Shown: one piece after another, positions 1 to 64,000 of the stretch
Position numbering within the stretch: position 1 is the stretch's first letter
Layout of the letters: each line of letters starts with the position of its first letter
Notes under the pieces: generated by a model
The model's input: only the letters and a program-made list of their open reading frames with translations
Databases searched by the model: none
What the model was told of the DNA's origin: nothing
Translations under genes and position numbers: made by a program
From: an uncultured Pirellula sp.
GTDB lineage: Bacteria; Planctomycetota; Planctomycetia; Pirellulales; Pirellulaceae
Length of the DNA: 64,000 bases
Reading direction: 5' to 3'
Assembly (NCBI GenBank): GCA_903892355.1
Contig: CAITIE010000108.1
Coordinates: 62,001-126,000 of the forward strand

Positions 1-505
1 ACGCATAAGGCGATTCCGGAGCGAGCTTGTCGAAAACTCGTTCTTCCTCTGCCAAGTCGCGTTGCCAATAGCACCAGTCGTATCGAATGCTGTAGGGCAA
101 GCCGACTTGGCGATAGAAAAGCTCATCGTAGAACGCCCGCGGATAAGCTCTTTCGAGGGATTTTAGAGCGCGATGTCCGACAGAGAGGAAGTTTCTGCTG
201 CGATGGTTTTTCAGGGTTCGCTGCACAAAAGGCGATTCCCGTTCTCCCTCCGCGATTGGAAGCAGACGAATGCGAGGTTCGTCCCGGTACATCCATTGAG
301 TCATCCCGAGATTTCTCGCCTTGCAGAATACGTTTACATTTCTATCTGCGTTCAATCGGTCGAGCAGATACCGGATCATTCCATTGCAATGAATCATGTC
401 TCCCAGTCCGAGATGGTGGTAAACGAAAAGGTCTTCGTTCACCTCCAGTTCCTCAAGGAGTCGGCTGGGAGTTTCGAACACTCTATTCAGCGAGAACTGA
501 ACCAT
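1..505 (-). CDS. Partial hypothetical protein, possibly glycosyltransferase-like (C-terminus outside window)
   Basis: The reverse strand is open from an ATG at 503-505 to the left edge, at least 168 codons, and an in-frame TAG lies a few codons upstream of the ATG. Residues 27-45 read YHHLGLGDMIHCNGMIRYL; a GLGD-type glycine loop like this opens many GT-B type sugar transferases and related proteins. The rest is rich in aromatic and basic residues. It lies 54 bp downstream of a methyltransferase on the same strand, which suits a glycan or cell-surface locus. The family call is inference; that the gene is real rests on the long open frame and tight neighbour spacing. Confidence 0.6.
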   Translation of the reverse strand, partial: MVQFSLNRVFETPSRLLEELEVNEDLFVYHHLGLGDMIHCNGMIRYLLDRLNADRNVNVFCKARNLGMTQWMYRDEPRIRLLPIAEGERESPFVQRTLKNHRSRNFLSVGHRALKSLERAYPRAFYDELFYRQVGLPYSIRYDWCYWQRDLAEEERVFDKLAPESPYA

Positions 506-559
506 TGCTACCAAGCCCTTGTTAGATTTCTAAATGGACTGCTTGAAGCCGATCTGACA

Positions 560-1210
560 TTAAGCAGCCATGCTGGTGGCCACCCGTTTCGGACTGTATC
601 GGTACAGGCATAATCCGACAGAGTCGAACGAGCCTTTGGTCCACCATACATTCTTTTGATGTCCGCTCAATAGATCCTCCTGGACCCAATCCGACGAGTT
701 TTCCAGGTAGGGGCGAATCAACTTTGCCTTGATGGAAACGATTTTTCGATTGGCACCACCGGCTTGTTCCCAATCGTGCATCGCGAAGTAACAGCCTGGT
801 TCGATCCATTCCTCGAGAGAGCGAATGTCGTCGAGCGCCAGTTCCGGAATCTCAGGTCCATCAAAAAAAATGAAGTCCGGGGCGATGCTGTTGTGCCGCA
901 TCCACGAGATCAACTCGTCGGACCGAAGCGGATGGTAGCAAAGGGTATCCTCAAAGCGCTTCAGGAAGTTTTCGGGAGGGCGGCGTAGTGGATCGCAAGT
1001 ATGCAGAACTCCACCATGTTCTCGAATCGCTTCGGACATGTAGAACGTCGATCCTCCCACTCCGCTCCCGACTTCGAGGACGACTTTAGGGGCACACTTA
1101 CGGACCCACTGAAAAAGTCGAAGCCGTTCGATAGGCAGCATTTCTCCCGGGTAGGGGTTGGATGGCAAGTAGGTTGTTGTAACGACTTTGGTGAGTATTT
1201 TGCGCAGCAT
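560..1210 (-). CDS. Class I SAM-dependent methyltransferase (Methyltransf_24 type)
   Basis: This 216-residue protein has a Rossmann methyltransferase signature: VVLEVGSGVGGST at residues 43-55 is motif I (the SAM glycine loop), and DFIFFDGPE near 112-120 is the later acidic strand. WIEPGCYFAMHDWE near 136-149 resembles the 'lead strand then HDW' block of the small Methyltransf_24 enzymes often found in sugar and polysaccharide loci. No signal peptide is seen, so it is cytoplasmic. The substrate cannot be told from sequence. The downstream partial gene on the same strand suggests a shared surface-glycan role. Confidence 0.8.
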   Translation of the reverse strand: MLRKILTKVVTTTYLPSNPYPGEMLPIERLRLFQWVRKCAPKVVLEVGSGVGGSTFYMSEAIREHGGVLHTCDPLRRPPENFLKRFEDTLCYHPLRSDELISWMRHNSIAPDFIFFDGPEIPELALDDIRSLEEWIEPGCYFAMHDWEQAGGANRKIVSIKAKLIRPYLENSSDWVQEDLLSGHQKNVWWTKGSFDSVGLCLYRYSPKRVATSMAA

Positions 1211-1379
1211 TCGGAACTCCTATCAGACGCGATCGCACGTAGGGTCATAGCAAATCAGGGCATGACGAAGCAAGTGAGGAAAGCTGGGTAATGCATGGGT
1301 TCTCGCGAGAAGCGAAAAACTGCACTGGTATTTCACATGCATTTTTCGGTATAGGGCACCGTTCCCGATTTCTGCGCCG

Positions 1380-1415
1380 GAGGCTGAGTTGCCTAAACAA
1401 GAGGCTGAGTTGCCT
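1380..1415. repeat. 15-bp direct repeat, two copies
   Basis: Two identical copies of gaggctgagttgcct lie at 1380-1394 and 1401-1415, a period of 21 bp. They sit between the divergent methyltransferase and the gene at 1491, where regulatory sites would be expected. Function is unknown. Confidence 0.6.
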
Positions 1416-1490
1416 GAAACTCGGATTGCATGATCGGAGAAACCGATGGAATCGAACAACAGCGGGGGTACTCCCCAAGGATGAATCACG

Positions 1491-2504
1491 ATGAGCACAT
1501 CCGCTCGACGCAAACGTTCGAGACGTTTTTATTGGGCCGAAATTGGGTTCCTCGTTTTGGGGCTTATCGCGCTCAAGCCTGAGATACTGACCGAACTGAT
1601 TCCAACCGGACGAAATTCCTCGCAGTTGGCCTCCCAAGCGGCATTGAATCAGGTGGCGATGAACAACGCGCTCTTCGGCAATGCCTCGCTGGCGGCCGGT
1701 GGAAACGCAGTCTTTGTTCCTGTTTCTGGAACGCTTCTGTACCCCGCAAATTACCTAACGCCGACATCGTTTGCATCAGCGCCTGTTAGTATGCAAACGA
1801 CTCAACCGTCAAGTTATACGACAGCGAGTTATAGTGCGCCCTACCTAGCTTCGAATGGAATTGCCCCCAGCTACCACCATTCATCCCAGGCGAATCCTGC
1901 CGCATTACAGACCGCGGGATGGGGGCAGCATGCGGCTTACGGGGATTGGTCGACAACGTATCCCCACGCATCCAACCAACCATCGAATCCCACCCAAAAC
2001 GTCACTTCCATGATGGCTTCGACCTCGCCGTCGGGGCTCCAGGTCGTGTGGCCGGATTCCTATCGTCCTATCGCAGCGCAGCCAGCGCCAAACTACGTCG
2101 CTAGCAATGGGTACTCCCCCAATCCGCAGTATGGGAGCTCACAGTATGGGAGCTCACAGTATGGGAGCTCACAGTATGGGAGCTCACAGTATGGGAGCTC
2201 ACAGTATGGCGGAACTCAAAACGGACAGTACCGAGGAACACCCATAGCAGGTACGAACGTCGCGAATGGCTACGTTGGTGCAGTAGCGAATTCGGTCGCT
2301 TCGGGTGCCTATCCTCAATATGCGTATCCCCAAAGCTCCTCGACGCAGAGCGCCTATCCACCGAGCGTCTATCCACCGAGCAGCTACCCCTCGAACGGTT
2401 ATGCTCCCAATACCTATTCAACAGTGAACAACACCGCGAATACCTCCGGTGGATATCGAAATACCTCGCCTGCCACAGCGCCCCCTGTGGTCGGAAGGTA
2501 CTGA
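1491..2504 (+). CDS. Membrane-anchored Ser/Tyr/Gln/Asn-rich low-complexity protein with YGSSQ repeats
   Basis: This 337-residue protein begins with a basic stretch (SARRKRSRRFYWAE) and one hydrophobic helix at about residues 16-30, so it is probably held in the membrane by its N-terminus. The rest is low complexity, rich in S, Y, Q, N, A and P. Five perfect YGSSQ units occur near residues 213-238, and SAYPPS/SVYPPS/SSYPS repeats lie near the C-terminus. An AAGGA precedes the ATG by about 11 bp. It lies 86 bp upstream of flgD on the same strand, so a surface or flagellum-associated role is possible, but no known domain is recognisable. Confidence 0.7.
   Translation: MSTSARRKRSRRFYWAEIGFLVLGLIALKPEILTELIPTGRNSSQLASQAALNQVAMNNALFGNASLAAGGNAVFVPVSGTLLYPANYLTPTSFASAPVSMQTTQPSSYTTASYSAPYLASNGIAPSYHHSSQANPAALQTAGWGQHAAYGDWSTTYPHASNQPSNPTQNVTSMMASTSPSGLQVVWPDSYRPIAAQPAPNYVASNGYSPNPQYGSSQYGSSQYGSSQYGSSQYGSSQYGGTQNGQYRGTPIAGTNVANGYVGAVANSVASGAYPQYAYPQSSSTQSAYPPSVYPPSSYPSNGYAPNTYSTVNNTANTSGGYRNTSPATAPPVVGRY
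2130..2204. repeat. Five perfect tandem copies of a 15-bp unit inside a coding region
   Basis: The unit tatgggagctcacag is repeated five times without a mismatch, each copy encoding YGSSQ in frame. Perfect identity suggests recent expansion by slippage or unequal recombination, and copy number may vary between strains. Each unit carries a SacI-type gagctc palindrome. Confidence 0.9.
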
Positions 2505-2516
2505 ATAGGGATCCGA

Positions 2517-2542
2517 ACAGGTCCAGTGAACGCTGGTCCTGT
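2517..2542. other. Stem-loop between the repeat protein and flgD
   Basis: Arms acaggtccag and ctggtcctgt pair with one mismatch around the 6-nt loop tgaacg. No T-run follows, so it is not a typical intrinsic terminator. It may be an RNA-processing or stabilising structure at the 3' end of the upstream message. Confidence 0.4.
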
Positions 2543-2590
2543 AGACTTCGTTGGTTAATTCGATCTGCTTACCTTTCCGGGTGAATACTT

Positions 2591-3046
2591 ATGTCTAAGG
2601 TCAATACGACAACTGCAAGCAATTTCTCAAACTCAACCAGCAAATCGTCTGCCGCGAATTCGCTTCAGGGTGGGGGATTGAATGATGTGGATGTGTCTCA
2701 ATTCTTGAACCTCATGATCACCGAATTGCAGAATCAGGATCCATTGAATCCGACGGATAATGCTGCCTTGATGGAGCAAGTCGGACAGTTGCGATCGATT
2801 TCGGCGAACGATACGTTGATCAAAACATTGACTAGCTTTTCCACGACCCAGGAACTGACAACGGCGAGTGGACTTATCGGGAAGAAGGTCAAGGGATTGG
2901 ATAGCGATGCGAAAGAGGTAAATGGGGCAGTCTCGAGTGTCTCGGTAAAGATTGACGAAAAAGATCGCAACAAGCGTCAGGTACAAGTGCATGTTGGTGC
3001 CCAGATTGTCGATATGAACAATATTCGCGAGATCGTGGAAGAATAA
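2591..3046 (+). CDS. flgD: Flagellar hook assembly scaffold FlgD, short form
   Basis: FlgD is the hook-capping scaffold needed for FlgE polymerisation. Residues 30-80 hold the conserved N-terminal block: DVSQFLNLMITELQNQDPLN followed by PTDNAALMEQVGQL. A Ser/Asn-rich lead precedes it, as usual for a substrate of flagellar type III export. At 151 residues it is shorter than the 200-plus of typical FlgD: the C-terminal part is small (about residues 100-151, LIGKKVKGLDSDAKEVNG onward), and a full FlgD tudor/FnIII cap is not evident. The gene flgE follows on the same strand 178 bp downstream, which supports the call. Confidence 0.87.
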   Translation: MSKVNTTTASNFSNSTSKSSAANSLQGGGLNDVDVSQFLNLMITELQNQDPLNPTDNAALMEQVGQLRSISANDTLIKTLTSFSTTQELTTASGLIGKKVKGLDSDAKEVNGAVSSVSVKIDEKDRNKRQVQVHVGAQIVDMNNIREIVEE

Positions 3047-3224
3047 TTGCACTTGGAATGTGAGTTCGCTAGCAAGAGATGAATCGAGCTAGCAAAGATC
3101 GCGTCGGGTAATTGTCCCCGATCGAGCGGATCCTGGTTCAGCTGCCTCATGGATAGTGTTGCTTGGGCAGTTGTGACGATCGTGGATTCACCCGGTTATC
3201 ATTGACGCGTGGAGTAACGAACTC

Positions 3225-5675
3225 ATGGGTTTGGCATCAGCGCTTAGTACTGCCCTAACGGGCATGAATGCAGCGGAAACACAGATCGACGTTCTAGGTA
3301 ATAACCTTGCGAACTCGCAAACGGTTGGGTTCAAGGCGTCGGACGTTGTGTTCGCGTCCCAGTTCCTTCAAACGCTATCTTTAGGTGCGGCGCCGAACGC
3401 GGACAGCGGTGGTGCAAACCCCAGGCAAACGGGTCTCGGTGTTCAAGTTGCCGCGATCAATCCGAACTTCAAGCAGGGGACGATTGAGATCAGTTCTGCT
3501 TCGTCCGACTTGGCGATCCAAGGTGACGGTTTCTTTCAGGTTGCGGGAGCATCTGGTGAGAAACTCTACACACGCAATGGTGTGTTCCGGCTTAACAGTA
3601 CCAATGAGTTGGTGACATCGACCGGGAACCGGTTGCTCGGTTACGGGATCGATGATCAATTCAATATTCAGACCACAGCTTTGGTCCCGTTATCAATTCC
3701 GGTTGGTACCGAGTCTGTGGCCAAGCAAACCACAACCGTGACGTTGGAAGGTACGTTGACTTCGTTAGGAGATGTTGCGAATCAATCGCAGATCGTCCAA
3801 AGCGCGGTCCTTGGTAATGGTCTGATACCGCGACCTGTATCGTCAGGCATGTCAGCAACAGGTTCCAACGGACCACAGTTGACCGGTGTGAACTTTACGA
3901 CCGTCGAAGGCGGGGGTGGTAACATCGCGGAAAGTTCGACGTTCGGATACAAGTTCACGTTCGTCGACAGCCAAGGCAAAGAGACAATGCCTACCAGTGA
4001 GTCTACGTACACGGTTCCTGTCGGTAATGGGAATGCGGACAACACTGTTCGTATCACGTTGCCCGCGGCCAACTCGCAGTACAATCAAGTTCGAGTGTAT
4101 CGCACGGCACCTGGAGGGTCGGATTACTTCTTGGTGGGTTCTGGTGCCGCGGGAAGTACTTTCAATGACACAACGGCGGCCTCGTCGTCTACGGCGCTCA
4201 ATAGCGCGGGTTTGACGGGGAATTATTCCTACATGATCACCTACTACAAAGCAGGTGAACCGGAATCGAGACCGTCACCGCTGGTCGGTCCTGTCAACGT
4301 GATCAACGGTAGACCAGTTTTGTCAGGCTTTCCAACGCCGCCGGTACCTCCTCCTGAGGGCGGTTTTCCTGCGTACGATCAGATTCGACTGTATCGAAAC
4401 ATGGCGAACGACCCCACATCTTTCTACCTGGTGGATACCGTCGCACCTACGGGATCGTATACCGATTCCAAGACGGATGCGGATATCAGCAATCTCGCCT
4501 TGCCAGGCCGCAAAGCCGTGAACCTTGACGGTCCAACGGTGGACGGCACGACCAAACTCATCAACGTCACCACGCGCGATGGTCTTGACTACTTACAGCC
4601 TTTTAAGGCTGGAGAGTTGTCGTTCAAAGGAAAAAAGGGGGGGCGTACGTTGGATGAGAAGACCTTCGAAATCACCAACAACACCACCGTCCAAGAGTTA
4701 ATGACCTTCATGAAGGACTCACTGGGTATCGTGAGTGATTCCGGGGATGCATCTAACCCGATTGCGGGATCGGTGAATAAGATCCTAGGTGAGTCGGGAA
4801 CGATTCAGCCCAACGTGTACATCAATAACGGCGCGATTCGGTTCGTTGGCAACACAGGGGCCGACAATGCAGTTGCGATCGATTTGACTGGGTTTCGCTT
4901 GACCGAATCGAATGGCAACGTGAGTAATCCAGCGTTGAATTTCACGGTTCAACAAGAAGCGGAGGGCACGAGTGCGGTGACGGACTTCATTTCGTACGAC
5001 TCGCTGGGCTTCCCTGTCCGGGTACGCTTGACGGCGGTCCTTGAAAGCCGGACCGACCAGAACACGACCTATCGTTGGTATGCAGACAGTCCAGAAAACG
5101 TAAGTCGAACGGGCAGCCCGATCGATGTGGGGACGGGGTTGATTCGATTTGACGGGAATGGAAACTTTGTTTCAGCGACGAACTCCACAGTAGCCATCAA
5201 CCGCGTTGGGTTTCCGAGCGAAAAGCCGATGCAGTTCGATTTCAATTTTGGTGCTCTTTCGGGTTTGGCCGCGGCTAAGGCGACGGTTGCTGCTTCGCGT
5301 CAGGACGGTTCACCTCCAGGGGTTTTGACCAGTTACGTCATCGGTGAAGACGGCACGATCCGAGGGGTGTTCAGCAACGGTATCTCCCGAGACTTGGGAC
5401 GATTGCGATTGGCGCGTTTCTCCAACCCAGGTGGTTTGGAACAACGTGGTCAGAACTTGTATGCCCAAGGGATCAACACCGGGTTGCCTATCGAAGGTAG
5501 TCCCTCGGAAAACGGGATCGGTACGGTTACCGCAGGTGCTCTCGAGTTGTCCAATACCGACGTCGGTGGTGACTTGGTGACGCTGGTGCTCGCAAGTACT
5601 CAGTACCGAAGTAATGCTCGGGTTATCACGGCTACCCAGCAGCTGTTTGACGAGTTGCTCAATCTGCGTCGGTAG
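3225..5675 (+). CDS. flgE: Flagellar hook protein FlgE with large inserted domains
   Basis: FlgE forms the universal-joint hook of the flagellum. The N-terminus (ALSTALTGMNAAETQIDVLG, then NNLANSQTVGFKAS) is the rod/hook-family heptad helix and signature. SSASSDLAIQGDGFFQV near residue 95 is the second FlgE/F/G motif. The C-terminus (GALELSNTDVGGDLVTLVLA, then STQYRSNARVITATQQL) is the pairing coiled coil. At 816 residues it is about twice the enterobacterial length; the extra mass around residues 220-430 looks like two FnIII-like beta domains (QVRVYRTAPGG and QIRLYRNMANDP are matching strands). The start ATG has GGAG about 10 bp upstream. Confidence 0.93.
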   Translation: MGLASALSTALTGMNAAETQIDVLGNNLANSQTVGFKASDVVFASQFLQTLSLGAAPNADSGGANPRQTGLGVQVAAINPNFKQGTIEISSASSDLAIQGDGFFQVAGASGEKLYTRNGVFRLNSTNELVTSTGNRLLGYGIDDQFNIQTTALVPLSIPVGTESVAKQTTTVTLEGTLTSLGDVANQSQIVQSAVLGNGLIPRPVSSGMSATGSNGPQLTGVNFTTVEGGGGNIAESSTFGYKFTFVDSQGKETMPTSESTYTVPVGNGNADNTVRITLPAANSQYNQVRVYRTAPGGSDYFLVGSGAAGSTFNDTTAASSSTALNSAGLTGNYSYMITYYKAGEPESRPSPLVGPVNVINGRPVLSGFPTPPVPPPEGGFPAYDQIRLYRNMANDPTSFYLVDTVAPTGSYTDSKTDADISNLALPGRKAVNLDGPTVDGTTKLINVTTRDGLDYLQPFKAGELSFKGKKGGRTLDEKTFEITNNTTVQELMTFMKDSLGIVSDSGDASNPIAGSVNKILGESGTIQPNVYINNGAIRFVGNTGADNAVAIDLTGFRLTESNGNVSNPALNFTVQQEAEGTSAVTDFISYDSLGFPVRVRLTAVLESRTDQNTTYRWYADSPENVSRTGSPIDVGTGLIRFDGNGNFVSATNSTVAINRVGFPSEKPMQFDFNFGALSGLAAAKATVAASRQDGSPPGVLTSYVIGEDGTIRGVFSNGISRDLGRLRLARFSNPGGLEQRGQNLYAQGINTGLPIEGSPSENGIGTVTAGALELSNTDVGGDLVTLVLASTQYRSNARVITATQQLFDELLNLRR

Positions 5676-5795
5676 CGTTAACTCGTCCATAGTTCTGCAA
5701 GCGATTGGGCTGAAGCATACCTCGCGCCGGTTTGAGGCGTTTGAGGGCCAATCTAATTCTTGTTCATTGGTACTGTTGGAGGTATCCTTGGTCGG

Positions 5796-6782
5796 ATGCA
5801 AAACCATCCTACACCTAGCAGTCTTTCAGCCGCACCGTTGGAGAATCTTCGGCTTCGAGCGGATCTCGCCCGACGATTGCGGGCTTTCTTCGATTCCAGG
5901 GGCTTCACGGAAGTCCATACACCGATTCTTTCAACACGGTCGATTATCGATCGGCACCTCGATCCTATCCGCGTGCCGGGGAACCATGTTGGATTTCCTG
6001 GAGTGGATGGAGATTGGTATTTGCAGACATCGCCAGAACAATCGATGAAACGATTGCTCGCGTCTGGGATCGGTAGCATCTACCAGTTAGGTCCGGTTTT
6101 CCGAGCGGGTGAATTGGGGCAATTCCACAATCCCGAGTTCACGATGGCGGAGTGGTACGATCTCGACGCTGGGTTCGAACAAGGCTTGTCGCTCCTCGAT
6201 CAACTCTGCGGATGTTTGCTCGAAACTCCTACCGCTCATCGCCAACGTTTTCCGGATGCATTTCGGGACACCACGGGCTTGGAGTTATTCGAGACCGATG
6301 CGAGCCAACTGGGCGTCTGGTGCTTGGAAAATGCTTTGGTCGATTCTGCGGATTGGACGAGTGACTGGGACGATTGGGTCAATCTGATTTTCTCGATGCG
6401 GGTCCAGCCGAGATTGGGCCTGGATCGCCCAGTGCTCATCACGCATTTCCCCGCGTCCCAAGCGGCCTTGGCAAAACTGGATCGGGAAGATCCTCGCACT
6501 GCGGAGCGGTATGAACTGTTTTTCCGCGGTGTTGAGTTGGCCAATGGCTACCATGAGTTGCTCGATGGCGACATCCTCCGACAGCGAGCCGAGATAGCAG
6601 CCCAGCAGCGATCGCTCGATGGCAAATTTGCAATCCCGGTCGACAACCCGTTGCTGGACGCAATGGCGGTTGGCATACCGGCATCGTGCGGCTGTGCCTT
6701 GGGATTCGACCGGGTGGTTATGTTGGCGTGTGGCGCGGAACGACTTGATCAAGTAGTAGCTTTTACGGCCGACCGAGCGTAA
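5796..6782 (+). CDS. epmA: EF-P lysine ligase EpmA (GenX/PoxA family)
   Basis: EpmA is a class II lysyl-tRNA-synthetase paralogue without an anticodon-binding domain that attaches beta-lysine or lysine to translation factor EF-P. Visible are motif 1 (FFDSRGFTEVHTPILS, about residues 27-42), motif 2 (VFRAGELGQFHNPEFTMAEW, about 101-120) and motif 3 (GCALGFDRVVML near 302). At 328 residues it matches E. coli EpmA. I chose ATG 5796, with GGAGG at 5778-5782, over an upstream TTG at 5760. It follows flgE on the same strand but has no functional link to flagella other than, perhaps, translation of proline-rich proteins. Confidence 0.9.
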   Translation: MQNHPTPSSLSAAPLENLRLRADLARRLRAFFDSRGFTEVHTPILSTRSIIDRHLDPIRVPGNHVGFPGVDGDWYLQTSPEQSMKRLLASGIGSIYQLGPVFRAGELGQFHNPEFTMAEWYDLDAGFEQGLSLLDQLCGCLLETPTAHRQRFPDAFRDTTGLELFETDASQLGVWCLENALVDSADWTSDWDDWVNLIFSMRVQPRLGLDRPVLITHFPASQAALAKLDREDPRTAERYELFFRGVELANGYHELLDGDILRQRAEIAAQQRSLDGKFAIPVDNPLLDAMAVGIPASCGCALGFDRVVMLACGAERLDQVVAFTADRA

Positions 6783-6902
6783 CGTGTCAGCGTCCGTCGG
6801 TATTAAACCGCCCGTCGGTTTTAGTACGCGAAAGCCATCGGTCAAAGCTATTGGGAAAAGCTAGTCATGGATTAGATGATCGCAGTCGATGCTCGAGCTG
6901 CA

Positions 6903-7544
6903 TCAACCCTCGAGCAACTCCGGGAAATTCTCTTGGAGCGCGTGGCGCGCGATCAAATTGCGGGTGCGAGTCACGAAGTCGGATTTGTAGTTTGCGACTT
7001 GCTGCTCGCTCAAATTCAACGCATTCGAGACATCCTTGTTGCTTGCACCAGCGACGAAGAGCAACTCGATGCACTGAAGTTTTTGATAATCGGATTTCGA
7101 TTTCCACTTGGATATCTGATCTGCGATGGCAACCGCGAGGGCTTCTTCTTCGAGATCTCTCCGTTCCACCGATCGGGCGAGACTGCTTGCCGCTCGGCCT
7201 TTCGAGGGGACATTTTGGGCAGCATCGCTCGATCCTTCCCGAGCTACCCATTGGGTGGTATGTCGGCGTCCCTCGCGTCTCAAGTGGTCGGTTAATTTGT
7301 AGGCAGCGATCGAGAACAAGTAGCTTTCCAGAGGTCGCGATGCGTCGTAATTGGGGATGCTGTTGAGAAACCCAATAAAGGTCTCTTGGACGATATCTTC
7401 CGCATGCGATCGATCGACCAATCGTGTTCCGACATAAGCCAACAGTCGGCCTTCGAAGCGCTCGATGAACTGCTGCCATGCGTGAGCGTCACCGGTACGA
7501 ATACCTTCGATGAGCAGAGTATCTAAGTTCGTTTCGTTCATCAT
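6903..7544 (-). CDS. ECF-type sigma-70 family RNA polymerase sigma factor
   Basis: This 213-residue protein carries region 2 at about residues 28-88: RLVDRSHAEDIVQETFIGFL and ESYLFSIAAYKLTDHLRRE match the -10-recognising core. Region 4 at about 158-200 (LQCIELLFVAGASNKDVSNA, then LNLSEQQVANYKSDF) is the -35 helix-turn-helix. A spacer of about 50 residues rich in Ser/Arg separates them. It is the last gene of a minus-strand run behind a membrane Ser/Thr kinase and FHA-like protein, so phosphorylation or a membrane anti-sigma may control it. No gene shaped like a zinc anti-sigma factor is adjacent. Confidence 0.88.
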   Translation of the reverse strand: MMNETNLDTLLIEGIRTGDAHAWQQFIERFEGRLLAYVGTRLVDRSHAEDIVQETFIGFLNSIPNYDASRPLESYLFSIAAYKLTDHLRREGRRHTTQWVAREGSSDAAQNVPSKGRAASSLARSVERRDLEEEALAVAIADQISKWKSKSDYQKLQCIELLFVAGASNKDVSNALNLSEQQVANYKSDFVTRTRNLIARHALQENFPELLEG

Positions 7545-7613
7545 TGATTACAGCGATGATTGTTTAAGCGAGAGTTTTTTTGATTCTTAAACCCAGTATT
7601 AAGCGTAGTTAAT

Positions 7614-8717
7614 TCACGCTCGACGGTTCTCGCGTTCAGCGAAAAAGCCCACAATAAGAGAAAATGCTGCGATGAATGGAACGATAGAAATCGTGGTGAA
7701 AACAACCATTACGGCTCGCTCTTCACCTACAAATTGGCGTTCCCAATGCTTGAGGAACGACAACTGCTGTTGGTCGATATCCAGTAAAACCCATAGCTGG
7801 TGGTAAGTTCCACTCGGCCGTTCCTGGACGTTGTCGAATTCGGATCTCGCCAAAAAATGTTCGCGGATGTAATCTTCGGTGAGGGCACCTTCGGGCCACG
7901 TTGTGCTCATTTCGCCGAACCCGTTTTGAACGAGAATGGTTCGAACTTCTTCTAGCAATCGTTGGTCGATATCCTTCCGGCATTCTTCGAGAGACTCAAA
8001 GAGCGAGCTAGCGATCGGAACTCTCAATCGGTCTTTTGAGACCACCCGTTCTCGAACCCAGGACGGAGCATTTTCCCCAACAAGTGGCTTATTGAACGCA
8101 TAGTCATCGGTTTGGCTACCCTCGGATGTATCACCGGACCTTGGTGCGCCGCTAGCGCTGTTGAGGATTTGGAATGCGCCGCTGTTGGGTTCCGAGACTT
8201 CGGCTTGCTTGCGTCCAAAACCGCCAATTTTCCCGGTAGGAGCTCTCGGGATGCTGGGAATGTTTTTCTTTTCAGACGTGTTGTCCGAATTGCTGGGATC
8301 GAGTGCTGGACTTAATTCCGAGAAGGCTTCTCGCACTGCTTGTTTAAGTTCTCGTTCGATTTCCTCTTGGGATGCGGACGGATCCATCTTTTTCGACATC
8401 GAATCCAATTTGTCGGTGACTCGTTGCATCGATTTTGAGAGCCAGTCGAGGGAACGTTGAGCCGACTCGTAAGCGTTCCCCTCCGACTCCCGTTCTGATG
8501 GAGCGTCCTCTAATTGGGAGGCTGACTTAGGTGATTCGTTTGAACCCGCATCCGTGGTTGTCGGTGGGTCTTGACGGAATCCAAGAGACTGTCCTGCCAA
8601 TACGCTGCAGATCGCGATCCCACAAAGTACAGCGTGGGGCGAAAGCCATTCCATCGCTATGGCTCGAAGGATGGAATAGCCTGAGTTCGAATCATCGTTG
8701 CGAAGCGGTGTATGCAT
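7614..8717 (-). CDS. Hypothetical membrane protein, coiled-coil/Pro-Ser rich, in the kinase-sigma operon
   Basis: This 367-residue protein has a hydrophobic segment at about residues 28-46 (AVLCGIAICSVLAGQSLG), likely a signal peptide or anchor. A charged, helix-prone stretch follows at about 68-135. A Pro/Ser/Gly-rich linker leads to a folded region at about 215-330. A C-terminal membrane helix ends the protein (TTISIVPFIAAFSLIVGFF, about 340-358). No known family is recognised. It starts 38 bp after the kinase stop and ends 69 bp before the sigma-factor start, so it is a natural candidate for a membrane partner of either. MEWLS at residue 22 is an alternative start. Confidence 0.68.
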   Translation of the reverse strand: MHTPLRNDDSNSGYSILRAIAMEWLSPHAVLCGIAICSVLAGQSLGFRQDPPTTTDAGSNESPKSASQLEDAPSERESEGNAYESAQRSLDWLSKSMQRVTDKLDSMSKKMDPSASQEEIERELKQAVREAFSELSPALDPSNSDNTSEKKNIPSIPRAPTGKIGGFGRKQAEVSEPNSGAFQILNSASGAPRSGDTSEGSQTDDYAFNKPLVGENAPSWVRERVVSKDRLRVPIASSLFESLEECRKDIDQRLLEEVRTILVQNGFGEMSTTWPEGALTEDYIREHFLARSEFDNVQERPSGTYHQLWVLLDIDQQQLSFLKHWERQFVGEERAVMVVFTTISIVPFIAAFSLIVGFFAERENRRA

Positions 8718-8755
8718 AGCGCTATTGAGGGCTCTTGGTTTGATGATTGAATGGA

Positions 8756-11326
8756 TTAAGAGAGATTTGTTTCAGGGATGCGGGTTGAATCAATCCACGG
8801 AGAAGCGAGTTGAACGACGAAGGATGTCGTTCCTGCCAGGATGAAACACCAGGGGGTTGGGAAGTAGAAAATGCCTTGGATCAATGCAGCGACCAGAACG
8901 CTCCAAAGGATGGTCAAGATCGAGAATCGCTTTCGCCTCAGGATATCCGATTGACGCCACCATCGAACCGCCCAGAACAAAGTTGCAAAGTAGGCCATGT
9001 GCCCTGCCAGCAGCGGGGATCCAGCCTCATCATAGAATCCTCTCCATTGCTGACTGAGCTGCTTGTCGTCAAGCGAAACATGGATGGGGGAACTGCTCAA
9101 AATATCCGCCCAAGGAACCAGGAGGTACTCGCTCAATTGGTAACTCAGGGTCCCCAGAATCAAGCCGGCCACCATAAGTACAAATCGGAAAGCGATCGAA
9201 TCCTCATCGCGTATTTCCCAGCGTCGGCTGAGCGTGAGGATGGCCCAGCTGCTGGCGGTGGTCATGATCGCGAGCCAAGCAACGGCTCCGACGTTGATGT
9301 TCTCTTTGAGTGCAGGATGGGAGTACGCCAGTACACCAGCTACGATCGCGAGAGTGGATGCAATGAACCCTGAAAACGTGATCGATCTGGTGGTCGCGTG
9401 CAGGGATGTCCAGAAGCCCCTTGTTCGAAGATTCGCGCGCTGGGTATCCTGCCACCGCCGCCAAGCTTCCTTGCTCGAGGATGGTTTAACATAGGCGACA
9501 GTTTGGCTTGGTTTTGCCCCAACGCCTGGCGATGGGGTCCGAGAATCCGTTTCTTTGGTTTCGTAGTGGACCGTTTCTTGGAGTCCCACTGCCGGTCTTA
9601 ATTTGGGGACAGCTCTCGCGGGTTTCTGGCCATTTCGCGGGGTGGGGGAAATCGAGGCTGGGATCGGTTCATTTCCGAAAACGAACCAAGTTACGTACCA
9701 GCCCAAATAGACAGCCAGCATTGGCAATGCGAGCGGTACCAGCCAGGATGCGTTGATCACAGCCACAATGATGATGCAAACGTAAGCGATATCCCGACTG
9801 GATTTCGGGAGGGCTTGCAAGCGATCCAGGAGATCTTTTTTAGCGTAAATGACCGTTTTGCCGATGGGCTCCTTAGCCAACAAGGCCTGATGTTGTTCCC
9901 AGCTGAGCAACAGGAGCTTTTCGAAGCGGTACCAATATCCTGTTTTTAGGGGGGCGCTGATGTCTTCCCTGCGTTCGACACTGGCATGCTTTGGATTGGC
10001 GTCGGCGACCTCGCCGGACGCATTCACATAGACTGGTCGAGGTGTTGCGGCATGCGTCGATGAACTCGCGCGTTCGACGGACGCGTTGTCTTGCCCGAAC
10101 GATCGTTTCGAGGCCAGGCCGGTAACATCGAGGTCATAACCGAGTGCGCTCAGCAGTTCGCGAGCATCGCGAAAACGCAAGGTAGGGTTTTTGGCAAGTG
10201 CTCTCTGGATGACGTTCGCAAAGGGCTCAGGAACATCTCGAAGATCGGGATCTGCGGTAAGGTGTTTCAGGATGATCTCTTGGGTGCTCTCACCGTCGAA
10301 CGGAACGTTTCCCGTGAGCATTTCAAAGAGGATGATCCCTAAGGAGTAAACGTCGATTTCCTTTCCGTATTCACCTTTGCCGATCTCAGGTGCCATGTAG
10401 TGGAAGGTGCCGACACTTTCCGTTTGACCACCTCGCCTTGATGCACTGATGTATTTGGAAAGTCCGTAGTCCCCGATTTTGGCAAAGCTGCTATCGATGA
10501 AAATATTGGCAGGTTTAAGGTCTCGATGCACGATGCCTTGATCGTGCAAATAAGTAACCCCTGCGCAGATTTGAGCGAAAAGCGGAAGAGCTCGATCGGA
10601 AGACATCCCGTTTGGGAAGCCATCGAGTGTTTCTCGCAAGGACTCCCCTTCGATGAACTCCATCACGATCCAGCCTTGCTGGTCTTTATCAAACCGGATG
10701 TCGTAGATCGCGACCAGATTGGGGTGACGCAAATTCAAACAGTGCCGGACGCCGCGCATTTCGACGTCCATATTCTTTTGAATCCGCTTCAAAGCGACTT
10801 CTTTTCCAGAATCGCTTTCCGCGAAGTACACCTCACCGAACCCGCCGATTCCGATCCCGCGCATGATGGTGTAGCCGTCCAACGGGCTATCGCCGCTTGC
10901 GTATTGAAATTTCATTGGGGCACCGGAAGCATCGGTCGGTTTGGGACGCGTTGAAAAGGACTTGTCATCGAATAAGTTTTGATGCGTTTTTTTGAATTGG
11001 TTTAGCGATTCACCGGAAGCATCGGTGTTGAATTGGCCGGTCTCGTTCCGAATCCCTTTTGAAGGAGGTGGACGCTTGAGGATATTGAACATGTCTCGCA
11101 GGTCGCTCCGTAGTAAGTTTATTGTGGCTGATATCGAGGGAGTGTCGAGTTGTCCCGTGTTAATTTGCTTGCGCTTATCTCCGTGCCCAAGCGTCTTCAT
11201 GAGCGTTTTCGTGAGCTTTTTCTTGGGGGGATGGGGCGTCCCCGGTGGCGATTTGACCTCAGGTTCATCAAGCTCTTCGTTGTGGGCTGGGAAAGCTTGG
11301 GAAAAAATGACCTTGGATCCTCCCAC
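8756..11326 (-). CDS. Membrane-bound Hanks-type serine/threonine protein kinase
   Basis: The kinase domain spans about residues 150-410. The Gly loop is GIGIGGFGEV (157-166), the ATP lysine K180 (VALKRI), the catalytic loop HRDLKPANI (267-275), and the Mg loop DYG (286-288) where DFG is usual. GTFHYMAPE (306-314) is the P+1/APE segment. The first 140 residues are polar and disordered. The C-terminal half has membrane helices at about 510-550 and 640-856, perhaps eight in all. The start is GTG with GGAGG-like pairing just downstream of the FHA-like gene stop, 8 bp away, which implies translational coupling. The substrate is unknown; the operon points to the FHA-like protein or the sigma factor. 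Confidence 0.92.
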   Translation of the reverse strand: MGGSKVIFSQAFPAHNEELDEPEVKSPPGTPHPPKKKLTKTLMKTLGHGDKRKQINTGQLDTPSISATINLLRSDLRDMFNILKRPPPSKGIRNETGQFNTDASGESLNQFKKTHQNLFDDKSFSTRPKPTDASGAPMKFQYASGDSPLDGYTIMRGIGIGGFGEVYFAESDSGKEVALKRIQKNMDVEMRGVRHCLNLRHPNLVAIYDIRFDKDQQGWIVMEFIEGESLRETLDGFPNGMSSDRALPLFAQICAGVTYLHDQGIVHRDLKPANIFIDSSFAKIGDYGLSKYISASRRGGQTESVGTFHYMAPEIGKGEYGKEIDVYSLGIILFEMLTGNVPFDGESTQEIILKHLTADPDLRDVPEPFANVIQRALAKNPTLRFRDARELLSALGYDLDVTGLASKRSFGQDNASVERASSSTHAATPRPVYVNASGEVADANPKHASVERREDISAPLKTGYWYRFEKLLLLSWEQHQALLAKEPIGKTVIYAKKDLLDRLQALPKSSRDIAYVCIIIVAVINASWLVPLALPMLAVYLGWYVTWFVFGNEPIPASISPTPRNGQKPARAVPKLRPAVGLQETVHYETKETDSRTPSPGVGAKPSQTVAYVKPSSSKEAWRRWQDTQRANLRTRGFWTSLHATTRSITFSGFIASTLAIVAGVLAYSHPALKENINVGAVAWLAIMTTASSWAILTLSRRWEIRDEDSIAFRFVLMVAGLILGTLSYQLSEYLLVPWADILSSSPIHVSLDDKQLSQQWRGFYDEAGSPLLAGHMAYFATLFWAVRWWRQSDILRRKRFSILTILWSVLVAALIQGIFYFPTPWCFILAGTTSFVVQLASPWIDSTRIPETNLS

Positions 11327-11334
11327 CGCGCTTG

Positions 11335-11982
11335 TTAACGGGTGGCGAGAGTCATCGAAAAGTCATCCCCGTGGACCCTTTGGCCTAAGGGGATGGGGAA
11401 CGGGGCGCTAATCGGCTCTGGATTGTTCCCGACAAATACTGGCGAGCTGCTCAAGACACGGACCATCCAGTCGTCTTGGTGCCTGAAAAGGACGATTTTG
11501 GCCCCCCAGTTCGGGCAGTGAATATGCGATGATGGATCCGCCCCTAAAATGCATGATTCGCCGAGAAGCAACGCGCCGGACAAACTTGGTTGCCAGCGGT
11601 GCTGACTGGCGATTTCAAGCCTACCTGTGCCGCTGAGCTTGGTCGGGCGTTTGTAGCGGAGAAGAAGACGGTTCCCAAAATCTAAAAGATCACCGTCGGC
11701 AAGTAGCGTGGCCCGTTCGATTTGGGCCCCGCGGATAGAAACGGCTTGGAAGGGCTGGATCCAATGACCATCGCCGGAGCGCCGAAAGATAGCGGCGCGC
11801 CGGCTTAGATCACTTCGTATGGCTAAATCAATCTCGTTGCTTGGAAACGACTGTCCCAAAGAGATTTCGCTCGCATCGCACATAGCAAAGCCCCCCACGC
11901 CGTCGATCCATAGGATTTTGGGTCTTTGCATCATGCGGTCTGGCTTGGAAGGTACGATCCTACGACTGAAAGAACTCATCAT
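11335..11982 (-). CDS. Tandem degenerate FHA-like domain protein
   Basis: FHA domains bind phosphothreonine. Two FHA-like repeats are visible. The first, about residues 20-105, has the pattern ISLGQ...SNEIDLAI...DLSRRAAIFRR...HWIQP...TLLADGDLLDFGN. The second, about 120-215, begins LLLGESCILGADPSSHI. The canonical GR and SxxH residues read GQ and SRRAA in the first repeat, so binding may be altered or lost. I start at the ATG at 11982 (AAAGGA 8 bp upstream), giving 215 residues, rather than an upstream GTG at 12021. The kinase gene follows 8 bp later, so the pair is almost certainly co-translated. Confidence 0.68.
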   Translation of the reverse strand: MMSSFSRRIVPSKPDRMMQRPKILWIDGVGGFAMCDASEISLGQSFPSNEIDLAIRSDLSRRAAIFRRSGDGHWIQPFQAVSIRGAQIERATLLADGDLLDFGNRLLLRYKRPTKLSGTGRLEIASQHRWQPSLSGALLLGESCILGADPSSHIHCPNWGAKIVLFRHQDDWMVRVLSSSPVFVGNNPEPISAPFPIPLGQRVHGDDFSMTLATR

Positions 11983-12087
11983 AATGTAAATCCTTTCCGA
12001 CGATTTCGCATCTCCATGCACTGTTAGGCAACGAATATGAGCATTTGTGATCGGCCGAACCGATTGCCTGGAGCTGGAACTCGCTCT

Positions 12088-12930
12088 TTAAGGTTGCGTT
12101 GCCAGCGAGCCCATATCGTCGATTTCAGCCAATCGATTCAAATCTCTGACTGAACCACCTTGGGCCGGTGCTGCGAAGTACTCGGAGATTTGATCGACGA
12201 TACTTTCCGATTCCAAATCGTCACCGACCGGAACTGAGCCTACTTCGTCGAAGCACTGCACCAATTTTTCTGCAACATCGATGCGAGTTGAGATCTCATC
12301 GAGGACTTGGCGAACACCGGACAGGGCGCTGTCATTGACGGCAAACTGACTGCCGGTTTGTGCGACTTCGACCATGGTCAACCGAGCTTGCAAGTTCTCG
12401 ACTTGGACCTCGAGTTCGCGTTTCGCGGAAAGCATTTCATCGAGTTTGCGACGCGCGGCAACCAAATTCCTCTCGCGTGCCTCGAGGATCTTTTCCAGTT
12501 TGCTGGAGGTAGCCTCCAACGCCTGATGATGTTTGAACCTGTCCGACAAATCCTTGCGGACGTGCTCGATATCGTATTTCTTACCTTTGTACGTAACGAA
12601 CTTGGCTCCGCTCTGGACGTCGTCTTTCAGCTTCAGGATGCTGTCCTTCGACTTGTTGAGGGACGATTGCTTCCCGGAGACCTCACGCTGCAGCTTGGCC
12701 ACTTCGACCTCCTCACGGGCGATCAATTTCAGGTTATCGGCGATCTCTGGTTTGAGGTCTGCGATCATGTCGCGAGCCCGCTTGATCTCGACTTCGATCG
12801 GAATTTGCTCCTTGATCGAGTCGCGTACGCTGTGATAGCCGGTCTTGACGTAACTGTAAGCGGAGGTACCCGCGAGCAATGCTCCGCCTCCCACTAACAG
12901 CGTTGAACCTAACAAAAATTTCTTGAGCAT
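12088..12930 (-). CDS. Membrane-anchored coiled-coil protein, first gene of the kinase operon
   Basis: This 280-residue protein has an N-terminal hydrophobic segment (FLLGSTLLVGGGALLAGTSA, residues 5-24). A long predicted coiled coil covers about 45-200, with dense E, K, L and R heptads such as EVEVAKLQREVSGK and ERNLVAARRKLDEML. The C-terminus is short and acidic. The shape resembles PspA/IM30-like or membrane-tethered spacer proteins, but I see no sequence motif that proves this. An AGGGG precedes the ATG by 9 bp. It heads the minus-strand run to the FHA-like, kinase and sigma genes, so the operon promoter should lie in the 12931-13463 gap. Confidence 0.72.
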   Translation of the reverse strand: MLKKFLLGSTLLVGGGALLAGTSAYSYVKTGYHSVRDSIKEQIPIEVEIKRARDMIADLKPEIADNLKLIAREEVEVAKLQREVSGKQSSLNKSKDSILKLKDDVQSGAKFVTYKGKKYDIEHVRKDLSDRFKHHQALEATSSKLEKILEARERNLVAARRKLDEMLSAKRELEVQVENLQARLTMVEVAQTGSQFAVNDSALSGVRQVLDEISTRIDVAEKLVQCFDEVGSVPVGDDLESESIVDQISEYFAAPAQGGSVRDLNRLAEIDDMGSLATQP

Positions 12931-13463
12931 GGCATGAACCCCTAAACAATGTTTTCCGAAGCGGTGAACCGTGAACGATGAACGGAGGTCGAGGGGCCGC
13001 TACTGGCCGCCGACATAAGGTGATTCGACCCACCCCGACGAATCTTGACCTTTATGGAAAAAAGCAGCCGAGGAATTTTTGAATGAGGTTTTTTGAGCGG
13101 GCTCGATTTTTCCGGAGCCAAAACCTTGAAAATAGCGGGGTGGCTGGCTGGTTCGTGGGTGGAGGACCCGTTTACCACTTGCGAGGCGGGAATAATTCGG
13201 GATGATCCCATTTTCCTCGGGGATACAGGACCGTATTCTTGAAGTCCTCACGGCCCTCCTTTTGGGAATTGTTTGGCCAGAGAAAGGGACGTCAGCGAAA
13301 GATTACCCAGCCCACGGCATCGAAGTGCATCAAATGTGGAACTTCGGCCCGTCGCTGCGACATCGCTGGTTTTTGAGGATGGTTCATTCGAAGGTTGGTT
13401 CTAGGTTCGCTGGTTCGAGGTTCGCTGATTCGAAAACGTAGGAATGGAAGGTCGGAAACCAAA
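12931..13463. other. Intergenic region between divergent signalling operon and acidic-protein/ileS genes
   Basis: This 533-bp gap should hold promoters for both directions. I found no convincing -35/-10 pair. It does contain a near-perfect direct repeat of aggttcgctggttcg (13403-13417) and aggttcgctgattcg (13418-13432) shortly before the acidic-protein gene, and A/T-rich patches at 13051-13110. Confidence 0.4.
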
Positions 13464-13838
13464 ATGACGCAACTCATTGCAACGGATCCAAAAAGCCCAG
13501 AAACGGAAGACTGGTTCGAAGCAGCCCTCATGACTGCGTCTGCGATGCCTCGTACCGTCCGGAACTCGTGGGGCGACGACGAAGACGCCGAAGACGAAGT
13601 TCCCGAGGAAGATGATGAGTCGGAAGAGGACGAAGATCCCGATCCGTTCGAGGATTTCGACGAAGATGATTTCGATGACGACTTCGATGACGACTTTGAG
13701 GAAGAGCTCGAGGACGAGTATGAAATCGAACCAGCGGACGATGGCATGCTCGAAGGTCACCCCGATGCCGAAGACATCGATGCTGAGGAAATCGACGAAG
13801 ATGCGGATCCACCTGCCGATTTCACCGAAGAGGAATAG
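13464..13838 (+). CDS. Extremely acidic hypothetical protein upstream of ileS
   Basis: This 124-residue protein has a normal first 35 residues (MTQLIATDPKSPETEDWFEA onward), then a run of about 85 residues dominated by D and E, such as FDEDDFDDDFDDDFEEELED. Such tails are intrinsically disordered and may bind basic proteins or metals. I start at ATG 13464; the reading frame continues upstream without a better site. It is followed 79 bp later by ileS on the same strand. The opposite strand is also open because the repeated D/E codons give an open antisense frame, but codon use favours this strand. No function is assigned. Confidence 0.68.
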   Translation: MTQLIATDPKSPETEDWFEAALMTASAMPRTVRNSWGDDEDAEDEVPEEDDESEEDEDPDPFEDFDEDDFDDDFDDDFEEELEDEYEIEPADDGMLEGHPDAEDIDAEEIDEDADPPADFTEEE

Positions 13839-13917
13839 TCGTCGCTGAGGAGTGATCGCAGACGAGGGATTCATACCAAAGAGGAATAACGCTGGCGAAT
13901 AGGCTGTCGATTGAATT

Positions 13918-16900
13918 ATGTTTCGAGCCGTGAAAACCGATGTCAAATTCCCAAAGCAGGAAGAAGCGATTCTCGATTTCTGGAAATCGAACCGCATCTA
14001 CGAGAAATCTCTAGAGCAACGCGAAGGGGGTAAGCCGTTCGTCTTCTTCGAAGGCCCCCCTACAGCCAACGGGCTCCCCCACCCAGGCCACTGCTTAACC
14101 CGCGCGATCAAAGACCTTTTCCCGCGTTACCGCACGATGCGAGGATATTGGTGCAACCGCAAAGCTGGCTGGGACACGCATGGCCTACCCGTCGAGGTGG
14201 AGGTTTGCAAGGAACTGGGGATCCATAGCAAAGAGGAAATCGAGCAGTACGGCGTTGAAAAGTTTATCGCTAAATGCCAGCAGAGCGTTTGGCGCTACAT
14301 GCAGGAATGGGAACGTGTCACCGAACGTTTGGGGTTTTGGATTGATCTGTCCCAGGCATACGTCACCTACCACCAAAGCTACATTGAAAGCGTTTGGTGG
14401 TCGCTTAAGAATCTGTTCGACAGAGGCCTTCTCTACCGCGGTCACAAAATTGTTTGGTGGTGGGCACAAGGGGGTACGGCACTTAGCAGCGGAGAAGTTG
14501 GCCAAGGCTACCGCGAAGTTGCAGACCCGAGCGTCTATGTCCGATTCCCAATATTGGGTTCGGCAAATCCATCCTTGACCAACGCATCGTTGATCGTATG
14601 GACAACCACACCTTGGACATTGCCGTCGAACCAGTTTGCAGCGGTGCACCAAGACATTGAGTATGCGATTTGCCAAGAGGAAAACGCTGAAGGTGCAGTC
14701 TCTGGTGAACGGTTCGTGGTTGCCGTTTCCTTGGTCGAGATGCTCGCCGAGAAAATCAGACGAAAACTGAGCGTCGTGTCGACCGTTAAGGGTGACGCAT
14801 TGGTCGGGTTGCGATACCAGCCTCCGTTCGACTACTACCACCAAGCGCGAGGCAGCCAATTAGGGCGTCTCAAAACCGGAGGAGAATCCGTCCGGGAGTG
14901 GCGTGTTGTGCATGCCGATTTCGTGACGATCGATTCGGGTACGGGAATCGTCCATTTGGCTCCCGCCTTCGGAGAGGTCGATTACGACGTTTTGGTTGCG
15001 GAACGAGAACGTTTTGTCGACGGGAGTGGCCCAGCCCTGATATGCGCAGTCGGTCCCGATGGAAAGTTCACCGAGGAAGCTCCCGACTACCAAGGGGTTT
15101 GGGTGAAGGATGCAGACAAGCCTATCACGCGTGCCTTGCGGGAGCGTGGCACGTTATGGCATCAAGAGCAGTATGTGCACGATTATCCATTCTGCTGGCG
15201 GGCCAGCGAAGATCCATTGATCCAATATCCCCGAGAGAGTTGGTTTATCCGGACCACTGCGTTTAGGGATGCGATGCTTGAAAACAATCGTCAAATCGGC
15301 TGGTTGCCCGAGCATATCGGGGCCGGGCGATTCGGTAACTTCTTGGAGTCCAACGTCGACTGGGCTTTGTCCCGAGAACGCTATTGGGGAACACCGCTAC
15401 CGGTATGGGTCTGTGAATCGACCGGCGAGAAAGACGCGATCGCGAGCTACGACGAACTGTGTAGCAAACCGGGTGTTCAAGGGTTGGATGTTTGGCTGGA
15501 TGCCAAAGCCAAAAACCCGGAGCTCGCAGAAGATCTCAAGGTGCACAAGCCTTACATCGACTCGGTTACCTATGACTCTCCCTTTGCCAAAGGTGCACGT
15601 ATGCACCGGGTGCCTGAGGTTATCGATTGCTGGTACGACAGCGGTGCGATGCCCTTCGCTCAGTGGGGCTACCCGCATTCTGGAAAAGAGCTTTTCGCCG
15701 CGCAGTTTCCCGCGGACTTCATCAGTGAAGCCATCGATCAGACGCGCGGATGGTTCTATAGTCAGCTGGCCATCAGCACCATGCTGTTCGGCGACAAGCC
15801 GGGACAAACCTCCGTTTCTTCGCAGGGCAATGGCTATCCGCATCCGTTCAAGAATTGCATCGTGCTCGGATTGATGCTGGCCGAATGGTATGAAAGCAAA
15901 GATGGCAAGCAGCGATTCCTGACCGAGGAAGACGCGAGGGCAGCGCTGGGTGGCGATTTTGTCCAGAAGACGGGCAAGATGAGCAAGCAGCTCCGAAACT
16001 ATCGAAGCCCGCAGGAGATCTTCGATCGTTACGGGGCCGATGCCCTGCGATGGTATTTGTTCGCCAATCAAGCCCCATGGAACTCGATCCTTTATTCCGA
16101 ACGAGCGATTCGTGATAGTATTCCCGAGTTCATCTTGCGGCTATGGAACGTGTTCAGTTTCTTCACGATCTATGCGGAGATCGACGGTTTTGTCGGGCCT
16201 GCGGATATTTCCGGTCCGCTCGACCAACTCGGATCGGACGAGCTGAGCCGTTCCAAGACGTATCGACCTGTAGCACAACGAAGCGAGTTGGATCGCTGGA
16301 TCATGAGCGAATTGGCGGCGACCTGTCGCGACGTGGTCGATCGGATGGATCGTTACGACAGCTATGGGGCTTGCCAATCCCTACATGGGTTGGTGGATGC
16401 ACTCAGCAATTGGTACGTGCGACGAAGTCGATCTCGCTATTGGGCTTCCGATAAGACATCGCAAGACAAGATCGACGCGTATTGGACCCTGTACGAATCG
16501 TTGGTGGTCATCACCAAACTAATCGCGCCCTTCACGCCGTTTTTGGCCGAGACCCTCTGGCGGAACTTGACCGGTTCCCTGGTTGGAGTTCGTGAAAGTG
16601 TCCACCTGTGCGATTTCCCTACAGGCGATTTTGCTCCAACAGATGCAACCCTCAACGCTCGGATGGCGTTGCTCCGCGAAATTGCATCGTTGGGAAGGTC
16701 CGCTCGGATGGAATCGAAGCTCAAGGTTCGGCAACCTCTCGGACGGGTCGAAGTTACCTTGGCCAATGACACCCATGCCGCATGGCTTACCGAGCACGAT
16801 GACATCGTGCGAGAGGAGTTGAACGTCAAAGAAATCCATTACACGAGCGGCGCGAGTCCGTTTGTGTCCTACTCCGTACAGCCCAACTTTCGCCGGCTGG

Positions 16901-17409
16901 GACCGCGCGTGGGGGCCCTGCTTCCAAAACTGAAGCAATCGCTGGGGGCCCTTTCCGGTTCGCAGTTGATGGAGGAAATGACCCGCAACGGGAAGATTTT
17001 GATTTCGATCGATGGCAAAGAAATCGAACTCGATGGAGAGGACATTCAAGTCCGATTGTCGGCCAAAGATGGGTGGGCCGCAGCCCAAGGCAGTTCCTGC
17101 GTGGTCGCTCTCAACACCGAGCTAACTCCCTCGTTGATCCGTGAGGGGATCGTGAAGGATGCGATCCGGTTGGTCCAAGATCTGCGCAAACGCCGTCAAT
17201 GCAATTTTACGGATCGCATTGTGCTAACTGTTTTCTCTGAGAGCCAGCAGATCCTCGATGCCTTGCAAGAGCATCGCGATTTTCTTGCCTCGGAAACGCT
17301 TGCGAGCTCGCTCCAATTGCAACTTGGAAGCGGTGATGCGGCTTGTGAACCAGTCGAATTGGCGGACGAAAAAGTGGCAATCGATTTGAAGATTGTTCCC
17401 GAGGCCTAA
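13918..17409 (+). CDS. ileS: Isoleucine-tRNA ligase
   Basis: The enzyme charges tRNA-Ile with isoleucine and edits valine. It is 1163 residues, the length of the eukaryote-like type 2 form (bacterial type 1 is about 930). The HIGH motif is HPGH at residues 55-58 (ANGLPHPGH). The KMSKS motif is KMSKQ at 687-691 ([15 protein letters not shown]), as in type 2 enzymes, which usually read KMSK followed by R/Q and L-x-NY. The CP1 editing domain has [11 protein letters not shown] at about 227-237. The C-terminal tRNA-binding domain has [18 protein letters not shown] near the end. Type 2 enzymes are often mupirocin-tolerant. Confidence 0.97.
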
Positions 17410-17425
17410 ACTCAATCGAAGCGAG

Positions 17426-18208
17426 CTAGCGAACGGCATTGCGTCGCATGGCTTCGGTGACTTCGTCGAGGATCGTCAGGCGGCCCCCATAGGTTTTCTT
17501 AAGATTTTCTGGTGTGAAGGTTTGCTCAATAGGTCCCCATGCAACGGCGCGGACGTTGATCAACACCAGAAAGTCGAAGTACTGAGGGACCGTGTGCAGA
17601 TCGTGATGCACCACAAGAATCGTTTTGCCTTGGGCTTGAAGTTGTCTCAAGACGTCGATGATCGATTGTTCGGTGGCGGCGTCGACTGCGGCGAACGGTT
17701 CGTCGAGGAGGAAGACCTCTGCAGATTGTACCAAAGCGCGGGCGAGGAACGTTCTCTGTTGTTGGCCACCAGAGAGCTGACTGATTTGACGTTGGGCAAG
17801 GTCCGAAATACCGACTTGGTCCAAGGCAGCAAGAGCGCGTTCGCGATGGGCTGGTTTCATCGGCCAGAACCAACCCGCTTCTCGATACAGCCCCATCATC
17901 ACGACGTCTAAGACAGAGGCTGGGAAATCCCAGTCGACACTTTCCCTCTGCGGAACATAGGCGATCTTATGCCGTTGCGATGCGACCGCCCCCCCCAGGA
18001 CTTTTACTTGTCCAGAAACCTTGGGAACCAAGTCGATCATGGCTTTCATCAAGGTGCTTTTTCCGGCGCCGTTAGGTCCGACGATACCCACCAAGCTACC
18101 TTTGGGGATCTTTAGATTGATTTCCCAAAGGACGGGTTTCCTTTGGTACGCGACCGTGAGATCAGAGATTTCGATTGCGACGTCGGTTTCATCAGAATTG
18201 GAGTGCAT
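17426..18208 (-). CDS. Zinc/manganese ABC transporter ATP-binding protein
   Basis: This 260-residue protein is an ATPase of the metal-importer family (ZnuC/MntB/TroB). Walker A is GPNGAGKST (about residues 40-48), the signature is LSGGQQQR (about 144-151), Walker B is AEVFLLDEPF (about 162-171), and the switch His is VHHDLH (about 198-203). It is the last gene of the secG-led minus-strand run, 59 bp after the substrate-binding lipoprotein gene. The matching membrane permease is not in this run: the next gene, ileS, converges. So either the permease is encoded elsewhere or the run has been rearranged. Confidence 0.9.
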   Translation of the reverse strand: MHSNSDETDVAIEISDLTVAYQRKPVLWEINLKIPKGSLVGIVGPNGAGKSTLMKAMIDLVPKVSGQVKVLGGAVASQRHKIAYVPQRESVDWDFPASVLDVVMMGLYREAGWFWPMKPAHRERALAALDQVGISDLAQRQISQLSGGQQQRTFLARALVQSAEVFLLDEPFAAVDAATEQSIIDVLRQLQAQGKTILVVHHDLHTVPQYFDFLVLINVRAVAWGPIEQTFTPENLKKTYGGRLTILDEVTEAMRRNAVR

Positions 18209-18267
18209 CTCGAAGCGAATCCTAGGGGGTAATTAATTGAGGGAAAGGTTGCGAACGCATGCTGGAA

Positions 18268-19260
18268 TTACTCCCATTTGCCACCGAGCGCTTCGGTAAC
18301 CGATTTGAAATTATGCAGGACCATCCCCTCGTAGGTTTCTGCGCCGGAACCGTTTGGCCCCAAGGCGTCCGAGTAGAGCTCTTCGCCGATGCGAAGAGTG
18401 AACCCACGAGCTGCGGCGCCTTCGATGATGGCATCGATCAATTTTCCTGCAACGCTGGATTCTTTAAAGACTGCAGGTATGGGGCCGCTAAGGATTAAAT
18501 CGATCAATTCCGGAATCCGAGAAAGGCTGGCTTCGGATGCCGTCGAGATCCCTTGAACACCTTCAACACGTAGTCCGTAACGCCTACCAAAATACTGGAA
18601 AGCGTCATGCGATGAAATCAAGACCCGTTGCGGCTGAGGGATGGTTGCGATCGAAGTTTTTCCTCGTTCATCGAGCCGCCTCAATCGTTCGCGAAGCTCA
18701 TTGCCTCGCGCGGTGAACTCGGCGGATGCCGACGGGATTTTCCATGCCAAGGTCCGTTCGATGGCTTGAGAGGCTCTCAACCATATCGATACATCCATCC
18801 AGATATGGGGGTCGATCGCGTCGGTGCCTGGTTCCCCGAGCAATTCGCCACGGGGAACCTCTGAGGCAAGCGCGACATGGACGCGACCATCGTCCGGTTG
18901 GATTTCCAGCAGATCCGCCATACGGCCTTCGAGTTTCAGTCCGTTGTAGAACACGATTTCGGAAGCCATGATGGCCACCACGTCATCCCGGATCGGTTTG
19001 TAGAGGTGTGGGTCAACGCCCGCGTTGATGAGTTGGGTAACATGCACAAGTTCTCCGCCGATTTGCCGAACAAGGTCTGCGATCATTCCTGTGGTCGCGA
19101 CCACTTTAACGCGAGCATCCGAGCGTGAGTTGTCGGCTGACCATTGGCAACCGGGAAGCAAAGGCAGTGCAACTCCGATGACCGGAGCAATGCCCAGCGT
19201 ACTCAGAAACGCTCTGCGGGTTTGGCTTGTATTGCCATGGGAAACAGCCGTCGGGTGCAT
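18268..19260 (-). CDS. Metal ABC transporter substrate-binding lipoprotein (ZnuA/TroA family)
   Basis: The protein binds Zn2+ or Mn2+ outside the cell for ABC import. The likely start ATG at 19260 gives a twin-arginine signal (RR at 15-16, TRRAFLSTLG) and a lipobox LLPGC with Cys at 38, so it is probably Tat-exported and lipid-anchored. Metal-site His blocks are GVDPHLYKP and DPHIWMD; SHDAFQYF and ELYSDALGPNGSGAETYEGM match the C-terminal lobe of the TroA family. An alternative start at 19329 would overlap bshB1 by about 60 bp and is less likely. It is 330 residues and lies 7 bp after bshB1. Confidence 0.9.
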   Translation of the reverse strand: MHPTAVSHGNTSQTRRAFLSTLGIAPVIGVALPLLPGCQWSADNSRSDARVKVVATTGMIADLVRQIGGELVHVTQLINAGVDPHLYKPIRDDVVAIMASEIVFYNGLKLEGRMADLLEIQPDDGRVHVALASEVPRGELLGEPGTDAIDPHIWMDVSIWLRASQAIERTLAWKIPSASAEFTARGNELRERLRRLDERGKTSIATIPQPQRVLISSHDAFQYFGRRYGLRVEGVQGISTASEASLSRIPELIDLILSGPIPAVFKESSVAGKLIDAIIEGAAARGFTLRIGEELYSDALGPNGSGAETYEGMVLHNFKSVTEALGGKWE

Positions 19261-19267
19261 GGAAGGA

Positions 19268-20002
19268 TCAAATGAGAGAGACAAGATCCGACATTCCCAG
19301 TGGTTCTTTGGAGGCAAACGGTTCGCCATAGCGAACGCCGATAGATCGTCCCCAGTGGGCAGCTTCTTCTCTCAACTGTTCAAGGAAAGACGGATCGCGA
19401 TCTTCTCGACCGGTGATGAACTGGCTTTGGTATGCGGCGACTGACGCAGATTTTTGGTCCCACGTTTCGCTGATATCCATAATCCACGCGGGCTGCGGAG
19501 CGAGCTTCAGATGGATGCAGTAGTAGTAGAAAACACGTTGTGGATGGAAGGGTGTTCCCGGCAGATCCGATTTGGTCAGCTTGCTCCAAAACCTGGCTCC
19601 TTCCACAAGCTCGGTAGCAGCAGTGTGGTCTGGATGCGCATCATACCAGTAGGGGGCGAATAGCCATCGCGGACGGGCGAGCCGAAACACCCCGGCCAAG
19701 CGATGCCGGTTTTCTAGGGAGGCTTCGAGGAAACGATTTTTCATCCCCAAATTCATGCGCCATTTGATACCGAGGGCAGCGGAAGCAACCTTCGTTTCTA
19801 TGGCGCGAATCTCTGGGGTTCCAAAGGGCGTGGGTTCGCCATCGGTCAAGTCGACGATGCCAACGTTCCAACCGCGTGCGATCATCTTTGCGATGGTGCC
19901 TCCCATTCCTAGTTCAGCATCATCGGGATGCGGGGCTACGACGAGAATATCCAAAGGTTCCGTTACATTCGGAAGATCGGGGTAGAGTGCATGGGCGCTC
20001 AT
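19268..20002 (-). CDS. bshB1: Bacillithiol biosynthesis deacetylase (BshB1-type, LmbE family)
   Basis: This 244-residue zinc-dependent N-acetylglucosaminyl deacetylase has the LmbE/PIG-L signature APHPDDAELGMGGT (about residues 22-36), whose HPDD supplies metal ligands and the base, and the third metal His in YDAHPDHTAA (about 119-128). ESLENRHR-like and SVAAYQSQF blocks match the BshB1 subgroup, which removes acetyl from GlcNAc-malate. Its start overlaps the coaB stop by 4 bp (ATGA), so the two are translationally coupled. Whether the product is bacillithiol depends on finding bshA and bshC elsewhere. A generic LmbE deacetylase is the alternative. Confidence 0.85.
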   Translation of the reverse strand: MSAHALYPDLPNVTEPLDILVVAPHPDDAELGMGGTIAKMIARGWNVGIVDLTDGEPTPFGTPEIRAIETKVASAALGIKWRMNLGMKNRFLEASLENRHRLAGVFRLARPRWLFAPYWYDAHPDHTAATELVEGARFWSKLTKSDLPGTPFHPQRVFYYYCIHLKLAPQPAWIMDISETWDQKSASVAAYQSQFITGREDRDPSFLEQLREEAAHWGRSIGVRYGEPFASKEPLGMSDLVSLI

Positions 20003-20652
20003 GACGCGGTACCTGATTGGGAGGGATCCATCAAATGCAACTGAATTAGCCCCATGATGTCGTGTGCAACTTGCTGCTTGGTGCCTTGGAACTGCCCGAC
20101 GATCTCGCCATCTTTGAGGATAACCTCGACGGAGTTGGATTCAGAGTTCATGGCATCAGCGCTGTTGGAAACGATCATATCGCAGCACTTCCGGCTCATT
20201 TTGACGATGGCTCGAAAGCGGATATCTTCGGTTTCGAGAGCAAAGCCGACCACCCATTGAGAACGTGATTTTGCTGCACCGAGGGTTGCAACAATGTCCG
20301 GGGTCTCGATGAGTTCTAAATGAAGCTTATGACCCGTCTTAGACATTTTTTGAGATTCGACGTGGGTCGGCATGTAATCGCAGGGTGCAGCGGCACCGAT
20401 GAGTCCATCGGCGGCTTGGAACTCGTGCGAGGTTACCTCCAACATCTCCGTGGTGGTGACCACTTGGATCACTTTCGCAGCAGCGGGGTAATCGACGGAT
20501 ACGGGGCCACTGATCACGACCACTTCGTGACCTCGTCGCAATGCGGCCTCCGCCAATGCCGCACCCATGCGACCACTGGAAGCGTTGGTGAGGTAGCGAA
20601 CGGGATCCAGGTATTGGCGAGTGGGACCGGAGGTGATCAGGATGCGAGCCAT
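19999..20652 (-). CDS. coaB: Phosphopantothenate-cysteine ligase (stand-alone CoaB)
   Basis: CoaB joins cysteine to 4'-phosphopantothenate using CTP, the second half of the usual bifunctional CoaBC (Dfp). The N-terminal ITSGPTRQYLDPVRYLTNAS, then SGRMGAALAEAA (about residues 5-38), is the CoaB nucleotide motif. GAAAPCDYMP lies near 86-95, and KMSRKCCDMIVSN near 148-160. At 217 residues it is only the CoaB domain. CoaC is a separate gene 6 bp upstream on the same strand, so the two may form a complex. Its stop overlaps bshB1. Confidence 0.92.
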   Translation of the reverse strand: MARILITSGPTRQYLDPVRYLTNASSGRMGAALAEAALRRGHEVVVISGPVSVDYPAAAKVIQVVTTTEMLEVTSHEFQAADGLIGAAAPCDYMPTHVESQKMSKTGHKLHLELIETPDIVATLGAAKSRSQWVVGFALETEDIRFRAIVKMSRKCCDMIVSNSADAMNSESNSVEVILKDGEIVGQFQGTKQQVAHDIMGLIQLHLMDPSQSGTAS

Positions 20653-20658
20653 CTCGGA

Positions 20659-21195
20659 CTACTCAAGCCATCGGCTGCATGATTGGAGAATGGTTTCCGG
20701 TTCGGACATGCGACCGATCCCTTGTCGGCGGCATGAGAGCCATCCTGTTTCGGGGCCAACCATGTGAACTCCGTCGTCGACCAGTTGTCGGATATGTCGC
20801 TGAACAGCGGGCTTGTCCCACATCGGCGTGCTCATCGCCGGAGCCATAACCACCGGGCACTGCATATTGAGGTACAGCGTCGCGAGAAGGTCATTAGCGA
20901 GACCGAGAGAGCAGCTGGCGAGTACTCTGGCCGTTGCCGGTGCGATCAGCAGAAGATCGCACTCTTGAGCAAGTTCAATGTGTGGGCCGAGCGGAAAGCG
21001 TGTATCAAAAGGATCCAGCACGGGGGATTTGCCGCAAAGCGCAGTAAACGTCGCGGTCCCGATAAATCGTGTAGCCCCATCGGTCATAACCACGCTAACA
21101 TCGTGTCCCGCTTGAACCCAACGGCTGACGACGGTCGCTGCTTTGTAGGCTGCGATGCCACCGGAAACACCAACGACAATCTTGCGACTGGACAT
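20659..21195 (-). CDS. coaC: Phosphopantothenoylcysteine decarboxylase (stand-alone CoaC)
   Basis: CoaC is an FMN flavoprotein that decarboxylates phosphopantothenoylcysteine in coenzyme A synthesis. GVSGGIAAYKA (about residues 8-18) is the flavodoxin-like start; GPHIELAQECDLLLIAPATA (about 70-89) holds the active-site His; VMAPAMSTPMW (about 115-125) is the PAMNxxMW substrate motif. At 178 residues it is a single-domain enzyme of the homo-oligomeric HFCD family. It precedes coaB by 6 bp and follows rpoZ by 32 bp, in the secG-led run. Confidence 0.93.
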   Translation of the reverse strand: MSSRKIVVGVSGGIAAYKAATVVSRWVQAGHDVSVVMTDGATRFIGTATFTALCGKSPVLDPFDTRFPLGPHIELAQECDLLLIAPATARVLASCSLGLANDLLATLYLNMQCPVVMAPAMSTPMWDKPAVQRHIRQLVDDGVHMVGPETGWLSCRRQGIGRMSEPETILQSCSRWLE

Positions 21196-21227
21196 GATGG
21201 TACTTCGACCGTTTCAAGGGTATCGGC

Positions 21228-21491
21228 TCAGACGTCCCCAGAATCGAGATCGAGCAAGTCGCCGAGATCTGGAGTTTCGCCGTAGGTTTTTAGTTCGCCG
21301 GTGGTGGTCAAGAAAATCTTGTCCTGGAGGATCTCTTGGATAACGATTTCCATTTTGTCCTCGGTGTTGATGTCGACCAACGGGCGACCACCACGATTGA
21401 GTTGGACCAATCGCTTTTGGATCAAGGTCGACAGTTTGAATCGTCCACCAACCTTGTTAACAATTGCTTCTTCTTTGAGCTCTTCGAGCAT
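21228..21491 (-). CDS. rpoZ: DNA-directed RNA polymerase subunit omega
   Basis: Omega helps fold and assemble RNA polymerase beta-prime. This 87-residue protein has [20 protein letters not shown], then LNRGGRPLV (about residues 11-39), equivalent to the conserved omega helix that contacts the polymerase. An acidic C-terminus follows ([12 protein letters not shown]). Its place between gmk and the CoaBC genes is the common bacterial order gmk-rpoZ-coaBC, which supports the assignment. Confidence 0.88.
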
Positions 21492-21518
21492 TCCAGCCTC
21501 ACTCTATTGGTACTAACT

Positions 21519-22091
21519 CTATTGGTACTGATGTAGCAAACCGCATAATGACTCGACCGTTGGATCGACATCGATGTTGATCAGTTCGTGACGATACAAA
21601 TGTCGGTAGGACATTTCTTCGGCGGCGACGTCGAGCCTGCGACGGATCACGTCTTCGGTTTCGGTAGCCCGACTCCGAAGTCGTCTTTCGAGTTCTTCCA
21701 TGGAGCCTGGGTGCACAAAAACCGTGATTGCGTCGGGTTCTTGTTCCAGAACTGCCATCGCTCCCTGAACATCAATCTCCAAGATTACCCACTTCCCTGC
21801 ATTTAGGCCAGCCGAAACCGTCGAACGGAGAGTTCCATACCAGTATCCTCGCCCAAAAACTTCCTTGCACTCCAAAAACTCCCCGTTTTGACGGCGATTT
21901 TCGAAATCTTTATCACTCAGGAAGTGGTAATGCACACCGTTCTGCTCCTCCGCCCTAGGTGGGCGCGTCGTGGCCGAGACGCTGAGCAATAGCGGAAGCG
22001 AGCACCGCTCCAGAAGCTTTTGGACAACCGTTGATTTTCCGGATCCGGAGGGGCCTGAGACGATGATGAGTTTGCCAGCGGACCGATTCAT
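21519..22091 (-). CDS. gmk: Guanylate kinase
   Basis: The enzyme phosphorylates GMP to GDP with ATP. This 190-residue protein has the P-loop IVSGPSGSGKSTV (about residues 9-21), the GMP-binding SVSATTRPPRAEEQNGVHYH (about 37-56), EVFGRGYWYGT (about 76-86), and ILEIDVQGAMAV (about 101-112). The gene lies 27 bp before rpoZ and 48 bp after yicC on the minus strand, a standard bacterial order. Confidence 0.96.
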   Translation of the reverse strand: MNRSAGKLIIVSGPSGSGKSTVVQKLLERCSLPLLLSVSATTRPPRAEEQNGVHYHFLSDKDFENRRQNGEFLECKEVFGRGYWYGTLRSTVSAGLNAGKWVILEIDVQGAMAVLEQEPDAITVFVHPGSMEELERRLRSRATETEDVIRRRLDVAAEEMSYRHLYRHELINIDVDPTVESLCGLLHQYQ

Positions 22092-22139
22092 GGCGGGAGG
22101 GGGGCAAAAAGAGATGATTGTGGATTGAGTTCGAGAGGA

Positions 22140-23018
22140 TTATTCGATGTTCTGGACTAATTCCCGCATCTGCTCGATGACAGTTTTAATGGAAACGACA
22201 TCATGGGCAATCGTCGCATCGTTGGCCTTGGAGCCGATGGTATTTGTCTCTCGGAACAACTCTTGGATTAGAAAATCAAGGCGTCTCCCTTGGGATTCGC
22301 TTTGCTTCATGGACTGCTGAAACTGCTCGAGGTGGCTCTCCAAGCGAACTAACTCCTCGCGAATATCGCAGCGGTCAGAGTGCTGAAGAACTTCGCGGAG
22401 AACATCGATTTCACTGGATGAGTGCCCTAGTTCAGCGAGGCTCGTTCGGACACGCGTTTCCAGTCGACGTCGATATTCATCGATGACCAAGGGGGCGCGT
22501 TCGAGGATATTCTGTCGAAACGAGCGGATTTGAAGAACACCATCTGTTAGCTGTTGGGCCATCGCATTCCCTTCGATGGCACGCATTCGATTGAGATCCG
22601 ATAATGCGTGCCGCAGCACCATTGTCACCGTTGCTTCGAGGGCTTCGATATCGTCAAAGCTGGGGCTGGAGAGGACGCCTGGAAGCTGCAGCAGGGAGCC
22701 GAGCTCTAATTGGATCGCGTGGCCACTCTCGCGGAGAAGCGAGGAGACTTGATCGATGTAGCTTTTGAGCGTTTCCAACTGGACTTGTGGTGCGATTCCT
22801 TGATTGGAGCTCCCAACTCGAATCGAAACGTTGACAGTACCTCTCCGAAGCGATTCACGAACGATTCCTTCGATCTTTGGATCCATCGAAGCAACAATGT
22901 CGGAAAGTCGCGTTGCAACTTTCAGGAATCGGTTATTGACGGTCCTAATCTCTACGTCGATCGACAATTCGCCATGGCTACCGGACGCGTGCCCGTGGCC
23001 TGTCATGCTCTGCAACAC
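22140..23018 (-). CDS. yicC: YicC family protein (putative endoribonuclease)
   Basis: YicC proteins are linked to stress survival and, in E. coli and Bacillus, to endoribonuclease activity. This 292-residue protein starts MLQSMTGHGHASG from GTG 23018 with AGGAGA about 9 bp upstream; family members typically start ML-SMTGFG. The C-terminal block FLIQELFRETNTIGSKANDA is the YicC/DUF1732 signature, with EEIDVLREVLQHSD-like text (SSEIDVLREVLQHSDR) before it. A longer open frame upstream is only the antisense of the secG tail. The gene sits between secG and gmk. Confidence 0.93.
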   Translation of the reverse strand: MLQSMTGHGHASGSHGELSIDVEIRTVNNRFLKVATRLSDIVASMDPKIEGIVRESLRRGTVNVSIRVGSSNQGIAPQVQLETLKSYIDQVSSLLRESGHAIQLELGSLLQLPGVLSSPSFDDIEALEATVTMVLRHALSDLNRMRAIEGNAMAQQLTDGVLQIRSFRQNILERAPLVIDEYRRRLETRVRTSLAELGHSSSEIDVLREVLQHSDRCDIREELVRLESHLEQFQQSMKQSESQGRRLDFLIQELFRETNTIGSKANDATIAHDVVSIKTVIEQMRELVQNIE

Positions 23019-23085
23019 TACGAAAATTCTCCTAGTGGATGAGCCGATAAGCGATGTTGCTCGCCCGAGCGGCGCGAAACATGCA

Positions 23086-23694
23086 TTACGGCCTTTCTGG
23101 TGTCGCTGGCGAGTCTGCTGGTGTCGCTGGCGAGTCTGCTGGTGGTGCTGGCTCTGCGGCAGGAGTAGCTGGCTCTGGAGCTGCAGCAGCGGACGCTGGG
23201 GGTTCCGAACCCGGTGCAGCCGGAGGTATGGTGTCCGATGGAGGTATGGCGGCTGGAGTCTCTGTTGCGGGAGCACCTAAGCCCGGCTGGGGGGCCGCCG
23301 AGCCCGACTCGGAGGTGCCTGGAATTGGAGCCAGGGGAGACACCGAGTTTACCGGATCGGAAGAGGGCAAGTCGCCGAACCCTGCCGAGCCAGCACCGAT
23401 CGTATTGACGGCCGATGGGTTGGCTTCGATGTCGCTTAGGTTTTCTGGGCGATACCATCGGCAAGCCAAAGCGCAGGTGAAGATCCACAAAAGAACGGCC
23501 ACCGCAGTGATGCGAGTGAAAATATCACCTGCCTTGACACCGAACGCGCTTTGGCCGCCCGCACCACCCAAGGCGCCGGTCAAACCGCCTCCCCTGCCTC
23601 TTTGCAGCAGGATAATCCCGATGATGAAAAAGGAGAGGATGAATAGCAAGGAGCCGAAAATGTACTGCGAAAGAACACCCAGGGGCATCAACAC
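23086..23694 (-). CDS. secG: Preprotein translocase subunit SecG with long Pro/Ala tail
   Basis: SecG is the small two-helix partner of SecYE. Helix 1 is [20 protein letters not shown] (about residues 10-29), then the conserved [14 protein letters not shown]...QSAFG (about 30-52), then helix 2 ([19 protein letters not shown], about 61-79). A further 120 residues rich in P, A, S and E follow, far beyond normal SecG and probably disordered. They end in a PADSPAT repeat (21-bp unit twice, 23098-23140). I start at GTG 23694 (GGAGAA 8 bp upstream); ATG 23688 is possible. It heads the nine-gene minus-strand run. Confidence 0.9.
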
Positions 23695-23768
23695 GTGAGG
23701 ACTTCTCCAAGCGAACAAAAAGGAGTGCGGTTAAAACTACTGACGAAGACCGCAAACAAAAACAGCCG

Positions 23769-23819
23769 TCGATCGAAAACAGTCATCGATCGAAAACAGT
23801 CATCGATCGAAAACAACCA
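23769..23819. repeat. 17-bp tandem repeat, three copies
   Basis: The unit tcgatcgaaaacagtca occurs twice perfectly and a third time as tcgatcgaaaacaacca, head to tail. The tcgatcga palindrome within each unit gives regularly spaced sites about 17 bp apart, on one face of the helix every second copy. It lies upstream of the secG-led operon. Confidence 0.85.
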
Positions 23820-24008
23820 GGTCGTGAGTGGCCAGCATGAATGCATGCAGACTCACGGACCTCGAAATTTACCAAACTCCAGGGAGGCTGTAGAGTCCGT
23901 AAACCCTTTCAATTCTTATAAGTTTAAGATTTTTCCGAGGTTTTTGCTCGCTGGATGGGTCTCTGGTTGGGGCGTAGGCTGGGGCGTCGTGGCGAACGGT
24001 ACCCGTTG

Positions 24009-24036
24009 TTGACACTCGAGGGAACTCTGGTACCTT
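24009..24036 (+). promoter_or_regulatory. Candidate sigma-70 promoter for the secreted Cys/Ala/Pro protein
   Basis: A perfect -35 hexamer TTGACA (24009-24014) is followed after 16 bp by TACCTT (24031-24036), a weak -10. It lies about 190 bp before the ATG at 24224. The -35 match is good; the -10 is poor, so this is tentative. Confidence 0.3.
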
Positions 24037-24223
24037 TCCGAAATACCCAAATTACGCAAAGCCCCTAATTGGAAAAGTCGTTGGTGTGGCTGAGTTGGCC
24101 CGCGAACCACGAAACCGCATGGACGGTAGGGCGAGGTACTGTGAAGCTCGATCCATGGTTACAGGATGTGCATCGAGGAGTTTTGTGTGGATCACGTTTA
24201 TTGTTCTCTCGGAGGAATTTCGA

Positions 24224-24742
24224 ATGATTAGAGTACGTTTTGCCGCTTTCGCGGTCGCTGCATTTGTTGTCAGCAGTTTTGGTTCGTTCGCGATGGCAGA
24301 TTGTGGCGGAAGCTCCAACTGCGGTGGTGGACGCACCGGTCTTCTCGCTCGTCTGCATGCGAAGAAGGAATCCTGTGGAGCAGCCAAGAGCTGCAATGGT
24401 GGTGGATTGCTCGCAAAGCTCCACGCCAAGAAGGCTGCTCGATGCTCGGGCGCTGCATCATCCTGCAGTGCACCAGCACCAGCTTGCGACCCAGCACCAG
24501 CTCCAACCGCTGATTGCGGTTGTGGCGAAACGGCTGTCGTTTCCCAAGCTGCTGCTCCATGCAGCAACTGTGGAACCACCGTCGATTCGGGAAGCATCAC
24601 CACCGCATCGGCTGTTCCACCAGCACCTGCTGCAGCAGCACCAGCAGCCGCAGCACCAGCTGCTCCTGCAGTTCCTGCCGCGCCCGCTGCTCCAGCAGCT
24701 CCAGCAGCTCCTGTCTCGCCAAGCGATGTTCCAAAGGCGTAA
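24224..24742 (+). CDS. Small secreted Cys-rich, Ala/Pro-tailed protein
   Basis: This 172-residue protein has a signal peptide (residues 1-25, cleaved near FAMA-DC). The mature part has Cys pairs (DCGGSSNCGGG, SCGAAKSC, CGCGETAV, CSNCG) and a duplicated element, GLLARLHAKKE and GLLAKLHAKKA. About 45 residues of Pro/Ala repeats end it. The GGAGGA ribosome-binding site 8 bp upstream of ATG 24224 fixes the start over an upstream in-frame codon. A strong terminator follows, so it is a single-gene unit and probably well expressed. Cys pairs suggest disulfides or metal binding in the cell envelope. No family is named. Confidence 0.77.
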   Translation: MIRVRFAAFAVAAFVVSSFGSFAMADCGGSSNCGGGRTGLLARLHAKKESCGAAKSCNGGGLLAKLHAKKAARCSGAASSCSAPAPACDPAPAPTADCGCGETAVVSQAAAPCSNCGTTVDSGSITTASAVPPAPAAAAPAAAAPAAPAVPAAPAAPAAPAAPVSPSDVPKA

Positions 24743-24827
24743 CTCGGTTACCCCAGGGGCAAGCTTGCTACTGGCTGGACTCTGTTTGAGCCTGGTTGGG
24801 GTAAGACAGAGATAGCTAACATCATTG

Positions 24828-24859
24828 AAAAAGCCTGAGGGATTTCCTCAGGCTTTTTT
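24828..24859 (+). terminator. Intrinsic terminator after the secreted protein gene
   Basis: Arms aaaaagcctgagg and cctcaggctttttt pair perfectly around gattt, ending in a T6 run. It lies 86 bp after the stop at 24742. The A-rich left arm could also stop minus-strand transcription coming from the protease gene. Confidence 0.92.
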
Positions 24860-24917
24860 CGTATTCATTTCCGCGACTGACAGAGCATGTCGGTGTCGAA
24901 CTTCGGTTCGGATCCTC

Positions 24918-27830
24918 TTAGATATGTTTGAGATAAAGCTCGATCAACGCGAGGTCGACCAGCATCTCATCGCCCGTCCGCACATCTCCGTCGACTTCCA
25001 AGGTAGCTTGGCCATCATCGTCCTGCGAGCCATCGTTCAATCCTTGTTCACGGACGGTTTCGCTCCAGGATAGTGCCCCTAAATCTTCGCTCGTGCCAAT
25101 ATCGTAGGAGGCAGCATCGTAGGAGACAGCCAGGTAAGTCACCGTGTCGGTGAGGTCGCTGTCGTCCAGCCACGCTTCGGTGGATCGCGATTCGGTCATA
25201 TTCCACGTGCTTCCAAATCGGTGGTTGACGAAAATGACGGGAGTAACTCCAAAGTCGGAAGCACTTGCGGAAACGGGTTTCACGCTGGCTGTCGAGATTG
25301 CGACCGAGCCACGCGGATCCGCCACGCAAAACGAGCTACAGTTTTGCTGAAGTTCCGTCCACGTCAGCGCGCTGGGTTGGGCGGTTCCCCAAGGATTGTG
25401 GAGCGTGAATGCATCTGTAGAAGGGTTGTAACTCACTACGGTGTACGCGTGCGCTCCGACTAATCCTTTCAAGCTCGCGGTGCCTGAGGTTCCGAGTGTC
25501 ACCGCTCTGCCCGTGTTCAGCGCCGTGATCATGTTCTGTTTGTTGGTGTTTGCGAAAGAGTAGTTCGTCGAGTTGGTGCCGAGAACGTGAGCGTTGGAAT
25601 TCGACATCCAACCACCAGCGATGGCTGCATACGAGTTGGTAGCGCTGCTGCGGCCGGTTTTGCCGGTTTCGTTCCATTGGGCATAGGCTTTTTCGGCCAA
25701 GGCGATCCAGAGGGTGGTTGCAGGGTTCGTGGCGGACAATCCAAATCCCGAATAGGCGAGCATGCCGTTGGAATAGGTGGGCAACTTGCGATTGACGGTG
25801 ACATAATCGGCCACACCCGCTCCAGAGACGAATCCAGCGGTGATCATGCCATTTTGAAGGAATGATCCCAAGTTTCCTCCGAAGAACCGAACGGTATAGG
25901 TTCCATCGAAGTTATCGATGAACATATTGCGAACGGCGTTCGGATTTTCATCAGCGATCGAAACCAGGGATGCAATGAAGTAGCAATCGCCGACTTGGCC
26001 TTGTTTCGCGTCGTTCCGGGATGGGGTGCCATTGAAAAGGTTGCCGGTCGAATTTCGGTAGGTGAAGCTGGCGCTGGTTACTGTAGGAACATCAGCACCG
26101 AGGAACCATTTATCGACTAATTTGTTCAATAGCACCGCCGAGCTGCCGCTAGTAAGATTTCCAGCGGATTGTCCTTGATAGAACATGTTTGCAGAATTGT
26201 CGAAAACAACATCTCTCGCCAGCTCTCGCACGTACGCTGGCATCGCAAAGTTAGTACTCGTGACGAGTGCCCTGAGGTCCGATAGTTCCGTTGCATCAAC
26301 CGTAGCGTCCGTTCCAACGGATCGAAGGATCTGAATCATTTCGGTTCGGCTGATGGAGTTGTCCACGTAGAGCGAACGGATCAAGTCGCCCAGACCTGCA
26401 ACGGCGAAGTTCGTAGGTGCATTGGGAGCTGTCGGTGCTACCAAACTGATAGCAAGGGACGAACTGACACCTCCCGAGGATGCGCTGATTCGTACAGAAC
26501 CCGCTGTCGAGGGTGCGGTGAAGTCACCGCTGACCGTGATATTTCCCTCACTGGTGCTCCATGTTACCGTCGGAAATGTTGATAACTCTCGCTGGAATTG
26601 ATCGAATCCTCGAACACTAAACCTTTGCGTGCCACCCGTAGTCATGGATGTAACGCCTGGCGTGATCTGAAGCGATTTCAGGGTTGATGCAACGGAAAAA
26701 TCGATGTCGCGAGAAACTCCCGCATAGCTAACCCGTAACCGGTAATTGCCTGAATTGCTGAAGGTGATGTTGGCATTGGTTCCGCTCATGGACACCCTTG
26801 CGATACCGGCATTGGATGTTGATATCGTCGTCCAGGAAAGTACTGGTGTCGAGGCGAGTGTGTTCTGGAACTGATCAATTACGCGAATCCCAACCGAAGT
26901 TGTAGTACCGGTAACCGGAATGGAAGCAGCACCCGGTGCCACTGTGTTCGTGTTGGGCAGGGTGACTTGGAATGCGGTGGGTTGCGAATTGATGACTACC
27001 GTGAAATCGACATTTTTCCCACCCATCATCGCTCGCATCGAATAGGTACCTACTCGCGAGAAAGTCACCTGGCTCATCAACCCGCTTGTCCCCGAACGTA
27101 TCGATGCTCCCTGTGGTCCCGAAAGCATTGACCATGTGATGTTCGAGCTCGAAGATAGCACCGTCCCAAATTGGTCGAGTGTATTCATTCGGAACGACAA
27201 CGAGGTCAGCGAGGTTGTGATAGGAGTTCCTAACGGAACGGCCCGACCGTCTGCAGTTTGTAATTGGATCCCTGTTGCAACCGACCGAACGGTGAATCGC
27301 AGGGAAGTCGATGTGCTCATATTCCCTTTGTCAGTCACCATCACTCGGACTTCGTAATCGCCCGCGCGAGTGAACGACAACGTGTTGTTCTTCGCCATGT
27401 TGCTGCTGTTAACGGCGAAGTTGATCGTGCTGTTGGTTGGCGCGCGAAGGACCGACCAGTAGTACGTCAGATTCCCCTCGCCTTTGTCATCCGCCCCGAG
27501 GATGGTGGCGTTGACGCTTTTGTTCAATACCACTGTTCCCGTACTCAGCGTGAGCGGTGCAACAATGGTAGGGGCTTGGTTGGTTGTGGCGGATGCCTTG
27601 ACTGTCGCCGCGTTCGAGGCTGTTGAAACAATTCTGGATACGACGGGGGACTTCCCCACCAGCTGCGTGGAGCCTAGCGTTGCGTTGGGCGAAATGAAAT
27701 GCTGAAGATTCAATTGGATGGAGTCGACTGCGTTCATCAGTCGCTGTTCCAGTTGCTCAACGCCCAGCGGCGTTGTTTTTATCACGTCTTTGCGTGTGCG
27801 ATCGCACCGATCACGCTTTTGCGAAATCAT
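24918..27830 (-). CDS. Secreted calpain-family (C2) cysteine protease with Ig-like repeats
   Basis: This 970-residue extracellular protein has the calpain triad: Cys near residue 615 (QVGDCYFIASL), His near 793 (GAHAYTVVSYN) and Asn near 814 (LHNPWG). The N-terminus has LEQRLMNAVDSIQLN, resembling a motif common in large planctomycete surface proteins. Residues 80-470 hold about four beta-sandwich domains (YYWSVLRAP, WSMLSGPQGA, FSNSGNYRLRVSYAG, TWSTSEGNITVSGDFTAPS). An acidic C-terminus follows. Calpains usually act inside eukaryotic cells on Ca2+ signals; a surface version may process proteins or peptides. It is transcribed alone on the minus strand. Confidence 0.87.
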   Translation of the reverse strand: MISQKRDRCDRTRKDVIKTTPLGVEQLEQRLMNAVDSIQLNLQHFISPNATLGSTQLVGKSPVVSRIVSTASNAATVKASATTNQAPTIVAPLTLSTGTVVLNKSVNATILGADDKGEGNLTYYWSVLRAPTNSTINFAVNSSNMAKNNTLSFTRAGDYEVRVMVTDKGNMSTSTSLRFTVRSVATGIQLQTADGRAVPLGTPITTSLTSLSFRMNTLDQFGTVLSSSSNITWSMLSGPQGASIRSGTSGLMSQVTFSRVGTYSMRAMMGGKNVDFTVVINSQPTAFQVTLPNTNTVAPGAASIPVTGTTTSVGIRVIDQFQNTLASTPVLSWTTISTSNAGIARVSMSGTNANITFSNSGNYRLRVSYAGVSRDIDFSVASTLKSLQITPGVTSMTTGGTQRFSVRGFDQFQRELSTFPTVTWSTSEGNITVSGDFTAPSTAGSVRISASSGGVSSSLAISLVAPTAPNAPTNFAVAGLGDLIRSLYVDNSISRTEMIQILRSVGTDATVDATELSDLRALVTSTNFAMPAYVRELARDVVFDNSANMFYQGQSAGNLTSGSSAVLLNKLVDKWFLGADVPTVTSASFTYRNSTGNLFNGTPSRNDAKQGQVGDCYFIASLVSIADENPNAVRNMFIDNFDGTYTVRFFGGNLGSFLQNGMITAGFVSGAGVADYVTVNRKLPTYSNGMLAYSGFGLSATNPATTLWIALAEKAYAQWNETGKTGRSSATNSYAAIAGGWMSNSNAHVLGTNSTNYSFANTNKQNMITALNTGRAVTLGTSGTASLKGLVGAHAYTVVSYNPSTDAFTLHNPWGTAQPSALTWTELQQNCSSFCVADPRGSVAISTASVKPVSASASDFGVTPVIFVNHRFGSTWNMTESRSTEAWLDDSDLTDTVTYLAVSYDAASYDIGTSEDLGALSWSETVREQGLNDGSQDDDGQATLEVDGDVRTGDEMLVDLALIELYLKHI

Positions 27831-27937
27831 TATCTAGCCTCAAGTTGTGCATCATGGGATGGCACGACACCCAGAGACTCTTGGCGAATCATCGAGGATC
27901 GATACCTTGGAAAGCCTAGGTTGGGAATTTGCGCAAT

Positions 27938-27993
27938 TTGACAAGTGCAAGCCTCAAAACGTAAATCTGCACCTTGGGACGTGTCGCTATAAT
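27938..27993 (+). promoter_or_regulatory. Candidate promoters for rnhA
   Basis: TTGACA at 27938-27943 is followed after 17 bp by GTAAAT (27961-27966). A separate perfect -10 TATAAT lies at 27988-27993, with only a weak -35 upstream. Both lie 80-135 bp before the rnhA start on the plus strand. Which is used cannot be told from sequence. Confidence 0.4.
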
Positions 27994-28072
27994 CGCTACA
28001 CTCCGCAATGTTGACGCGATCGCACCTCAACAAGCAATCGCTTAGGGAATGAGCCTACAGTGAAGCATCAAA

Positions 28073-28900
28073 GTGAAGAATCAAACCGACGAATCCAATC
28101 CGACGGAGCCCTCGGGGCAAACGGAGCCCTCGGGGCAACACGAGAGGGTGATCATCTACACCGATGGTGCGGCCGAGCCCAATCCAGGGCCGGGTGGATA
28201 CGGTGTGGTTTTGATCGCTGGTCAGCACCGTAAAGAACTGTCCGCGGGATTCTTAAAAACGACGAACAACCGGATGGAGTTGCTCGGCGTCATCGCTGCG
28301 CTCGAAGCGTTGACCAGGCCATGCCGGGTCGTTCTCTTCAGCGATTCGAAGTATGTCGTCGATTCGGTGACTCGGGGGTCGGTGCAGCGATGGCAAAAAA
28401 AGAATTGGTTTCGCGCTCCGGGTGAGCGAGCGAAAAACGTCGATCTCTGGAAGCGGTTTCTTGTGGTTGCAAAGAAGCATGACGTGGAGTTTCGATGGGT
28501 GAAAGGGCATGCTGGCATCGCGGAGAATGAACGCTGCGATGAGCTGGCGGTCGCTGCCGCTCAAGGCTATGAACTTGCACCCGATGCAGGGTATATCGAG
28601 GAGCTGAAGCTCGCGGCAGGAGCGAAAGGCCTTCTCGCTCCGGAGGATTTCTCGAAGCCCCACCCGGTGGGCTCCGCATCTGCCCCATCACCCTCGGAGG
28701 GGATCGTCAAGGGAGATCCGAATACCAAGCATGAGGCCGAAGGAGAGCCCTGCCGTAAATGTGGCACAGCCCTCGTCAAAAAAGCGACCAAACAACAAAC
28801 GCGAAAACCGGGGCAGAGCTATTACTACGAGTGGTATTTGCGCTGTCCGGGCTGCAATACCATGTACATGGTTGATGCTGCCAAGCGAATGATTCAGTAA
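28073..28900 (+). CDS. rnhA: Ribonuclease HI with C-terminal zinc-ribbon extension
   Basis: RNase HI cuts RNA in RNA-DNA hybrids, removing R-loops and Okazaki primers. The catalytic carboxylates are D31 (YTDGAAEPNPGPGGYG), E69 (NRMELLG), D91 (FSDSKYVVDS) and D156 (NERCDELA), with the loop His H146 (KGHAGIAENE). The start is GTG; residues 10-22 carry a TEPSGQ duplication. Beyond the normal end at about residue 165, 110 further residues end in CRKC (227-230) and CPGC (258-261), a Cys4 zinc-ribbon-like module with a YYYEWYLRC strand. The extra domain probably binds nucleic acid. It is convergent with the gene at 28934. Confidence 0.93.
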   Translation: MKNQTDESNPTEPSGQTEPSGQHERVIIYTDGAAEPNPGPGGYGVVLIAGQHRKELSAGFLKTTNNRMELLGVIAALEALTRPCRVVLFSDSKYVVDSVTRGSVQRWQKKNWFRAPGERAKNVDLWKRFLVVAKKHDVEFRWVKGHAGIAENERCDELAVAAAQGYELAPDAGYIEELKLAAGAKGLLAPEDFSKPHPVGSASAPSPSEGIVKGDPNTKHEAEGEPCRKCGTALVKKATKQQTRKPGQSYYYEWYLRCPGCNTMYMVDAAKRMIQ

Positions 28901-28933
28901 GACATCGCGAAAGTAGCAACGTTGTCGATCTCG

Positions 28934-30340
28934 TTAGTTTGGATCCCAGCGAAGGATAGGAAGGTCGAGCTGATTCAAATAGCGTTGGCGGAATTTCTCG
29001 AATCGGTGGTTCGCCTCCTGTTGCGCCTGCATGGTAGAAGCACCTGATTGGAGGGCTCGGTTCAGATTTTCTTCGGACGCTAGCCCCAATCCACCCAGCA
29101 AATTCTTTAGCGACTGTATCTGCGGGTCTTCGTTCAATCTCTGGATGGAATCAGCGCGACCCTGCGATGCGTTCTCATCGATTTCGGTTTTCCAAACAGC
29201 GGACCACGTTCCGTCTGGGAGCTTCACCACAAAGGCCGACCGAACATTGACGTTTTCTGAAGGCAGGTCGGTCGTAACCTCGGTGGTACGGAAATAATGC
29301 TCTTCGGGATCATGGAGTTGCGACCGAGGGGCGTCGTACCAACGCACGGCGGTTCCCGCGGTCAATGGATTTTGAGATCGCTCCTCGGACGACCCGTCTT
29401 TTCGGGATGATTTTCCCCCTAGCAGTTCGCTTAGAAGTGAGCTTGTTTGTCGGGAAAGCGTCTTCTCGAGGAGCGATGCTACATCCGCTTCCTTACCAGG
29501 CTCAATGCGGATCGACATCCCTTGGATGCCTTGGAACTCGATCGCCCGCAACCTTGAGTATTCCACCACTGCCACTCGAGCTGCCCACTCCAAATCACTT
29601 TGGGGGATCGCCTGAAAGCGGCGTCCTAAGTCAGGGGTGTCGGCGATCACGTCGAGTCCGATTCCCTGTTTCTGCAATTCCTCGCGAAGGCTCGTCACCG
29701 ATGCATTCTCGGGTTCGCTCAGGTGTTTGCTCCAAGCCCATACGGCTGTGTTGAAAAATTCCAGCCGGCGAGCAGCCTCCGGCAACTGCAGGCGTTTCAC
29801 GTCTCGTTTTGGCACAATCAGCAAAACAAGTTCGCTTTCAGTATGTGTTTCCGAGTCCAGCCAGTTCTGGGCACGCTCTAATTCCTGTTCGAGGAAGAAA
29901 ACATGCTTCTCGTTGGCGCTCATTTCCACCATCGGTTTCAAGCGATCACGCAGTTGCTCGTAAGCTTTGCGTTCTTCGGAAGCGATTGCCGCAGATCGTT
30001 TCGCATAATGCGGGTCCTCGGCTCGCATCCATTCCCTGCGACATGCAAAAAAGACCTCCGATGGATTGTCTCCGAGCATGAGTCCCACGAGCATCGCGCC
30101 ATCGGCCAGCTCGAGCGCATGGAAAACGGTATCCCGTTTTGGCGGCTGAACACCTTTGGATTGCGCAACGCCATTTGCCGACGGTGGCCGTTTCTTGGCA
30201 AGTTCGGATGGGGCGGCGGGTGGGGATTTCTGGAAGCCAAAAATTGGCGTTCCCGAGGCTAGAAAAACGAGACACAGAGTCAGTGCACAGCGCGTGGCTG
30301 GACGCCGAATCCGACCTCGAAAAACGGATGCTGTAAGCAC
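28934..30340 (-). CDS. Hypothetical exported protein
   Basis: No family is recognised. The frame is open far upstream, but the first part would overlap the M20 peptidase gene, so I take GTG 30340, which puts a signal-like segment at about residues 18-36 (CALTLCLVFLASGTPIFGF). The mature 430 residues are mixed charged helices with a repeated pattern of Gln/Glu-rich stretches. FRTTEVTTDLPSENVNVRSA near residue 335 and VRWYDAPRSQLHDPEEHYF before it form a likely beta domain. The protein ends in ERLRRRYLN-like text (FEKFRQRYLNQLDLPILRWDP). The true start is uncertain (TTG 30358 and others are possible). Confidence 0.58.
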   Translation of the reverse strand: MLTASVFRGRIRRPATRCALTLCLVFLASGTPIFGFQKSPPAAPSELAKKRPPSANGVAQSKGVQPPKRDTVFHALELADGAMLVGLMLGDNPSEVFFACRREWMRAEDPHYAKRSAAIASEERKAYEQLRDRLKPMVEMSANEKHVFFLEQELERAQNWLDSETHTESELVLLIVPKRDVKRLQLPEAARRLEFFNTAVWAWSKHLSEPENASVTSLREELQKQGIGLDVIADTPDLGRRFQAIPQSDLEWAARVAVVEYSRLRAIEFQGIQGMSIRIEPGKEADVASLLEKTLSRQTSSLLSELLGGKSSRKDGSSEERSQNPLTAGTAVRWYDAPRSQLHDPEEHYFRTTEVTTDLPSENVNVRSAFVVKLPDGTWSAVWKTEIDENASQGRADSIQRLNEDPQIQSLKNLLGGLGLASEENLNRALQSGASTMQAQQEANHRFEKFRQRYLNQLDLPILRWDPN

Positions 30341-30461
30341 GGAAAACCAATTGTCCAACCGAGAGTCGGATCGGATCCTACGCAGAAAGGCCGAGCGGGC
30401 GGAATCGATTCGCGCTAGGCTTTTCGAAATGGCTCGGTAGAGGGTCCGATCAACGGAGGTT

Positions 30462-31832
30462 TTACTGGGCGAGATGATGCCACAGTCGGCTGCTGGCGCG
30501 GATACCACGATAGAAGTCCTCCAAGCAAAATTTTTCGTTGGGGCTATGGGCTCCATCGTCATCGAGCCCCCATCCGATCAGCAGGACGTCGCACTCCAAT
30601 GCATCGACCATTTGGGCCACGATGGGGATGGACCCTCCCTCGCGGATGAGGACTGGCTTCACGCCGAATCCTTCTTCAACCGCATGGACGGCACCTTTCA
30701 TGAAATGGGAGTTCGGATTCACCACCACTCCGCGACCACCGTGCAAATCGATCACTTCGACGCGGACCCCTGGAGGAGTGTGGGAAGCGATGAACTCGCG
30801 AAGTTGTTTTCCAACGGTTTTTGGGTCTTGGTTGGGTACGAGACGGAAACTGATTTTCGCCCCTGTCCAAGAGGGAATCACCGTTTTGCTACCTTCTCCT
30901 TGGTAACCGCCGAGAAGTCCATGGACATCGAATGTTGGGCGGGCCCATCGTCGCTCGAGTGTGCTGAATCCTTCTTCGCCGGTCAGTGCCGAAACGCCGA
31001 GTGCTTCCGCGAATTTGGCGTCGGAAAACCCAAGAGACCGCCACATCTCTCGCTCGGATTCCTCCAACGAAACAACGGAGTCGTAGAAACCGGGGAGTTG
31101 GATTCGGCCGTCGGGTGTTTTGATGTCGGTCAATATTCTCGCCAATGCGAGCCCTGGATTGGTGACCGCACCTCCAAACGAACCGGAGTGGAGATCTGCT
31201 TTGGGGCCATGCACGCGGAGTTCAAAGTAGGCGATACCTCGCAACCCGTAGGTGATCGCCGGTTGGCCTTTGGCATACTGCGAAGAGTCGCTGATCACGA
31301 TCACATCGCACGCCAGTTTCTTCGCGATTTCAGGGAGTTTAGCTTCGAGGACTTCGCTCCCCATCTCCTCTTGGCCCTCGATCAGAAACTTCACCTGCAG
31401 CGGCAGTGGCATTCCAGCCTCATGCCATGCTAGCACGCTCAGGACGTGGGTCAGCATTTGACCTTTGTCGTCGGTGGAGCCTCGGGCAACGATGTTTCCA
31501 TCCCGAAGGACTGGTTCGAAAGGTGGGGATTTCCATAGATCGAGAGGGTCTGCGGGTTGGACATCGTAGTGACCGTAAACGAGCACCACTGGTTTCCCGG
31601 GTACCGGCGGGGTTTCCGCGTAGACCAATGCAGGGCCATCACCGGGGATCAGTTCCGTTTTAAGGCCGGCCGACTGGAGCCGATTGGCGACCCATTGGGC
31701 GGCCGCTTCCATCTCCCCCTTTTTGGTGCTATCTGCGGAAATACTCGGGATCCGCAGAAGCTCGAACAGTTGCTCCAAGTGACTTTGACGGTTGTTCTCA
31801 AGATAACGGTCGATGGGGGTAAATGCGCTCAT
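30462..31832 (-). CDS. M20 family dipeptidase (ArgE/DapE/CPG2-type metallopeptidase)
   Basis: This 456-residue di-zinc peptidase cleaves dipeptides or N-acyl amino acids. Metal-site motifs are YGHYDVQPADP (about residues 86-96), ARGSTDDKGQ (about 116-125, the second catalytic Asp), IEGQEEMGSEV (about 151-161, the bridging Glu) and DSSQYAKGQP (about 182-191). HGPKADLHSGSFGG near 209-222 and a dimerisation domain follow, and DDDGAHSPNEKF lies near the end. No signal peptide is evident, so it probably acts in the cytoplasm in peptide turnover. The clpS gene diverges from it. Confidence 0.93.
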   Translation of the reverse strand: MSAFTPIDRYLENNRQSHLEQLFELLRIPSISADSTKKGEMEAAAQWVANRLQSAGLKTELIPGDGPALVYAETPPVPGKPVVLVYGHYDVQPADPLDLWKSPPFEPVLRDGNIVARGSTDDKGQMLTHVLSVLAWHEAGMPLPLQVKFLIEGQEEMGSEVLEAKLPEIAKKLACDVIVISDSSQYAKGQPAITYGLRGIAYFELRVHGPKADLHSGSFGGAVTNPGLALARILTDIKTPDGRIQLPGFYDSVVSLEESEREMWRSLGFSDAKFAEALGVSALTGEEGFSTLERRWARPTFDVHGLLGGYQGEGSKTVIPSWTGAKISFRLVPNQDPKTVGKQLREFIASHTPPGVRVEVIDLHGGRGVVVNPNSHFMKGAVHAVEEGFGVKPVLIREGGSIPIVAQMVDALECDVLLIGWGLDDDGAHSPNEKFCLEDFYRGIRASSRLWHHLAQ

Positions 31833-31862
31833 GGCGGATTGTGCAATTTGTAAGAATTATTC

Positions 31863-31893
31863 TTGCCAAAACAGTTCACTACGGTTCTACAAT
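31863..31893 (+). promoter_or_regulatory. Candidate promoter of clpS
   Basis: TTGCCA (31863-31868) and a good -10 TACAAT (31888-31893) are separated by 19 bp, which is long for sigma-70. It lies 90 bp upstream of the clpS start and 31 bp from the divergent peptidase start. Confidence 0.35.
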
Positions 31894-31982
31894 ATAACGC
31901 GTTCGTTCCGGTCGTGCGGACCTGGAGGATCGGATTCGCGGTCGGGGCGTGCATGGTTACGGTTTTCGTTGAGGATTTTAAA

Positions 31983-32321
31983 ATGGCGTCATCCAATTCT
32001 GCGGTTGCAGAACCAGAAGTTCAGGAACAAGAACAAAAAGCGAAGCCCAAGCAACAGCCTCGGTACCACGTGATTCTGTGGGACGACCCTGAGCATACCT
32101 ACGGCTATGTCATCGATATGATGCGAGAACTGTTTCACATGACCGAAACAGCGGGCCGCAAGTTAGCCGAAGAGGTAGACAAGACTGGCCGTGCGATCTG
32201 CTTGACGACGACGCTTGAGCATGCAGAACTCAAACGAGATCAGATCAAAGCCTACGGCGCGGATCCTGGTAGCATGAAGTCCAAAGGGAGCATGTCGGCT
32301 TCGATCGAGGCTGCCCGCTAG
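31983..32321 (+). CDS. clpS: ATP-dependent Clp protease adaptor ClpS
   Basis: ClpS delivers N-degron substrates to ClpAP. This 112-residue protein has a disordered polar N-tail (about 1-30), then the core PRYHVILWDDPEHTYGYVID, then MMRELFHMTETAG; YHVILWDDP...T is the classic ClpS start and pocket region. The start ATG 31983 has GAGG about 10 bp upstream. An upstream in-frame ATG or alternative codon gives a longer N-terminus, but the leader does not look like protein. A ClpX gene lies in the same window at 41844; the ClpA/ClpC partner is not seen here. Confidence 0.93.
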   Translation: MASSNSAVAEPEVQEQEQKAKPKQQPRYHVILWDDPEHTYGYVIDMMRELFHMTETAGRKLAEEVDKTGRAICLTTTLEHAELKRDQIKAYGADPGSMKSKGSMSASIEAAR

Positions 32322-32357
32322 GCTTGTAGGAACGGATTCCAGAATCCTACCGGCTGC

Positions 32358-32873
32358 TCAGCCGAATCGGTGCTCGACATCCGCGGGATACTTGATCGCG
32401 TTCTTGCGCATCTTCGACTGAAGCGCGGCGGCGAGATCGATGTCGAGTACACTCGCGAGGCGGAGTAGATATGCCAAGACGTCCGAGAGCTCTTCGGCGA
32501 CCGCGGACTGGTTCTGGAGATTTCCGCTGCTCAGATCCCCGCTATCTGGAATTGCTTTGTTCGCTAATCGTTCTCGGTTTGGCCCTTCGCTCCACTGGAA
32601 GTGTTCGAGGAGTTCCGCTGCCTCGATCGCGATAGAAACGGCCAAGTTCTTTGGTGAATGGTATCGTTCCCACAATCGGTCATGCGCGAAGGCGTCCACC
32701 CATGCTTGCATCTGTGCAACGGTTGTTGCGTCCGCGGTTGCATTCGGAGGGTTATCCGTTGTCAGCACAGGTTTATCGCTTCGCACAAAAAGGTTCTCGG
32801 GTTGTACTTTTGGCTTAAAGGGGTGTACTTTTGGCTTAAAGGGTTGGTCCGATCGACCATGGGGTGAACTCAT
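32358..32873 (-). CDS. MazG-like nucleotide pyrophosphohydrolase (MazG/dUTPase-like all-alpha fold)
   Basis: The core has AQMQAWVDAFAHDRLWERYH, SPKNLAVSIAIEAAELLEHF and AVAEELSDVLAYLLRLASVL, the helical EExxE...ExxD metal pattern of all-alpha NTP pyrophosphatases of the RS21-C6/MazG-like group, which hydrolyse dCTP or damaged nucleotides. The N-terminus is uncertain: ATG 32873 overlaps the dehydratase stop and includes a 21-bp duplicated piece (PFKPKVHPFKPKV); GTG 32768 would avoid it. The core function does not depend on this. Confidence 0.82.
   Translation of the reverse strand: MSSPHGRSDQPFKPKVHPFKPKVQPENLFVRSDKPVLTTDNPPNATADATTVAQMQAWVDAFAHDRLWERYHSPKNLAVSIAIEAAELLEHFQWSEGPNRERLANKAIPDSGDLSSGNLQNQSAVAEELSDVLAYLLRLASVLDIDLAAALQSKMRKNAIKYPADVEHRFG
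32803..32843. repeat. 20-bp direct repeat at the dehydratase / MazG-like junction
   Basis: Two copies of tgtacttttggcttaaaggg (32803-32822 and 32824-32843) occur with a 21-bp period. The stop codon of the dehydratase gene (32836-32838, complement) lies inside the second copy, so its 3' end has been duplicated into the space before the next gene. Confidence 0.85.
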
Positions 32874-34416
32874 CGTCACCGTAGCCGAGCAATTCGCTTT
32901 TGGTCTTTTTGCCACTTGCTGTTTCAAGGATCTCATCCAGCATCCTCGCACCGGCTTGTTCGATCGATTCGTTTTCGAGGATCGTTCCCATATTAAGGTC
33001 CATGTCGTCGTTCATGCGTTCAAACAACGCTGAGTTCGTGGCAACCTTGATACTGGGTACGGGTTTGCAACCGAAGCAGCTACCGCGTCCGGTGGTGAAC
33101 ACGACAACGTTCGCTCCCCCTGCGACCATTCCCGTGACGCAAACCGGATCGAAGCCGGGTGCATCCATGATGACAAGCCCTCGTTGAGAAACCTGTTCGC
33201 CATACTCGATGACTGCTTGGAGCGCGGTTGAACCACCTTTGCTCGCGGCCCCTAGGGACTTTTCAACAATGGTCGTTAACCCACCTGCTTTGTTGCCAAG
33301 CGACGGATTGTTATCGATGTCTTCGCCATAGTGGGCTGTGTACTCTTTCCACCACTGCAATTTGTCGAGCAATTGGCGGGCTACTTTTTCCGATTTGGCT
33401 CGTTTGGTAAAGAGTTGCTCCGCACCATAAAGTTCTGTGGTTTCTGAGAGGATCGAGGTTCCACCGTGGGCGACCAGCAAGTCCGACACGACACCGAGGG
33501 CGGGATTGGCTGTGATGCCCGAGTAGCCATCCGAACCACCGCATTTGGTTGCTAGAACGATCTCACTTGCAGGGACGGTAGTTCGCTGCATCGCGTTGAC
33601 CTGGGGAAGGAGTTCGTTCACCATCTCGACGGCTCTGCGAATCGTGGCCTTAGTTCCCCCTGTGTCCTGAATGGAGAGTACCGGAACGTCTTGGGTCGGC
33701 GACATCGTAGGGTTCGGATGCCATTTGACTCCTTGGAGAGAGACTAGCTTTTGGCTTTTCTGGAGGTGGCCTAGTGTGTTCTGTTCGCAACCCAAGCCGA
33801 TCAATACATAAGCAGCGATGTTCGGGTGTTTAGCGATACCGCCGAGGACGCGACTCAGTGTTCGATGCTTGATCCCGTCGAGCGCCATTCCGCAACCACT
33901 GTCGTGCTTGAACGCAACAACACCATCGACGTTCGGGTAGGCTTTGAGGATTTCATCATTGAAATGAGAAGCGACCGATCGCGACACGCCTGCCGAGCAA
34001 TTGACGGTGGAAATGACCGCGATGTAATTCCTGGTGCCGACCCGTCCACCGGGACGCACGTAGCCTTGGAAGGTTTTCCCGGAAAGTGGTTGCGGTGGAT
34101 TTGGTGTTTGGCTGGCGAGTCCCGCATAATCGAGTGCGTGTTCACATCGCAAGTTATGATCGTGAATGTGTTCGCCCACTTCGATGTCTTGGGTTGCAAT
34201 ACCGATCGACCACCCATACTTGTGGATCTCATCTCCTAGAGTACGCCGGACGACACACACTTTGTGCCCTGCGGGAATGTCCCGTTTGAGTTCCACTGGG
34301 CCGCCGGTGGCACCGCAGTCGATGGTTTCTCCTCGTGTGAATCGGCGGAGTGCCACGATGCAGTGATCTGATGGGTGGAGGCGAATCCAAGCTTTGCTTG
34401 AGGCGGCAGAGGTCAC
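32836..34416 (-). CDS. Altronate/galactarate-dehydratase-type enzyme (UxaA family)
   Basis: UxaA-family enzymes dehydrate sugar acids such as altronate with a Fe2+/Mn2+ centre. An N-terminal SAF domain spans about residues 1-90 (LHPSDHCIVALRRFTRGETI). The large catalytic domain begins YVRPGGRVGTRNYIAVISTV, with FKHDSGCGMALDG and CGGSDGYSGITANPALG. Its late GRGSCFGCKPVPSIKVATN and NMGTILENESIEQAG blocks match family text. I start at GTG 34416 (AAGGA 7 bp upstream); the longer open frame would overlap the previous gene. At 526 residues it has the full UxaA architecture. The substrate cannot be told apart from altronate, galactarate or sulfolactate relatives. Confidence 0.9.
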   Translation of the reverse strand: MTSAASSKAWIRLHPSDHCIVALRRFTRGETIDCGATGGPVELKRDIPAGHKVCVVRRTLGDEIHKYGWSIGIATQDIEVGEHIHDHNLRCEHALDYAGLASQTPNPPQPLSGKTFQGYVRPGGRVGTRNYIAVISTVNCSAGVSRSVASHFNDEILKAYPNVDGVVAFKHDSGCGMALDGIKHRTLSRVLGGIAKHPNIAAYVLIGLGCEQNTLGHLQKSQKLVSLQGVKWHPNPTMSPTQDVPVLSIQDTGGTKATIRRAVEMVNELLPQVNAMQRTTVPASEIVLATKCGGSDGYSGITANPALGVVSDLLVAHGGTSILSETTELYGAEQLFTKRAKSEKVARQLLDKLQWWKEYTAHYGEDIDNNPSLGNKAGGLTTIVEKSLGAASKGGSTALQAVIEYGEQVSQRGLVIMDAPGFDPVCVTGMVAGGANVVVFTTGRGSCFGCKPVPSIKVATNSALFERMNDDMDLNMGTILENESIEQAGARMLDEILETASGKKTKSELLGYGDDEFTPWSIGPTL

Positions 34417-34507
34417 GAAAAAATCCTTTGGTAGTGCAGATGTAGTATGGAACTCGACGGAACAATCGCTCTGGTTATCCTTGGTTCGTTCGAGATGGAT
34501 CGCCCGT

Positions 34508-35926
34508 TTAGTGGTTTCGAATGTCAGGCGTTGGGGTACCGGGGGCGGGCGGATTCTCAGCATCGATCGCCACTAGGGCATTAATCATCGCTTGGTCCTC
34601 CGATGGATCGATCGAACGCAAAACGCATTCGACATGATCGGAGAGTACGTTGCACCAAATCGGCGTGGGTAGCGCTGTGAGCAGTTCGGCGAATTGCGAG
34701 GCTGTTCGATTTTTCGGTTTGATGCGGAGAATGGCGCTCTCAAGTTTTACCGATTGCCAATTTCCAGAACCGAGTCGACAAGGTGCTTTCGAGACGTCGA
34801 TCGTTTCAATCGACGGAGCGACTTCGAGTTGGATCGCCATTCGACGAGCCCGATTCTCAAGGTTTTCGATCGACGTGCAAATGGTGCTGCCAATGGGTGA
34901 TTGTTTCCAGCCATCGAGCGACTCGATACGCCTCAAGGTTTCGCAGAGGACCGCTAAGGTAACTCGATCCGCTTGCATGCCGATTTGTTCGGCAAGCGCG
35001 CGGACTTTGGCGACTGCATCTGCGGTACCGAGCACGATTCCGCATTCGGGGCCGGCAAAGAGGGACTGTCCGGGGAGGATGATTAGGTCTGGCCCGTCTT
35101 GCCAACGGCGCGTCATGGCATGTGCAGGGATACCATACGGCTCCAGATCATGAATGGATGCATCGAGAGCGATTTCGATCACGGCAGATTGTCTCTCTCG
35201 GGCGACTTGGATCCCCTGCTCCTTGCAATCGTCATTCGCAGTTGGGGAGGATACGACGAGTAGGGTTCGATTGGCACCTATGGCTCGGCGATAATCCTCG
35301 ATTTGGCAATCGGTACTGCTACCGATTTCAGTCACGGGGGTACCGGCAGCATCGATGATCGATCGAACGTGGACTCCTCCGTGCGAAACGCTCGACGGAA
35401 TCCGGATGCAGTGGATGCGAGGCAATACGATTTCGTCGATAACTCCGCTTTGCTGGTACGCTTTCGCTGCCAGGAAGATGGCGGATGCAACGTTGGGGGT
35501 GACCAAGGCATCGGCGGCACCGGTCGTCGCGAGCAGCAGCTTTTTGAGTTGAGGTTCAACCGCGGAGTCCTGGGTAAAGCTTCCGTAGACCAGCGAAGGG
35601 AGTGAGGAGACCTCTTTGAGCAATTGCGGAGCCGTCCATCGAGCATTGAACCACTCTCCGGTCGCGTTGATCCCAGGAGTCAAGCTGGCTCGGTCCAACT
35701 GGGACCACGGTTCGACGGTAGTTTCGACCCAACGGCCCGCTTGTCGCAAGATTTCTTGAACGTTGGCCATGGGATTCAACTCATTGAGCCCAAGCTTTTG
35801 TGCAGCTTCTTTGATCGCGTTGGTCAGCGCTGGCTGATTCACTAACTGCGTGAACTGCTTGATAGCTTCGCTAGGAGAGAAGCCTTTGAAGGGGCCTCGG
35901 AAGGGCGGAATGGGGGGGAACGGCAT
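34508..35926 (-). CDS. SelA-like fold-type I protein lacking the PLP lysine
   Basis: The sequence follows selenocysteine synthase SelA and its DgaE relatives: GINATG at residues 85-90 (SelA INATG), a helix with LVTPNVASAIFLAA (141-154), EIALDASIHDLEPYGIP at about 251-267 (SelA DLGSGSL..L..YGLP), and ILPGQSLFAGPECGIVLG at 283-300. In SelA this last block is SGDKLLGGPQAGIIVG, whose Lys binds PLP; here the Lys position is Ser288. So it is probably not an ordinary PLP enzyme. The first 80 residues are extra. It is followed 91 bp later by the UxaA-type gene and preceded 6 bp by the ABC permease. A shared operon role in sugar-acid metabolism is inference. Confidence 0.75.
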   Translation of the reverse strand: MPFPPIPPFRGPFKGFSPSEAIKQFTQLVNQPALTNAIKEAAQKLGLNELNPMANVQEILRQAGRWVETTVEPWSQLDRASLTPGINATGEWFNARWTAPQLLKEVSSLPSLVYGSFTQDSAVEPQLKKLLLATTGAADALVTPNVASAIFLAAKAYQQSGVIDEIVLPRIHCIRIPSSVSHGGVHVRSIIDAAGTPVTEIGSSTDCQIEDYRRAIGANRTLLVVSSPTANDDCKEQGIQVARERQSAVIEIALDASIHDLEPYGIPAHAMTRRWQDGPDLIILPGQSLFAGPECGIVLGTADAVAKVRALAEQIGMQADRVTLAVLCETLRRIESLDGWKQSPIGSTICTSIENLENRARRMAIQLEVAPSIETIDVSKAPCRLGSGNWQSVKLESAILRIKPKNRTASQFAELLTALPTPIWCNVLSDHVECVLRSIDPSEDQAMINALVAIDAENPPAPGTPTPDIRNH

Positions 35927-35932
35927 TACAGA

Positions 35933-37570
35933 TCAACCTCTTCCCGTCAGACGCCATCGGCTTCGGAACAGCCAGGAGGTGACTGCAAGCAACATGCCGG
36001 TCGCGACAAGGGTAATTCCAAAGTAACTGAAAACCAACGGCCACGAGCCGATCTTGGCCCTGGCGGTAGAAACCCCAGACTGCACGGAGGTCATCGGAAC
36101 GCTGTCCGACGCCATGAGCGGGCTGGTGATTCCAAAATAGCGGAGATGTTCGACATCGCTATCACTCTGAGCAAAGTTCCACACTAGGAAATAGATCGCC
36201 AGTGGCAAGCAGTAGAGGACCAGGAGTGTGATGTAACACGCCATCAGGGAGGTGCTGGTGCGTCGCACCAAAGTCGAGATGAAGAGTGAAAGGACCGAGT
36301 TGAACAAGGAGGCAACGATGCAAATTGCAAAAAACGCAAGCATCGCTTTCCAGTTGCGAGATAGCTCTGGGCTGATGCATCCGAGCACCATGGGAAACAT
36401 TAGGAACGCGGTCAAGACAAAGGAGACGCGAAATCCCGAGATGAGCTTGCCCCACATGATTTGCCACGTGGATATGGTGGTCGTCAAAAGCAGATCCAAT
36501 GTTTGGCGTTCTCGTTCGCCGGTAATGCTTCCCGCAGTAAACACAGGAGCGGTGAGAAGGTTGAATACGAGAACGTAGCCGACGTAGTACGAAGCTAAAT
36601 TGGGAAACCAAAAAAGGAGTACAGCCATAAGTGGGATCGCCAGGACCATGCTCAACTGGATCACCAACCTCAGCATCAACGTCCCTTGGCTGAAGAGTTC
36701 CGCATGCATCTCCTTGTCATAGATAGGGTTGGCCGCATCGTCCATCAGAGTTTTTCTGCGAGGTGGAGCGAACAGGTTGTCGGGGAACTGGTCCCGTTGG
36801 ATCACCAAGCCGACAGCTTCCCTTTGTTCTTTGTCCAAATCGATGACTTCGTTTCCTTGGCTCCCCACGTCGGGCGGATAGAGTAACCTCCGTGCGGTCA
36901 CCGACAGTAGTAGCGAGCCGAACACGGTGCACAGGATGGGGACGGCGGTGGTGGTGAGGATCAATCTCAAGTCACCGCGGCTCGAGAGTCCTAGCCATGC
37001 AAAGACTCCGATGATCAAGATGGGCAAGATGAAGACGTAACTCACAACAAGTGAGGAGGAGGTGCGTTTGAAATAGCTCGAACAAAAGATACTGATCGAA
37101 CCAAAAAGGAAGATGGCGAAAACGAGTCCCATGTATGCAGCTAGGAGCTCGTAAATGGATACGCCCCCCAATGGCAAGCAGAGCATGATGATGGGAAGCG
37201 AGCCGATGATAAGGACTACGAGGTGGGTCAGAGCGGCGATGAGTTTGCCTGAGACGATGACCCAAGGTCGCAACGGACTGGCCAGTAGCATCTCGTAGGT
37301 CTTCCGCTCTTTCTCGCCGGTGATCGAACCCGCGGTGAAGCTTGGGGCCATCAGCGATGCGATCGCGAATTGGCCGACGAAAAAGAAATCGACCAGTCGC
37401 TGGGCAGAAGCCGATTCGCGGGACAAATCGATCCTGACGTCGCGAGGGTAGGCGATCAGAATCACCGCTGCGAGAGCAATTTGGTAGACCAACATCAGTA
37501 CGAACGCGCGAGGCGCACGCAGATTGGTCAATAGTTCGCGTTGAAGTACGGGATTGTCGACGAGGAGCAT
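35933..37570 (-). CDS. ABC-2 type transporter permease, internally duplicated
   Basis: This 545-residue membrane protein has about 12 hydrophobic helices in two similar halves. Each half has the ABC-2 permease motif of an extended loop before helix 2-3: FTAGSITGEKERKTYEMLLA (about residues 79-98) and FTAGSITGERERQTLDLLL (about 344-362). This loop contacts the ATPase in the NosY/YhaP-like family. The second half carries an extra cytoplasmic segment (about 245-290) between halves. No ATP-binding partner is adjacent. The gene is just upstream of the SelA-like gene (6 bp), so they are probably one transcript. Confidence 0.85.
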   Translation of the reverse strand: MLLVDNPVLQRELLTNLRAPRAFVLMLVYQIALAAVILIAYPRDVRIDLSRESASAQRLVDFFFVGQFAIASLMAPSFTAGSITGEKERKTYEMLLASPLRPWVIVSGKLIAALTHLVVLIIGSLPIIMLCLPLGGVSIYELLAAYMGLVFAIFLFGSISIFCSSYFKRTSSSLVVSYVFILPILIIGVFAWLGLSSRGDLRLILTTTAVPILCTVFGSLLLSVTARRLLYPPDVGSQGNEVIDLDKEQREAVGLVIQRDQFPDNLFAPPRRKTLMDDAANPIYDKEMHAELFSQGTLMLRLVIQLSMVLAIPLMAVLLFWFPNLASYYVGYVLVFNLLTAPVFTAGSITGERERQTLDLLLTTTISTWQIMWGKLISGFRVSFVLTAFLMFPMVLGCISPELSRNWKAMLAFFAICIVASLFNSVLSLFISTLVRRTSTSLMACYITLLVLYCLPLAIYFLVWNFAQSDSDVEHLRYFGITSPLMASDSVPMTSVQSGVSTARAKIGSWPLVFSYFGITLVATGMLLAVTSWLFRSRWRLTGRG

Positions 37571-37665
37571 GGCTCTTGTAGTTTATCCCAAATGGAATTT
37601 TTTGTTACGCGACCAGCATCCTCACCCAACCCAGAATCTCCACAAAAACCTGTGGTGATTGTCGA

Positions 37666-38025
37666 TTACTTGGAAACCCATTCCACAGGCTGAGGCTCGA
37701 TTTCCGGTGTGTAGGGAGAGCCGCAGTCTTTGCGGCCGCTGCCTTCGAGCCGACTGATGACTCGTACGGTCATGTCGTGATCGCAAGCGATTTGGCAGCC
37801 GAGGCGAACGCCTGAGACACCGCGGGCTTCCAGGATCGCTTTTTCGGCAGCGGTGATTTGCTCAGGTTCACCGGCGAGGAACTCGACACGGCAGGTTGTG
37901 CATCGAGCTTTTCCGCCACACGCGTGAAGCTGGTCGGTGCCGGCTTCTTCGCGGAGGGCTGCGATCAGCCGTTTGCCTTGGGGGACATCGAAGACGCCGA
38001 TTCCGTCAACAGTTAGTTTAGGCAC
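37666..38025 (-). CDS. 2Fe-2S ferredoxin
   Basis: This 119-residue plant/adrenodoxin-type ferredoxin has the cluster pattern ACGGKARCTTC with the fourth Cys in RLGCQIAC (the first three at about residues 36, 42 and 45, the last near 78). It is a small soluble electron carrier. The start is GTG with AAGGAAA 8 bp upstream. It follows bioB by 133 bp on the same strand, so it could reduce the radical-SAM or auxiliary cluster of BioB, though that is inference. Confidence 0.9.
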   Translation of the reverse strand: MPKLTVDGIGVFDVPQGKRLIAALREEAGTDQLHACGGKARCTTCRVEFLAGEPEQITAAEKAILEARGVSGVRLGCQIACDHDMTVRVISRLEGSGRKDCGSPYTPEIEPQPVEWVSK

Positions 38026-38091
38026 AATGATTTTCCTTGGGGGTCGCAGTGGTTGGTTTCGGAGGAGTTCGTGTTGCTACCCCTTGCGGGC

Positions 38092-38136
38092 TTAGCTGGA
38101 TTAGCTGGATTAGCTGGATTAGCTGGATTAGCTGGA
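38092..38136. repeat. Five tandem copies of a 9-bp unit
   Basis: The unit ttagctgga is repeated five times without mismatch between bioB and the ferredoxin gene. A 9-bp unit is codon-compatible, so it can expand without shifting any frame. It is not inside a supported coding gene. Confidence 0.9.
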
Positions 38137-38157
38137 TCGGACTGGCGGTTTACTCAT

Positions 38158-39348
38158 TTATTGGCCACAGCCGCTCTGGCTACAGCAACTTTGATCCGCC
38201 TTTGGTTGGCCAGTGCTTTCGCAACTGGGTTTTTCGGAACAGTCAGTTTTTTCCGAGCATGACGTGGAGCAAGAGTCGGGCAGTGAGGCTTGGCCGGTGA
38301 TCTCGAATCCCATGTCTTGGATCATCCTATAATCTTCCGAAGGTGCTTGACCTTGGGTGGTCAAATAATCTCCTACGAAGATGCTGTTGGCGATGTAGAG
38401 TCCGAAGGGTTGCAAGGAACCGAGGTGGCGTTCGCGTCCCCCGGCGATGCGAAGTTCGCTTTGGGGGTTCACAAAGCGGAACATGGCTAGAGCTCGAAGG
38501 CAATCTCGGGGGGTTAAGTATTCCTTTTGCTGCATGGGTGTTCCATCGATCGCATGCAGGAAGTTGAGCGGGATGGATTCCACGTTGAGTTCTTGGAGCG
38601 AGAAGGCCATTTCGACGATGTCGCGTTGGCTTTCACCCATCCCGATGATCCCGCCGCTGCAGAGTTGCAAACCCGCCTTTCGGACGTTTTTGAGAGTTTC
38701 CACTCGATCGTCGAAGGTATGGGTGGTGCATATTTCTTCGTAGTATTCGCGGCTCGTATTGAGGTTGTGGTTGACTTTGTCGACCCCTGCCGCGGCCAGC
38801 CTCATGGCTTGGGATTCATTGAGCAGCCCGAGGCACGCGCAAATATTCAATCCGTACTTTTGCTTGATTTCGGGCACGATCGTCTCGATGGCCTTGATTT
38901 CGCGTTCGTTGGGGGCGCGGCCGCTGATAACGATGCAATAGGTCTTGCTTTGGCGTTCCGCGGCGATTCGGGCGCCGTCGAGGAGTTTGTCCCTACTGAG
39001 GATGGAGTACTTAGGGATCGGGGCATCGGAGATCTTCGATTGGCTGCAGTAGTGGCAGTCCTCGGGGCAGAGTCCGCTTTTCGCGTTCATCAAAAAATAG
39101 AGTTGAACCGTCTTTCCAAAATGCTTGCGACGGATTCGGAACGCGGCTGAGATCACATCCATCAGTTCGTCGTCGGACGACTGAAGGATCTCGAGGGCTT
39201 GTTCGCGGGAAACGACTCGGCCCTGCAAAACATCGTCCGCCCAGGCGTGCCAGCGAGTTCGCTCGCATGGCTCGACGTTGGATGCGGATTGGCCGCAAGT
39301 CTTCGGTTGGGCTTGGGAACTGCCAGCGGATAATTCCGGAGCGAGCAT
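38158..39348 (-). CDS. bioB: Biotin synthase with Cys-rich C-terminal tail
   Basis: BioB inserts sulfur into dethiobiotin using a radical-SAM 4Fe-4S cluster and a 2Fe-2S cluster. The radical-SAM motif is CPEDCHYC at residues 94-101 (C94, C98, C101). HNLNTSREYYEEI and SGGIIGMGES lie near 195-240, and IAGGRERHLGSLQP lies near 313-326, holding the Arg ligand region of the 2Fe-2S cluster. The core matches family length; the last 38 residues (359-396) are an added tail with seven Cys (SCSTSCSEKTDC and so on). The ferredoxin gene follows on the same strand. Confidence 0.95.
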   Translation of the reverse strand: MLAPELSAGSSQAQPKTCGQSASNVEPCERTRWHAWADDVLQGRVVSREQALEILQSSDDELMDVISAAFRIRRKHFGKTVQLYFLMNAKSGLCPEDCHYCSQSKISDAPIPKYSILSRDKLLDGARIAAERQSKTYCIVISGRAPNEREIKAIETIVPEIKQKYGLNICACLGLLNESQAMRLAAAGVDKVNHNLNTSREYYEEICTTHTFDDRVETLKNVRKAGLQLCSGGIIGMGESQRDIVEMAFSLQELNVESIPLNFLHAIDGTPMQQKEYLTPRDCLRALAMFRFVNPQSELRIAGGRERHLGSLQPFGLYIANSIFVGDYLTTQGQAPSEDYRMIQDMGFEITGQASLPDSCSTSCSEKTDCSEKPSCESTGQPKADQSCCSQSGCGQ

Positions 39349-39824
39349 AGTGCGTTGAAGTGATTCTAAGAAAGTTTGGAGTGGAGGCTGAAGGCTGGAT
39401 TCGGAAACCGACTCAATCGCCCTTCGGACCGGGTTGTTCCTATCGAAGCGGTGATGCGGTGTTGCGGTGTTGCGGTGTTGCGGTGATGCGGTGTTGCGGT
39501 GTTAATCGGAGTTGCAGCGTGAACCTGCCGCTCGGGCCGCATCAGCGGTTCGGGCCGAATCAATAGAACGGATTGTAAGGCAAAACGCCACTTCGGACAG
39601 AGCATCGCGTACTCGGCACATCCGCTACAGGCTGGTTCGTGCCAGATTTCTTGAGAAATGCATTCATTTCCCGCCGATCCAATCGTGTCCCAGTGTCTCT
39701 TCGATCGACCACCCTCGCATGGCTCTCTGGTTTTAAGTCGGGGGAAGTCGGTCGGAGAGATGCTGGGAAGCAACCGGCAACAACCCTTTTTTATTTCCCT
39801 CTCGCACGTGAGAAAGACCCTTCG
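39349..39824. other. Intergenic region upstream of the primary-type sigma factor
   Basis: This 476-bp gap between divergent bioB and the sigma gene should hold promoters for both. It contains an 8-bp tandem array (39451-39498). The frame is open in-phase upstream of the sigma start, but composition and the absence of a conserved sigma N-terminus there argue against an N-terminal extension. I found no convincing promoter pair. Confidence 0.45.
39451..39498. repeat. Six tandem copies of an 8-bp unit gtg(t/a)tgcg
   Basis: Six head-to-tail units, four gtgttgcg and two gtgatgcg, occupy 39451-39498 upstream of the sigma factor gene. The 8-bp length is not a codon multiple, so copy number would shift any reading frame across it; this supports it being untranslated. 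Confidence 0.9.
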
Positions 39825-40748
39825 ATGGTTCATCCTCGATCGTTTCTCGATGAGGTGGAGGATCCACGAGACGATGAGGCCACTTTGGCTTCCGGTCGTC
39901 GACGTCGCAAGGATGGCGACCAGTTACAGTCCCCTCTCGAAACGTATTTGCGAGAGATCAACGAAACCAAACTGCTAACGGCCGAGGACGAGCGCATGCT
40001 CGCTCGGCAGATTGCGATGGGGGACGTGCAGGCTCGTGACCGTATGGTTCGAGCCAACCTGCGTTTGGTAGTGAATATAGCCCGAAGTTACGTTGGCAAA
40101 GGGCTGGCTCTTCAAGATTTGATCGAGGAGGGGAACTTGGGGTTGCTCCGGGCCGTGGAGGGATTTGATCCCGAGATGGGAACTCGGTTCAGCACCTACG
40201 CGAGTTATTGGATCAAGCAATCGATCAAACGGGCTCTGATCAACTCCGCGAAGACGATTCGAATTCCAGCCTACATGGTGGAGTTGCTGAGCAAGTGGCG
40301 ACGGGCAACGGCGAGGCTGAGCGATGAGCTAGGGCGGATGCCGACCCAGGAAGAGATCGCACGGATCTTGGGACTGCCCAAGAAGAAGCTGCCGATCATC
40401 AAAAAGGCGATTCAGATTTACAACGCCACTCCGCAAAGCGATCAGTCCGATCAAGGCTGGTCGCTGGGTGAAATGGTGATGGATGAGAGGCTCAAAAGTC
40501 CCGACGAAGAGTTGCTTGATCACGATGTGATGAAGACAGCTCTCGAGTTGCTCGGAACCCTTGACGCCCGCGAGTCGACAGTTCTGAAAATGCGGTTTGG
40601 TCTCGGGGACACCGCTCCCCACACGCTCAAGGAAATCGGAGCCCAGCTCGGATTGACTCGGGAGCGAGTGCGTCAAATCGAGACCGAAGCGTTGGCTCGC
40701 CTGCAACATGCCTTGAAAGATCCGAAAGAACGGATGGGCCTGGCGTAG
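39825..40748 (+). CDS. Primary-type RNA polymerase sigma factor (RpoD/SigA family, short form)
   Basis: This 307-residue protein has region 1.2 (LETYLREINETKLLTAEDER), region 2 (ANLRLVVNIARSYVGKGLAL, QDLIEEGNLGLLRAVEGFDP, TRFSTYASYWIKQSIKRAL), region 3 (RRATARLSDELGRMPTQEEIA) and region 4 (HTLKEIGAQLGLTRERVRQI). It lacks the long region 1.1 and non-conserved insert of E. coli RpoD, so it is a group 1/2 (RpoD/SigA-like) sigma. ATG 39825 is the likely start because no conserved sequence lies before it. A strong terminator follows. Whether it is the housekeeping sigma depends on whether another RpoD exists elsewhere. Confidence 0.92.
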   Translation: MVHPRSFLDEVEDPRDDEATLASGRRRRKDGDQLQSPLETYLREINETKLLTAEDERMLARQIAMGDVQARDRMVRANLRLVVNIARSYVGKGLALQDLIEEGNLGLLRAVEGFDPEMGTRFSTYASYWIKQSIKRALINSAKTIRIPAYMVELLSKWRRATARLSDELGRMPTQEEIARILGLPKKKLPIIKKAIQIYNATPQSDQSDQGWSLGEMVMDERLKSPDEELLDHDVMKTALELLGTLDARESTVLKMRFGLGDTAPHTLKEIGAQLGLTRERVRQIETEALARLQHALKDPKERMGLA

Positions 40749-40802
40749 CGGTGGGGCGTTGGCGCCCTGCCATCGAAGCGAGGGTGACTTTTTAAACCAT
40801 GC

Positions 40803-40837
40803 AAAAGAGGCCTTGGGGACCCCCCAAGGCCTCTTTT
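40803..40837 (+). terminator. Strong intrinsic terminator after the sigma factor
   Basis: Left arm aaaagaggccttgggg and right arm ccccaaggcctctttt pair perfectly for 16 bp around a 3-nt loop, with a T-run that continues into the tandem repeat. It lies 55 bp after the sigma stop. Confidence 0.95.
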
Positions 40838-40914
40838 CATTTTTCATTTTTCATTTTTCATTTTTCGCCTTTCGCCTTTCGCCTGTCGCCTGTCGCCTGT
40901 CGCCAGATCGTATG
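40837..40914. repeat. 7-bp-period tandem array with a drifting unit
   Basis: Directly after the terminator the sequence repeats every 7 bp: four units of tcatttt type, then cgccttt twice, then cgcctgt three times. The unit changes in steps, as expected from slippage plus point change. Confidence 0.8.
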
Positions 40915-41142
40915 GTTTTTAGATGGGATGGTTTTTCGCTGGGTGTGGCTCCTTTTGAGCCGATTTTCGGGGCGGGGATTTCCGTTGGAAATTCGAACTC
41001 GGGCGTAGACTTTCCGTTGGACAACGGCATACCATTGCACCGAGCCCTCAGGGGCGTGCTAATACGAGAATGACTCTCGGTGCAATTTGGTTAAAATCGG
41101 AGGCAGCTGAAACTGTCCTCTAGCCATCCGATTGCTTTAAGA

Positions 41143-41487
41143 ATGAATACCGCACCCGATCCTCGGTCGTCCCTTGCCGCGTTCGCTTCGGACCCAGTTG
41201 TTCAATCGGTTTTAGGAGTCTTGGTATTGCTAATCGTCAGCGCGATCGCCGTGTACTACTTGGCAAAGTTGCGCGATTCCAACACCGAAACCCAGCAACT
41301 CGATGAATTGCTACGAAAGAATTTCGAAGAAATGCGCAGTGAGGGTGACATCAACGAACAGGAATTCCGAAAGATTAAGGCGTTGCTTCGCGAGGGGAAT
41401 AATCGCCCGTCTCCGGCAGCAACGGAAAAGGAATCAGCGCCTCGATCGACGGAGTCTGTGGAGTTACCTGACAAGGAAACTACTTGA
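41143..41487 (+). CDS. Small single-helix membrane protein with a short acidic coiled region
   Basis: This 114-residue protein has one transmembrane helix at about residues 22-42 (VLGVLVLLIVSAIAVYYLA). A polar cytoplasmic or periplasmic part follows; DELLRKNFEEMRSEGDINEQ, then EFRKIKALLR, resembles short C-terminal oligomerisation motifs of SHOCT type. The C-terminus is Pro/Ser/Glu-rich. ATG 41143 has no strong ribosome-binding site. It lies alone between the sigma terminator and clpX on the plus strand. No function is assigned. Confidence 0.62.
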   Translation: MNTAPDPRSSLAAFASDPVVQSVLGVLVLLIVSAIAVYYLAKLRDSNTETQQLDELLRKNFEEMRSEGDINEQEFRKIKALLREGNNRPSPAATEKESAPRSTESVELPDKETT

Positions 41488-41843
41488 CGATATCACCGGA
41501 GCTTTCCGATGCCGAGTGTATAGTGGGTCCTTGCTGACGTGGGATCCGCAAAAAATTGCACAACGCATCGGGAAAGATCAAGCATCCGGAAAGATGTGTT
41601 AGACTTCGTACAGAAGATCAGAACGCTTTGGCCTGGGAGGCCTTGGTCGCTCGAAGCGACGAAACAACAACCCATCGGCTCGAACCAGTGGTCACGGATG
41701 CCCGGTTTGCATAAGACGGCAATGGTAACGCATTGCAGGCTTGGTGCTGACGATCGAGCTCCATCACGTGAACCAATCTGATCCAACCGTACCCTCCAGT
41801 CCTATCGGAGGTACGGGGGGAACTACTAGTTAAGGAGTCGAGA
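41488..41843. other. Leader region of clpX
   Basis: This 356-bp stretch precedes clpX. It carries a stem-loop close to the ribosome-binding site (41787-41816) and no convincing coding frame. Promoters for clpX probably lie here, but no clear hexamer pair was found. Confidence 0.4.
41787..41816 (+). other. Bulged stem-loop just upstream of clpX
   Basis: ccgtaccctcc and ggaggtacgg pair with a single bulged C around agtcctatc. It lies about 15 bp before the AAGGAG of clpX, in a position to affect translation or transcript stability. No T-run for termination follows. Confidence 0.4.
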
Positions 41844-43136
41844 ATGCCTTCAGGTAAGGATGTCATGGCCGGTCGTCGGACTGGCAGCGGTAGCACAACG
41901 AAAAAGAACGCCTTCTGTTCGTTCTGTCGCAAAAGCTACCGCGATGTAGGGCCACTGGTCGAAGGGCCAGGCGATGTCTACATCTGTGGTGAATGCATCG
42001 AGCTCTGCTCGTCGATTCTCGACCAAGAGCAACGGCGGCGTGGCCCGACCAAGAAACTCTTCAATGAGATCCCCGCTCCTCGCGAAATAGTCTCCCACCT
42101 CGATCAGTATGTGATCGGCCAAATCCAAACCAAGCGGGCGTTGGCGGTTGCAGTGCACAACCACTACAAGCGACTCAGCGCGGACTGGGAAGGCTCCGAC
42201 ATTGAAATCGAAAAGTCGAACATCCTTTTAGTCGGTCCAACAGGTAGCGGCAAAACGTTGATGGCTCGCACATTGGCTAAGATGCTCAACGTTCCATTTG
42301 CGATCGGTGATGCAACCACGCTGACCGAAGCTGGATACGTAGGCGAGGACGTCGAGAATCTGCTCCTCAAACTCCTGCATGCTGCCGATTTTGACATCGA
42401 AGCTGCCCAGCGAGGGATTCTTTACATCGATGAAATCGACAAGATCGGCAAGACGAGCCAAAACGTCTCGATCACCCGCGATGTCTCCGGTGAAGGCGTC
42501 CAGCAAGCGTTGCTGAAGATGCTCGAAGGGACCGTTGCCAACGTGCCACCACAAGGCGGACGCAAGCACCCTGAGCAGCAGTACATCCAAATGGATACCA
42601 CCAACATCCTTTTCATCTGCGGTGGGACCTTTGTCGGTGTCGAAGAGATCATCAGCAAGCGGCTTGGAAAGAAGTCTCTGGGCTTCGGTCCTGGAGCAAC
42701 CGTCCGCGAAGAAAAGGACGTCGCCCAACTTCTTTCCCATATCCATTCCGACGACATCCTCGAGTTCGGGATGATCCCAGAGTTGATCGGTCGCCTCCCC
42801 GTCGTGACCGCTCTCGCTCCGCTCGACGTCCCAGGCTTGATCAAAGTTCTCACCGAGCCAAAGAACGCCTTGGTCAAACAGTACCAAGCTCTCTTCGGGA
42901 TGGAAAACTGCGAACTGCATTTCTCCGAAGCCGCTCTCGGCTACATTGCCAACAAAGCGCATAGCAAGAGCGTAGGTGCACGCGGACTCCGCAGTATCGT
43001 CGAAGAAATCATGATGGACGTCATGTTCGAACTCCCCGAACAAGAAGAAGGGACTTCCTACACCATCGATATCGACGCCACCGATGGCAAAATCCGGCCA
43101 TTCAAAACTGTTCCCAAACGCAAAGAGAGCGCGTAA
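41844..43136 (+). CDS. clpX: ATP-dependent Clp protease ATP-binding subunit ClpX
   Basis: ClpX unfolds proteins and feeds them to ClpP. It has the N-terminal Cys4 zinc domain (CSFCRK...[10 protein letters not shown], about residues 25-56), Walker [11 protein letters not shown] (about 131-140), Walker [11 protein letters not shown] (about 192-201), the pore-region block [20 protein letters not shown], and the sensor-2 [20 protein letters not shown] near the C-terminus. At 430 residues it is normal for the family. AAGGAG precedes ATG 41844 by 7 bp. No clpP is adjacent, though clpX commonly follows clpP. Confidence 0.98.
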
Positions 43137-43225
43137 TCTAGGTCATTCCCTTGCTGCCATCACATCCCCTTACGGGGGCAGGATGGTGCAGGACAAAACC
43201 TGATTACTCATCTGAAATTGCCCCC

Positions 43226-43269
43226 AAAAACAGGACTTAATGCCGCGGTGCTTAAGTCCTGTTTTTTTA
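43226..43269 (+). terminator. Intrinsic terminator after clpX
   Basis: aaaaacaggacttaa and ttaagtcctgttttttt form a 15-bp perfect stem around tgccgcggtgc, ending in T7. It is about 90 bp after the clpX stop. Confidence 0.95.
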
Positions 43270-43318
43270 TAGAACAAGAATAGAACGCGTTGCAATTCGT
43301 CAGTGCTTCACTAATCTA

Positions 43319-44053
43319 GTGGTCGTGAAGGGCGGGCTCAATCGTCGCCAAGCTTCGAAGGCTTGGCGGATTTGGAGCATTGCAAACTTGTTCAGCGTTT
43401 CGAGAAAAATCTGGTTCCTCTTTGGGACACAAAAAGGAGTAGCGATCACGCTGCTGCTCAGCTTTTGCTGCGCGCTACTTCCAGTCCCATCTGGAGGCCA
43501 GATTGAAAACTCCCGCTCTCTTCTGCGTTCAAAGGCATGTTCGGAGCCTTTTCCGTGTCAGAATTGCCGTTGTGGATGCAGTTCCGCGGAACAATGCTGG
43601 ACGAGTTGCTGCTGCTACTCGCTTCGTGAACGATTGGCATGGGCAAAGAAAAACAAAGTTGCCCCACCCGCATTCGTTGCATATCTGGTGGAGCTTGATC
43701 CTGAACTGGGGTCTGAAGGTTCCAAGAATCGATCGATTCCCAGCAAACCCACGTCGATTACGGAACAACTGCGACGAGCCGATTGTTGCCACAGTTTCAA
43801 GAAGACATGCTGCAATAAGAGCAAAGGAACGAGCAATGCGAAGGTCCGTAGCTCCAAGAATGTGATTCGTATTCTCGCGTTAAAGTGTCAAGGAAGAGTT
43901 TCTCTTTACTCAATGCTCCCATGGTTTAACTTCGAGTGGGATGGGCGACGCGATTGGATGGAGAGCGTCGCGGCACCTTCCTGGGTGATAGCTCCCGACG
44001 ACTGGGAGTGGATGGTGTATCCCCCCGATACTCCTCCTCCTAAAAACGCATAA
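43319..44053 (+). CDS. Very Cys-rich hypothetical protein, apparently a planctomycete type
   Basis: This 244-residue protein has a hydrophobic segment at about residues 39-58 (GVAITLLLSFCCALLPVPSG), a signal or anchor. A dense Cys core follows: CSEPFPCQNCRCGCSSAEQC, then WTSCCCYSLRERLAWAKKNK, about residues 73-112. I associate proteins with such a C-G-C...QCW..CCC...RLAWA motif with planctomycetes, where their role is unknown; this is recall, not a search. A second Cys patch is DCCHSFKKTCC near 153-163. The C-terminus is Trp-rich. The start is a GTG at 43319, a weak choice. Cys density suggests zinc or copper binding or disulfides in the envelope. Confidence 0.7.
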   Translation: MVVKGGLNRRQASKAWRIWSIANLFSVSRKIWFLFGTQKGVAITLLLSFCCALLPVPSGGQIENSRSLLRSKACSEPFPCQNCRCGCSSAEQCWTSCCCYSLRERLAWAKKNKVAPPAFVAYLVELDPELGSEGSKNRSIPSKPTSITEQLRRADCCHSFKKTCCNKSKGTSNAKVRSSKNVIRILALKCQGRVSLYSMLPWFNFEWDGRRDWMESVAAPSWVIAPDDWEWMVYPPDTPPPKNA

Positions 44054-44486
44054 GTACCATCGGAGCAATTGCTCTGGCGCTCTCTCACGCAAAGCTAAGG
44101 CGATGCCTACTCGAGGTTGCACAAACCTACTTGATGCATCGCTCCGAGGCTGTTTCATGTGCGACGGTGCATTATCTGACGTTTGGCTCAACGAGTACCC
44201 CGCGAACTGCAATGCGTTCGCAGGTGAATCGCTGATGCTCGCTACCCATCGCTCCTCACCGAATAGAATCGATTCGGGATGGCGCACTTGCACGGCTTTC
44301 CACCCGCCCTTCACAAGTGGGTCGTTTTTCCGTTCCAAGTGCGCCATTCTGAGTCGACCAAAGCGGTGATGGAATCTGCTGCTCGGCGCGGTAACAGCAC
44401 GCTCGCCTCGACACGCTCGCCTCGACGGGGCAAACGATGGGGCTATTAATTCTTCCATTACCATCAAACAAATCATTCGATCTTCA
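44054..44486. other. Intergenic region upstream of the DUF1559 protein gene
   Basis: This 433-bp stretch carries a 14-bp tandem duplication (acgctcgcctcgac, 44399-44412 and 44413-44426) and no supported gene. Frames on both strands here are short, unrelated to known families or antisense to neighbours. Confidence 0.45.
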
Positions 44487-45689
44487 ATGACTCTCCAAAT
44501 TGCTTTTTCTGCTTCGTTTGGTTCAGGCATCGATGCACTGCCAAGGCCGTATTCTCGAGCGATCGAGAGAACGAATTTACGGTCTTCGAAACGGTTGATT
44601 GCATCAACGCCGCGTATCGCGTTCACTCTGGTGGAACTGCTCGTCGTGGTTGCCATTATCGGTATTCTTGTAGGTTTGCTTCTACCTGCGGTCCAAGCTG
44701 CTCGGGAGGCGGCTAGGAGGATGCAATGCAGCAACAACACCAGGCAGTTGAGCTTGGCCATGATGAACTATGAGTCGGCATTCAAACGATTCCCGATGGG
44801 TGGAGGAGTTGACAGCGATTTCTCCGTCCAAGCTCGACTGCTGCCTTATCTCGAGCAAACGAACATCCATAATCTGCTTGATTATGGCCAGATTGCGTGG
44901 CGGGGACCATTCAATGCCAAGGTGCCGAATCCAAAATTCATTGCCGCCTTTGCGATGCCTATCGCGACGTTTTTATGTCCGAGCGATCCCGCGCCGAGCG
45001 TGCAGCAAGTGATTGTGAATGAAACCACCTACAATTACGGCGGCTTGAATTATTTGATCAGCTATGGCAGTGCGACAGGCACCAATAACGATCTGCGATG
45101 GAATACAGATGGTATTGTGTTTCAATTCTCGCAGCGAAGATTTCGTGATATCCAGGATGGTACATCGCAGACTGTGATGCTCAGCGAGTCAGTGCGGAGC
45201 GTAGGAGACGATATTACGTTGCCTGCTGGCAAGACACCTCGTTTTCCCTATCAGTACACCCTCAACGGTTCGGGTGGATTAAGTTCTGGATTGAATGCGA
45301 CGCCTGGGCTCAAAACGACAGGTTCGCCGTGGAGTTCTTTTGCAGATGCGAGCGGAATGGTTTCCAATCCTACGCTTGAAACGGTTTGGGGAGGGTTTAC
45401 TGGTTGGCGCGGTGGTTCAAGCCCGGCCCTTCGAGGTCGGGGAATATGCTGGGGATTCAGCGGCGCGATCAACTCCTTGACCAACGGCTATCTTTCTCCC
45501 AATAGTCGCATTCCGGACGTGGTGACTCACTTTACAGGTTACTTTGGTCCACGAAGCTATCACGGCAGTGGCGTTAATCTAGGGTTTGCAGATGGTTCGG
45601 TTCAGTACATCAGCAACAGCATCGATACGTCGATCCTCCGAGCTCTGCACTCGGTAAACGGTGGCGAAGTCATTCGAGATTTCGAATAG
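44487..45689 (+). CDS. DUF1559 prepilin-like surface protein
   Basis: DUF1559 proteins are abundant in planctomycetes and have a type IV prepilin-like N-terminus. Residues 45-64 read AFTLVELLVVVAIIGILVGL, with the Phe-Thr-Leu-Val-Glu signature cleaved by prepilin peptidase, and QAAREAARRMQCSNNTRQLS follows. The C-terminal part has HGSGVNLGFADGSVQYISNS, the conserved DUF1559 end (H-x-G-x-N..FADGS). A 40-residue lead before the prepilin motif is unusual; a start nearer the motif (TTG in LIASTPR) is possible. At 400 residues it is normal for the family. Confidence 0.93.
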   Translation: MTLQIAFSASFGSGIDALPRPYSRAIERTNLRSSKRLIASTPRIAFTLVELLVVVAIIGILVGLLLPAVQAAREAARRMQCSNNTRQLSLAMMNYESAFKRFPMGGGVDSDFSVQARLLPYLEQTNIHNLLDYGQIAWRGPFNAKVPNPKFIAAFAMPIATFLCPSDPAPSVQQVIVNETTYNYGGLNYLISYGSATGTNNDLRWNTDGIVFQFSQRRFRDIQDGTSQTVMLSESVRSVGDDITLPAGKTPRFPYQYTLNGSGGLSSGLNATPGLKTTGSPWSSFADASGMVSNPTLETVWGGFTGWRGGSSPALRGRGICWGFSGAINSLTNGYLSPNSRIPDVVTHFTGYFGPRSYHGSGVNLGFADGSVQYISNSIDTSILRALHSVNGGEVIRDFE

Positions 45690-45720
45690 TCAACGATCGC
45701 AATCCACCCGGCGTTGCCGC

Positions 45721-45768
45721 TGGGTTGTTTGTTGACTGGGTTGTTTGTTGACTGGGTTGCTTGTTGGC
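45721..45768. repeat. Three tandem copies of a 16-bp unit before the CxxCH protein gene
   Basis: The unit tgggttgtttgttgac occurs twice perfectly and once as tgggttgcttgttggc. It lies 50 bp upstream of the CxxCH-protein start, within a frame that is open in phase; the true start is downstream of it. Confidence 0.85.
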
Positions 45769-45818
45769 TAGTGGACTTAGTTGATGGCCCTTGGATATTC
45801 AATATGGGAAGTGTTCTT

Positions 45819-47114
45819 ATGAGCGAGTTGCGTTTCGTGGTTGCCCTTGCGATGGTGATCGGTATTTCTGGGGGTATGTTTGCAGAGACCCCATCGGAAC
45901 TCTACCAGCGACGTGTCGTTCCTCTGCTGCGATCGCCGGAGGGGAGCAGTTGTTCGGCATGCCACATGCAAGGAATGAAGCTCAGTGACTTCATGAACGT
46001 AGATCCGAGGGCGTCCTTTGCGTCGTTGCGAGCCCGTGGTTGGATCAATACAGAGTCACCTGGTGAATCCAAGTTGTTGGAGTTTATCGCGAAGACAAAC
46101 GCGACCTCCGATCCGATCCACGAGCGGGTTCGGCGTGCGGAGTTGGATGCGATCGGAGAGTGGATAAGATCAGCATGCCAGGACCCTGAATCCTTGAACA
46201 CACAACTTCCGGAACTGCGGGACCTCACGCTCGATGAGGCCTTGATACGGCATGCTCGCAAGGATCAGGTGCTCGGTCGGTTCGTCGACGTCATTTGGTC
46301 TCAATTGGAACGCTGCGCGAACTGCCATTCACCTGATAGGAATGCCAAACAAGTTGAAAAGAACGGTGCGTCGATGAGCTGGATTGTTCCGAAGTCACCG
46401 GGCGAAACGTTGCAGCTTTTGGAGAATCGAAAACTTATTGATCTCGCTGAACCCGGAAGCAGTTTGATCCGTGCCAAAGCGTTGGGGCATGAAGACCATG
46501 GGGGAGGAGTCAAATTCCCAGAGGATGGTCACACGGACCGGCAGTGGTCGAAGTTTATCGAGGATTACGCAGCGATCAAAAACCGGAGGTATGCCTCTTC
46601 CGATCAGATTCCTTCGATGGATTCGATTGCGACATGGCGGACCGGTCTGCATTTGAAGATCCAGGGATTATCGCAGGTTCCTTCGGGGCAATTCGGAGTG
46701 GTGGCTATGCACCGAATCCACCGTAGCGATGAAGGCCGCCAAATGGAAATGGTCGATCCTAAACCGGTTGCATTTGGCGAGGGACGCGTCAGCAACGACG
46801 GCACATCATGGGGGACTACCCTATGCTTGCTGTTGTCGGACGGCGAGGATCGTACGGATTCCGGGACCGATGAGGTTACTGGCAGAGAGGATGGCTCGTT
46901 GGATTGGCGAGATTTACTCACCGATGGCAAATACCAACTGCGTTGGGTATTGGTGGACGATCCGAGCAAGTCACTGGAGGAGATACTCAAACTCGCGCCG
47001 GACTCATTTATCGATATCGACGGGCTTTGGGCTCCAGGGCACGCAACTGCAAAGAGTTTTCGATACACGGATTTTCAGCGATGGAAATCGCAACGCCGCT
47101 CGACAGGTCCGTGA
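45819..47114 (+). CDS. Exported protein with two CxxCH haem-binding motifs
   Basis: This 431-residue protein has a signal peptide (FVVALAMVIGISGGMFA, about residues 5-21). CSACH (about 47-51, in GSSCSACHMQG) and CANCH (about 168-172, in ERCANCHSPD) are c-type haem sites. The N-terminal ETPSELYQRRVVPLLRSPEG is like the planctomycete 'cytochrome' surface proteins. The region after residue 250 has no haem and reads as a beta-rich domain (LHLKIQGLSQVPSGQFGVVA). GGAAG precedes the ATG at 45819. Two haems and a large non-haem domain suggest an electron-transfer or substrate-binding role at the cell surface. Confidence 0.78.
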   Translation: MSELRFVVALAMVIGISGGMFAETPSELYQRRVVPLLRSPEGSSCSACHMQGMKLSDFMNVDPRASFASLRARGWINTESPGESKLLEFIAKTNATSDPIHERVRRAELDAIGEWIRSACQDPESLNTQLPELRDLTLDEALIRHARKDQVLGRFVDVIWSQLERCANCHSPDRNAKQVEKNGASMSWIVPKSPGETLQLLENRKLIDLAEPGSSLIRAKALGHEDHGGGVKFPEDGHTDRQWSKFIEDYAAIKNRRYASSDQIPSMDSIATWRTGLHLKIQGLSQVPSGQFGVVAMHRIHRSDEGRQMEMVDPKPVAFGEGRVSNDGTSWGTTLCLLLSDGEDRTDSGTDEVTGREDGSLDWRDLLTDGKYQLRWVLVDDPSKSLEEILKLAPDSFIDIDGLWAPGHATAKSFRYTDFQRWKSQRRSTGP

Positions 47115-47177
47115 TCGGAACGCTAGGAGCCTCCGGCACAAATTGGCCTTCGGTTCGCGTTGAGATCGGCTCTGGTA

Positions 47178-48605
47178 TTACGAGTAGAGCTGAATCGCTT
47201 TGACGATGGCGTCGATTTCATTGGGGACGGCGATGGCTCGGTTGGCAAAAGAGGCTCGCGAAACACCGCGGCTTCCTAGGACATCGTTGAACTTTTCCTG
47301 GTCGGTGGTGTGATAAGCCACCGTAGCGGTGGGGTCTTTGAGCTGATGGCCGGTCAAGATACAAACGACGCGATCGTCCATGCCGATGACTCCTTGCTGA
47401 CGCAAAAGTTTGGCTCCAGCGACGCTTGCCGCGCTCGCAGGTTCGCACCCGATTCCCCCTGCGCCCACTTGGGCTTTCGCATCGAGGATTTCTTGGTCGG
47501 AGACTTTGCGGACAACGCCATCGCAAACATCGAGTGCGCGGAGGCATTTTTTAAGATTGACAGGGCGATTGATCTCGATGGCGCTGGCGATGGTGTCTGC
47601 TTTGATTTTGCCTCGATCGAGTTCGTCGTAGTACCAGCAAGCGGTTTCCATGCGCGGCCGACCGCGGTTCCATTTAAGGTTGCGTTGGTTGTAAAGCACG
47701 TCGAGTGTGTCGGCTCCGGCCGCGTTGATGACAGCGAGACGAGGAACACGATCGATCAATCCGAGTTCACGAAGCTCAAGGAATGCTTTACCAAAAGCGC
47801 TGCTATTTCCAAGGTTCCCCCCTGGGACGACGATCCAATCGGGGACTTCCCATCGCAATGCTTCCAGCACTCGGTACATCACCGTCTTTTGGCCTTCGAG
47901 CCGGAATGGGTTCACGCTATTGACCAGATAGATCCCTAGCTCTCTGGACACTTCTTGGACGCGAGCCATGGCATCATCGAAGTCCCCTGCGATTTGGACG
48001 GTCAACGCGCCATACTCGAGGGCTTGGGAAAGTTTCCCGTACGAGATTTTGCCGCTGCCGATAAAAATCACGGCCTTCATCAGTTGTGTCACCGCGCAGT
48101 ACATGGCGAGCGAGGCGCTGGTATTTCCGGTCGAGGCACAGGCTGCCCGTTTCGCCCCGATCATGTGTGCGTGGGTGAACGCGGCACACATGCCATTGTC
48201 TTTGAACGAACCCGACGGGTTCATCCCCTCGTATTGCAGGTAGAGTTGACCTGGGCGAATCCCGACATAACGAGCCACGCTGTCTGCTTGTTGGAGCAGC
48301 GTTTGGCCTTCGCCGACCGTGATAACACGGTTTTGGGGAGCGTAGGGAAGCAGTTCATGGAATCGCCAAACGCCGGAGAATCGAAGCGGCTCAAAGCGTC
48401 GCGACCACATTGCCTCGAAATCCGAAAGCCGTTTGGGGACGGGTAAGCGGTCCCAATCGTAAACGACGTCCAATAGATCACCGCAGGCTCTGCAGCGAGT
48501 CAGAACTTCGTCGACGCTGTAGGTCGCAGCGCAGTCCACATTGAGGCAGCGCTGGTGAGCGGTATCGGTTTTTGCGGTGGTAGGTGCGGTCAAGGTACTA
48601 GCCAT
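47178..48605 (-). CDS. thrC: Threonine synthase
   Basis: The enzyme converts O-phosphohomoserine to threonine with PLP. An N-terminal Cys pattern ([14 protein letters not shown]...[11 protein letters not shown]) is a zinc-ribbon-like lead seen in many archaeal-type Thr[12 protein letters not shown] near residue 135 holds the PLP lysine. [15 protein letters not shown] and [16 protein letters not shown] (PLP phosphate loop) follow. At 475 residues it is normal for this type. I start at ATG 48605; a longer frame begins at 48650. It is convergent with the CxxCH-protein gene. Confidence 0.93.
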
Positions 48606-48979
48606 GGTCGAGAACCATAGGTCGTGTCGGCGGCTCGAGGGGGGGGCCATTCGAAAGCCCCCTCAGTTTATACCATCCGCGGAAGAGTCTAACGGCAAAA
48701 CCGGTACAGCCGGAATAAACCAGCTGTCGATAGGACCCGTGACAACGGCCTGCGTTCGCGGTTTCCGCGAACTTTACGGCGGTTTTCTAGGTCACTGTTT
48801 GGCGTGACACTTTACTTGTTCTGGATTAGAATACCTGCCGACGGGATTAGAAAACGTTTTGGTAGGTGAAAGGTTGCTCGAGACGCAGGGCGTTCTTTAG
48901 CCCGCGCCGATTCGCCCTGACCTAGTCCCACCCGGCCCGATCCCTTGCATTACCCTTTTTCCCCAATGAGCCTTTCCGA
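48606..48979. other. Intergenic region between divergent thrC and rsfS
   Basis: This 374-bp stretch should hold promoters for both genes. It has a perfect 8-bp inverted repeat (48754-48772), an accggt palindrome near 48698 and a long GC-rich leader before rsfS. No frame in it is convincing. The conserved look of 48680-48780 could be a structured RNA leader, but I cannot identify it. Confidence 0.4.
48754..48772. other. Perfect inverted repeat gttcgcgg-ttt-ccgcgaac
   Basis: Eight perfect base pairs around a TTT loop, without a T-run. Such a hairpin may be a protein-binding site or part of an RNA leader of thrC (complement) or rsfS. Confidence 0.6.
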
Positions 48980-49429
48980 ATGACCATCGTAGGAAACGAT
49001 TCTGTCACCATCACCACGAATCCTAAGACGGTTGCGGATAGTATCGAATCAGCCAAAATCGCAGCGAGAATCGCAGCGGAAAACAAAGGGCAGGACATCG
49101 TCGTGCTCGATTTGTCCCGCCAAACCAGCATTTTTGACTGTTTCGTGATCGCCACTGGAACCAGTCGTCGGCAGCTGCACGCGATCGCGGAGGAAATCCA
49201 TCGCGAGCTCAAAAAACGGGGTGAAGTCCGTCTCTCGATGTCTGGCTACGATGAAAGCCATTGGATTGCCATCGATTACGGCGGAATCATCATCCACCTC
49301 TTCGACGAGGAAAATCGCAAGTTTTACGATCTGGAAGGGTTGTGGGCGGATGGTGCCCGGGTCGATTTGGCCGAGGTGCTCAAGAACACTGGGGCACGGA
49401 TCAGCACGATCGAATCCGTTGGTCCTTAA
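48980..49429 (+). CDS. rsfS: Ribosomal silencing factor RsfS
   Basis: RsfS binds ribosomal protein uL14 and blocks subunit joining in starvation. The core (about residues 38-130) has GQDIVVLDLSRQTSIFDCFV, IATGTSRRQLHAIAEEIHRE, HWIAIDYGGIIIHLFDEENR and FYDLEGLWADGARVDL; the D-Y-G...V/I-H-x-F and YDLEGLW blocks are the RsfS/Iojap signature. At 149 residues it is typical, with an N-terminal lead of about 25 residues. It stands alone on the plus strand. Confidence 0.95.
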   Translation: MTIVGNDSVTITTNPKTVADSIESAKIAARIAAENKGQDIVVLDLSRQTSIFDCFVIATGTSRRQLHAIAEEIHRELKKRGEVRLSMSGYDESHWIAIDYGGIIIHLFDEENRKFYDLEGLWADGARVDLAEVLKNTGARISTIESVGP

Positions 49430-49592
49430 TCGGTTAAAGCGAGCGGTTATCCGTTCGCCGGCGATTCTCGAATAGGCCACACCTTCTAAGGTGTTTTCGC
49501 AGCAGTATTGGCCGGATCCGATGTGCTGATAGAATGGTTGCTGGCTGAGGGGGAGCCACTCAGGCTCCCCGCAATACCGAGGGAGTAGAGTC

Positions 49593-49784
49593 ATGTCGAT
49601 TTCAGTGGAATACCTTCTTTGGGTCCTGCCGGTGCTTGCGGCAGTCTCGCTGGTTATGGCAGCAACCCGGCACGAACGAACCGATCTGATTCTCAAACAA
49701 TCCTGGAGCACTGCCATTTGGGCCGTTAGCTTTTTGGGAATTGTTGCCGCCGTGATCGGATTGGCGATATGGTGGATCGGTTGA
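49593..49784 (+). CDS. Small two-helix membrane protein
   Basis: This 63-residue protein has two hydrophobic helices: YLLWVLPVLAAVSLVMAAT (about residues 7-25) and AIWAVSFLGIVAAVIGLAIW (about 41-60), joined by a charged loop (RHERTDLILKQSW). GGGAG precedes ATG 49593 by about 8 bp. The lack of repeats and the good ribosome-binding site support a real gene. Function is unknown. Confidence 0.72.
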   Translation: MSISVEYLLWVLPVLAAVSLVMAATRHERTDLILKQSWSTAIWAVSFLGIVAAVIGLAIWWIG

Positions 49785-49879
49785 TCGCGTTTGAGGGTGC
49801 CCCCTCCCGACACTTCAACGAAGTGTGACTACGGGCACGATTGCGGCGACTACTGGATACTCAAAACGGAGAAATTGCT

Positions 49880-50110
49880 ATGCCCTTGTACGAGTACCGA
49901 TGCGACGATTGCAACAATGAGGCGGAACTCCTCGTGAAGAACTTGGAATCCAAACCGGAATGCCCCAAGTGCGGATCCCAACATATGTCGAAGCTTTTGA
50001 GCGTGATCGGGACACCTGTTATCGGCGATTCGCCATCGAGGGGTTCCCGTTCCGAGGGGGAAACCTGTGGTCGATCGCAATGCGCTCGCGGTTGCATGTT
50101 CGGCAACTGA
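49880..50110 (+). CDS. FmdB-type zinc-ribbon regulatory protein
   Basis: This 76-residue protein has MPLYEYRCDDCNNEAELLVK, the FmdB/CxxC_CXXC_SSSS start, with a Cys4 ribbon (CDDC and CPKC in ECPKCGSQHMSKLLS). A short Gly/Ser/Cys tail (GETCGRSQCARGCM) follows. ATG 49880 with GGAG about 10 bp upstream is preferred to the earlier start. Members are small putative regulators of unknown specific function. Confidence 0.85.
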   Translation: MPLYEYRCDDCNNEAELLVKNLESKPECPKCGSQHMSKLLSVIGTPVIGDSPSRGSRSEGETCGRSQCARGCMFGN

Positions 50111-50146
50111 GGAACGCATGGCTGGCAATTCATCATAGGTCCTATC

Positions 50147-52657
50147 ATGCGAAACAAGGATAGTCTCTTAAGCGATGTGCATGCTGGTGGGTTCGTCGGA
50201 CCTTCTGCCGCTTGGAACTGGTTTTGGGTGATGTTGCTCGTCTTGCCATTGGTCGGTTGCCGAGGATGCAATAGCGATCCTGCGACAGAAGCGAGCAAGG
50301 CGGAAGAGGCAAAGAAGAAAAAGCAACGTTTGGCCGCTGATGAGATGCGCGCGCTACCCTTTGCCGGGGACTCGGTCGGTAACTTTCTCAAGCTGGGGCA
50401 TTGGTACCAACTGCGGCATAAACTCAAAGCCAATTTCAGCGACGAATCGTTGACTGCAGGCGTGTCGGTGGTCGATCGCGAAGGCACACCGATCGGGTTT
50501 CAACCGGGTTATTCTCCGTACCAAATTCGCAGGAATGTGGCGCTCGCAGTCGGTCAGGAAAAAACGATCGAGATGAGGATACTGCAACCCATGCTGAAGC
50601 CTATGAATGAAGGGCTTCCGGGTGAGCCGAGCAAACCACCCATTTCTTCGCTCCTTGCGAGTTACAGCCTCCGTGGAATCGGCACACCGGTCTTGGAAGA
50701 AACTTTTCCGAACAAGTACTTGGAGGGGTATCAGTACAATTTCGTGGTGCTCAGTCGCGAACCGTCTCGCCATACGTTTTGGAGGGGACTCGACTGCATC
50801 ATCTGGCCACGTAACGACGATCTGCAGCAATTACGTATTTCCCCTCATCGCATCGTGGATATTTCCGAGTCGGAGGTGGCAGGCCATTTCCCAAACCAGT
50901 TGGCGACCATGACGTCGATCTCACACATCGTAATCAACGATTTATCGCCAAGTCTGATGAGCGAGCAGCAGCAGATCGCGATTCAGGATTGGTTGCGATT
51001 CGGCGGAACACTAGTCATCAATGGACCCGAGGCTATCACAGCCGTCGAATCGACCTTCTTGAAGGAAATAACGCCGCTGCGAGGAACGGCAGACTCGGCG
51101 TTGTCAGAAGATGTGATCGCAGGCCTTGATCGAGATTGGAGCATTCGGTTTGCCGGTGGTGATAAAATTGCATTCAAAACGAGCAAGAGTGTGCCTTGCT
51201 TGACTGGCGAGTTGGTTGAGGGCGCGAGCTGGGTTCCAAGCTTGGAAGGACTGATTGCAGAGCGGTTGGTCGGTCAAGGCCGCGTGGTGATGACGACGTT
51301 CCCGATGTCCGATGCCGCCTTTTTGAATTGGCCCTCGTATAGCTCCATGATCCATAATGGGGTTTTGCGTAAACCGCATCGGCATCCCACGCTGGGGGCA
51401 GAGGCAACGACGCAGTATGCGGACGAATATATGGGGACCGAGTTGAACCCGTATCACACGACGCGATTGCGGTTGTGGGCCAGGGATTTCGACAGCTCCA
51501 TGATGCGTTCTGAGTCGGATGTGAAGAGTTCGGCATCGACGGAAGTAGAAGCGAAATTTCCCGCCGGCAAAACGACGAGTTTAGGAGCATGGAACCCGTC
51601 GTCGCGTGTCATCGAGAACTCCTTACTGTGCCTGCGTGAATCCTCTGGTATCACCGTCCCTCAAATCAGCACCATTGTACGTTTGCTGGCATGGTATTTG
51701 GTCGTTCTGGTACCCGCCAACTGGTTGGTATTTCGACTGATTGGAAAAGTAGAGTTGGCGTGGGTTGCGGCGCCGATCATCGCATTGGTGGGTGCAGCCG
51801 TCGTGGCTCGGAGCGTGCAACTCGACGTCGGTTTTTCCCGTAGTCAAACAACCTACGGATTTTTGGAATGCCATAACGAATACCCTCGAGGGTTACTCTC
51901 GAGTTACAACTCCCTTTACACCTCGTTGTCTACCAACTACCAAGCCGTCTTCAAAAAGGGAGATGGATTGGTTGTGCCGATCCCCAGAGTTAGTAACCGA
52001 AAAGGGAGTGACGAGACCGCCTATGTGGAATCTTGGCTCGCCGATGAACGAGGAACTGGCCTGCAGCGGTTTCCGGTTTTGTCCAACTCCACCGGAGTTT
52101 TGCAATCCGAAGAGATGGTCGACTTTGGTGGCCCGCTGGCATGGAAGCTCGATGAAACGCGGGGAGTCTTTGAGGGGATTAACAAGATCGGTTTTGCGGT
52201 TCGAGAGATCGGCATTCTAGGGATTACCAAGGATGGCAGATTCATGACCGGTTGGGCCGGGACATCTGAAGACGGTGAAAAAGTTCAAGGGCGATTGGAA
52301 CCGCTTGCAGAAGGTGGGATTCGTTGGCGTTCTGAGTGGGATGAGAATCCGTTGACCGCGATGCCGAAGACGATCCGAGTGGAGGACGGACTCATGTGGA
52401 CGGAACAATTGGACCAAGGGGTGTATTTAGGGCCGATGCTCCATGATTTCGCACAACGCTATCCACTCAAACGCGGCGAATGGATCGCCATCGGCTGGAC
52501 CGACCAAGACCTCTCCGGGCTAGAGATTTCTCCAACCACGGTGCAAAAGAAGTCGAAAACGCTCGTACTGATGCATATCCACGCAGGGGAACTAGGTGAT
52601 GTTCGGCCTGACACACGGATTTTTGCGACGTCAAAAGTCGAAGTGGAAACGGAATAA
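50147..52657 (+). CDS. Large membrane-anchored hypothetical protein with a GATase-like extracytoplasmic domain
   Basis: This 836-residue protein has a hydrophobic segment with a lipobox-like LVGC at about residues 24-38 (WVMLLVLPLVGCRGC). A charged coiled piece (ATEASKAEEAKKKKQRLA) follows. Residues 200-420 contain DWLRFGGTLVINGPEAITAV, a class I glutamine-amidotransferase-like or BatA-partner-like fold. Helices near 505-555 (LLAWYLVVLVPANWLVF and AWVAAPIIALVGAAVVA) cross the membrane. A beta-rich C-terminal domain follows. I do not recognise a named family. Neighbours (FmdB-like, PhoD) give no strong clue. Confidence 0.72.
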   Translation: MRNKDSLLSDVHAGGFVGPSAAWNWFWVMLLVLPLVGCRGCNSDPATEASKAEEAKKKKQRLAADEMRALPFAGDSVGNFLKLGHWYQLRHKLKANFSDESLTAGVSVVDREGTPIGFQPGYSPYQIRRNVALAVGQEKTIEMRILQPMLKPMNEGLPGEPSKPPISSLLASYSLRGIGTPVLEETFPNKYLEGYQYNFVVLSREPSRHTFWRGLDCIIWPRNDDLQQLRISPHRIVDISESEVAGHFPNQLATMTSISHIVINDLSPSLMSEQQQIAIQDWLRFGGTLVINGPEAITAVESTFLKEITPLRGTADSALSEDVIAGLDRDWSIRFAGGDKIAFKTSKSVPCLTGELVEGASWVPSLEGLIAERLVGQGRVVMTTFPMSDAAFLNWPSYSSMIHNGVLRKPHRHPTLGAEATTQYADEYMGTELNPYHTTRLRLWARDFDSSMMRSESDVKSSASTEVEAKFPAGKTTSLGAWNPSSRVIENSLLCLRESSGITVPQISTIVRLLAWYLVVLVPANWLVFRLIGKVELAWVAAPIIALVGAAVVARSVQLDVGFSRSQTTYGFLECHNEYPRGLLSSYNSLYTSLSTNYQAVFKKGDGLVVPIPRVSNRKGSDETAYVESWLADERGTGLQRFPVLSNSTGVLQSEEMVDFGGPLAWKLDETRGVFEGINKIGFAVREIGILGITKDGRFMTGWAGTSEDGEKVQGRLEPLAEGGIRWRSEWDENPLTAMPKTIRVEDGLMWTEQLDQGVYLGPMLHDFAQRYPLKRGEWIAIGWTDQDLSGLEISPTTVQKKSKTLVLMHIHAGELGDVRPDTRIFATSKVEVETE

Positions 52658-52674
52658 TTCGTCGCAGCAGGCCT

Positions 52675-54252
52675 TTAGGCTCGTTCGAGCTTTGGCCGGT
52701 TATGCTCAACGACAAAGGAAGCTCGGGTTTGGATGGGAGCTCCTGGTTTGTCGACAAAAGGAACCGTTTGGTAGTCAGTCTTCCAATGTGTCGCGGTGAC
52801 TTCACATCGAACATACCCGCGTTCCCCGTTGTGGTATTTAACAAATGGGTTCTCGCTCAATAAGGCGTTCAGTTCCTTGGGTTGATCGTAGCCATTGCCC
52901 CCCGATGAGATCGAGGTTCCGACGAACTCAGTTGCCACAGGTGGGCTGTCAAAGTCGTCGAAATCGACTTTGAGTTCGTTGGCCCAATTGGTATGGATGT
53001 CACCTGTAAGGACCACGGTATTGGCCCGCTCCAGCTCGCTGATTTCTCGGAGCAGTCGTTTTCGGGCAATATCGTATCCCGACCATTGATCCATGCTGTA
53101 TTCGCGAACCTCACCGGGAACACGATCGACGCGTGCGACCATGACCTGTTGACCCAGGATGTTCCATCGCGAATCGGATTTGCGCAGATTCGTCATGAGC
53201 CATTCCTCTTGCTGCTCGCCGAGCAGCGTCGCTTTCGGGTGGAAGACTTGGCCTTCGAGCGGTTTTCGACCGTCCCCGTTGGGTTGATCGGAACGGTACT
53301 GCCGGGTGTCGAGCATTGCGAAATTGGCCAATTGACCAAATGAGATGCTGCGATAGAGCAGCATGTCAGGGCCCTTGGGGATCGTGCTCGATCGCAACGG
53401 CATATTTTCGTAGTACGCTTGATAGGCGTTGACGCGTCGAAGCATGAACTCGCGTGGATCGACGTGCAACTCTTCCGAAATAAGATTGGCATAGTTGTTG
53501 TCGAACTCGTGGTCGTCCCATACGACAATCCACGGCGCGTGCTGATGGGCCTTGATCAGATGCTGGTCCGACTTATAAAGCCCATAGCGATTGCGGTAGT
53601 CCTGAAGCGAAACAATTTCGGGGCTGTTGTGCTGCCGTAGCTTGTTCCTCCCAGCGGGCCCTTCGTAGATGTAATCCCCGAGATGCAGAACCAAATCGAG
53701 TTCGTCCCGGACCATGTGCTCATAGGCGGTGTATAGACCTGCCTCGTAATGCTGGCACGATGCGAATGCGAATCGCAACCGGTCAGGGATCTCGCCGGCG
53801 GGTGGCATCGTACGCGTTCGACCGACGGGGCTTGTCGCGTCCCCAGCGTGGAATCGGTAGTAGTACCAACGGTCGGGAGATAACCCATCGACTTCAACGT
53901 GCACGGAGTGGTTTAGGGCGGGGGACGCGAGAGTTTTTCCTGTGCGAATGATTTGTTGCATCGATTCATCGGGGCTGAGTTCCCAGATCACCTCGATGGA
54001 GGAATCGGGCAAGCCTTCGCCGGTGACTGGCTCGGGGGCAAGCCTCGTCCATAGAACGACGCTATCGCTCGTTGGGTCGCCCGATGCAACTCCGAGTTGG
54101 AATGGATCTTTGGACCATGCGAAGCGGGTCTGTGGGATCCCCGATGCAACCTGGGCCACCCAAGGCAGTACCGCCAGCGAAGCTCCAGCGCTGAGGAAAT
54201 CGCGGCGATGTTGGAGGAATTTGTTGGCGTTGGACCATGGATCGCGCGACAT
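52675..54252 (-). CDS. Alkaline phosphatase D (PhoD-like) metallophosphatase, Tat-exported
   Basis: PhoD-type enzymes release phosphate from esters with a calcium/iron centre outside the cell. A twin-arginine signal is seen in residues 16-35 (RRDFLSAGASLAVLPWVA). The PhoD N-domain follows (FQLGVASGDPTSDSVVLWTR, about 52-71). The metallophosphatase core has FAFASCQHYEAG, LDLVLHLGDYIYEG, VWDDHEFDNNYA, and VVLTGDIHTNWANEL. At 525 residues it is normal. AAAGG precedes the ATG at 54252 by 9 bp. It may supply phosphate when phosphate is low. Confidence 0.95.
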   Translation of the reverse strand: MSRDPWSNANKFLQHRRDFLSAGASLAVLPWVAQVASGIPQTRFAWSKDPFQLGVASGDPTSDSVVLWTRLAPEPVTGEGLPDSSIEVIWELSPDESMQQIIRTGKTLASPALNHSVHVEVDGLSPDRWYYYRFHAGDATSPVGRTRTMPPAGEIPDRLRFAFASCQHYEAGLYTAYEHMVRDELDLVLHLGDYIYEGPAGRNKLRQHNSPEIVSLQDYRNRYGLYKSDQHLIKAHQHAPWIVVWDDHEFDNNYANLISEELHVDPREFMLRRVNAYQAYYENMPLRSSTIPKGPDMLLYRSISFGQLANFAMLDTRQYRSDQPNGDGRKPLEGQVFHPKATLLGEQQEEWLMTNLRKSDSRWNILGQQVMVARVDRVPGEVREYSMDQWSGYDIARKRLLREISELERANTVVLTGDIHTNWANELKVDFDDFDSPPVATEFVGTSISSGGNGYDQPKELNALLSENPFVKYHNGERGYVRCEVTATHWKTDYQTVPFVDKPGAPIQTRASFVVEHNRPKLERA

Positions 54253-54422
54253 TGGGAAACCTTTCGGGAATGATCAGTTACAAGATTTTTTTGCGGGACT
54301 TGAACTAGATGGGACGGTCAGGACGGCTTATTTGTGCCGGAAATCCTTTTCTATCCTGGAAACAATATCCATGGAATGCGGATTTCCAAATCGCTGAAAA
54401 CAGTGAATCCTCGGCGAGGAAA

Positions 54423-54641
54423 TTATGAAGTGTGAATGGCTTGAACCTCGACCGACTCGCCGAAGTGGTCGGAAAATGCTTGACGAAGTTGATCGGCATC
54501 GATGTCACCACGGTATTCCATAACGTATCCCTTGGCGCATGGCGTAAAGAAGCTTTTTCCTTTCGGAGTTAGCGTCGGAAAACGCTCCGCTTCACTCAAC
54601 TCTGGATGCATCGATTCGACCCGTTGCAATTCAATCGCCAT
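54423..54641 (-). CDS. Small hypothetical protein
   Basis: This 72-residue frame reads like a protein (KSFFTPCAKGYVMEYRGDID, then ADQLRQAFSDHF) and starts at an ATG with GGAT 7 bp upstream. It lies between PhoD and DinB on the minus strand. I do not recognise the family. Composition is normal, with no repeats, which favours a real gene, but it is short. Confidence 0.5.
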   Translation of the reverse strand: MAIELQRVESMHPELSEAERFPTLTPKGKSFFTPCAKGYVMEYRGDIDADQLRQAFSDHFGESVEVQAIHTS

Positions 54642-54882
54642 CCAAATCCATCATCCCGCCGGTCGCCCCTTTCGAATACAATGCGGGGGTACCAAGGGAT
54701 GCCCATGTGGCTGAGCTCGCGGCGCTCTAGCTAGGGTACTGGCTAATTGTACCTGCGATAGCGGTCGGTTGCACATGAATCGTCCCGATGACGCATGGGC
54801 TTTTCAATCGAAGGAACGAATGGTACATCCCAGTAAATCATTTCTAAACCGATACCGATAGACTCTATCGAAGGATCCGCAG

Positions 54883-55374
54883 ATGAAATCGCAAGACGTT
54901 CTCAAGTCCACATTGAAGGTGACGACCATGGTCACCGATAGCTATGTCAATGATCTCACCGACGCTGAATTGCTGACCCGTCCTGGGGTTGGCTGCAATC
55001 ATATCGCATGGCAACTCGGCCATTTGATCAGTTCTAATGCGCAGATCCTCAATTCCATCGCTCCTGGGACTGCACCCGAGTTGCCCAGCGGGTTCGCAGA
55101 TCAACATAGCAAGGCGACTGCCGGAAGCGATGATCCCAAGGGGTTCTTGGCCAAGTCCGAGTACCAAGATTTGCTCAAGCGTGTTAACGACGCGGTGGTA
55201 TCAGTGATCGATAGGATGTCCGAATCGGATTTGGATGCGCCAGGGCCCGAGCATTTTCGCGGCATGTTTCCCACGGTCGGTGACGTGATGGTGTTGCTGG
55301 CAACCCATGCCATGATGCATGTGGGGCAATGGGTTCCTGTGCGTAGAAGTTTGGGCAAGCCTGTAGTGATCTAA
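54883..55374 (+). CDS. DinB/YfiT-family metal-binding protein
   Basis: DinB-fold proteins are four-helix bundles with a metal site of three His; many are thiol transferases. This 163-residue protein has GCNHIAWQLGHLISSNAQIL (about residues 43-62; His 46 and 53 candidates) and ATHAMMHVGQWVPVRRSL (about 140-157; His 142 and 146). These match the H-x3-H pattern of the second helix and the H-x3-H of the last. AAGGA precedes ATG 54883 by 8 bp. Its substrate is unknown; with a bshB1 gene in the window, a bacillithiol transferase role is possible but unproven. Confidence 0.88.
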   Translation: MKSQDVLKSTLKVTTMVTDSYVNDLTDAELLTRPGVGCNHIAWQLGHLISSNAQILNSIAPGTAPELPSGFADQHSKATAGSDDPKGFLAKSEYQDLLKRVNDAVVSVIDRMSESDLDAPGPEHFRGMFPTVGDVMVLLATHAMMHVGQWVPVRRSLGKPVVI

Positions 55375-55447
55375 CCGCTGCATAATCTATGCAGCTGCAG
55401 AGCGCGCGTTTGGTCACCAGCCGAGATGGTTTACCAACCGGGATGAA

Positions 55448-56743
55448 CTACCAACCGACGGGCTGAGACCACCATTGTTTCCAGGTCCATCCCGGCGGAG
55501 GAATCAGCGGAAAAACCGTATACCAAGGTTGTTCGTCGAGCGATTTCGGCTTGGTATTGGAAACGCTGACTTGATTGGCTGCATTGGGATCACCGCCGTT
55601 TAGCAATGCAGGATTTCCTGGTGGTGGATTGGATTGATGCCTTGGGAATGGATTGAGCATGGACGGACGCGGTGCTCCGTTAGGATAGAAACGGGTTGGT
55701 GGAGTGTTGTTTGGGTCAAACGACGCCATGTACTCTCGTTGATGTTTTTCGACCCATGCCTTCGTTTTTGCCGTCTCGTCGCCCGGCCAAATGGTTGTGT
55801 TGGCATGCTTTAGACGCGACGAGGCGAGTTCGAAGTCCTCATGGGCAACGGCTGCGATGCTGAGGTTGGTCCACGCTGCGGTATTCCATGGATGCTGATC
55901 GGCTGCTTCCTGCCATTCCCGCTCGGCGTCTTCCCAACGTCCGAGCTTTGCATAAGCATTCCCTTTACGAACCTGAGTCGATCCGGGTGAGAACCACGGG
56001 AGTGAGATTGAAGCTTCGGTGGCGTGGGTGGTGGGAACGACCATTTCCCAAGACTTCCTGGCGCAGGCCGCGATGACTTTGAGATCGCCTGTTGGCTGAA
56101 ACGCTAGATCGGGATACGTCCTTTCCGCATCCGTTCGATTCATTTCCACATTCTGTTCGAGAACTCGCTTTCCAGTTGCGGTTTCGTACAGAGACCATCG
56201 GACCGTCATCCGTTCAGGTGGAGATGGGCGCCGAAGGAATCGGTACCAAGGTTGCCCGGAGGCTCCTTTCTCTTCGGGTAGCTCAAGCTGATGCTGGACG
56301 ATTTGACCGGAGAGAACGTAGTTGGCTCCGACTCGTCGCGCGGCTCCGAGCGTCGCCATCTCGCTCGGTTGACCATCGTAAGCTACCAATTGGATTCCGC
56401 CGCTACGAGCGAGCTGATCAGGGTACAAAACCGCCAGCTGCGGCATGCTCTGCGGCCGCGAAGCAACCATGGCTTGGTCCAGTTTTTCAGCGACTGGTAA
56501 GTCGCCACCTATCGGACCAACCGCGATGGTCATGGCGCCACCATGATCCATGGGAGGGCTCTTCCAAACGTAGATCGGTGCCGACATACGACAGCCGATG
56601 CACGTGGCAAACGCTGCACAGATCATCGGGAGGACGGCAAGCCTCAAAGCGACCGCGTCGAAGATGGTCTTTCGCTGCCCAACCAACTGTTGGCGCGCGC
56701 GTGCAAATGGTACCTGAAGCATGTGCGGGTCCATTGGTTTCAT
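55448..56743 (-). CDS. Lipoprotein with TPR-like repeats
   Basis: This 431-residue protein has an N-terminal hydrophobic segment ending in CIGC (a lipobox-like Cys near residue 51 from ATG 56743), so it is probably lipid-anchored. The first domain (about 55-230) has VGPIGGDLPVAEKLDQAMVA and ANYVLSGQIVQHQLELPEEK, a beta-rich fold. A pair of TPR-like helices at about 255-310 (GNAYAKLGRWEDAEREWQEA and NTAAWTNLSIAAVAHEDFEL) suggests protein binding. The C-terminus is Pro/Asn-rich. The longer open frame starts at TTG 56788. A GGAAAT site precedes ATG 56743. Confidence 0.65.
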   Translation of the reverse strand: MKPMDPHMLQVPFARARQQLVGQRKTIFDAVALRLAVLPMICAAFATCIGCRMSAPIYVWKSPPMDHGGAMTIAVGPIGGDLPVAEKLDQAMVASRPQSMPQLAVLYPDQLARSGGIQLVAYDGQPSEMATLGAARRVGANYVLSGQIVQHQLELPEEKGASGQPWYRFLRRPSPPERMTVRWSLYETATGKRVLEQNVEMNRTDAERTYPDLAFQPTGDLKVIAACARKSWEMVVPTTHATEASISLPWFSPGSTQVRKGNAYAKLGRWEDAEREWQEAADQHPWNTAAWTNLSIAAVAHEDFELASSRLKHANTTIWPGDETAKTKAWVEKHQREYMASFDPNNTPPTRFYPNGAPRPSMLNPFPRHQSNPPPGNPALLNGGDPNAANQVSVSNTKPKSLDEQPWYTVFPLIPPPGWTWKQWWSQPVGW

Positions 56744-57097
56744 GTCTGTCAGCGATTTCCAAAATGATGGACGTGGATTGAGCGGCAAAAGCCTAACGTG
56801 ATCGCAGGATACGCCTCATCAACAGCACGAGAGTGAACCTACAATCAACACGAATATCCTTCGATAAAGAGACTAAGGCGATGTCAGGAAAACTTTCAAT
56901 GAAGGTTGGGTAGTTTGGGAAGCTGAGCGAATTGACGTGTCCAATCGGTTTTCTGCAAATGCTAGCGACGGAACAAGCGACGACGAAAGTTGGTCTTGGA
57001 TGACTGCGATGGATCTGATAAGGCAATACGTAGAGGTCTGTGCAGGGTTGCCTCTTCTGTGGAAATCGACGATCGCCTCGTTACAGAGTGTGTAGAA
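56744..57097. other. Intergenic region between divergent lipoprotein and M48 peptidase genes
   Basis: This 354-bp stretch lies between divergent starts. The frame before the M48 start is open, but its text does not look like protein. I saw no clear promoter pair or repeat. Confidence 0.35.
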
Positions 57098-57985
57098 ATG
57101 GCCAACGTGTGGAATAAAGAAATAGCTTGTGAGCAGCAGGTCCAAGGTGGAGTCGGTGATGATTTGACATGGAATCGCCGGCGGTGGCTTTCAGGTGCCG
57201 CGGGTTTATCGGCAATTTCTCTTTGTTGTGGATGCAGGTCGACACCGTTCACTGGACGACCGCAATTACGCTTCATTCCGAAATCGATGGAAATGTCGCT
57301 GGGTGAGCAAAGCTATGCTGAGGTATTGGCCGAGTCGGCGGTTTCACAAAACACGGCTTGGTCAGACGCCGTGGTCCGAACCGGGCAACGTATTTCGCAG
57401 GTGGCCAATGCGCCGGACTTCAAATGGGATTTTCGGTTGCTCGCCAGCCCCAAGCAAAACGCATTTTGCTTGCCTGGGGGTAAGGTAGCAGTCTACGAAG
57501 GGATCATCCCTTCCTGCGAAAATGAAGCGGGGTTGGCTGTCGTGATGAGTCACGAAATCGCGCATGCTTTGGCGCATCATGGTGCGGAGCGGATGAGCCA
57601 ACAAGCTGGAGTGAAGGGAGTAGGGACGGTCCTCGGATGGGCGATGTCCGAGACGACTCCGGCGACACGAGAGTTGTCGATGAAGGCGTTTGGAACGGGC
57701 GTTCAGTATGGTGTCTTGCTCCCCTATAGCAGGCATCACGAGAGCGAAGCGGATGCGATCGGATTGCAGTTGATGGCAAAAGCGGGTTATGACCCGTCGG
57801 AGGCCCCGTTGTTTTGGGGGCGGTTTGGGCAGGCCAAGTCGGGAACAGATGCGCCACCGGAATGGGCTTCGACCCATCCCAGCGACGATCGCAGAGCAGC
57901 CGATCTCGCAGCGAAACTGCCTGAAGCATTGGCCCTCTACCAATCGACTGGCAGCCGATATGGGAAGGGTGAGAAACTGACTTAG
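57098..57985 (+). CDS. M48 family zinc metallopeptidase, probable Tat lipoprotein
   Basis: The zinc motif is HEIAHALAHH (about residues 150-159), with the third ligand Glu in HHESEADAIG (about 210-219), the standard HExxH...E of M48 (BepA/YcaL/LoiP-like). The N-terminus has RRRWLSGAAGLSAISLCCGC: a twin-arginine-like signal with a lipobox Cys near 46. It should act in the outer periplasm as a protein quality-control protease. I start at ATG 57098, giving 295 residues; an in-frame start at 56990 is possible. Confidence 0.9.
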   Translation: MANVWNKEIACEQQVQGGVGDDLTWNRRRWLSGAAGLSAISLCCGCRSTPFTGRPQLRFIPKSMEMSLGEQSYAEVLAESAVSQNTAWSDAVVRTGQRISQVANAPDFKWDFRLLASPKQNAFCLPGGKVAVYEGIIPSCENEAGLAVVMSHEIAHALAHHGAERMSQQAGVKGVGTVLGWAMSETTPATRELSMKAFGTGVQYGVLLPYSRHHESEADAIGLQLMAKAGYDPSEAPLFWGRFGQAKSGTDAPPEWASTHPSDDRRAADLAAKLPEALALYQSTGSRYGKGEKLT

Positions 57986-58063
57986 GACTCGATCCTATGC
58001 AGGGAAATTCTCGGCATCCACGCGGCTAGACGTGTTTTCGGGTAATAGAATCCTGGCGAGAGA

Positions 58064-59161
58064 TCAGTCCGAGAGCGACTGCAGGTACGATAATGCATCC
58101 TCGAGCGTCGTGGTTTCGATGCCGCTGACACGGCCAGCACGATCGCATTTCCCCAATAGGATCAATTCGTCATAGCTCTCGTTCTCGCGAAGTCGACGAT
58201 GGGCGCGAGCGCCGATCGAGCCATCGATGATTTTGTGGGTGTCCATATGGTGTGCGATGAGCCAAGCGGTACGGTCGGTAATAAATCCGTCGAGAGCTTC
58301 GAGTCCTGCATCGACGTGATTCTTGGGATCGATCCCCTTGCCGACATCATGCAGCAACGCTGCCAATAGGAACTCCTCATCGTAAGGAATAGCATCGCAT
58401 GCGTGATCATAGACTTGAAGCGAGTGGTACAAAACATCACCCTCGGGATGGTATTTCGGATGCTGCTTGACGTTTTCGAGCGGTACAAGCAACGAGTAAA
58501 AAACGCGATAGGGGTCCCCTTGGACCTCCATTGATGCGAGTTCTTGTTCGACTTGAACGTCTGGGTACACCTCCGCCAGGAAATCCTCAAGTTGAGGTAG
58601 CGTGGCACCTTCGATCCTCTTGCCGGTGATGGAACTCTTGAATCCGTAGCTTCTTAGATTCTCTCGATAAATGGTTAGTTCGACGTCGAAAGCCTCACGG
58701 AGATGAACATGCGTGTAGGTTGCGTTCTCGCCATTCTTGCGGACTTGCTTGCGTTCGACCTCGTACGGTAGGCCTTCGCAGTCCAAGCATCCCAGGACGA
58801 CCTCGATGCTATCCGAGAAAATATGGATATCGATGTCCGACCCTGTTCTGACATGCCCCGTATAGACGCTGCCAATCAATCGAGGATGGAATTTGCTGAG
58901 AAGTCTCATAACACGAAGCGCCGTCAGTCGCATATCCCGGAGCGCATTGAGACGCGACTCTCCTTCGAGGAGCCGAGCGAACGACTGGACAGCTTCGCGG
59001 ATCTCGGTATTCGAAGGCAAATCGGCGGGTTTCACCCAGCCTTTGCACAATTGCCGAGCCGCTTTGTTTTTCGCTTGGAAGTATTCGGACTCTTGTCGAA
59101 AATACATCAAACGCGCCGCTTCATGAGCGATCGCGCGCCGCAATTTAGAAAAATTCATCAT
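58064..59161 (-). CDS. Nucleotidyltransferase-HD domain fusion protein
   Basis: This 365-residue protein joins a pol-beta-type nucleotidyltransferase fold to an HD phosphohydrolase. The NT motif is IGSVYTGHVRTGSDIDIHIF (about residues 96-115), with catalytic Asp109 and Asp111 and a third acidic residue in FDVELTIY (about 158-165). The HD half has YHSLQVYDHACD (246) and LLHDVGKGIDPKNH (His271, Asp272), then HHMDTHK. An N-terminal helical domain (residues 1-90) is extra. CCA-adding enzymes and GlnD combine these folds in other ways; the RDLTINA motif of CCA enzymes is absent. Its substrate is unknown. ATG 59161 is my start. Confidence 0.82.
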   Translation of the reverse strand: MMNFSKLRRAIAHEAARLMYFRQESEYFQAKNKAARQLCKGWVKPADLPSNTEIREAVQSFARLLEGESRLNALRDMRLTALRVMRLLSKFHPRLIGSVYTGHVRTGSDIDIHIFSDSIEVVLGCLDCEGLPYEVERKQVRKNGENATYTHVHLREAFDVELTIYRENLRSYGFKSSITGKRIEGATLPQLEDFLAEVYPDVQVEQELASMEVQGDPYRVFYSLLVPLENVKQHPKYHPEGDVLYHSLQVYDHACDAIPYDEEFLLAALLHDVGKGIDPKNHVDAGLEALDGFITDRTAWLIAHHMDTHKIIDGSIGARAHRRLRENESYDELILLGKCDRAGRVSGIETTTLEDALSYLQSLSD

Positions 59162-59316
59162 GGCACCGCAGCAGTGGCTGGATGGTCGGTGCATTGCATT
59201 CCGAGAACTAGGGATCAGGCCCTGACAACTGTTGTCCTCTGCCTAATCTCTACACCGACAAGCATACGCTTTATCGGTGCGGTTTGTCCAGTCGTCTTCG
59301 AGCGAGCTAGATCGAG

Positions 59317-60561
59317 CTACTTCCAGTCGTAGAGTTGCAGTGATTTTTGGGTTCGTACGGCAATACTCGATCCAGCGACCGCGATATGCCCCCACGACTC
59401 TTCGTCGGTGAGTTTGCGTTCGGAGAGGAGAGTAAACTCAAGCGGATTATGGGCGATCAGCCGAAGTTTTCCGGTTTGGTCGAGAGCGAGGATTTCTTTT
59501 CCGTTGCTGACCATGCTCCAATACTCACCGTAGGGACGGGTGACCCAAGCTTCTTTGCCGGTTTGCAGGTCGATGCAGGCGAAGCGTTTGTTGCGGAGAT
59601 GCATGTAGAGGTAATGATCGATCACGATTGGTGATGACATGTAACCCTCCAACTTGTTGTCCCATCGGGTCGTTGATGCACCACTCTTTACATCGAGCAG
59701 GAGCGATCTTCCCCCGTAACTGCTGGTAAAGATACCTCCGTTCCAAACGGTGGGTGTCAGGATATTCATTCCTCGGAACGCTGCCACTTCGTAGCTCCAA
59801 AGTTTGGATCCACTATCGAGATCAACCCCAGCGAGGTAAGTCCGAGTCTGAACGAGGAGTTGACGCTTCCCATCGATGTTGGCAATGACGGGTGATGAAA
59901 AGGCACCGCTGCTCATCATGCTTCCATCATCGCCCAGTGCGCTCCAGACAATTTCGCCGTTAGCCTTGTTCAGCTTGTGCAGGCCTTTGCCCGCTTGGAT
60001 GTAGAGGAAATCACCATCGATAATGGGAGAGCAAACCATCCCAAAGTCTGGCACCTTGTCGAACTTGGTCCCGAAATCGACTCGCCACTTTTCTTCTCCG
60101 TTTTGGCAATTGAGTGCGACCAAGACATCACGGATTCCACCGACATAAATCGTTTCTCCATCGGAGACCGGGGTGGCTCGGATCCAGCTGCCATTCCTGG
60201 CGGCGAAGAAAGGGACGCTCATCGAACCCTTCCACTCGCGGTTCCATCGTGTTTCACCGGTTCGACGGTCGACGCAGGTAACACGCTCGTTCCCACCTGC
60301 CGTTTCGGTGGTGAACACGGAGGACGGGGTGACGATGGGGCCTGAATAGCTGTCGCCGAAAGGTACCGACCAAACCATTTTGAGATGGTCTTCATCGAGC
60401 GTTTCAGGCCACGTTGGGTTATCGATCAAGCTATCTCGGTTTGGCCCTCGCCAACTCAGCCACTGCGACGAGTCCTCCGCGAGAGATGAGGGAGAAAGAG
60501 CGTTGATGGCGCAGATGCCCGTGGAGCAGAAAACCGCGAGCGAAAGGGCTGATATCTTCAT
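59317..60561 (-). CDS. PQQ-type beta-propeller repeat protein
   Basis: This 414-residue exported protein has a signal peptide (about residues 1-27, SLAVFCSTGICAINALSPSS) and then PQQ/quinoprotein-like blades: LSWRGPNRDSLIDNP (start), VTCVDRRTGETRWNREW, LVALNCQNGEEKWRV, LHKLNKANGEIVWSALG, ACIDLQTGKEAWVTRPY. These D/N-x-x-T/N-G-x-x-x-W blades resemble the PQQ-like domain of planctomycete surface proteins. No catalytic Asp/Glu pair for a dehydrogenase is apparent, so it is more likely a scaffold or binding protein. ATG 60561 is preferred to the earlier frame start. Confidence 0.85.
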   Translation of the reverse strand: MKISALSLAVFCSTGICAINALSPSSLAEDSSQWLSWRGPNRDSLIDNPTWPETLDEDHLKMVWSVPFGDSYSGPIVTPSSVFTTETAGGNERVTCVDRRTGETRWNREWKGSMSVPFFAARNGSWIRATPVSDGETIYVGGIRDVLVALNCQNGEEKWRVDFGTKFDKVPDFGMVCSPIIDGDFLYIQAGKGLHKLNKANGEIVWSALGDDGSMMSSGAFSSPVIANIDGKRQLLVQTRTYLAGVDLDSGSKLWSYEVAAFRGMNILTPTVWNGGIFTSSYGGRSLLLDVKSGASTTRWDNKLEGYMSSPIVIDHYLYMHLRNKRFACIDLQTGKEAWVTRPYGEYWSMVSNGKEILALDQTGKLRLIAHNPLEFTLLSERKLTDEESWGHIAVAGSSIAVRTQKSLQLYDWK

Positions 60562-60907
60562 GAGCGATTCCAGAAAGTGAGAGGGTCGGTGGGTCGCGAG
60601 CAAAGGTAACACAGGGATTACTAGATTTTTCCCATCAATTCAAAAGGGAACTGCATCAATGATGCAAACGGTTGGGGTTTCTTGAAACAACCGCAATCTC
60701 GGCCACCATTTTAGCCAGACGGCAACCCCCTTCTCGTGGGGGGAGTGCTGGGCGATTCCCTTTTTTCCATTTTTGGAAATCCTTTTTGGACAGAGGGGAA
60801 ATCCTGACCTAGGGTTCGATTGGACGACATCCTTGGGGTGAAGTTACGGAGTTGAAATCCGTGAATTTCGCGAATCTACGATTAGGAAATGGTTTCAGGT
60901 ATTCCGA
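60562..60907. other. Intergenic region upstream of the Tad-like genes
   Basis: This 346-bp stretch between divergent propeller and TadE genes probably holds the Tad promoter. It has several T-rich runs (tttttccatttttgg near 60760) and a GGGG-rich patch (60737-60745), but no clear promoter hexamers. Confidence 0.4.
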
Positions 60908-61342
60908 ATGCATGAGTTTTTGTTGAGGCATTCCGCGTGCAAACCGCGGCTGGGGCGAGTTAGGCGACGGGGCACCGCGACGGTCGAATGCGCCGTCGTT
61001 TTGCCTGTGTTCGTGTTGCTCCTGCTCGGAACGATGGAAGCCTGCTCCATGATATTCCTGCGTCAGTCGGTGGAGTTGGCGGCTTATGAGTCGGCGCGGG
61101 CAGCTGTGCTTCCGCAGACGACCTTGGTCAATGTTCAGTCGGCGGGAGCGTCCCTGCTGACGGCTCGCAAAGTTAAGAATTTTTCGATTTCGGTAAGTCC
61201 CACCAATTTTCAAACTGCAGCCTACGGGACTTTCATTCGCGTCTCCGCATCGGCGCCGGTAGCAAACAACAGTTTGTTTGGCTCGATCTTTTATAAGGAC
61301 ATGAATGTGGTGGGTACGGTCGACTTCATGAAAGAACACTGA
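60908..61342 (+). CDS. TadE-family pseudopilin
   Basis: TadE proteins are minor pseudopilins of Tad (Flp) pilus systems. This 144-residue protein has RRRGTATVECAVVLPVFVLL, with the E-C-A-V-V-L-P-V-F motif at residues 27-36 and one membrane helix (about 28-48). Residues 54-75 (VELAAYESARAAVLPQTTLV) are the conserved TadE continuation. The ATG overlaps a second ATG 4 bp later in another frame. It opens a three-gene plus-strand set with the vWA and Thr-rich genes. Confidence 0.9.
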   Translation: MHEFLLRHSACKPRLGRVRRRGTATVECAVVLPVFVLLLLGTMEACSMIFLRQSVELAAYESARAAVLPQTTLVNVQSAGASLLTARKVKNFSISVSPTNFQTAAYGTFIRVSASAPVANNSLFGSIFYKDMNVVGTVDFMKEH

Positions 61343-61409
61343 TCGCTTTATTATCCGGTGACATTTCAAACCTCATGATCATCAACTTGTTGTATGGGTA
61401 ACAAAAGCC

Positions 61410-62531
61410 ATGGTTAGGAAATCTGCTAGGAATCGACGCGGGGGGATATTGCCATTGATGGCGATTCTCTTACCGATCACTTTGATGTTTTCAGCATTCG
61501 CGATTAACGTCGCTTATCTCGAGTTAAGCCGTACGGAAATGTTTATCTGTGCCGATGCTGTCACACGAGCTTCGGGGAGAGATTTCGCGATTTCAGGAGA
61601 CAAATCGAATGCGATGAAACTCGGTCGTCAGGCGGCAAGCTTGAACACGGTGGGTGGGCAAGCAATGCAGCTTGCAAACTCCGATTTCGTCTTCGGGGAG
61701 GCTTCGAGACCTGATTTGACGAAGCGATACACCTTCGACCCTAAAGGGTCATTCCCGAACGCCGTGGAGGTTACACTTCGCAAGACTAGCGGATCGTCCA
61801 ACGGTAGTTTAGCGATGATGATGCCGATGATATTTGGTGGTGTCTCCTCGATTGAGGCTACGAAAACGTCGCGTTCGAATCCTTTGGAAGCGGATATTGC
61901 CGTCGTACTCGATCGGTCTGGTTCGATGGCTTATTCGGCTACTGAAGTAGCCGATGGATCGGTCCCCAAATCAGCTCCGTCTGGTTGGACGTTTGGCCAA
62001 GCGGCTCCGCCGAACTCACGTTGGCTCGATGCGGTGGCGTCGGTCAATGTTTTTCTCGCAGAAATCAACAAAACACCGATGAAGGAATTGGTTTCGCTGA
62101 GCACGTACAACACGGATGCTGGTACCGACGTTGGGCTGACAGTAGACCAGTCTTTGATTGTCCAAGCGATGGACAAGTACACCAAAAACTTTAATGCAGG
62201 TGGAACCAACATCACTTCTGGGTTGGATGTCGGTCGATTGACGCTGTTGAGTTCAACGTCGCGACCCTACGCAGCGAAGGTGATGATTATTTTGACCGAC
62301 GGAATCAACAATGTCGGAACTAAAGCACAGTTGATCGCTGCTGCGAATCTGGCAAAAAGTAAGAATATCATCATTTATACGGTGACGTTCTCCAATGAAG
62401 CGGACAAGACCACGATGGCACAAATTGCGGCCATTGGGCTTGGTAAGCATGCGCACGCGACGTCATCGACAGAGTTGCAAAATATCTTTAAGGATATTGC
62501 CAAGGGCTTGCCGTTGCTATTGACCCAGTAA
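61410..62531 (+). CDS. TadG-like protein with a von Willebrand A domain
   Basis: This 373-residue protein starts with a TadG-type N-terminal helix (GILPLMAILLPITLMFSAFA, then INVAYLELSRTEM, about residues 12-44). The VWA domain begins at about 158 with ADIAVVLDRSGSM (MIDAS D-R-S-G-S-M); the later MIDAS pieces are AGGTNITSGLD and VMIILTDGINN. Such domains bind ligands through a metal ion. It follows the TadE gene by 67 bp. Its vWA surface may mediate adhesion or assembly. Confidence 0.92.
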   Translation: MVRKSARNRRGGILPLMAILLPITLMFSAFAINVAYLELSRTEMFICADAVTRASGRDFAISGDKSNAMKLGRQAASLNTVGGQAMQLANSDFVFGEASRPDLTKRYTFDPKGSFPNAVEVTLRKTSGSSNGSLAMMMPMIFGGVSSIEATKTSRSNPLEADIAVVLDRSGSMAYSATEVADGSVPKSAPSGWTFGQAAPPNSRWLDAVASVNVFLAEINKTPMKELVSLSTYNTDAGTDVGLTVDQSLIVQAMDKYTKNFNAGGTNITSGLDVGRLTLLSSTSRPYAAKVMIILTDGINNVGTKAQLIAAANLAKSKNIIIYTVTFSNEADKTTMAQIAAIGLGKHAHATSSTELQNIFKDIAKGLPLLLTQ

Positions 62532-62600
62532 CTTTCCAGCAACCCCTGTCGCAGATCCATGGAATCAGCCTTCGTTTCACACCCTTGAGGAGTATTTTTC

Positions 62601-63923
62601 ATGCTTGACGAATTGAAATCGGCGAAGTTTTTTCGGACTCAACAACGCCTCCGAGGAGCGCATACCGTCGAGATGGCGTTTATGCTGCCGATCGTATTCG
62701 TCTTGTTTCTGGGTGGAATCGAGTTTGCAAGATTGCAGATTATCAAACATCTTGCCGACAACGCGTCGTACGAGGCGGCTCGCGCGGTCATGGTCCCCGG
62801 GGCAACCGTTGCCGAGGCGCAGGCGATTGCCAACAACGTGATGAAAATCGGTGGAATCACGGGAGCCACGGTAACGGTTTCGCCTAATCCGATTCTGGAG
62901 ACGACTCAGAGCATCAACGTCAGTGTCTCGATCCCCACGTCAAATAATCTTTGGTCGGCGGCAACGTTTTCTAAGAACCTTTCGATCAGTGCAAATACAT
63001 TGCTGGTCACCGAACGAGGGCCTGCGTCCCAAGTAAGCGCCATCGCGAGCTTGCCACCACCTCCGGTTGTCGTTCCTACCACCACGACGCCGACCACGAC
63101 AACGTCGACAACCACGGCTTCGACGACGACAACGAAACCGACAACGACAACAACCACTCCAACAACCACGGCTTCGACGACGACAACGAAACCGACAACG
63201 ACAACAACCACTCCAACAACCACGACTACTGCGACGACAACGAAGCCGACGACAACAACTACCACAACCACTCCAACAACCACGACCACTGCGACGACAA
63301 CGAAGCCGACGACGACAACGCCGACGACTACCACAACCACTCCGCCTGCAACGACGACGACAACTTCGACGACGACAACGACCACCAAGACTACAACGAC
63401 CGCAGGTACGGGGTCGGGCACCGGAACAGGAACAGGTGTCGGGTCAGGAACTGGTTCTGGTACAGGGACCGGCACCGGTTCGGGAACTGGCTCAGGCACT
63501 GGATCTGGAACCGGTTCTGGGACAGGATCCGGGACAACCATAGCCTCCGGAACTGGTAAGACTGGAACTACCACTACGACGACTGGTGGTGGCGGAGGTG
63601 GTGGCAGCACGGGTACTGGCTCCACGGGATCAACAACAACCTCGACAGCTCCAAAGACCACCACAACCACTACGGCGCCAACGACAACGACGACCTCGAC
63701 GGCGTCTACGACGACGACGGCTCCCAAAACAACCACAACAACGACCACCACAACGCCGACGACGATTCAACCACCCAAGACCACGACAACAACTGCACCT
63801 ACGACCACGACAACAACGACACCCAAGACCACGACGACAACCACGACGCCGACAACAACCCCAACGACGCCGCCGAAAACAACAACCACGACCTCACTAC
63901 CACCCCCGCCGCCACTTTTGTGA
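62601..63923 (+). CDS. TadE-like protein with a long Thr-rich mucin-like tail
   Basis: Residues 1-150 are a TadE domain: HTVEMAFMLPIVFVLFLGGI, then EFARLQIIKHLADNASYEAA (about 21-60). Residues 155-440 are low complexity: long Thr runs with K-P-T-T-T units, a Gly-Thr/Ser-Gly stretch (about 270-310) and a poly-Pro end (SLPPPPPLL). Such a tail is typical of O-glycosylated or wall-spanning linkers. GAGGAG lies 11 bp before the ATG. The DNA is repeated at 54-60 bp and 6 bp scales, so the tail length probably varies. It is the last gene before a strong terminator. Confidence 0.88.
   Translation: MLDELKSAKFFRTQQRLRGAHTVEMAFMLPIVFVLFLGGIEFARLQIIKHLADNASYEAARAVMVPGATVAEAQAIANNVMKIGGITGATVTVSPNPILETTQSINVSVSIPTSNNLWSAATFSKNLSISANTLLVTERGPASQVSAIASLPPPPVVVPTTTTPTTTTSTTTASTTTTKPTTTTTTPTTTASTTTTKPTTTTTTPTTTTTATTTKPTTTTTTTTPTTTTTATTTKPTTTTPTTTTTTPPATTTTTSTTTTTTKTTTTAGTGSGTGTGTGVGSGTGSGTGTGTGSGTGSGTGSGTGSGTGSGTTIASGTGKTGTTTTTTGGGGGGGSTGTGSTGSTTTSTAPKTTTTTTAPTTTTTSTASTTTTAPKTTTTTTTTTPTTIQPPKTTTTTAPTTTTTTTPKTTTTTTTPTTTPTTPPKTTTTTSLPPPPPLL
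63100..63900. repeat. Imperfect tandem repeats encoding the Thr-rich tail
   Basis: At 63100-63330 about four units of 54-60 bp encode TTTTKPTTTTTTPTTT-like text; at 63410-63540 short 6-bp g-g-t-a/t-c units encode GTGSGTG. Because units are multiples of three, the two other frames on this strand are also open for long stretches; these are not genes. Confidence 0.85.
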
Positions 63924-63955
63924 GTGTCCTAGCTGGGAATGTGGATGCGGACAAC

Positions 63956-63994
63956 AAAAAACGTGTTGCAATGCTAGCATTGCAACACGTTTTT
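63956..63994 (+). terminator. Perfect palindromic intrinsic terminator closing the Tad-like locus
   Basis: The sequence aaaaacgtgttgcaatgc is followed by its exact reverse complement in tagcattgcaacacgttttt, a palindrome of almost 39 bp centred on gctagc. A T-run follows in the given orientation and an A-run precedes, so it can end transcription from either direction. Confidence 0.93.
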
Positions 63995-64000
63995 CTTTTC

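Follow-up and report, generated by a model that had tools for sequence, protein, structure and literature searches.

The stretch of DNA analysed here (the window) comprises 64,000 nucleotides from an uncultured Pirellula sp. (assembly GCA_903892355.1, contig CAITIE010000108.1, positions 62,001 to 126,000), and between positions 6903 and 12930 it carries five co-oriented ORFs, all on the minus strand and transcribed in the order CC, FHA, KIN, MEM, SIG. These genes and a promoter-like element before the first of them are as follows.

13023 to 13048, minus strand: putative ECF-type promoter, with a -35-like TCAAGAT (13048-13042) and a -10-like GTCGAAT (13029-13023)
12088 to 12930, minus strand: CC, a coiled-coil protein of 280 aa that is anchored in the membrane by its N-terminus; the leading gene of the operon
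11335 to 11982, minus strand: FHA, a tandem FHA-like protein of about 215 aa; its ORF could reach upstream to a GTG at 12021
8756 to 11092, minus strand: KIN, a membrane Ser/Thr kinase, probably of 778 aa; the ORF reaches a GTG at 11326
7614 to 8717, minus strand: MEM, a 367-aa bitopic membrane protein
6903 to 7544, minus strand: SIG, a 213-aa ECF sigma factor

Every one of the five genes is coding, as the changes relative to a comparison locus (L002, 75-95% identical to the window locus) fall mostly at third codon positions. The picture of five minus-strand genes with short gaps, drawn in a sequence-only reading of this DNA, is upheld for the gaps of 105, 38 and 69 bp; the remaining gap, an 8-bp interval from which FHA and KIN had been called coupled, depends on a start codon that is unlikely. 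In the kinase ORF, codons 1 to about 78 lack third-position bias and any other coding signature, indels of lengths not divisible by three occur among them (L001 and L002), and the sole usable start of the L001 kinase is the ATG equivalent to window position 11092. Because of these three features the 8-bp coupling is unsupported, and KIN probably starts at ATG 11092, which gives the 778-aa product and a gap of 242 bp between FHA and KIN. A consensus scan of the surroundings of the operon for a housekeeping promoter or terminator did not rise above the level of shuffled sequence, and CC, FHA and MEM, each taken alone, have no curated match in Pfam or NCBIfam.

SIG matches Sigma70_r2 over residues 27-94 (1.4e-14), TIGR02937 over residues 21-186 (1.5e-18) and also PF07638 (1e-7), and KIN matches the Pfam family Pkinase (1.9e-51), so that the identities first given to the two proteins are confirmed. 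With regions 2 and 4 only, SIG can be classed from its sequence as an ECF sigma factor (group 4 sigma-70). The linker that joins the two regions is near-invariant (R-x-x-S-S-x-x-R-S-x-E), and the DAED motif of region 2.2 ends in Glu (48/49 cases) followed by Asp (49/49 cases). Because the acidic region 2.2 is kept, SIG does not need to be phosphorylated for binding to the core in the manner of EcfP, and a region 2.2 switch of the EcfP/ECF43 type was rejected on these residues; their retention was also counted against the main reading given below. Strong SIG homologues (E < 1e-60) occur in 146/149 Pirellulaceae genomes, apparently one in each. None of the operon proteins matches an anti-sigma family in Pfam or NCBIfam, in agreement with the earlier remark that a zinc-type anti-sigma factor is absent beside SIG.

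The layout of KIN, judged by hydropathy, is an N-terminal cytoplasmic kinase domain followed by several transmembrane helices. The Gly loop, the catalytic Lys, HRD and the activation loop with APE are kept in 75-76 of 76 KIN homologues, in which DYG replaces DFG, and the family has the features of a Hanks-type Ser/Thr kinase. An assignment to the PASTA/Stk1 (PknB) kinases was rejected: NF033483 covers the kinase half only (200/450 bits), and no PASTA domain is matched in KIN by Pfam.

The AlphaFold model of the FHA protein is an all-beta tandem (pLDDT 88.8) whose leading Foldseek matches are all FHA domains (probability 0.99-1.00), including a tandem EssC domain, and the VIA comparison of the same model gives Z values up to 7.1, with an rmsd of 2.1 over 88 aligned residues; PF00498 is matched by 16/29 of its relatives. 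The protein is thus predicted from its model to have the FHA fold, a beta-sandwich, and its original description as tandem FHA-like holds. The accompanying statement that it reads phosphothreonine is doubtful. At the position of the GR Arg, the homologues have Gln in 54/74, Gly in 16/74 and Arg in 2/74 cases, and the His of SRxH is present in 27; the window protein itself has Gln at the former position and Ala at the latter. Because the GR Arg is mostly replaced by Gln or Gly, canonical phosphothreonine reading by this FHA protein is unlikely, and its classification as a phosphothreonine-binding type was rejected. The doubt is deepened by the absence of the FHA gene from whole lineages (it was not found in loci L067 and L070 or in genome G392), an absence that was also counted against the main reading.

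CC consists of an N-terminal membrane anchor and a long coiled coil and is present as a single copy in its own genome. A relationship to PspA/IM30 (ESCRT-III-like) proteins was rejected, with an hhalign probability of 0.5% and with PF04012 not listed among the matches of 22 CC members. MEM has transmembrane helices at both ends (residues 24-42 and 333-362 by hydropathy), and alignments delimit between them a conserved extracytoplasmic alpha/beta domain, at about residues 219-314, with a PxWV motif. The AlphaFold model of MEM has a confidence of 73.5 overall and of more than 85 in most of the extracytoplasmic domain; it finds no PDB match at E<=0.001 (best E 0.13), which in a model of partly low confidence does not establish a new fold. 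MEM was rejected as a known anti-sigma factor, as neither the protein itself (Pfam, NCBIfam) nor a 25-member alignment (Pfam) matches an anti-sigma family.

Upstream of CC, 65/67 loci carry a bipartite motif, CCAA(G/T)A(T/A)-N12-GGCGAAT, at a distance of about 80-190 bp from the gene. The 67 loci also served to train the PWM, and the positives exceed the 99th percentile of scores in shuffled sequence. The spacing between the PWM blocks is 12 in 63 loci. The dyad AAGA-N15-CGAA also emerges de novo in 22/42 diverse upstream regions, against a shuffled maximum of 4-5, and in cross-validation between clades with linked SIG and clades without it, 30/40 and 18/20 loci score above control. Among 20 loci outside the training set, most of them belonging to a different family of the class, the PWM matches 16, again with a spacing of 12, and the same dyad is found de novo in 12, compared with 4 in shuffles. 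The copy in the window (13023-13048) has 12 bp between the PWM blocks, ends 93 bp before the start of CC, and is recovered in a genome-wide motif scan as well. In two more distant genomes the motif is absent before CC, which was counted against the main reading.

The gene order was followed through a kinase-based scan of GTDB species genomes, which yielded 80 loci, the named ones being planctomycete. CC is present in 69, FHA in 74 and a downstream SIG in 49 of these loci, many of those missing a member being cut by contig ends; the order CC-FHA-KIN is present in nearly all uncut Pirellulaceae loci, and KIN and SIG are usually separated by a membrane-protein ORF. SIG is missing from the loci of Rhodopirellula, Rubripirellula, Stieleria and Roseimaritima. 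Where SIG departs, CC-FHA-KIN-MEM remains linked, CC and FHA being still adjacent in the eight genomes checked, and the unlinked SIG lies in varied contexts, with no new partner shared across clades. In these clades the motif persists before CC, and the upstream region of the unlinked SIG itself usually has none; the departure of SIG in several clades, usually with no motif before itself, was likewise counted against the main reading. Because the motif is kept before CC where SIG is elsewhere, a regulatory link is the simplest account, and from these sequence comparisons we infer that SIG reads the CC-upstream motif as its own promoter.

At the level of the phylum, CC homologues are found in 56 of 294 Planctomycetota genomes sampled, and SIG and CC occur together in 40, in 31 of which they lie within 12 kb; outside Pirellulaceae the same proximity holds for 28/36 genomes with both genes. 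All five genes are clustered in Planctomycetaceae-like genomes of the same class (L083, L087), and the complete cluster is found also in a more distant genome (L090), while in further groups the same families are rearranged as KIN-SIG-CC. The adjacency of the five genes in relatives, on which the sequence-only reading had staked itself, is borne out, the order being conserved across the phylum. By these distributions, the module, which is found in much of Planctomycetota and in one class behind a common start signal, looks like an ancient core set for stress signalling.

The motif is also found before a limited number of other genes. In two congeneric genomes it precedes orthologous genes, one for a helical protein of 184 aa and one for a Band-7/SPFH protein, and further sites lie upstream of MEM, within the operon, and of the gene for a bPH_4-domain membrane protein. 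Family-wide, the motif is above control before 8/21 orthologues of the 184-aa helical protein, before 4/19 orthologues of the Band-7/SPFH protein and before 5/30 orthologues (including the window's own genus) of a Colicin-V/CvpA-family protein, a candidate that came from a motif match in the window's own genome, the regulon being sampled by patterns. Counts of the strict motif exceed those of a reversed-pattern control, and many strict matches fall inside coding sequence. In f3, the other family analysed from this class, the strict pattern occurs at about one site per genome, which in genome G181 is exactly the operon, and is nearly absent outside the operon, an observation counted against the main reading. 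A large regulon was rejected on the matches within coding sequence and on the almost operon-only pattern of f3. The regulon seems to be small and lineage-variable, with autoregulation as its constant part, and may hardly extend beyond the operon.

Taken together, these features suggest a model in which CC and MEM, through their membrane and extracytoplasmic parts, and the FHA-fold protein as a scaffold would set the activity of KIN. KIN would then release or activate SIG, directly or through its FHA, CC or MEM partners, and SIG would transcribe its own operon from the CCAA(G/T)A-N15-CGAA promoter, in a positive autoregulation, together with a few lineage-variable genes that encode mostly membrane or secreted proteins. 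The signal would be envelope stress. On balance, and with moderate confidence, the operon is taken to be a core, kinase-gated, self-amplifying envelope-stress ECF circuit of Planctomycetia. Of the complete route from a membrane sensor to gene expression that had been proposed for the operon, the gene order and the intact kinase residues speak in favour; a phosphothreonine-reading FHA protein is doubtful, and the tight coupling lacks support. The link between kinase and sigma factor had been drawn from neighbourhood; we still infer that KIN acts on SIG, now with indirect support from the ECF-type motif, which stands before the operon of the kinase also in genomes that have SIG at another place.

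The means by which KIN would gate SIG can be specified further only tentatively. It is conceivable, but on present judgement rather improbable, that KIN, which has no recognisable sensor domain, phosphorylates the R-x-x-S-S-x-x-R-S linker, whose serines are S120, S121 and S125, with CC and MEM assembled on the non-canonical FHA fold; if true, this would be a mechanism of sigma-factor phosphorylation distinct from that of EcfP. About equally doubtful is the alternative that MEM or CC is an unrecognised anti-sigma factor that sequesters SIG, the kinase being directed at CC, FHA, MEM or the envelope instead of SIG. The encoding of MEM directly before SIG in most loci, an extracytoplasmic domain that could sense, and the intact acidic region 2.2, with which SIG should bind RNA polymerase, agree with this alternative. 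However, the cytoplasmic parts of MEM (N-terminus and C-terminal tail) are short in the window protein, which resembles no known anti-sigma family, and the continued linkage of CC-FHA-KIN-MEM in clades where SIG has left indicates that MEM follows the kinase more closely than it follows SIG.

In the kinase-gated circuit, SIG would be the reader of the motif. That another sigma or transcription factor reads it, SIG controlling other genes and owing its place in the operon to co-expression only, is unlikely: the usual lack of the motif before unlinked SIG is as this alternative predicts, but the element is ECF-like, bipartite and constant in its spacing and follows the operon throughout the class, in which the ECF encoded with it, SIG, is near-universal and apparently single-copy. 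It is very improbable that the kinase phosphorylates a Thr of region 2.2 and so restores its negative charge, as in an EcfP/ECF43-type switch; the location of an STPK beside an ECF without an anti-sigma factor is indeed shared with ECF43 (PMC8999054, PMC8103513), but EcfP has STTA where SIG has the near-invariant Glu and Asp of DAED. Finally, although bacterial neighbours can persist together by descent and SIG is unlinked in several clades, a set of neighbours by chance or mere descent, with no functional link, is scarcely credible in view of linkage across distant groups, two gene orders and a common upstream element.

Planctomycetota are rich in kinases and ECF sigma factors. The module is core and apparently single-copy, has few parts and a defined candidate promoter, and is found in cultured species with complete genomes, which opens the kinase-to-sigma signalling of the phylum to direct tests. 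Among genetically tractable planctomycetes, transposon tools exist for Planctopirus limnophila (PMC10632474). Kinases and ECF sigma factors are reported among the stress-induced genes of Rhodopirellula baltica (PMC2754498), and no gene of the operon was matched to that report. No description of the five-gene operon was found in the literature searched, with subscription papers mostly outside that search.

Among known systems, the closest are the six STPK-associated ECF groups, ECF43, ECF59, ECF61, ECF62, ECF217 and ECF283 (PMC8103513, PMC8999054), four of which include planctomycete exemplars (PMC8999054). In these two reviews, the planctomycete groups are predicted from gene neighbourhood, none with an experimental study, and a worked-out mechanism is given only for ECF43, groups with an intact DAED-like motif being expected to differ (PMC8103513, PMC8999054). 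The operon resembles these groups in having an ECF beside a Ser/Thr kinase with no anti-sigma factor, and so falls within their loose definition; in contrast to them, it also has CC, a tandem FHA-fold protein and a bitopic MEM, all in a set order, its promoter is conserved, and the acidic region 2.2 of its sigma factor is retained. The resemblance to EcfP-PknT (Vibrio, ECF43) and EcfK-PknS (Xanthomonas) is one of working, as the kinase may activate the ECF; however, EcfP has lost the DAED motif that SIG keeps, and the descriptions of the two pairs considered here include no FHA, CC or MEM partners.

Envelope-stress ECFs of the SigW/RpoE type have an autoregulated ECF-type promoter, as is proposed for the operon, and the candidate targets here are mainly membrane or secreted proteins, the Band-7/SPFH candidate having a parallel in SigW; unlike these systems, the operon has a kinase module, with no RseA/RsiW-like anti-sigma factor found. 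The FHA fold is common to the protein described here, the N-terminal tandem FHA of EssC (5fwh), which likewise has two FHA-like modules in a row, and mycobacterial EmbR/GarA; in contrast to such canonical FHA domains, the present family mostly lacks the phosphothreonine-binding GR Arg. The operon is a variant within the STPK-associated ECF systems, and its promoter motif is a new finding.

The kinase reading frame was called from a GTG start that lies about 78 codons too far upstream:

Window 8756-11326, minus strand, membrane Ser/Thr kinase ORF as called.

The stretch that precedes the ATG at 11092 (window 11093-11326) is probably non-coding. Partial conservation at the DNA level is seen in this same stretch, immediately before the ATG.

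In one subclade (loci L027-L031, L039-L041, L049, L054, L071, L072, L076 and L078-L080), the FHA protein reaches approximately 460-520 aa because it is extended at the N terminus by a helical, TPR-like segment, which gives only weak TPR matches. No FHA gene was found between the coiled-coil and kinase genes at loci L067 and L070, where both of these genes are still present, or in a search of genome G392.

Two groups of genes, whose identities we assume from likenesses judged by eye, flank the operon:

Window 2591-6782, plus strand, beyond the operon 3′ end: flgD-like, flgE-like and EpmA-like lysyl-tRNA-synthetase paralogue genes.
Window 13395-17409, divergent, upstream of the operon: very acidic protein ORF and IleRS-like gene.

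The EpmA-like gene is convergent with the sigma factor gene, and the IleRS-like gene stays linked to the coiled-coil gene in close relatives (L003, L014, L016, L017, L033, L073 and L074). A second, weaker coiled-coil paralogue lies at G167:C1:1788954-1789706, approximately 42 kb from the sigma factor gene, in one genome of the same order.

In genus g3, the putative ECF-type promoter motif has a second copy within the operon:

L131 (genome G391) and G405:C1:6029351-6029375, upstream of the bitopic membrane protein and sigma factor genes.

The motif also occurs 103 bp upstream of a presumed secA-like gene, so named by eye, at L264, in one genome of a second family of the class, and unlinked sigma factor genes are located near a secA-like gene at three Pirellulaceae loci (L108, L118 and L119).

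Follow-up and report, generated by a model that had tools for sequence, protein, structure and literature searches.

The window, the whole 64,000-nucleotide stretch of planctomycete DNA that was analysed, carries a minus-strand gene whose product joins a helical N-terminal domain to a nucleotidyltransferase (NT) and an HD domain. Translation of 58064-59161 on that strand gives a 365-residue protein in which GSVYTGHVRTGSDIDIH and HDVGKG are unbroken, and places the GS motif at residues 97-98, DID at 109-111 and HD at 271-272. The stop-free minus-strand stretch is 365 codons long, compared with a maximum of 200 and a mean of 99 in 200 shuffles of 58001-59200, and the reading frame is conserved, since near full-length relatives of 42-98% identity are present in many planctomycete genomes. 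The gene start is likely to be the second Met (59158). When the window's own genome was searched with the NT-HD protein, the single match was the protein itself. Fractions in the feature list refer to rows of an alignment of 34 members of the family.

58064..59161, minus strand: whole gene, N-helical, NT and HD protein, 365 codons plus stop
58898..59161, minus strand: helical N-terminal domain, residues 1-88 (about); four predicted helices in the model
58562..58897, minus strand: nucleotidyltransferase core, residues 89-200; weak Pfam DUF4269/NTP_transf_2/Polbeta matches and a Cid1/TUT-like fold
58868..58873, minus strand: GS motif, G97-S98; 34/34, and by translation
58829..58837, minus strand: D109-I110-D111, with the two catalytic Asp; 34/34
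58679..58681, minus strand: Glu161, presumed third carboxylate; 34/34, model strand E159-165
58067..58516, minus strand: HD domain, residues 216-365; PF01966, hhalign match to CCA-enzyme HD, PhnZ fold match
58424..58426, minus strand: H246, HD metal ligand 1; 34/34
58346..58351, minus strand: H271-D272, HD dyad; H271 33/34, D272 34/34
58316..58318, minus strand: H282, HD metal ligand; 33/34
58247..58249, minus strand: H305, HD metal ligand; 33/34
58142..58144, minus strand: D340, HD metal ligand; 33/34

In an AlphaFold2 model of the protein (mean pLDDT 90.7, pTM 0.70) the N-part is helical, an NT fold comes next, and the HD domain, made entirely of helices, begins near residue 217. The preliminary description, in which the gene was read as an NT-HD fusion with an added helical N-part and with both motifs intact, is upheld in each respect: the frame is real, the confident model displays all three parts, D109 and D111 are invariant (Asp109, proposed there for mutation, is one of the two) and H271-D272 are placed by translation and kept in 33 and 34 of the 34 rows. 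The strand of the gene and the third NT carboxylate, Glu161, were absent from that description. The N-domain helices of the model span residues 4-20, 27-38, 51-66 and 69-87, with the NT strands following, and the last of the four may pack as the first helix of the NT. No Pfam family was listed for the N-domain at E<=0.001, the rows listed in both fold searches scarcely cover residues 1-60, and a PDB sequence search with the single protein gave weak matches only, to histidine kinases and Cas10.

Elsewhere in the window, 62601-63923 encodes a TadE-like protein that has a very long low-complexity tail of Thr-rich and Gly/Ser/Thr sequence; it is part of a run of genes from 60908 that look TadE/VWA-like by eye.

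Relationships of the nucleotidyltransferase and HD halves

The NT half has the features of a Pol-beta superfamily nucleotidyltransferase, with G97, S98, D109, D111 and E161 identical in 34 of 34 aligned members; Glu161, which lies in ELTxY, is taken as the third carboxylate because of this identity. Pfam matches of the window protein to DUF4269, NTP_transf_2 and Polbeta are all sub-threshold. DUF4269 is matched by all 34 members (best E 2.6e-6), as is, weakly, the MntA_antitoxin model (best E 3.9e-4), for which the window protein scores 12.1 bits against a cut-off of 60. The small nucleotidyltransferases of the DUF4269, NTP_transf_2 and MntA type thus resemble the NT through weak sequence matches in most or all members, but the window protein falls under their cut-offs and their models span an NT alone. 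A fold search with the NT core placed template-independent RNA terminal nucleotidyltransferases at the top (Cid1, Z 9.4, 2.1 A over 86 residues), with further matches to TUT7 and GLD-2, and to PAP and CCA enzymes at Z about 8. Although Cid1, the TUTs and GLD-2 are the best fold matches (Z about 8-9), they are eukaryotic, share about 15% identity and score close to the level of unrelated matches. No single relative of the NT is claimed, because many rows of the fold search tie at Z 7.5-9.4.

The HD domain scores 30.9 bits for PF01966, over the cut-off of 22, and the window protein has the HD-superfamily signature, with the HD dyad and the H...HD...H...H...D ligands. The ligands H246, H271, D272, H282, H305 and D340 are kept in 33 or 34 of the 34 members, the exception being one locus (L029). 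In profile comparison (hhalign) this half aligned with the HD of CCA enzymes at a probability of 99.6 (E 1.5e-24, 134 columns) and with short PhnZ-like HD proteins at 98.1 (E 8.7e-14). Judged by these profiles, the HD half is of the CCA type, closer than to the PhnZ-like group, the one other HD group tested. The NT half, when aligned in the same manner with 19 planctomycete and gammaproteobacterial CCA rows, reached a probability of 3.0; the finding that by sequence only the HD half belongs to the CCA type refines the preliminary description.

In the fold search the HD domain is best matched by PhnZ (4n6w, Z 19.0, 2.2 A over 149 residues) and TmpB (17.1), followed by MIOX (11.8) and most other HD folds at about 8-9.5. 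These two HD oxygenases are thus the closest solved HD folds and have an identical set of six ligands, but they contain no NT, and their YxxE loop is incompletely conserved in the NT-HD family. A YxxE motif is present at 237-240, where Y237 is found in 22 of 34 rows (another residue in 12) and E240 in 33. PMC8177086 assigns a YxxE-type loop to PhnZ/TmpB. The Phn-HD model TIGR03276 was not listed for the window protein; it matches 30 of the 34 members weakly (best E 7.3e-6) and scores 32.2 against a cut-off of 214.6 on the HD protein of a split gammaproteobacterial relative (G060). The six-ligand set is also carried by the hydrolase YqeK, and seems, from sequences judged by eye, to be present in CCA-enzyme HDs.

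The preliminary description held that the protein lacks both the ACT domains of GlnD and the CCA signature, and named a clear placement in either family as the finding that would overturn it. That profile test was run, and no profile puts the protein in either family. The CCA models PRK10885 (24.4 bits, cut-off 451) and TIGR02692 (13.9 bits, cut-off 438.8) and the full-length GlnD models (11.9 and 10.6 bits, cut-offs 631 and 519.4) match the HD part only. Neither ACT nor PolyA_pol (PF01743) is among the families listed for the 34 members, the latter at E<=1, and the protein ends with its HD domain at residue 365, with no C-terminal ACT. Class II CCA tRNA nucleotidyltransferases of the E. coli Cca type likewise have an NT followed by a related HD, with an HPE..H motif and the HD ligands, but the NT here is not PF01743, no PolyA_pol_RNAbd arm is listed and the N-helical domain is extra. 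The genome has a separate PolyA_pol-domain (CCA-type) gene (E 2.2e-36), so the NT-HD protein is probably not its CCA enzyme. GlnD, the PII uridylyltransferase/uridylyl-removing enzyme, has its NT first and then its HD, and this order matches that of the NT-HD protein, but the latter has no ACT and no match to a GlnD NT model, and it is not half as long as the GlnD models. NT-HD proteins as such are already known; what differs here is the kind of NT, the N-domain without a Pfam family and the CCA-type HD. Our literature search recognised no paper on this fusion, the key survey of Burroughs and Aravind (2016) lying outside its coverage.

Distribution, decay and degenerate homologues

A survey of 294 genomes of the phylum gave strong matches (E of about 1e-38 or lower) in 50 of the 52 that belong to the window's class or to a closer group. 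Beyond the class there were six full-length matches and one fragment, and almost everything else was a weak match restricted to the HD region. In a set of 60 genomes that includes the window's own, 29 encode a near full-length protein, with NT residues intact in those scored; by reading of the match listings, 10 others carry a version whose NT is missing or degenerate, and the remaining 21 show no version at all, or just fragments or CCA-type HD matches. Within the window's own genus the full gene is found in 9 of 27 genomes. It is absent or fragmentary in the other 18, some of which are incomplete assemblies, with fragments in at least four (G009, G015, G021, G023), and it therefore seems dispensable in this genus and is apparently being lost. 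In one search the named loci all come from planctomycete records, two of them bins labelled Kuenenia, except for one pseudomonad locus. One planctomycete genome (G059; L022, L057 and L058) contains the family three times, twice at full length and once without the NT.

No plasmid match to the NT-HD protein was found, and the phage search gave no full-length match, only matches at the HD part or nearby, which, where annotated, are to a CCA-tRNA nucleotidyltransferase and a poly(A) polymerase. PADLOC gave no match, and viral contigs scanned with the N+NT alignment yielded no relative.

The neighbourhood of the planctomycete genes is not conserved, the largest shared cluster of neighbours among the loci compared, the family itself aside, comprising 5 loci. 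In one planctomycete sub-lineage (L036, L037, L122) genes that we take to be rplS, trmD and rpsP lie a few kilobases away on the opposite strand. No linkage of the fused genes to RtcB is visible in gene positions, and although RtcB is present in 28 of the 29 genomes whose NT is intact and in 25 of 31 others, this co-occurrence among the 60 genomes is not significant (Fisher p 0.10).

The two active sites tend to be kept or lost together. With 11 catalytic residues scored in 103 rows, both sites are intact in 73 (4 gammaproteobacterial pairs, the rest planctomycete), both are damaged in 19, the HD alone is intact in 10 and the NT alone in 1; a full set of HD ligands accompanies an intact NT in 73 of 74 rows and a lost NT in 10 of 29. 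These counts leave out rows at contig ends or from fragments (L045, L046, L059, L060, L061, L222) and repeats (L065, L076, L081, and L031 and L032, which repeat L003 and L002). Several lineages no longer have the NT or have it in decayed form, and their HD ligands have then often decayed in turn, whilst NT-less proteins keep the N-domain, of which just part was aligned in L204. The joint decay is taken as a pattern only, because the Fisher value of 1.4e-12 ignores relatedness and, with 4 NT and 8 HD changes on the tree, a test by independent pairs is not significant (p 0.5, the pairs being too few).

A degenerate form of the N+NT module is widespread in Gammaproteobacteria. The module matches 176 of 369 genomes of the class, a count that includes two intact pairs (G060, G680). 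Of twenty gammaproteobacterial loci taken, L176 is an intact pair, 16 yielded scored reading frames, and in three (L178, L179, L195) none was left after overlap filtering. D111 is missing in all 16 standalone homologues inspected, no HD partner lies in the stretches read around them, and none of 19 degenerate-homologue loci matched the RNA-repair reference proteins. In most of L177 and L180-L194, PBP1A (Transgly/Transpeptidase) and pilM genes are near the homologue, and most of these control loci share one syntenic site. On sequence this is a conserved gammaproteobacterial pseudo-nucleotidyltransferase near PBP1A/pilM. In the tree the intact gammaproteobacterial, degenerate gammaproteobacterial and planctomycete rows each fall on one side of a branch, with support of 100/99, 100/99 and 88/97, respectively.

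Split relatives in Gammaproteobacteria

In Gammaproteobacteria the N-domain and NT form a separate protein, and at the pseudomonad locus the two halves are separate adjoining genes. With six added by wider searches, seven gammaproteobacterial genomes have an intact NT active site (G060, G500, G680, G951, G1602, G1637 and G1662), and in each the NT gene is immediately preceded, on its own strand, by an HD gene. Four of the seven have an RNA ligase (RtcB or RNA_ligase) within about 7 kb, two of them along with RtcA, slipin and RlaP. At the pseudomonad locus (G060) RtcB, a gene of unknown function, RtcA, a Band_7 protein, the HD protein, the N-helical NT and a CCA enzyme follow one another on one strand and are succeeded on it by two RlaP genes, RtcB2 and PrfH, an arrangement confirmed by Pfam and NCBIfam. 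In G680 the order is Band_7, RtcB, RtcA, RlaP, HD and NT, with RNA_ligase and an HD-AAA_33 kinase further along; downstream of the pair in G1637 are an exonuclease, RNA_ligase and an HD-AAA_33 kinase, and in G1602 RtcB lies some 5 kb off on the opposite strand. No RNA ligase is present in the stretches read around the pairs of G500 and G951, or near that of G1662, where the contig stops inside the HD gene. The association of RNA ligases with split pairs has a Fisher value of 0.002, which ignores relatedness, and the seven intact pairs form one clade, so that they cannot be counted as wholly independent. No plasmid or phage matched the split NT of G060.

A search of domain neighbourhoods, proposed in the preliminary description, has a divided outcome: planctomycetes have no conserved neighbourhood, and RNA-ligase neighbours lie at four of seven split pairs, with none seen for the fused planctomycete genes. 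RlaP, the RNA-ligase-associated Pol-beta NT (PF10127), is likewise an NT of RNA-repair gene clusters and adjoins the split relatives in G060 and G680, but PF10127 does not appear in the list of families that members of the NT-HD family match.

An RNA repair cluster at L114:590-12291, with two RtcB, RtcA, slipin, CCA, two RlaP and PrfH, also holds a 213-residue protein without a Pfam match. At L229:11974-13918 and L176:11667-13682 an RNA_ligase gene adjoins a gene for an HD-AAA_33 P-loop kinase fusion, and the two are probably a second pair for RNA end healing and sealing. A gene divergent to the G951 pair was considered as RNase Z and was not counted, Pfam giving a metallo-beta-lactamase fold with weak tRNase Z similarity.

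Proposed function and its alternatives

The reading that we favour, at a probability of about one half, is a bifunctional enzyme in which RNA 3'-end healing by the HD domain is followed by nucleotide addition by the NT; we infer both activities, their order and the substrate. The CCA-type HD would be a metal-dependent phosphohydrolase that removes a 2',3'-cyclic phosphate or a 2'/3'-phosphate after RNA cleavage or damage, and the NT would add one or a few nucleotides, template-free, to the freed 3'-OH. As it persists in NT-less versions, the helical N-domain may serve as a common scaffold or bind RNA. The substrate is likely to be a damaged tRNA or other structured RNA, on which the enzyme would work alongside the RtcB/CCA pathway without being identical with it. 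According to published work, a CCA enzyme whose HD domain is functional clears 2',3'-cyclic phosphates from the 3' ends of tRNA (PMC10673834, citing Yakunin 2004), RtcA makes such ends (PMC7790460), RtcB ligates them (PMC7824862), and extra NTs in clusters with RtcB and other ligases restore lost nucleotides (PMC6514570, PMC7824862).

This RNA-end reading is favoured by the conserved catalytic residues of both domains, by the CCA-type profile of the HD half, by the terminal nucleotidyltransferases that head the fold matches of the NT, by the complete HD ligands in nearly all NT-intact rows, by the pairing with HD in 7/7 gammaproteobacterial genomes and with an RNA ligase in 4/7, and by the degenerate homologues, which have neither an HD partner nor RNA-repair matches. 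The main points against it are the lack of RtcB linkage in planctomycetes and the PhnZ-like HD fold; the three split pairs without a nearby RNA ligase and the apparent loss of the gene in its own genus also count against it. The gene context of the split relatives allows the possible target, previously put as a different protein or RNA, to be narrowed to RNA. A wider and more tentative proposal is that this unnamed NT-HD family comprises a dedicated RNA 3'-end heal-and-tail enzyme and a scaffold that has turned pseudo-enzyme in several lineages. The HD would open or remove terminal cyclic phosphates and the NT would re-extend or tag the end, so that cleaved tRNAs would be diverted to repair or decay, separately from CCA addition; the pseudo-enzymes would include the widespread gammaproteobacterial pseudo-nucleotidyltransferase encoded beside PBP1A.

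If the protein were a GlnD-like writer and eraser, its NT adding NMP to a regulatory protein and its HD removing it, the domain order would be that of GlnD, and the opposition of the two activities would explain why the sites are found together in 73 of 74 NT-intact rows and tend to disappear as a pair; there is a small chance of this, set against the lack of ACT domains and of a GlnD NT model match, the lack of a conserved partner gene as a possible target, and the RNA repair genes around the split relatives. The weak MntA_antitoxin and DUF4269 matches of all members would fit a small-molecule or antitoxin-type NT, whether of the MNT/MntA kind, an aminoglycoside NT or a nucleotide-signal enzyme, and small NTs of this clan have varied substrates. 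This seems unlikely, however, as no HEPN toxin partner was seen at the inspected loci, PADLOC and plasmids gave no match and phages no full-length one, and near universality in Planctomycetia is unlike a mobile toxin-antitoxin gene. It is quite unlikely that the protein is mainly a non-catalytic scaffold with both active sites as relics: many lineages do retain the N-domain without NT or HD residues, and the standalone gammaproteobacterial homologues are degenerate but widespread, but all 11 scored catalytic residues are intact in the window protein and in 73 of 103 rows.

The margin by which PhnZ and TmpB exceed other HD folds, the six ligands and the Tyr of YxxE in 22 of 34 rows could point to a mixed-valent diiron oxygenase, with the NT activating or marking its substrate. 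We regard this as highly improbable, given the 12 rows with another residue at 237, the closer CCA-type profile, and the sharing of the six ligands with YqeK and, by eye, with CCA-enzyme HDs. A second CCA-adding or repair enzyme would account for a CCA-type HD with HPEGD..H and for the G060 pair directly preceding a CCA gene, but it is most unlikely, with no PolyA_pol match in 34 members, an NT that hardly aligns with those of CCA enzymes and a separate PolyA_pol-domain protein in the same genome.

The RNA-end reading is directly testable through the split operons and through single-residue predictions (D109, E161, D272). If it is right, a conserved enzyme would be newly added to bacterial RNA repair, and one NT-HD pair could be fused, split, halved or made a pseudo-enzyme. 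It would also account for a gene that is kept across a planctomycete class, together with its N-domain without a Pfam family.
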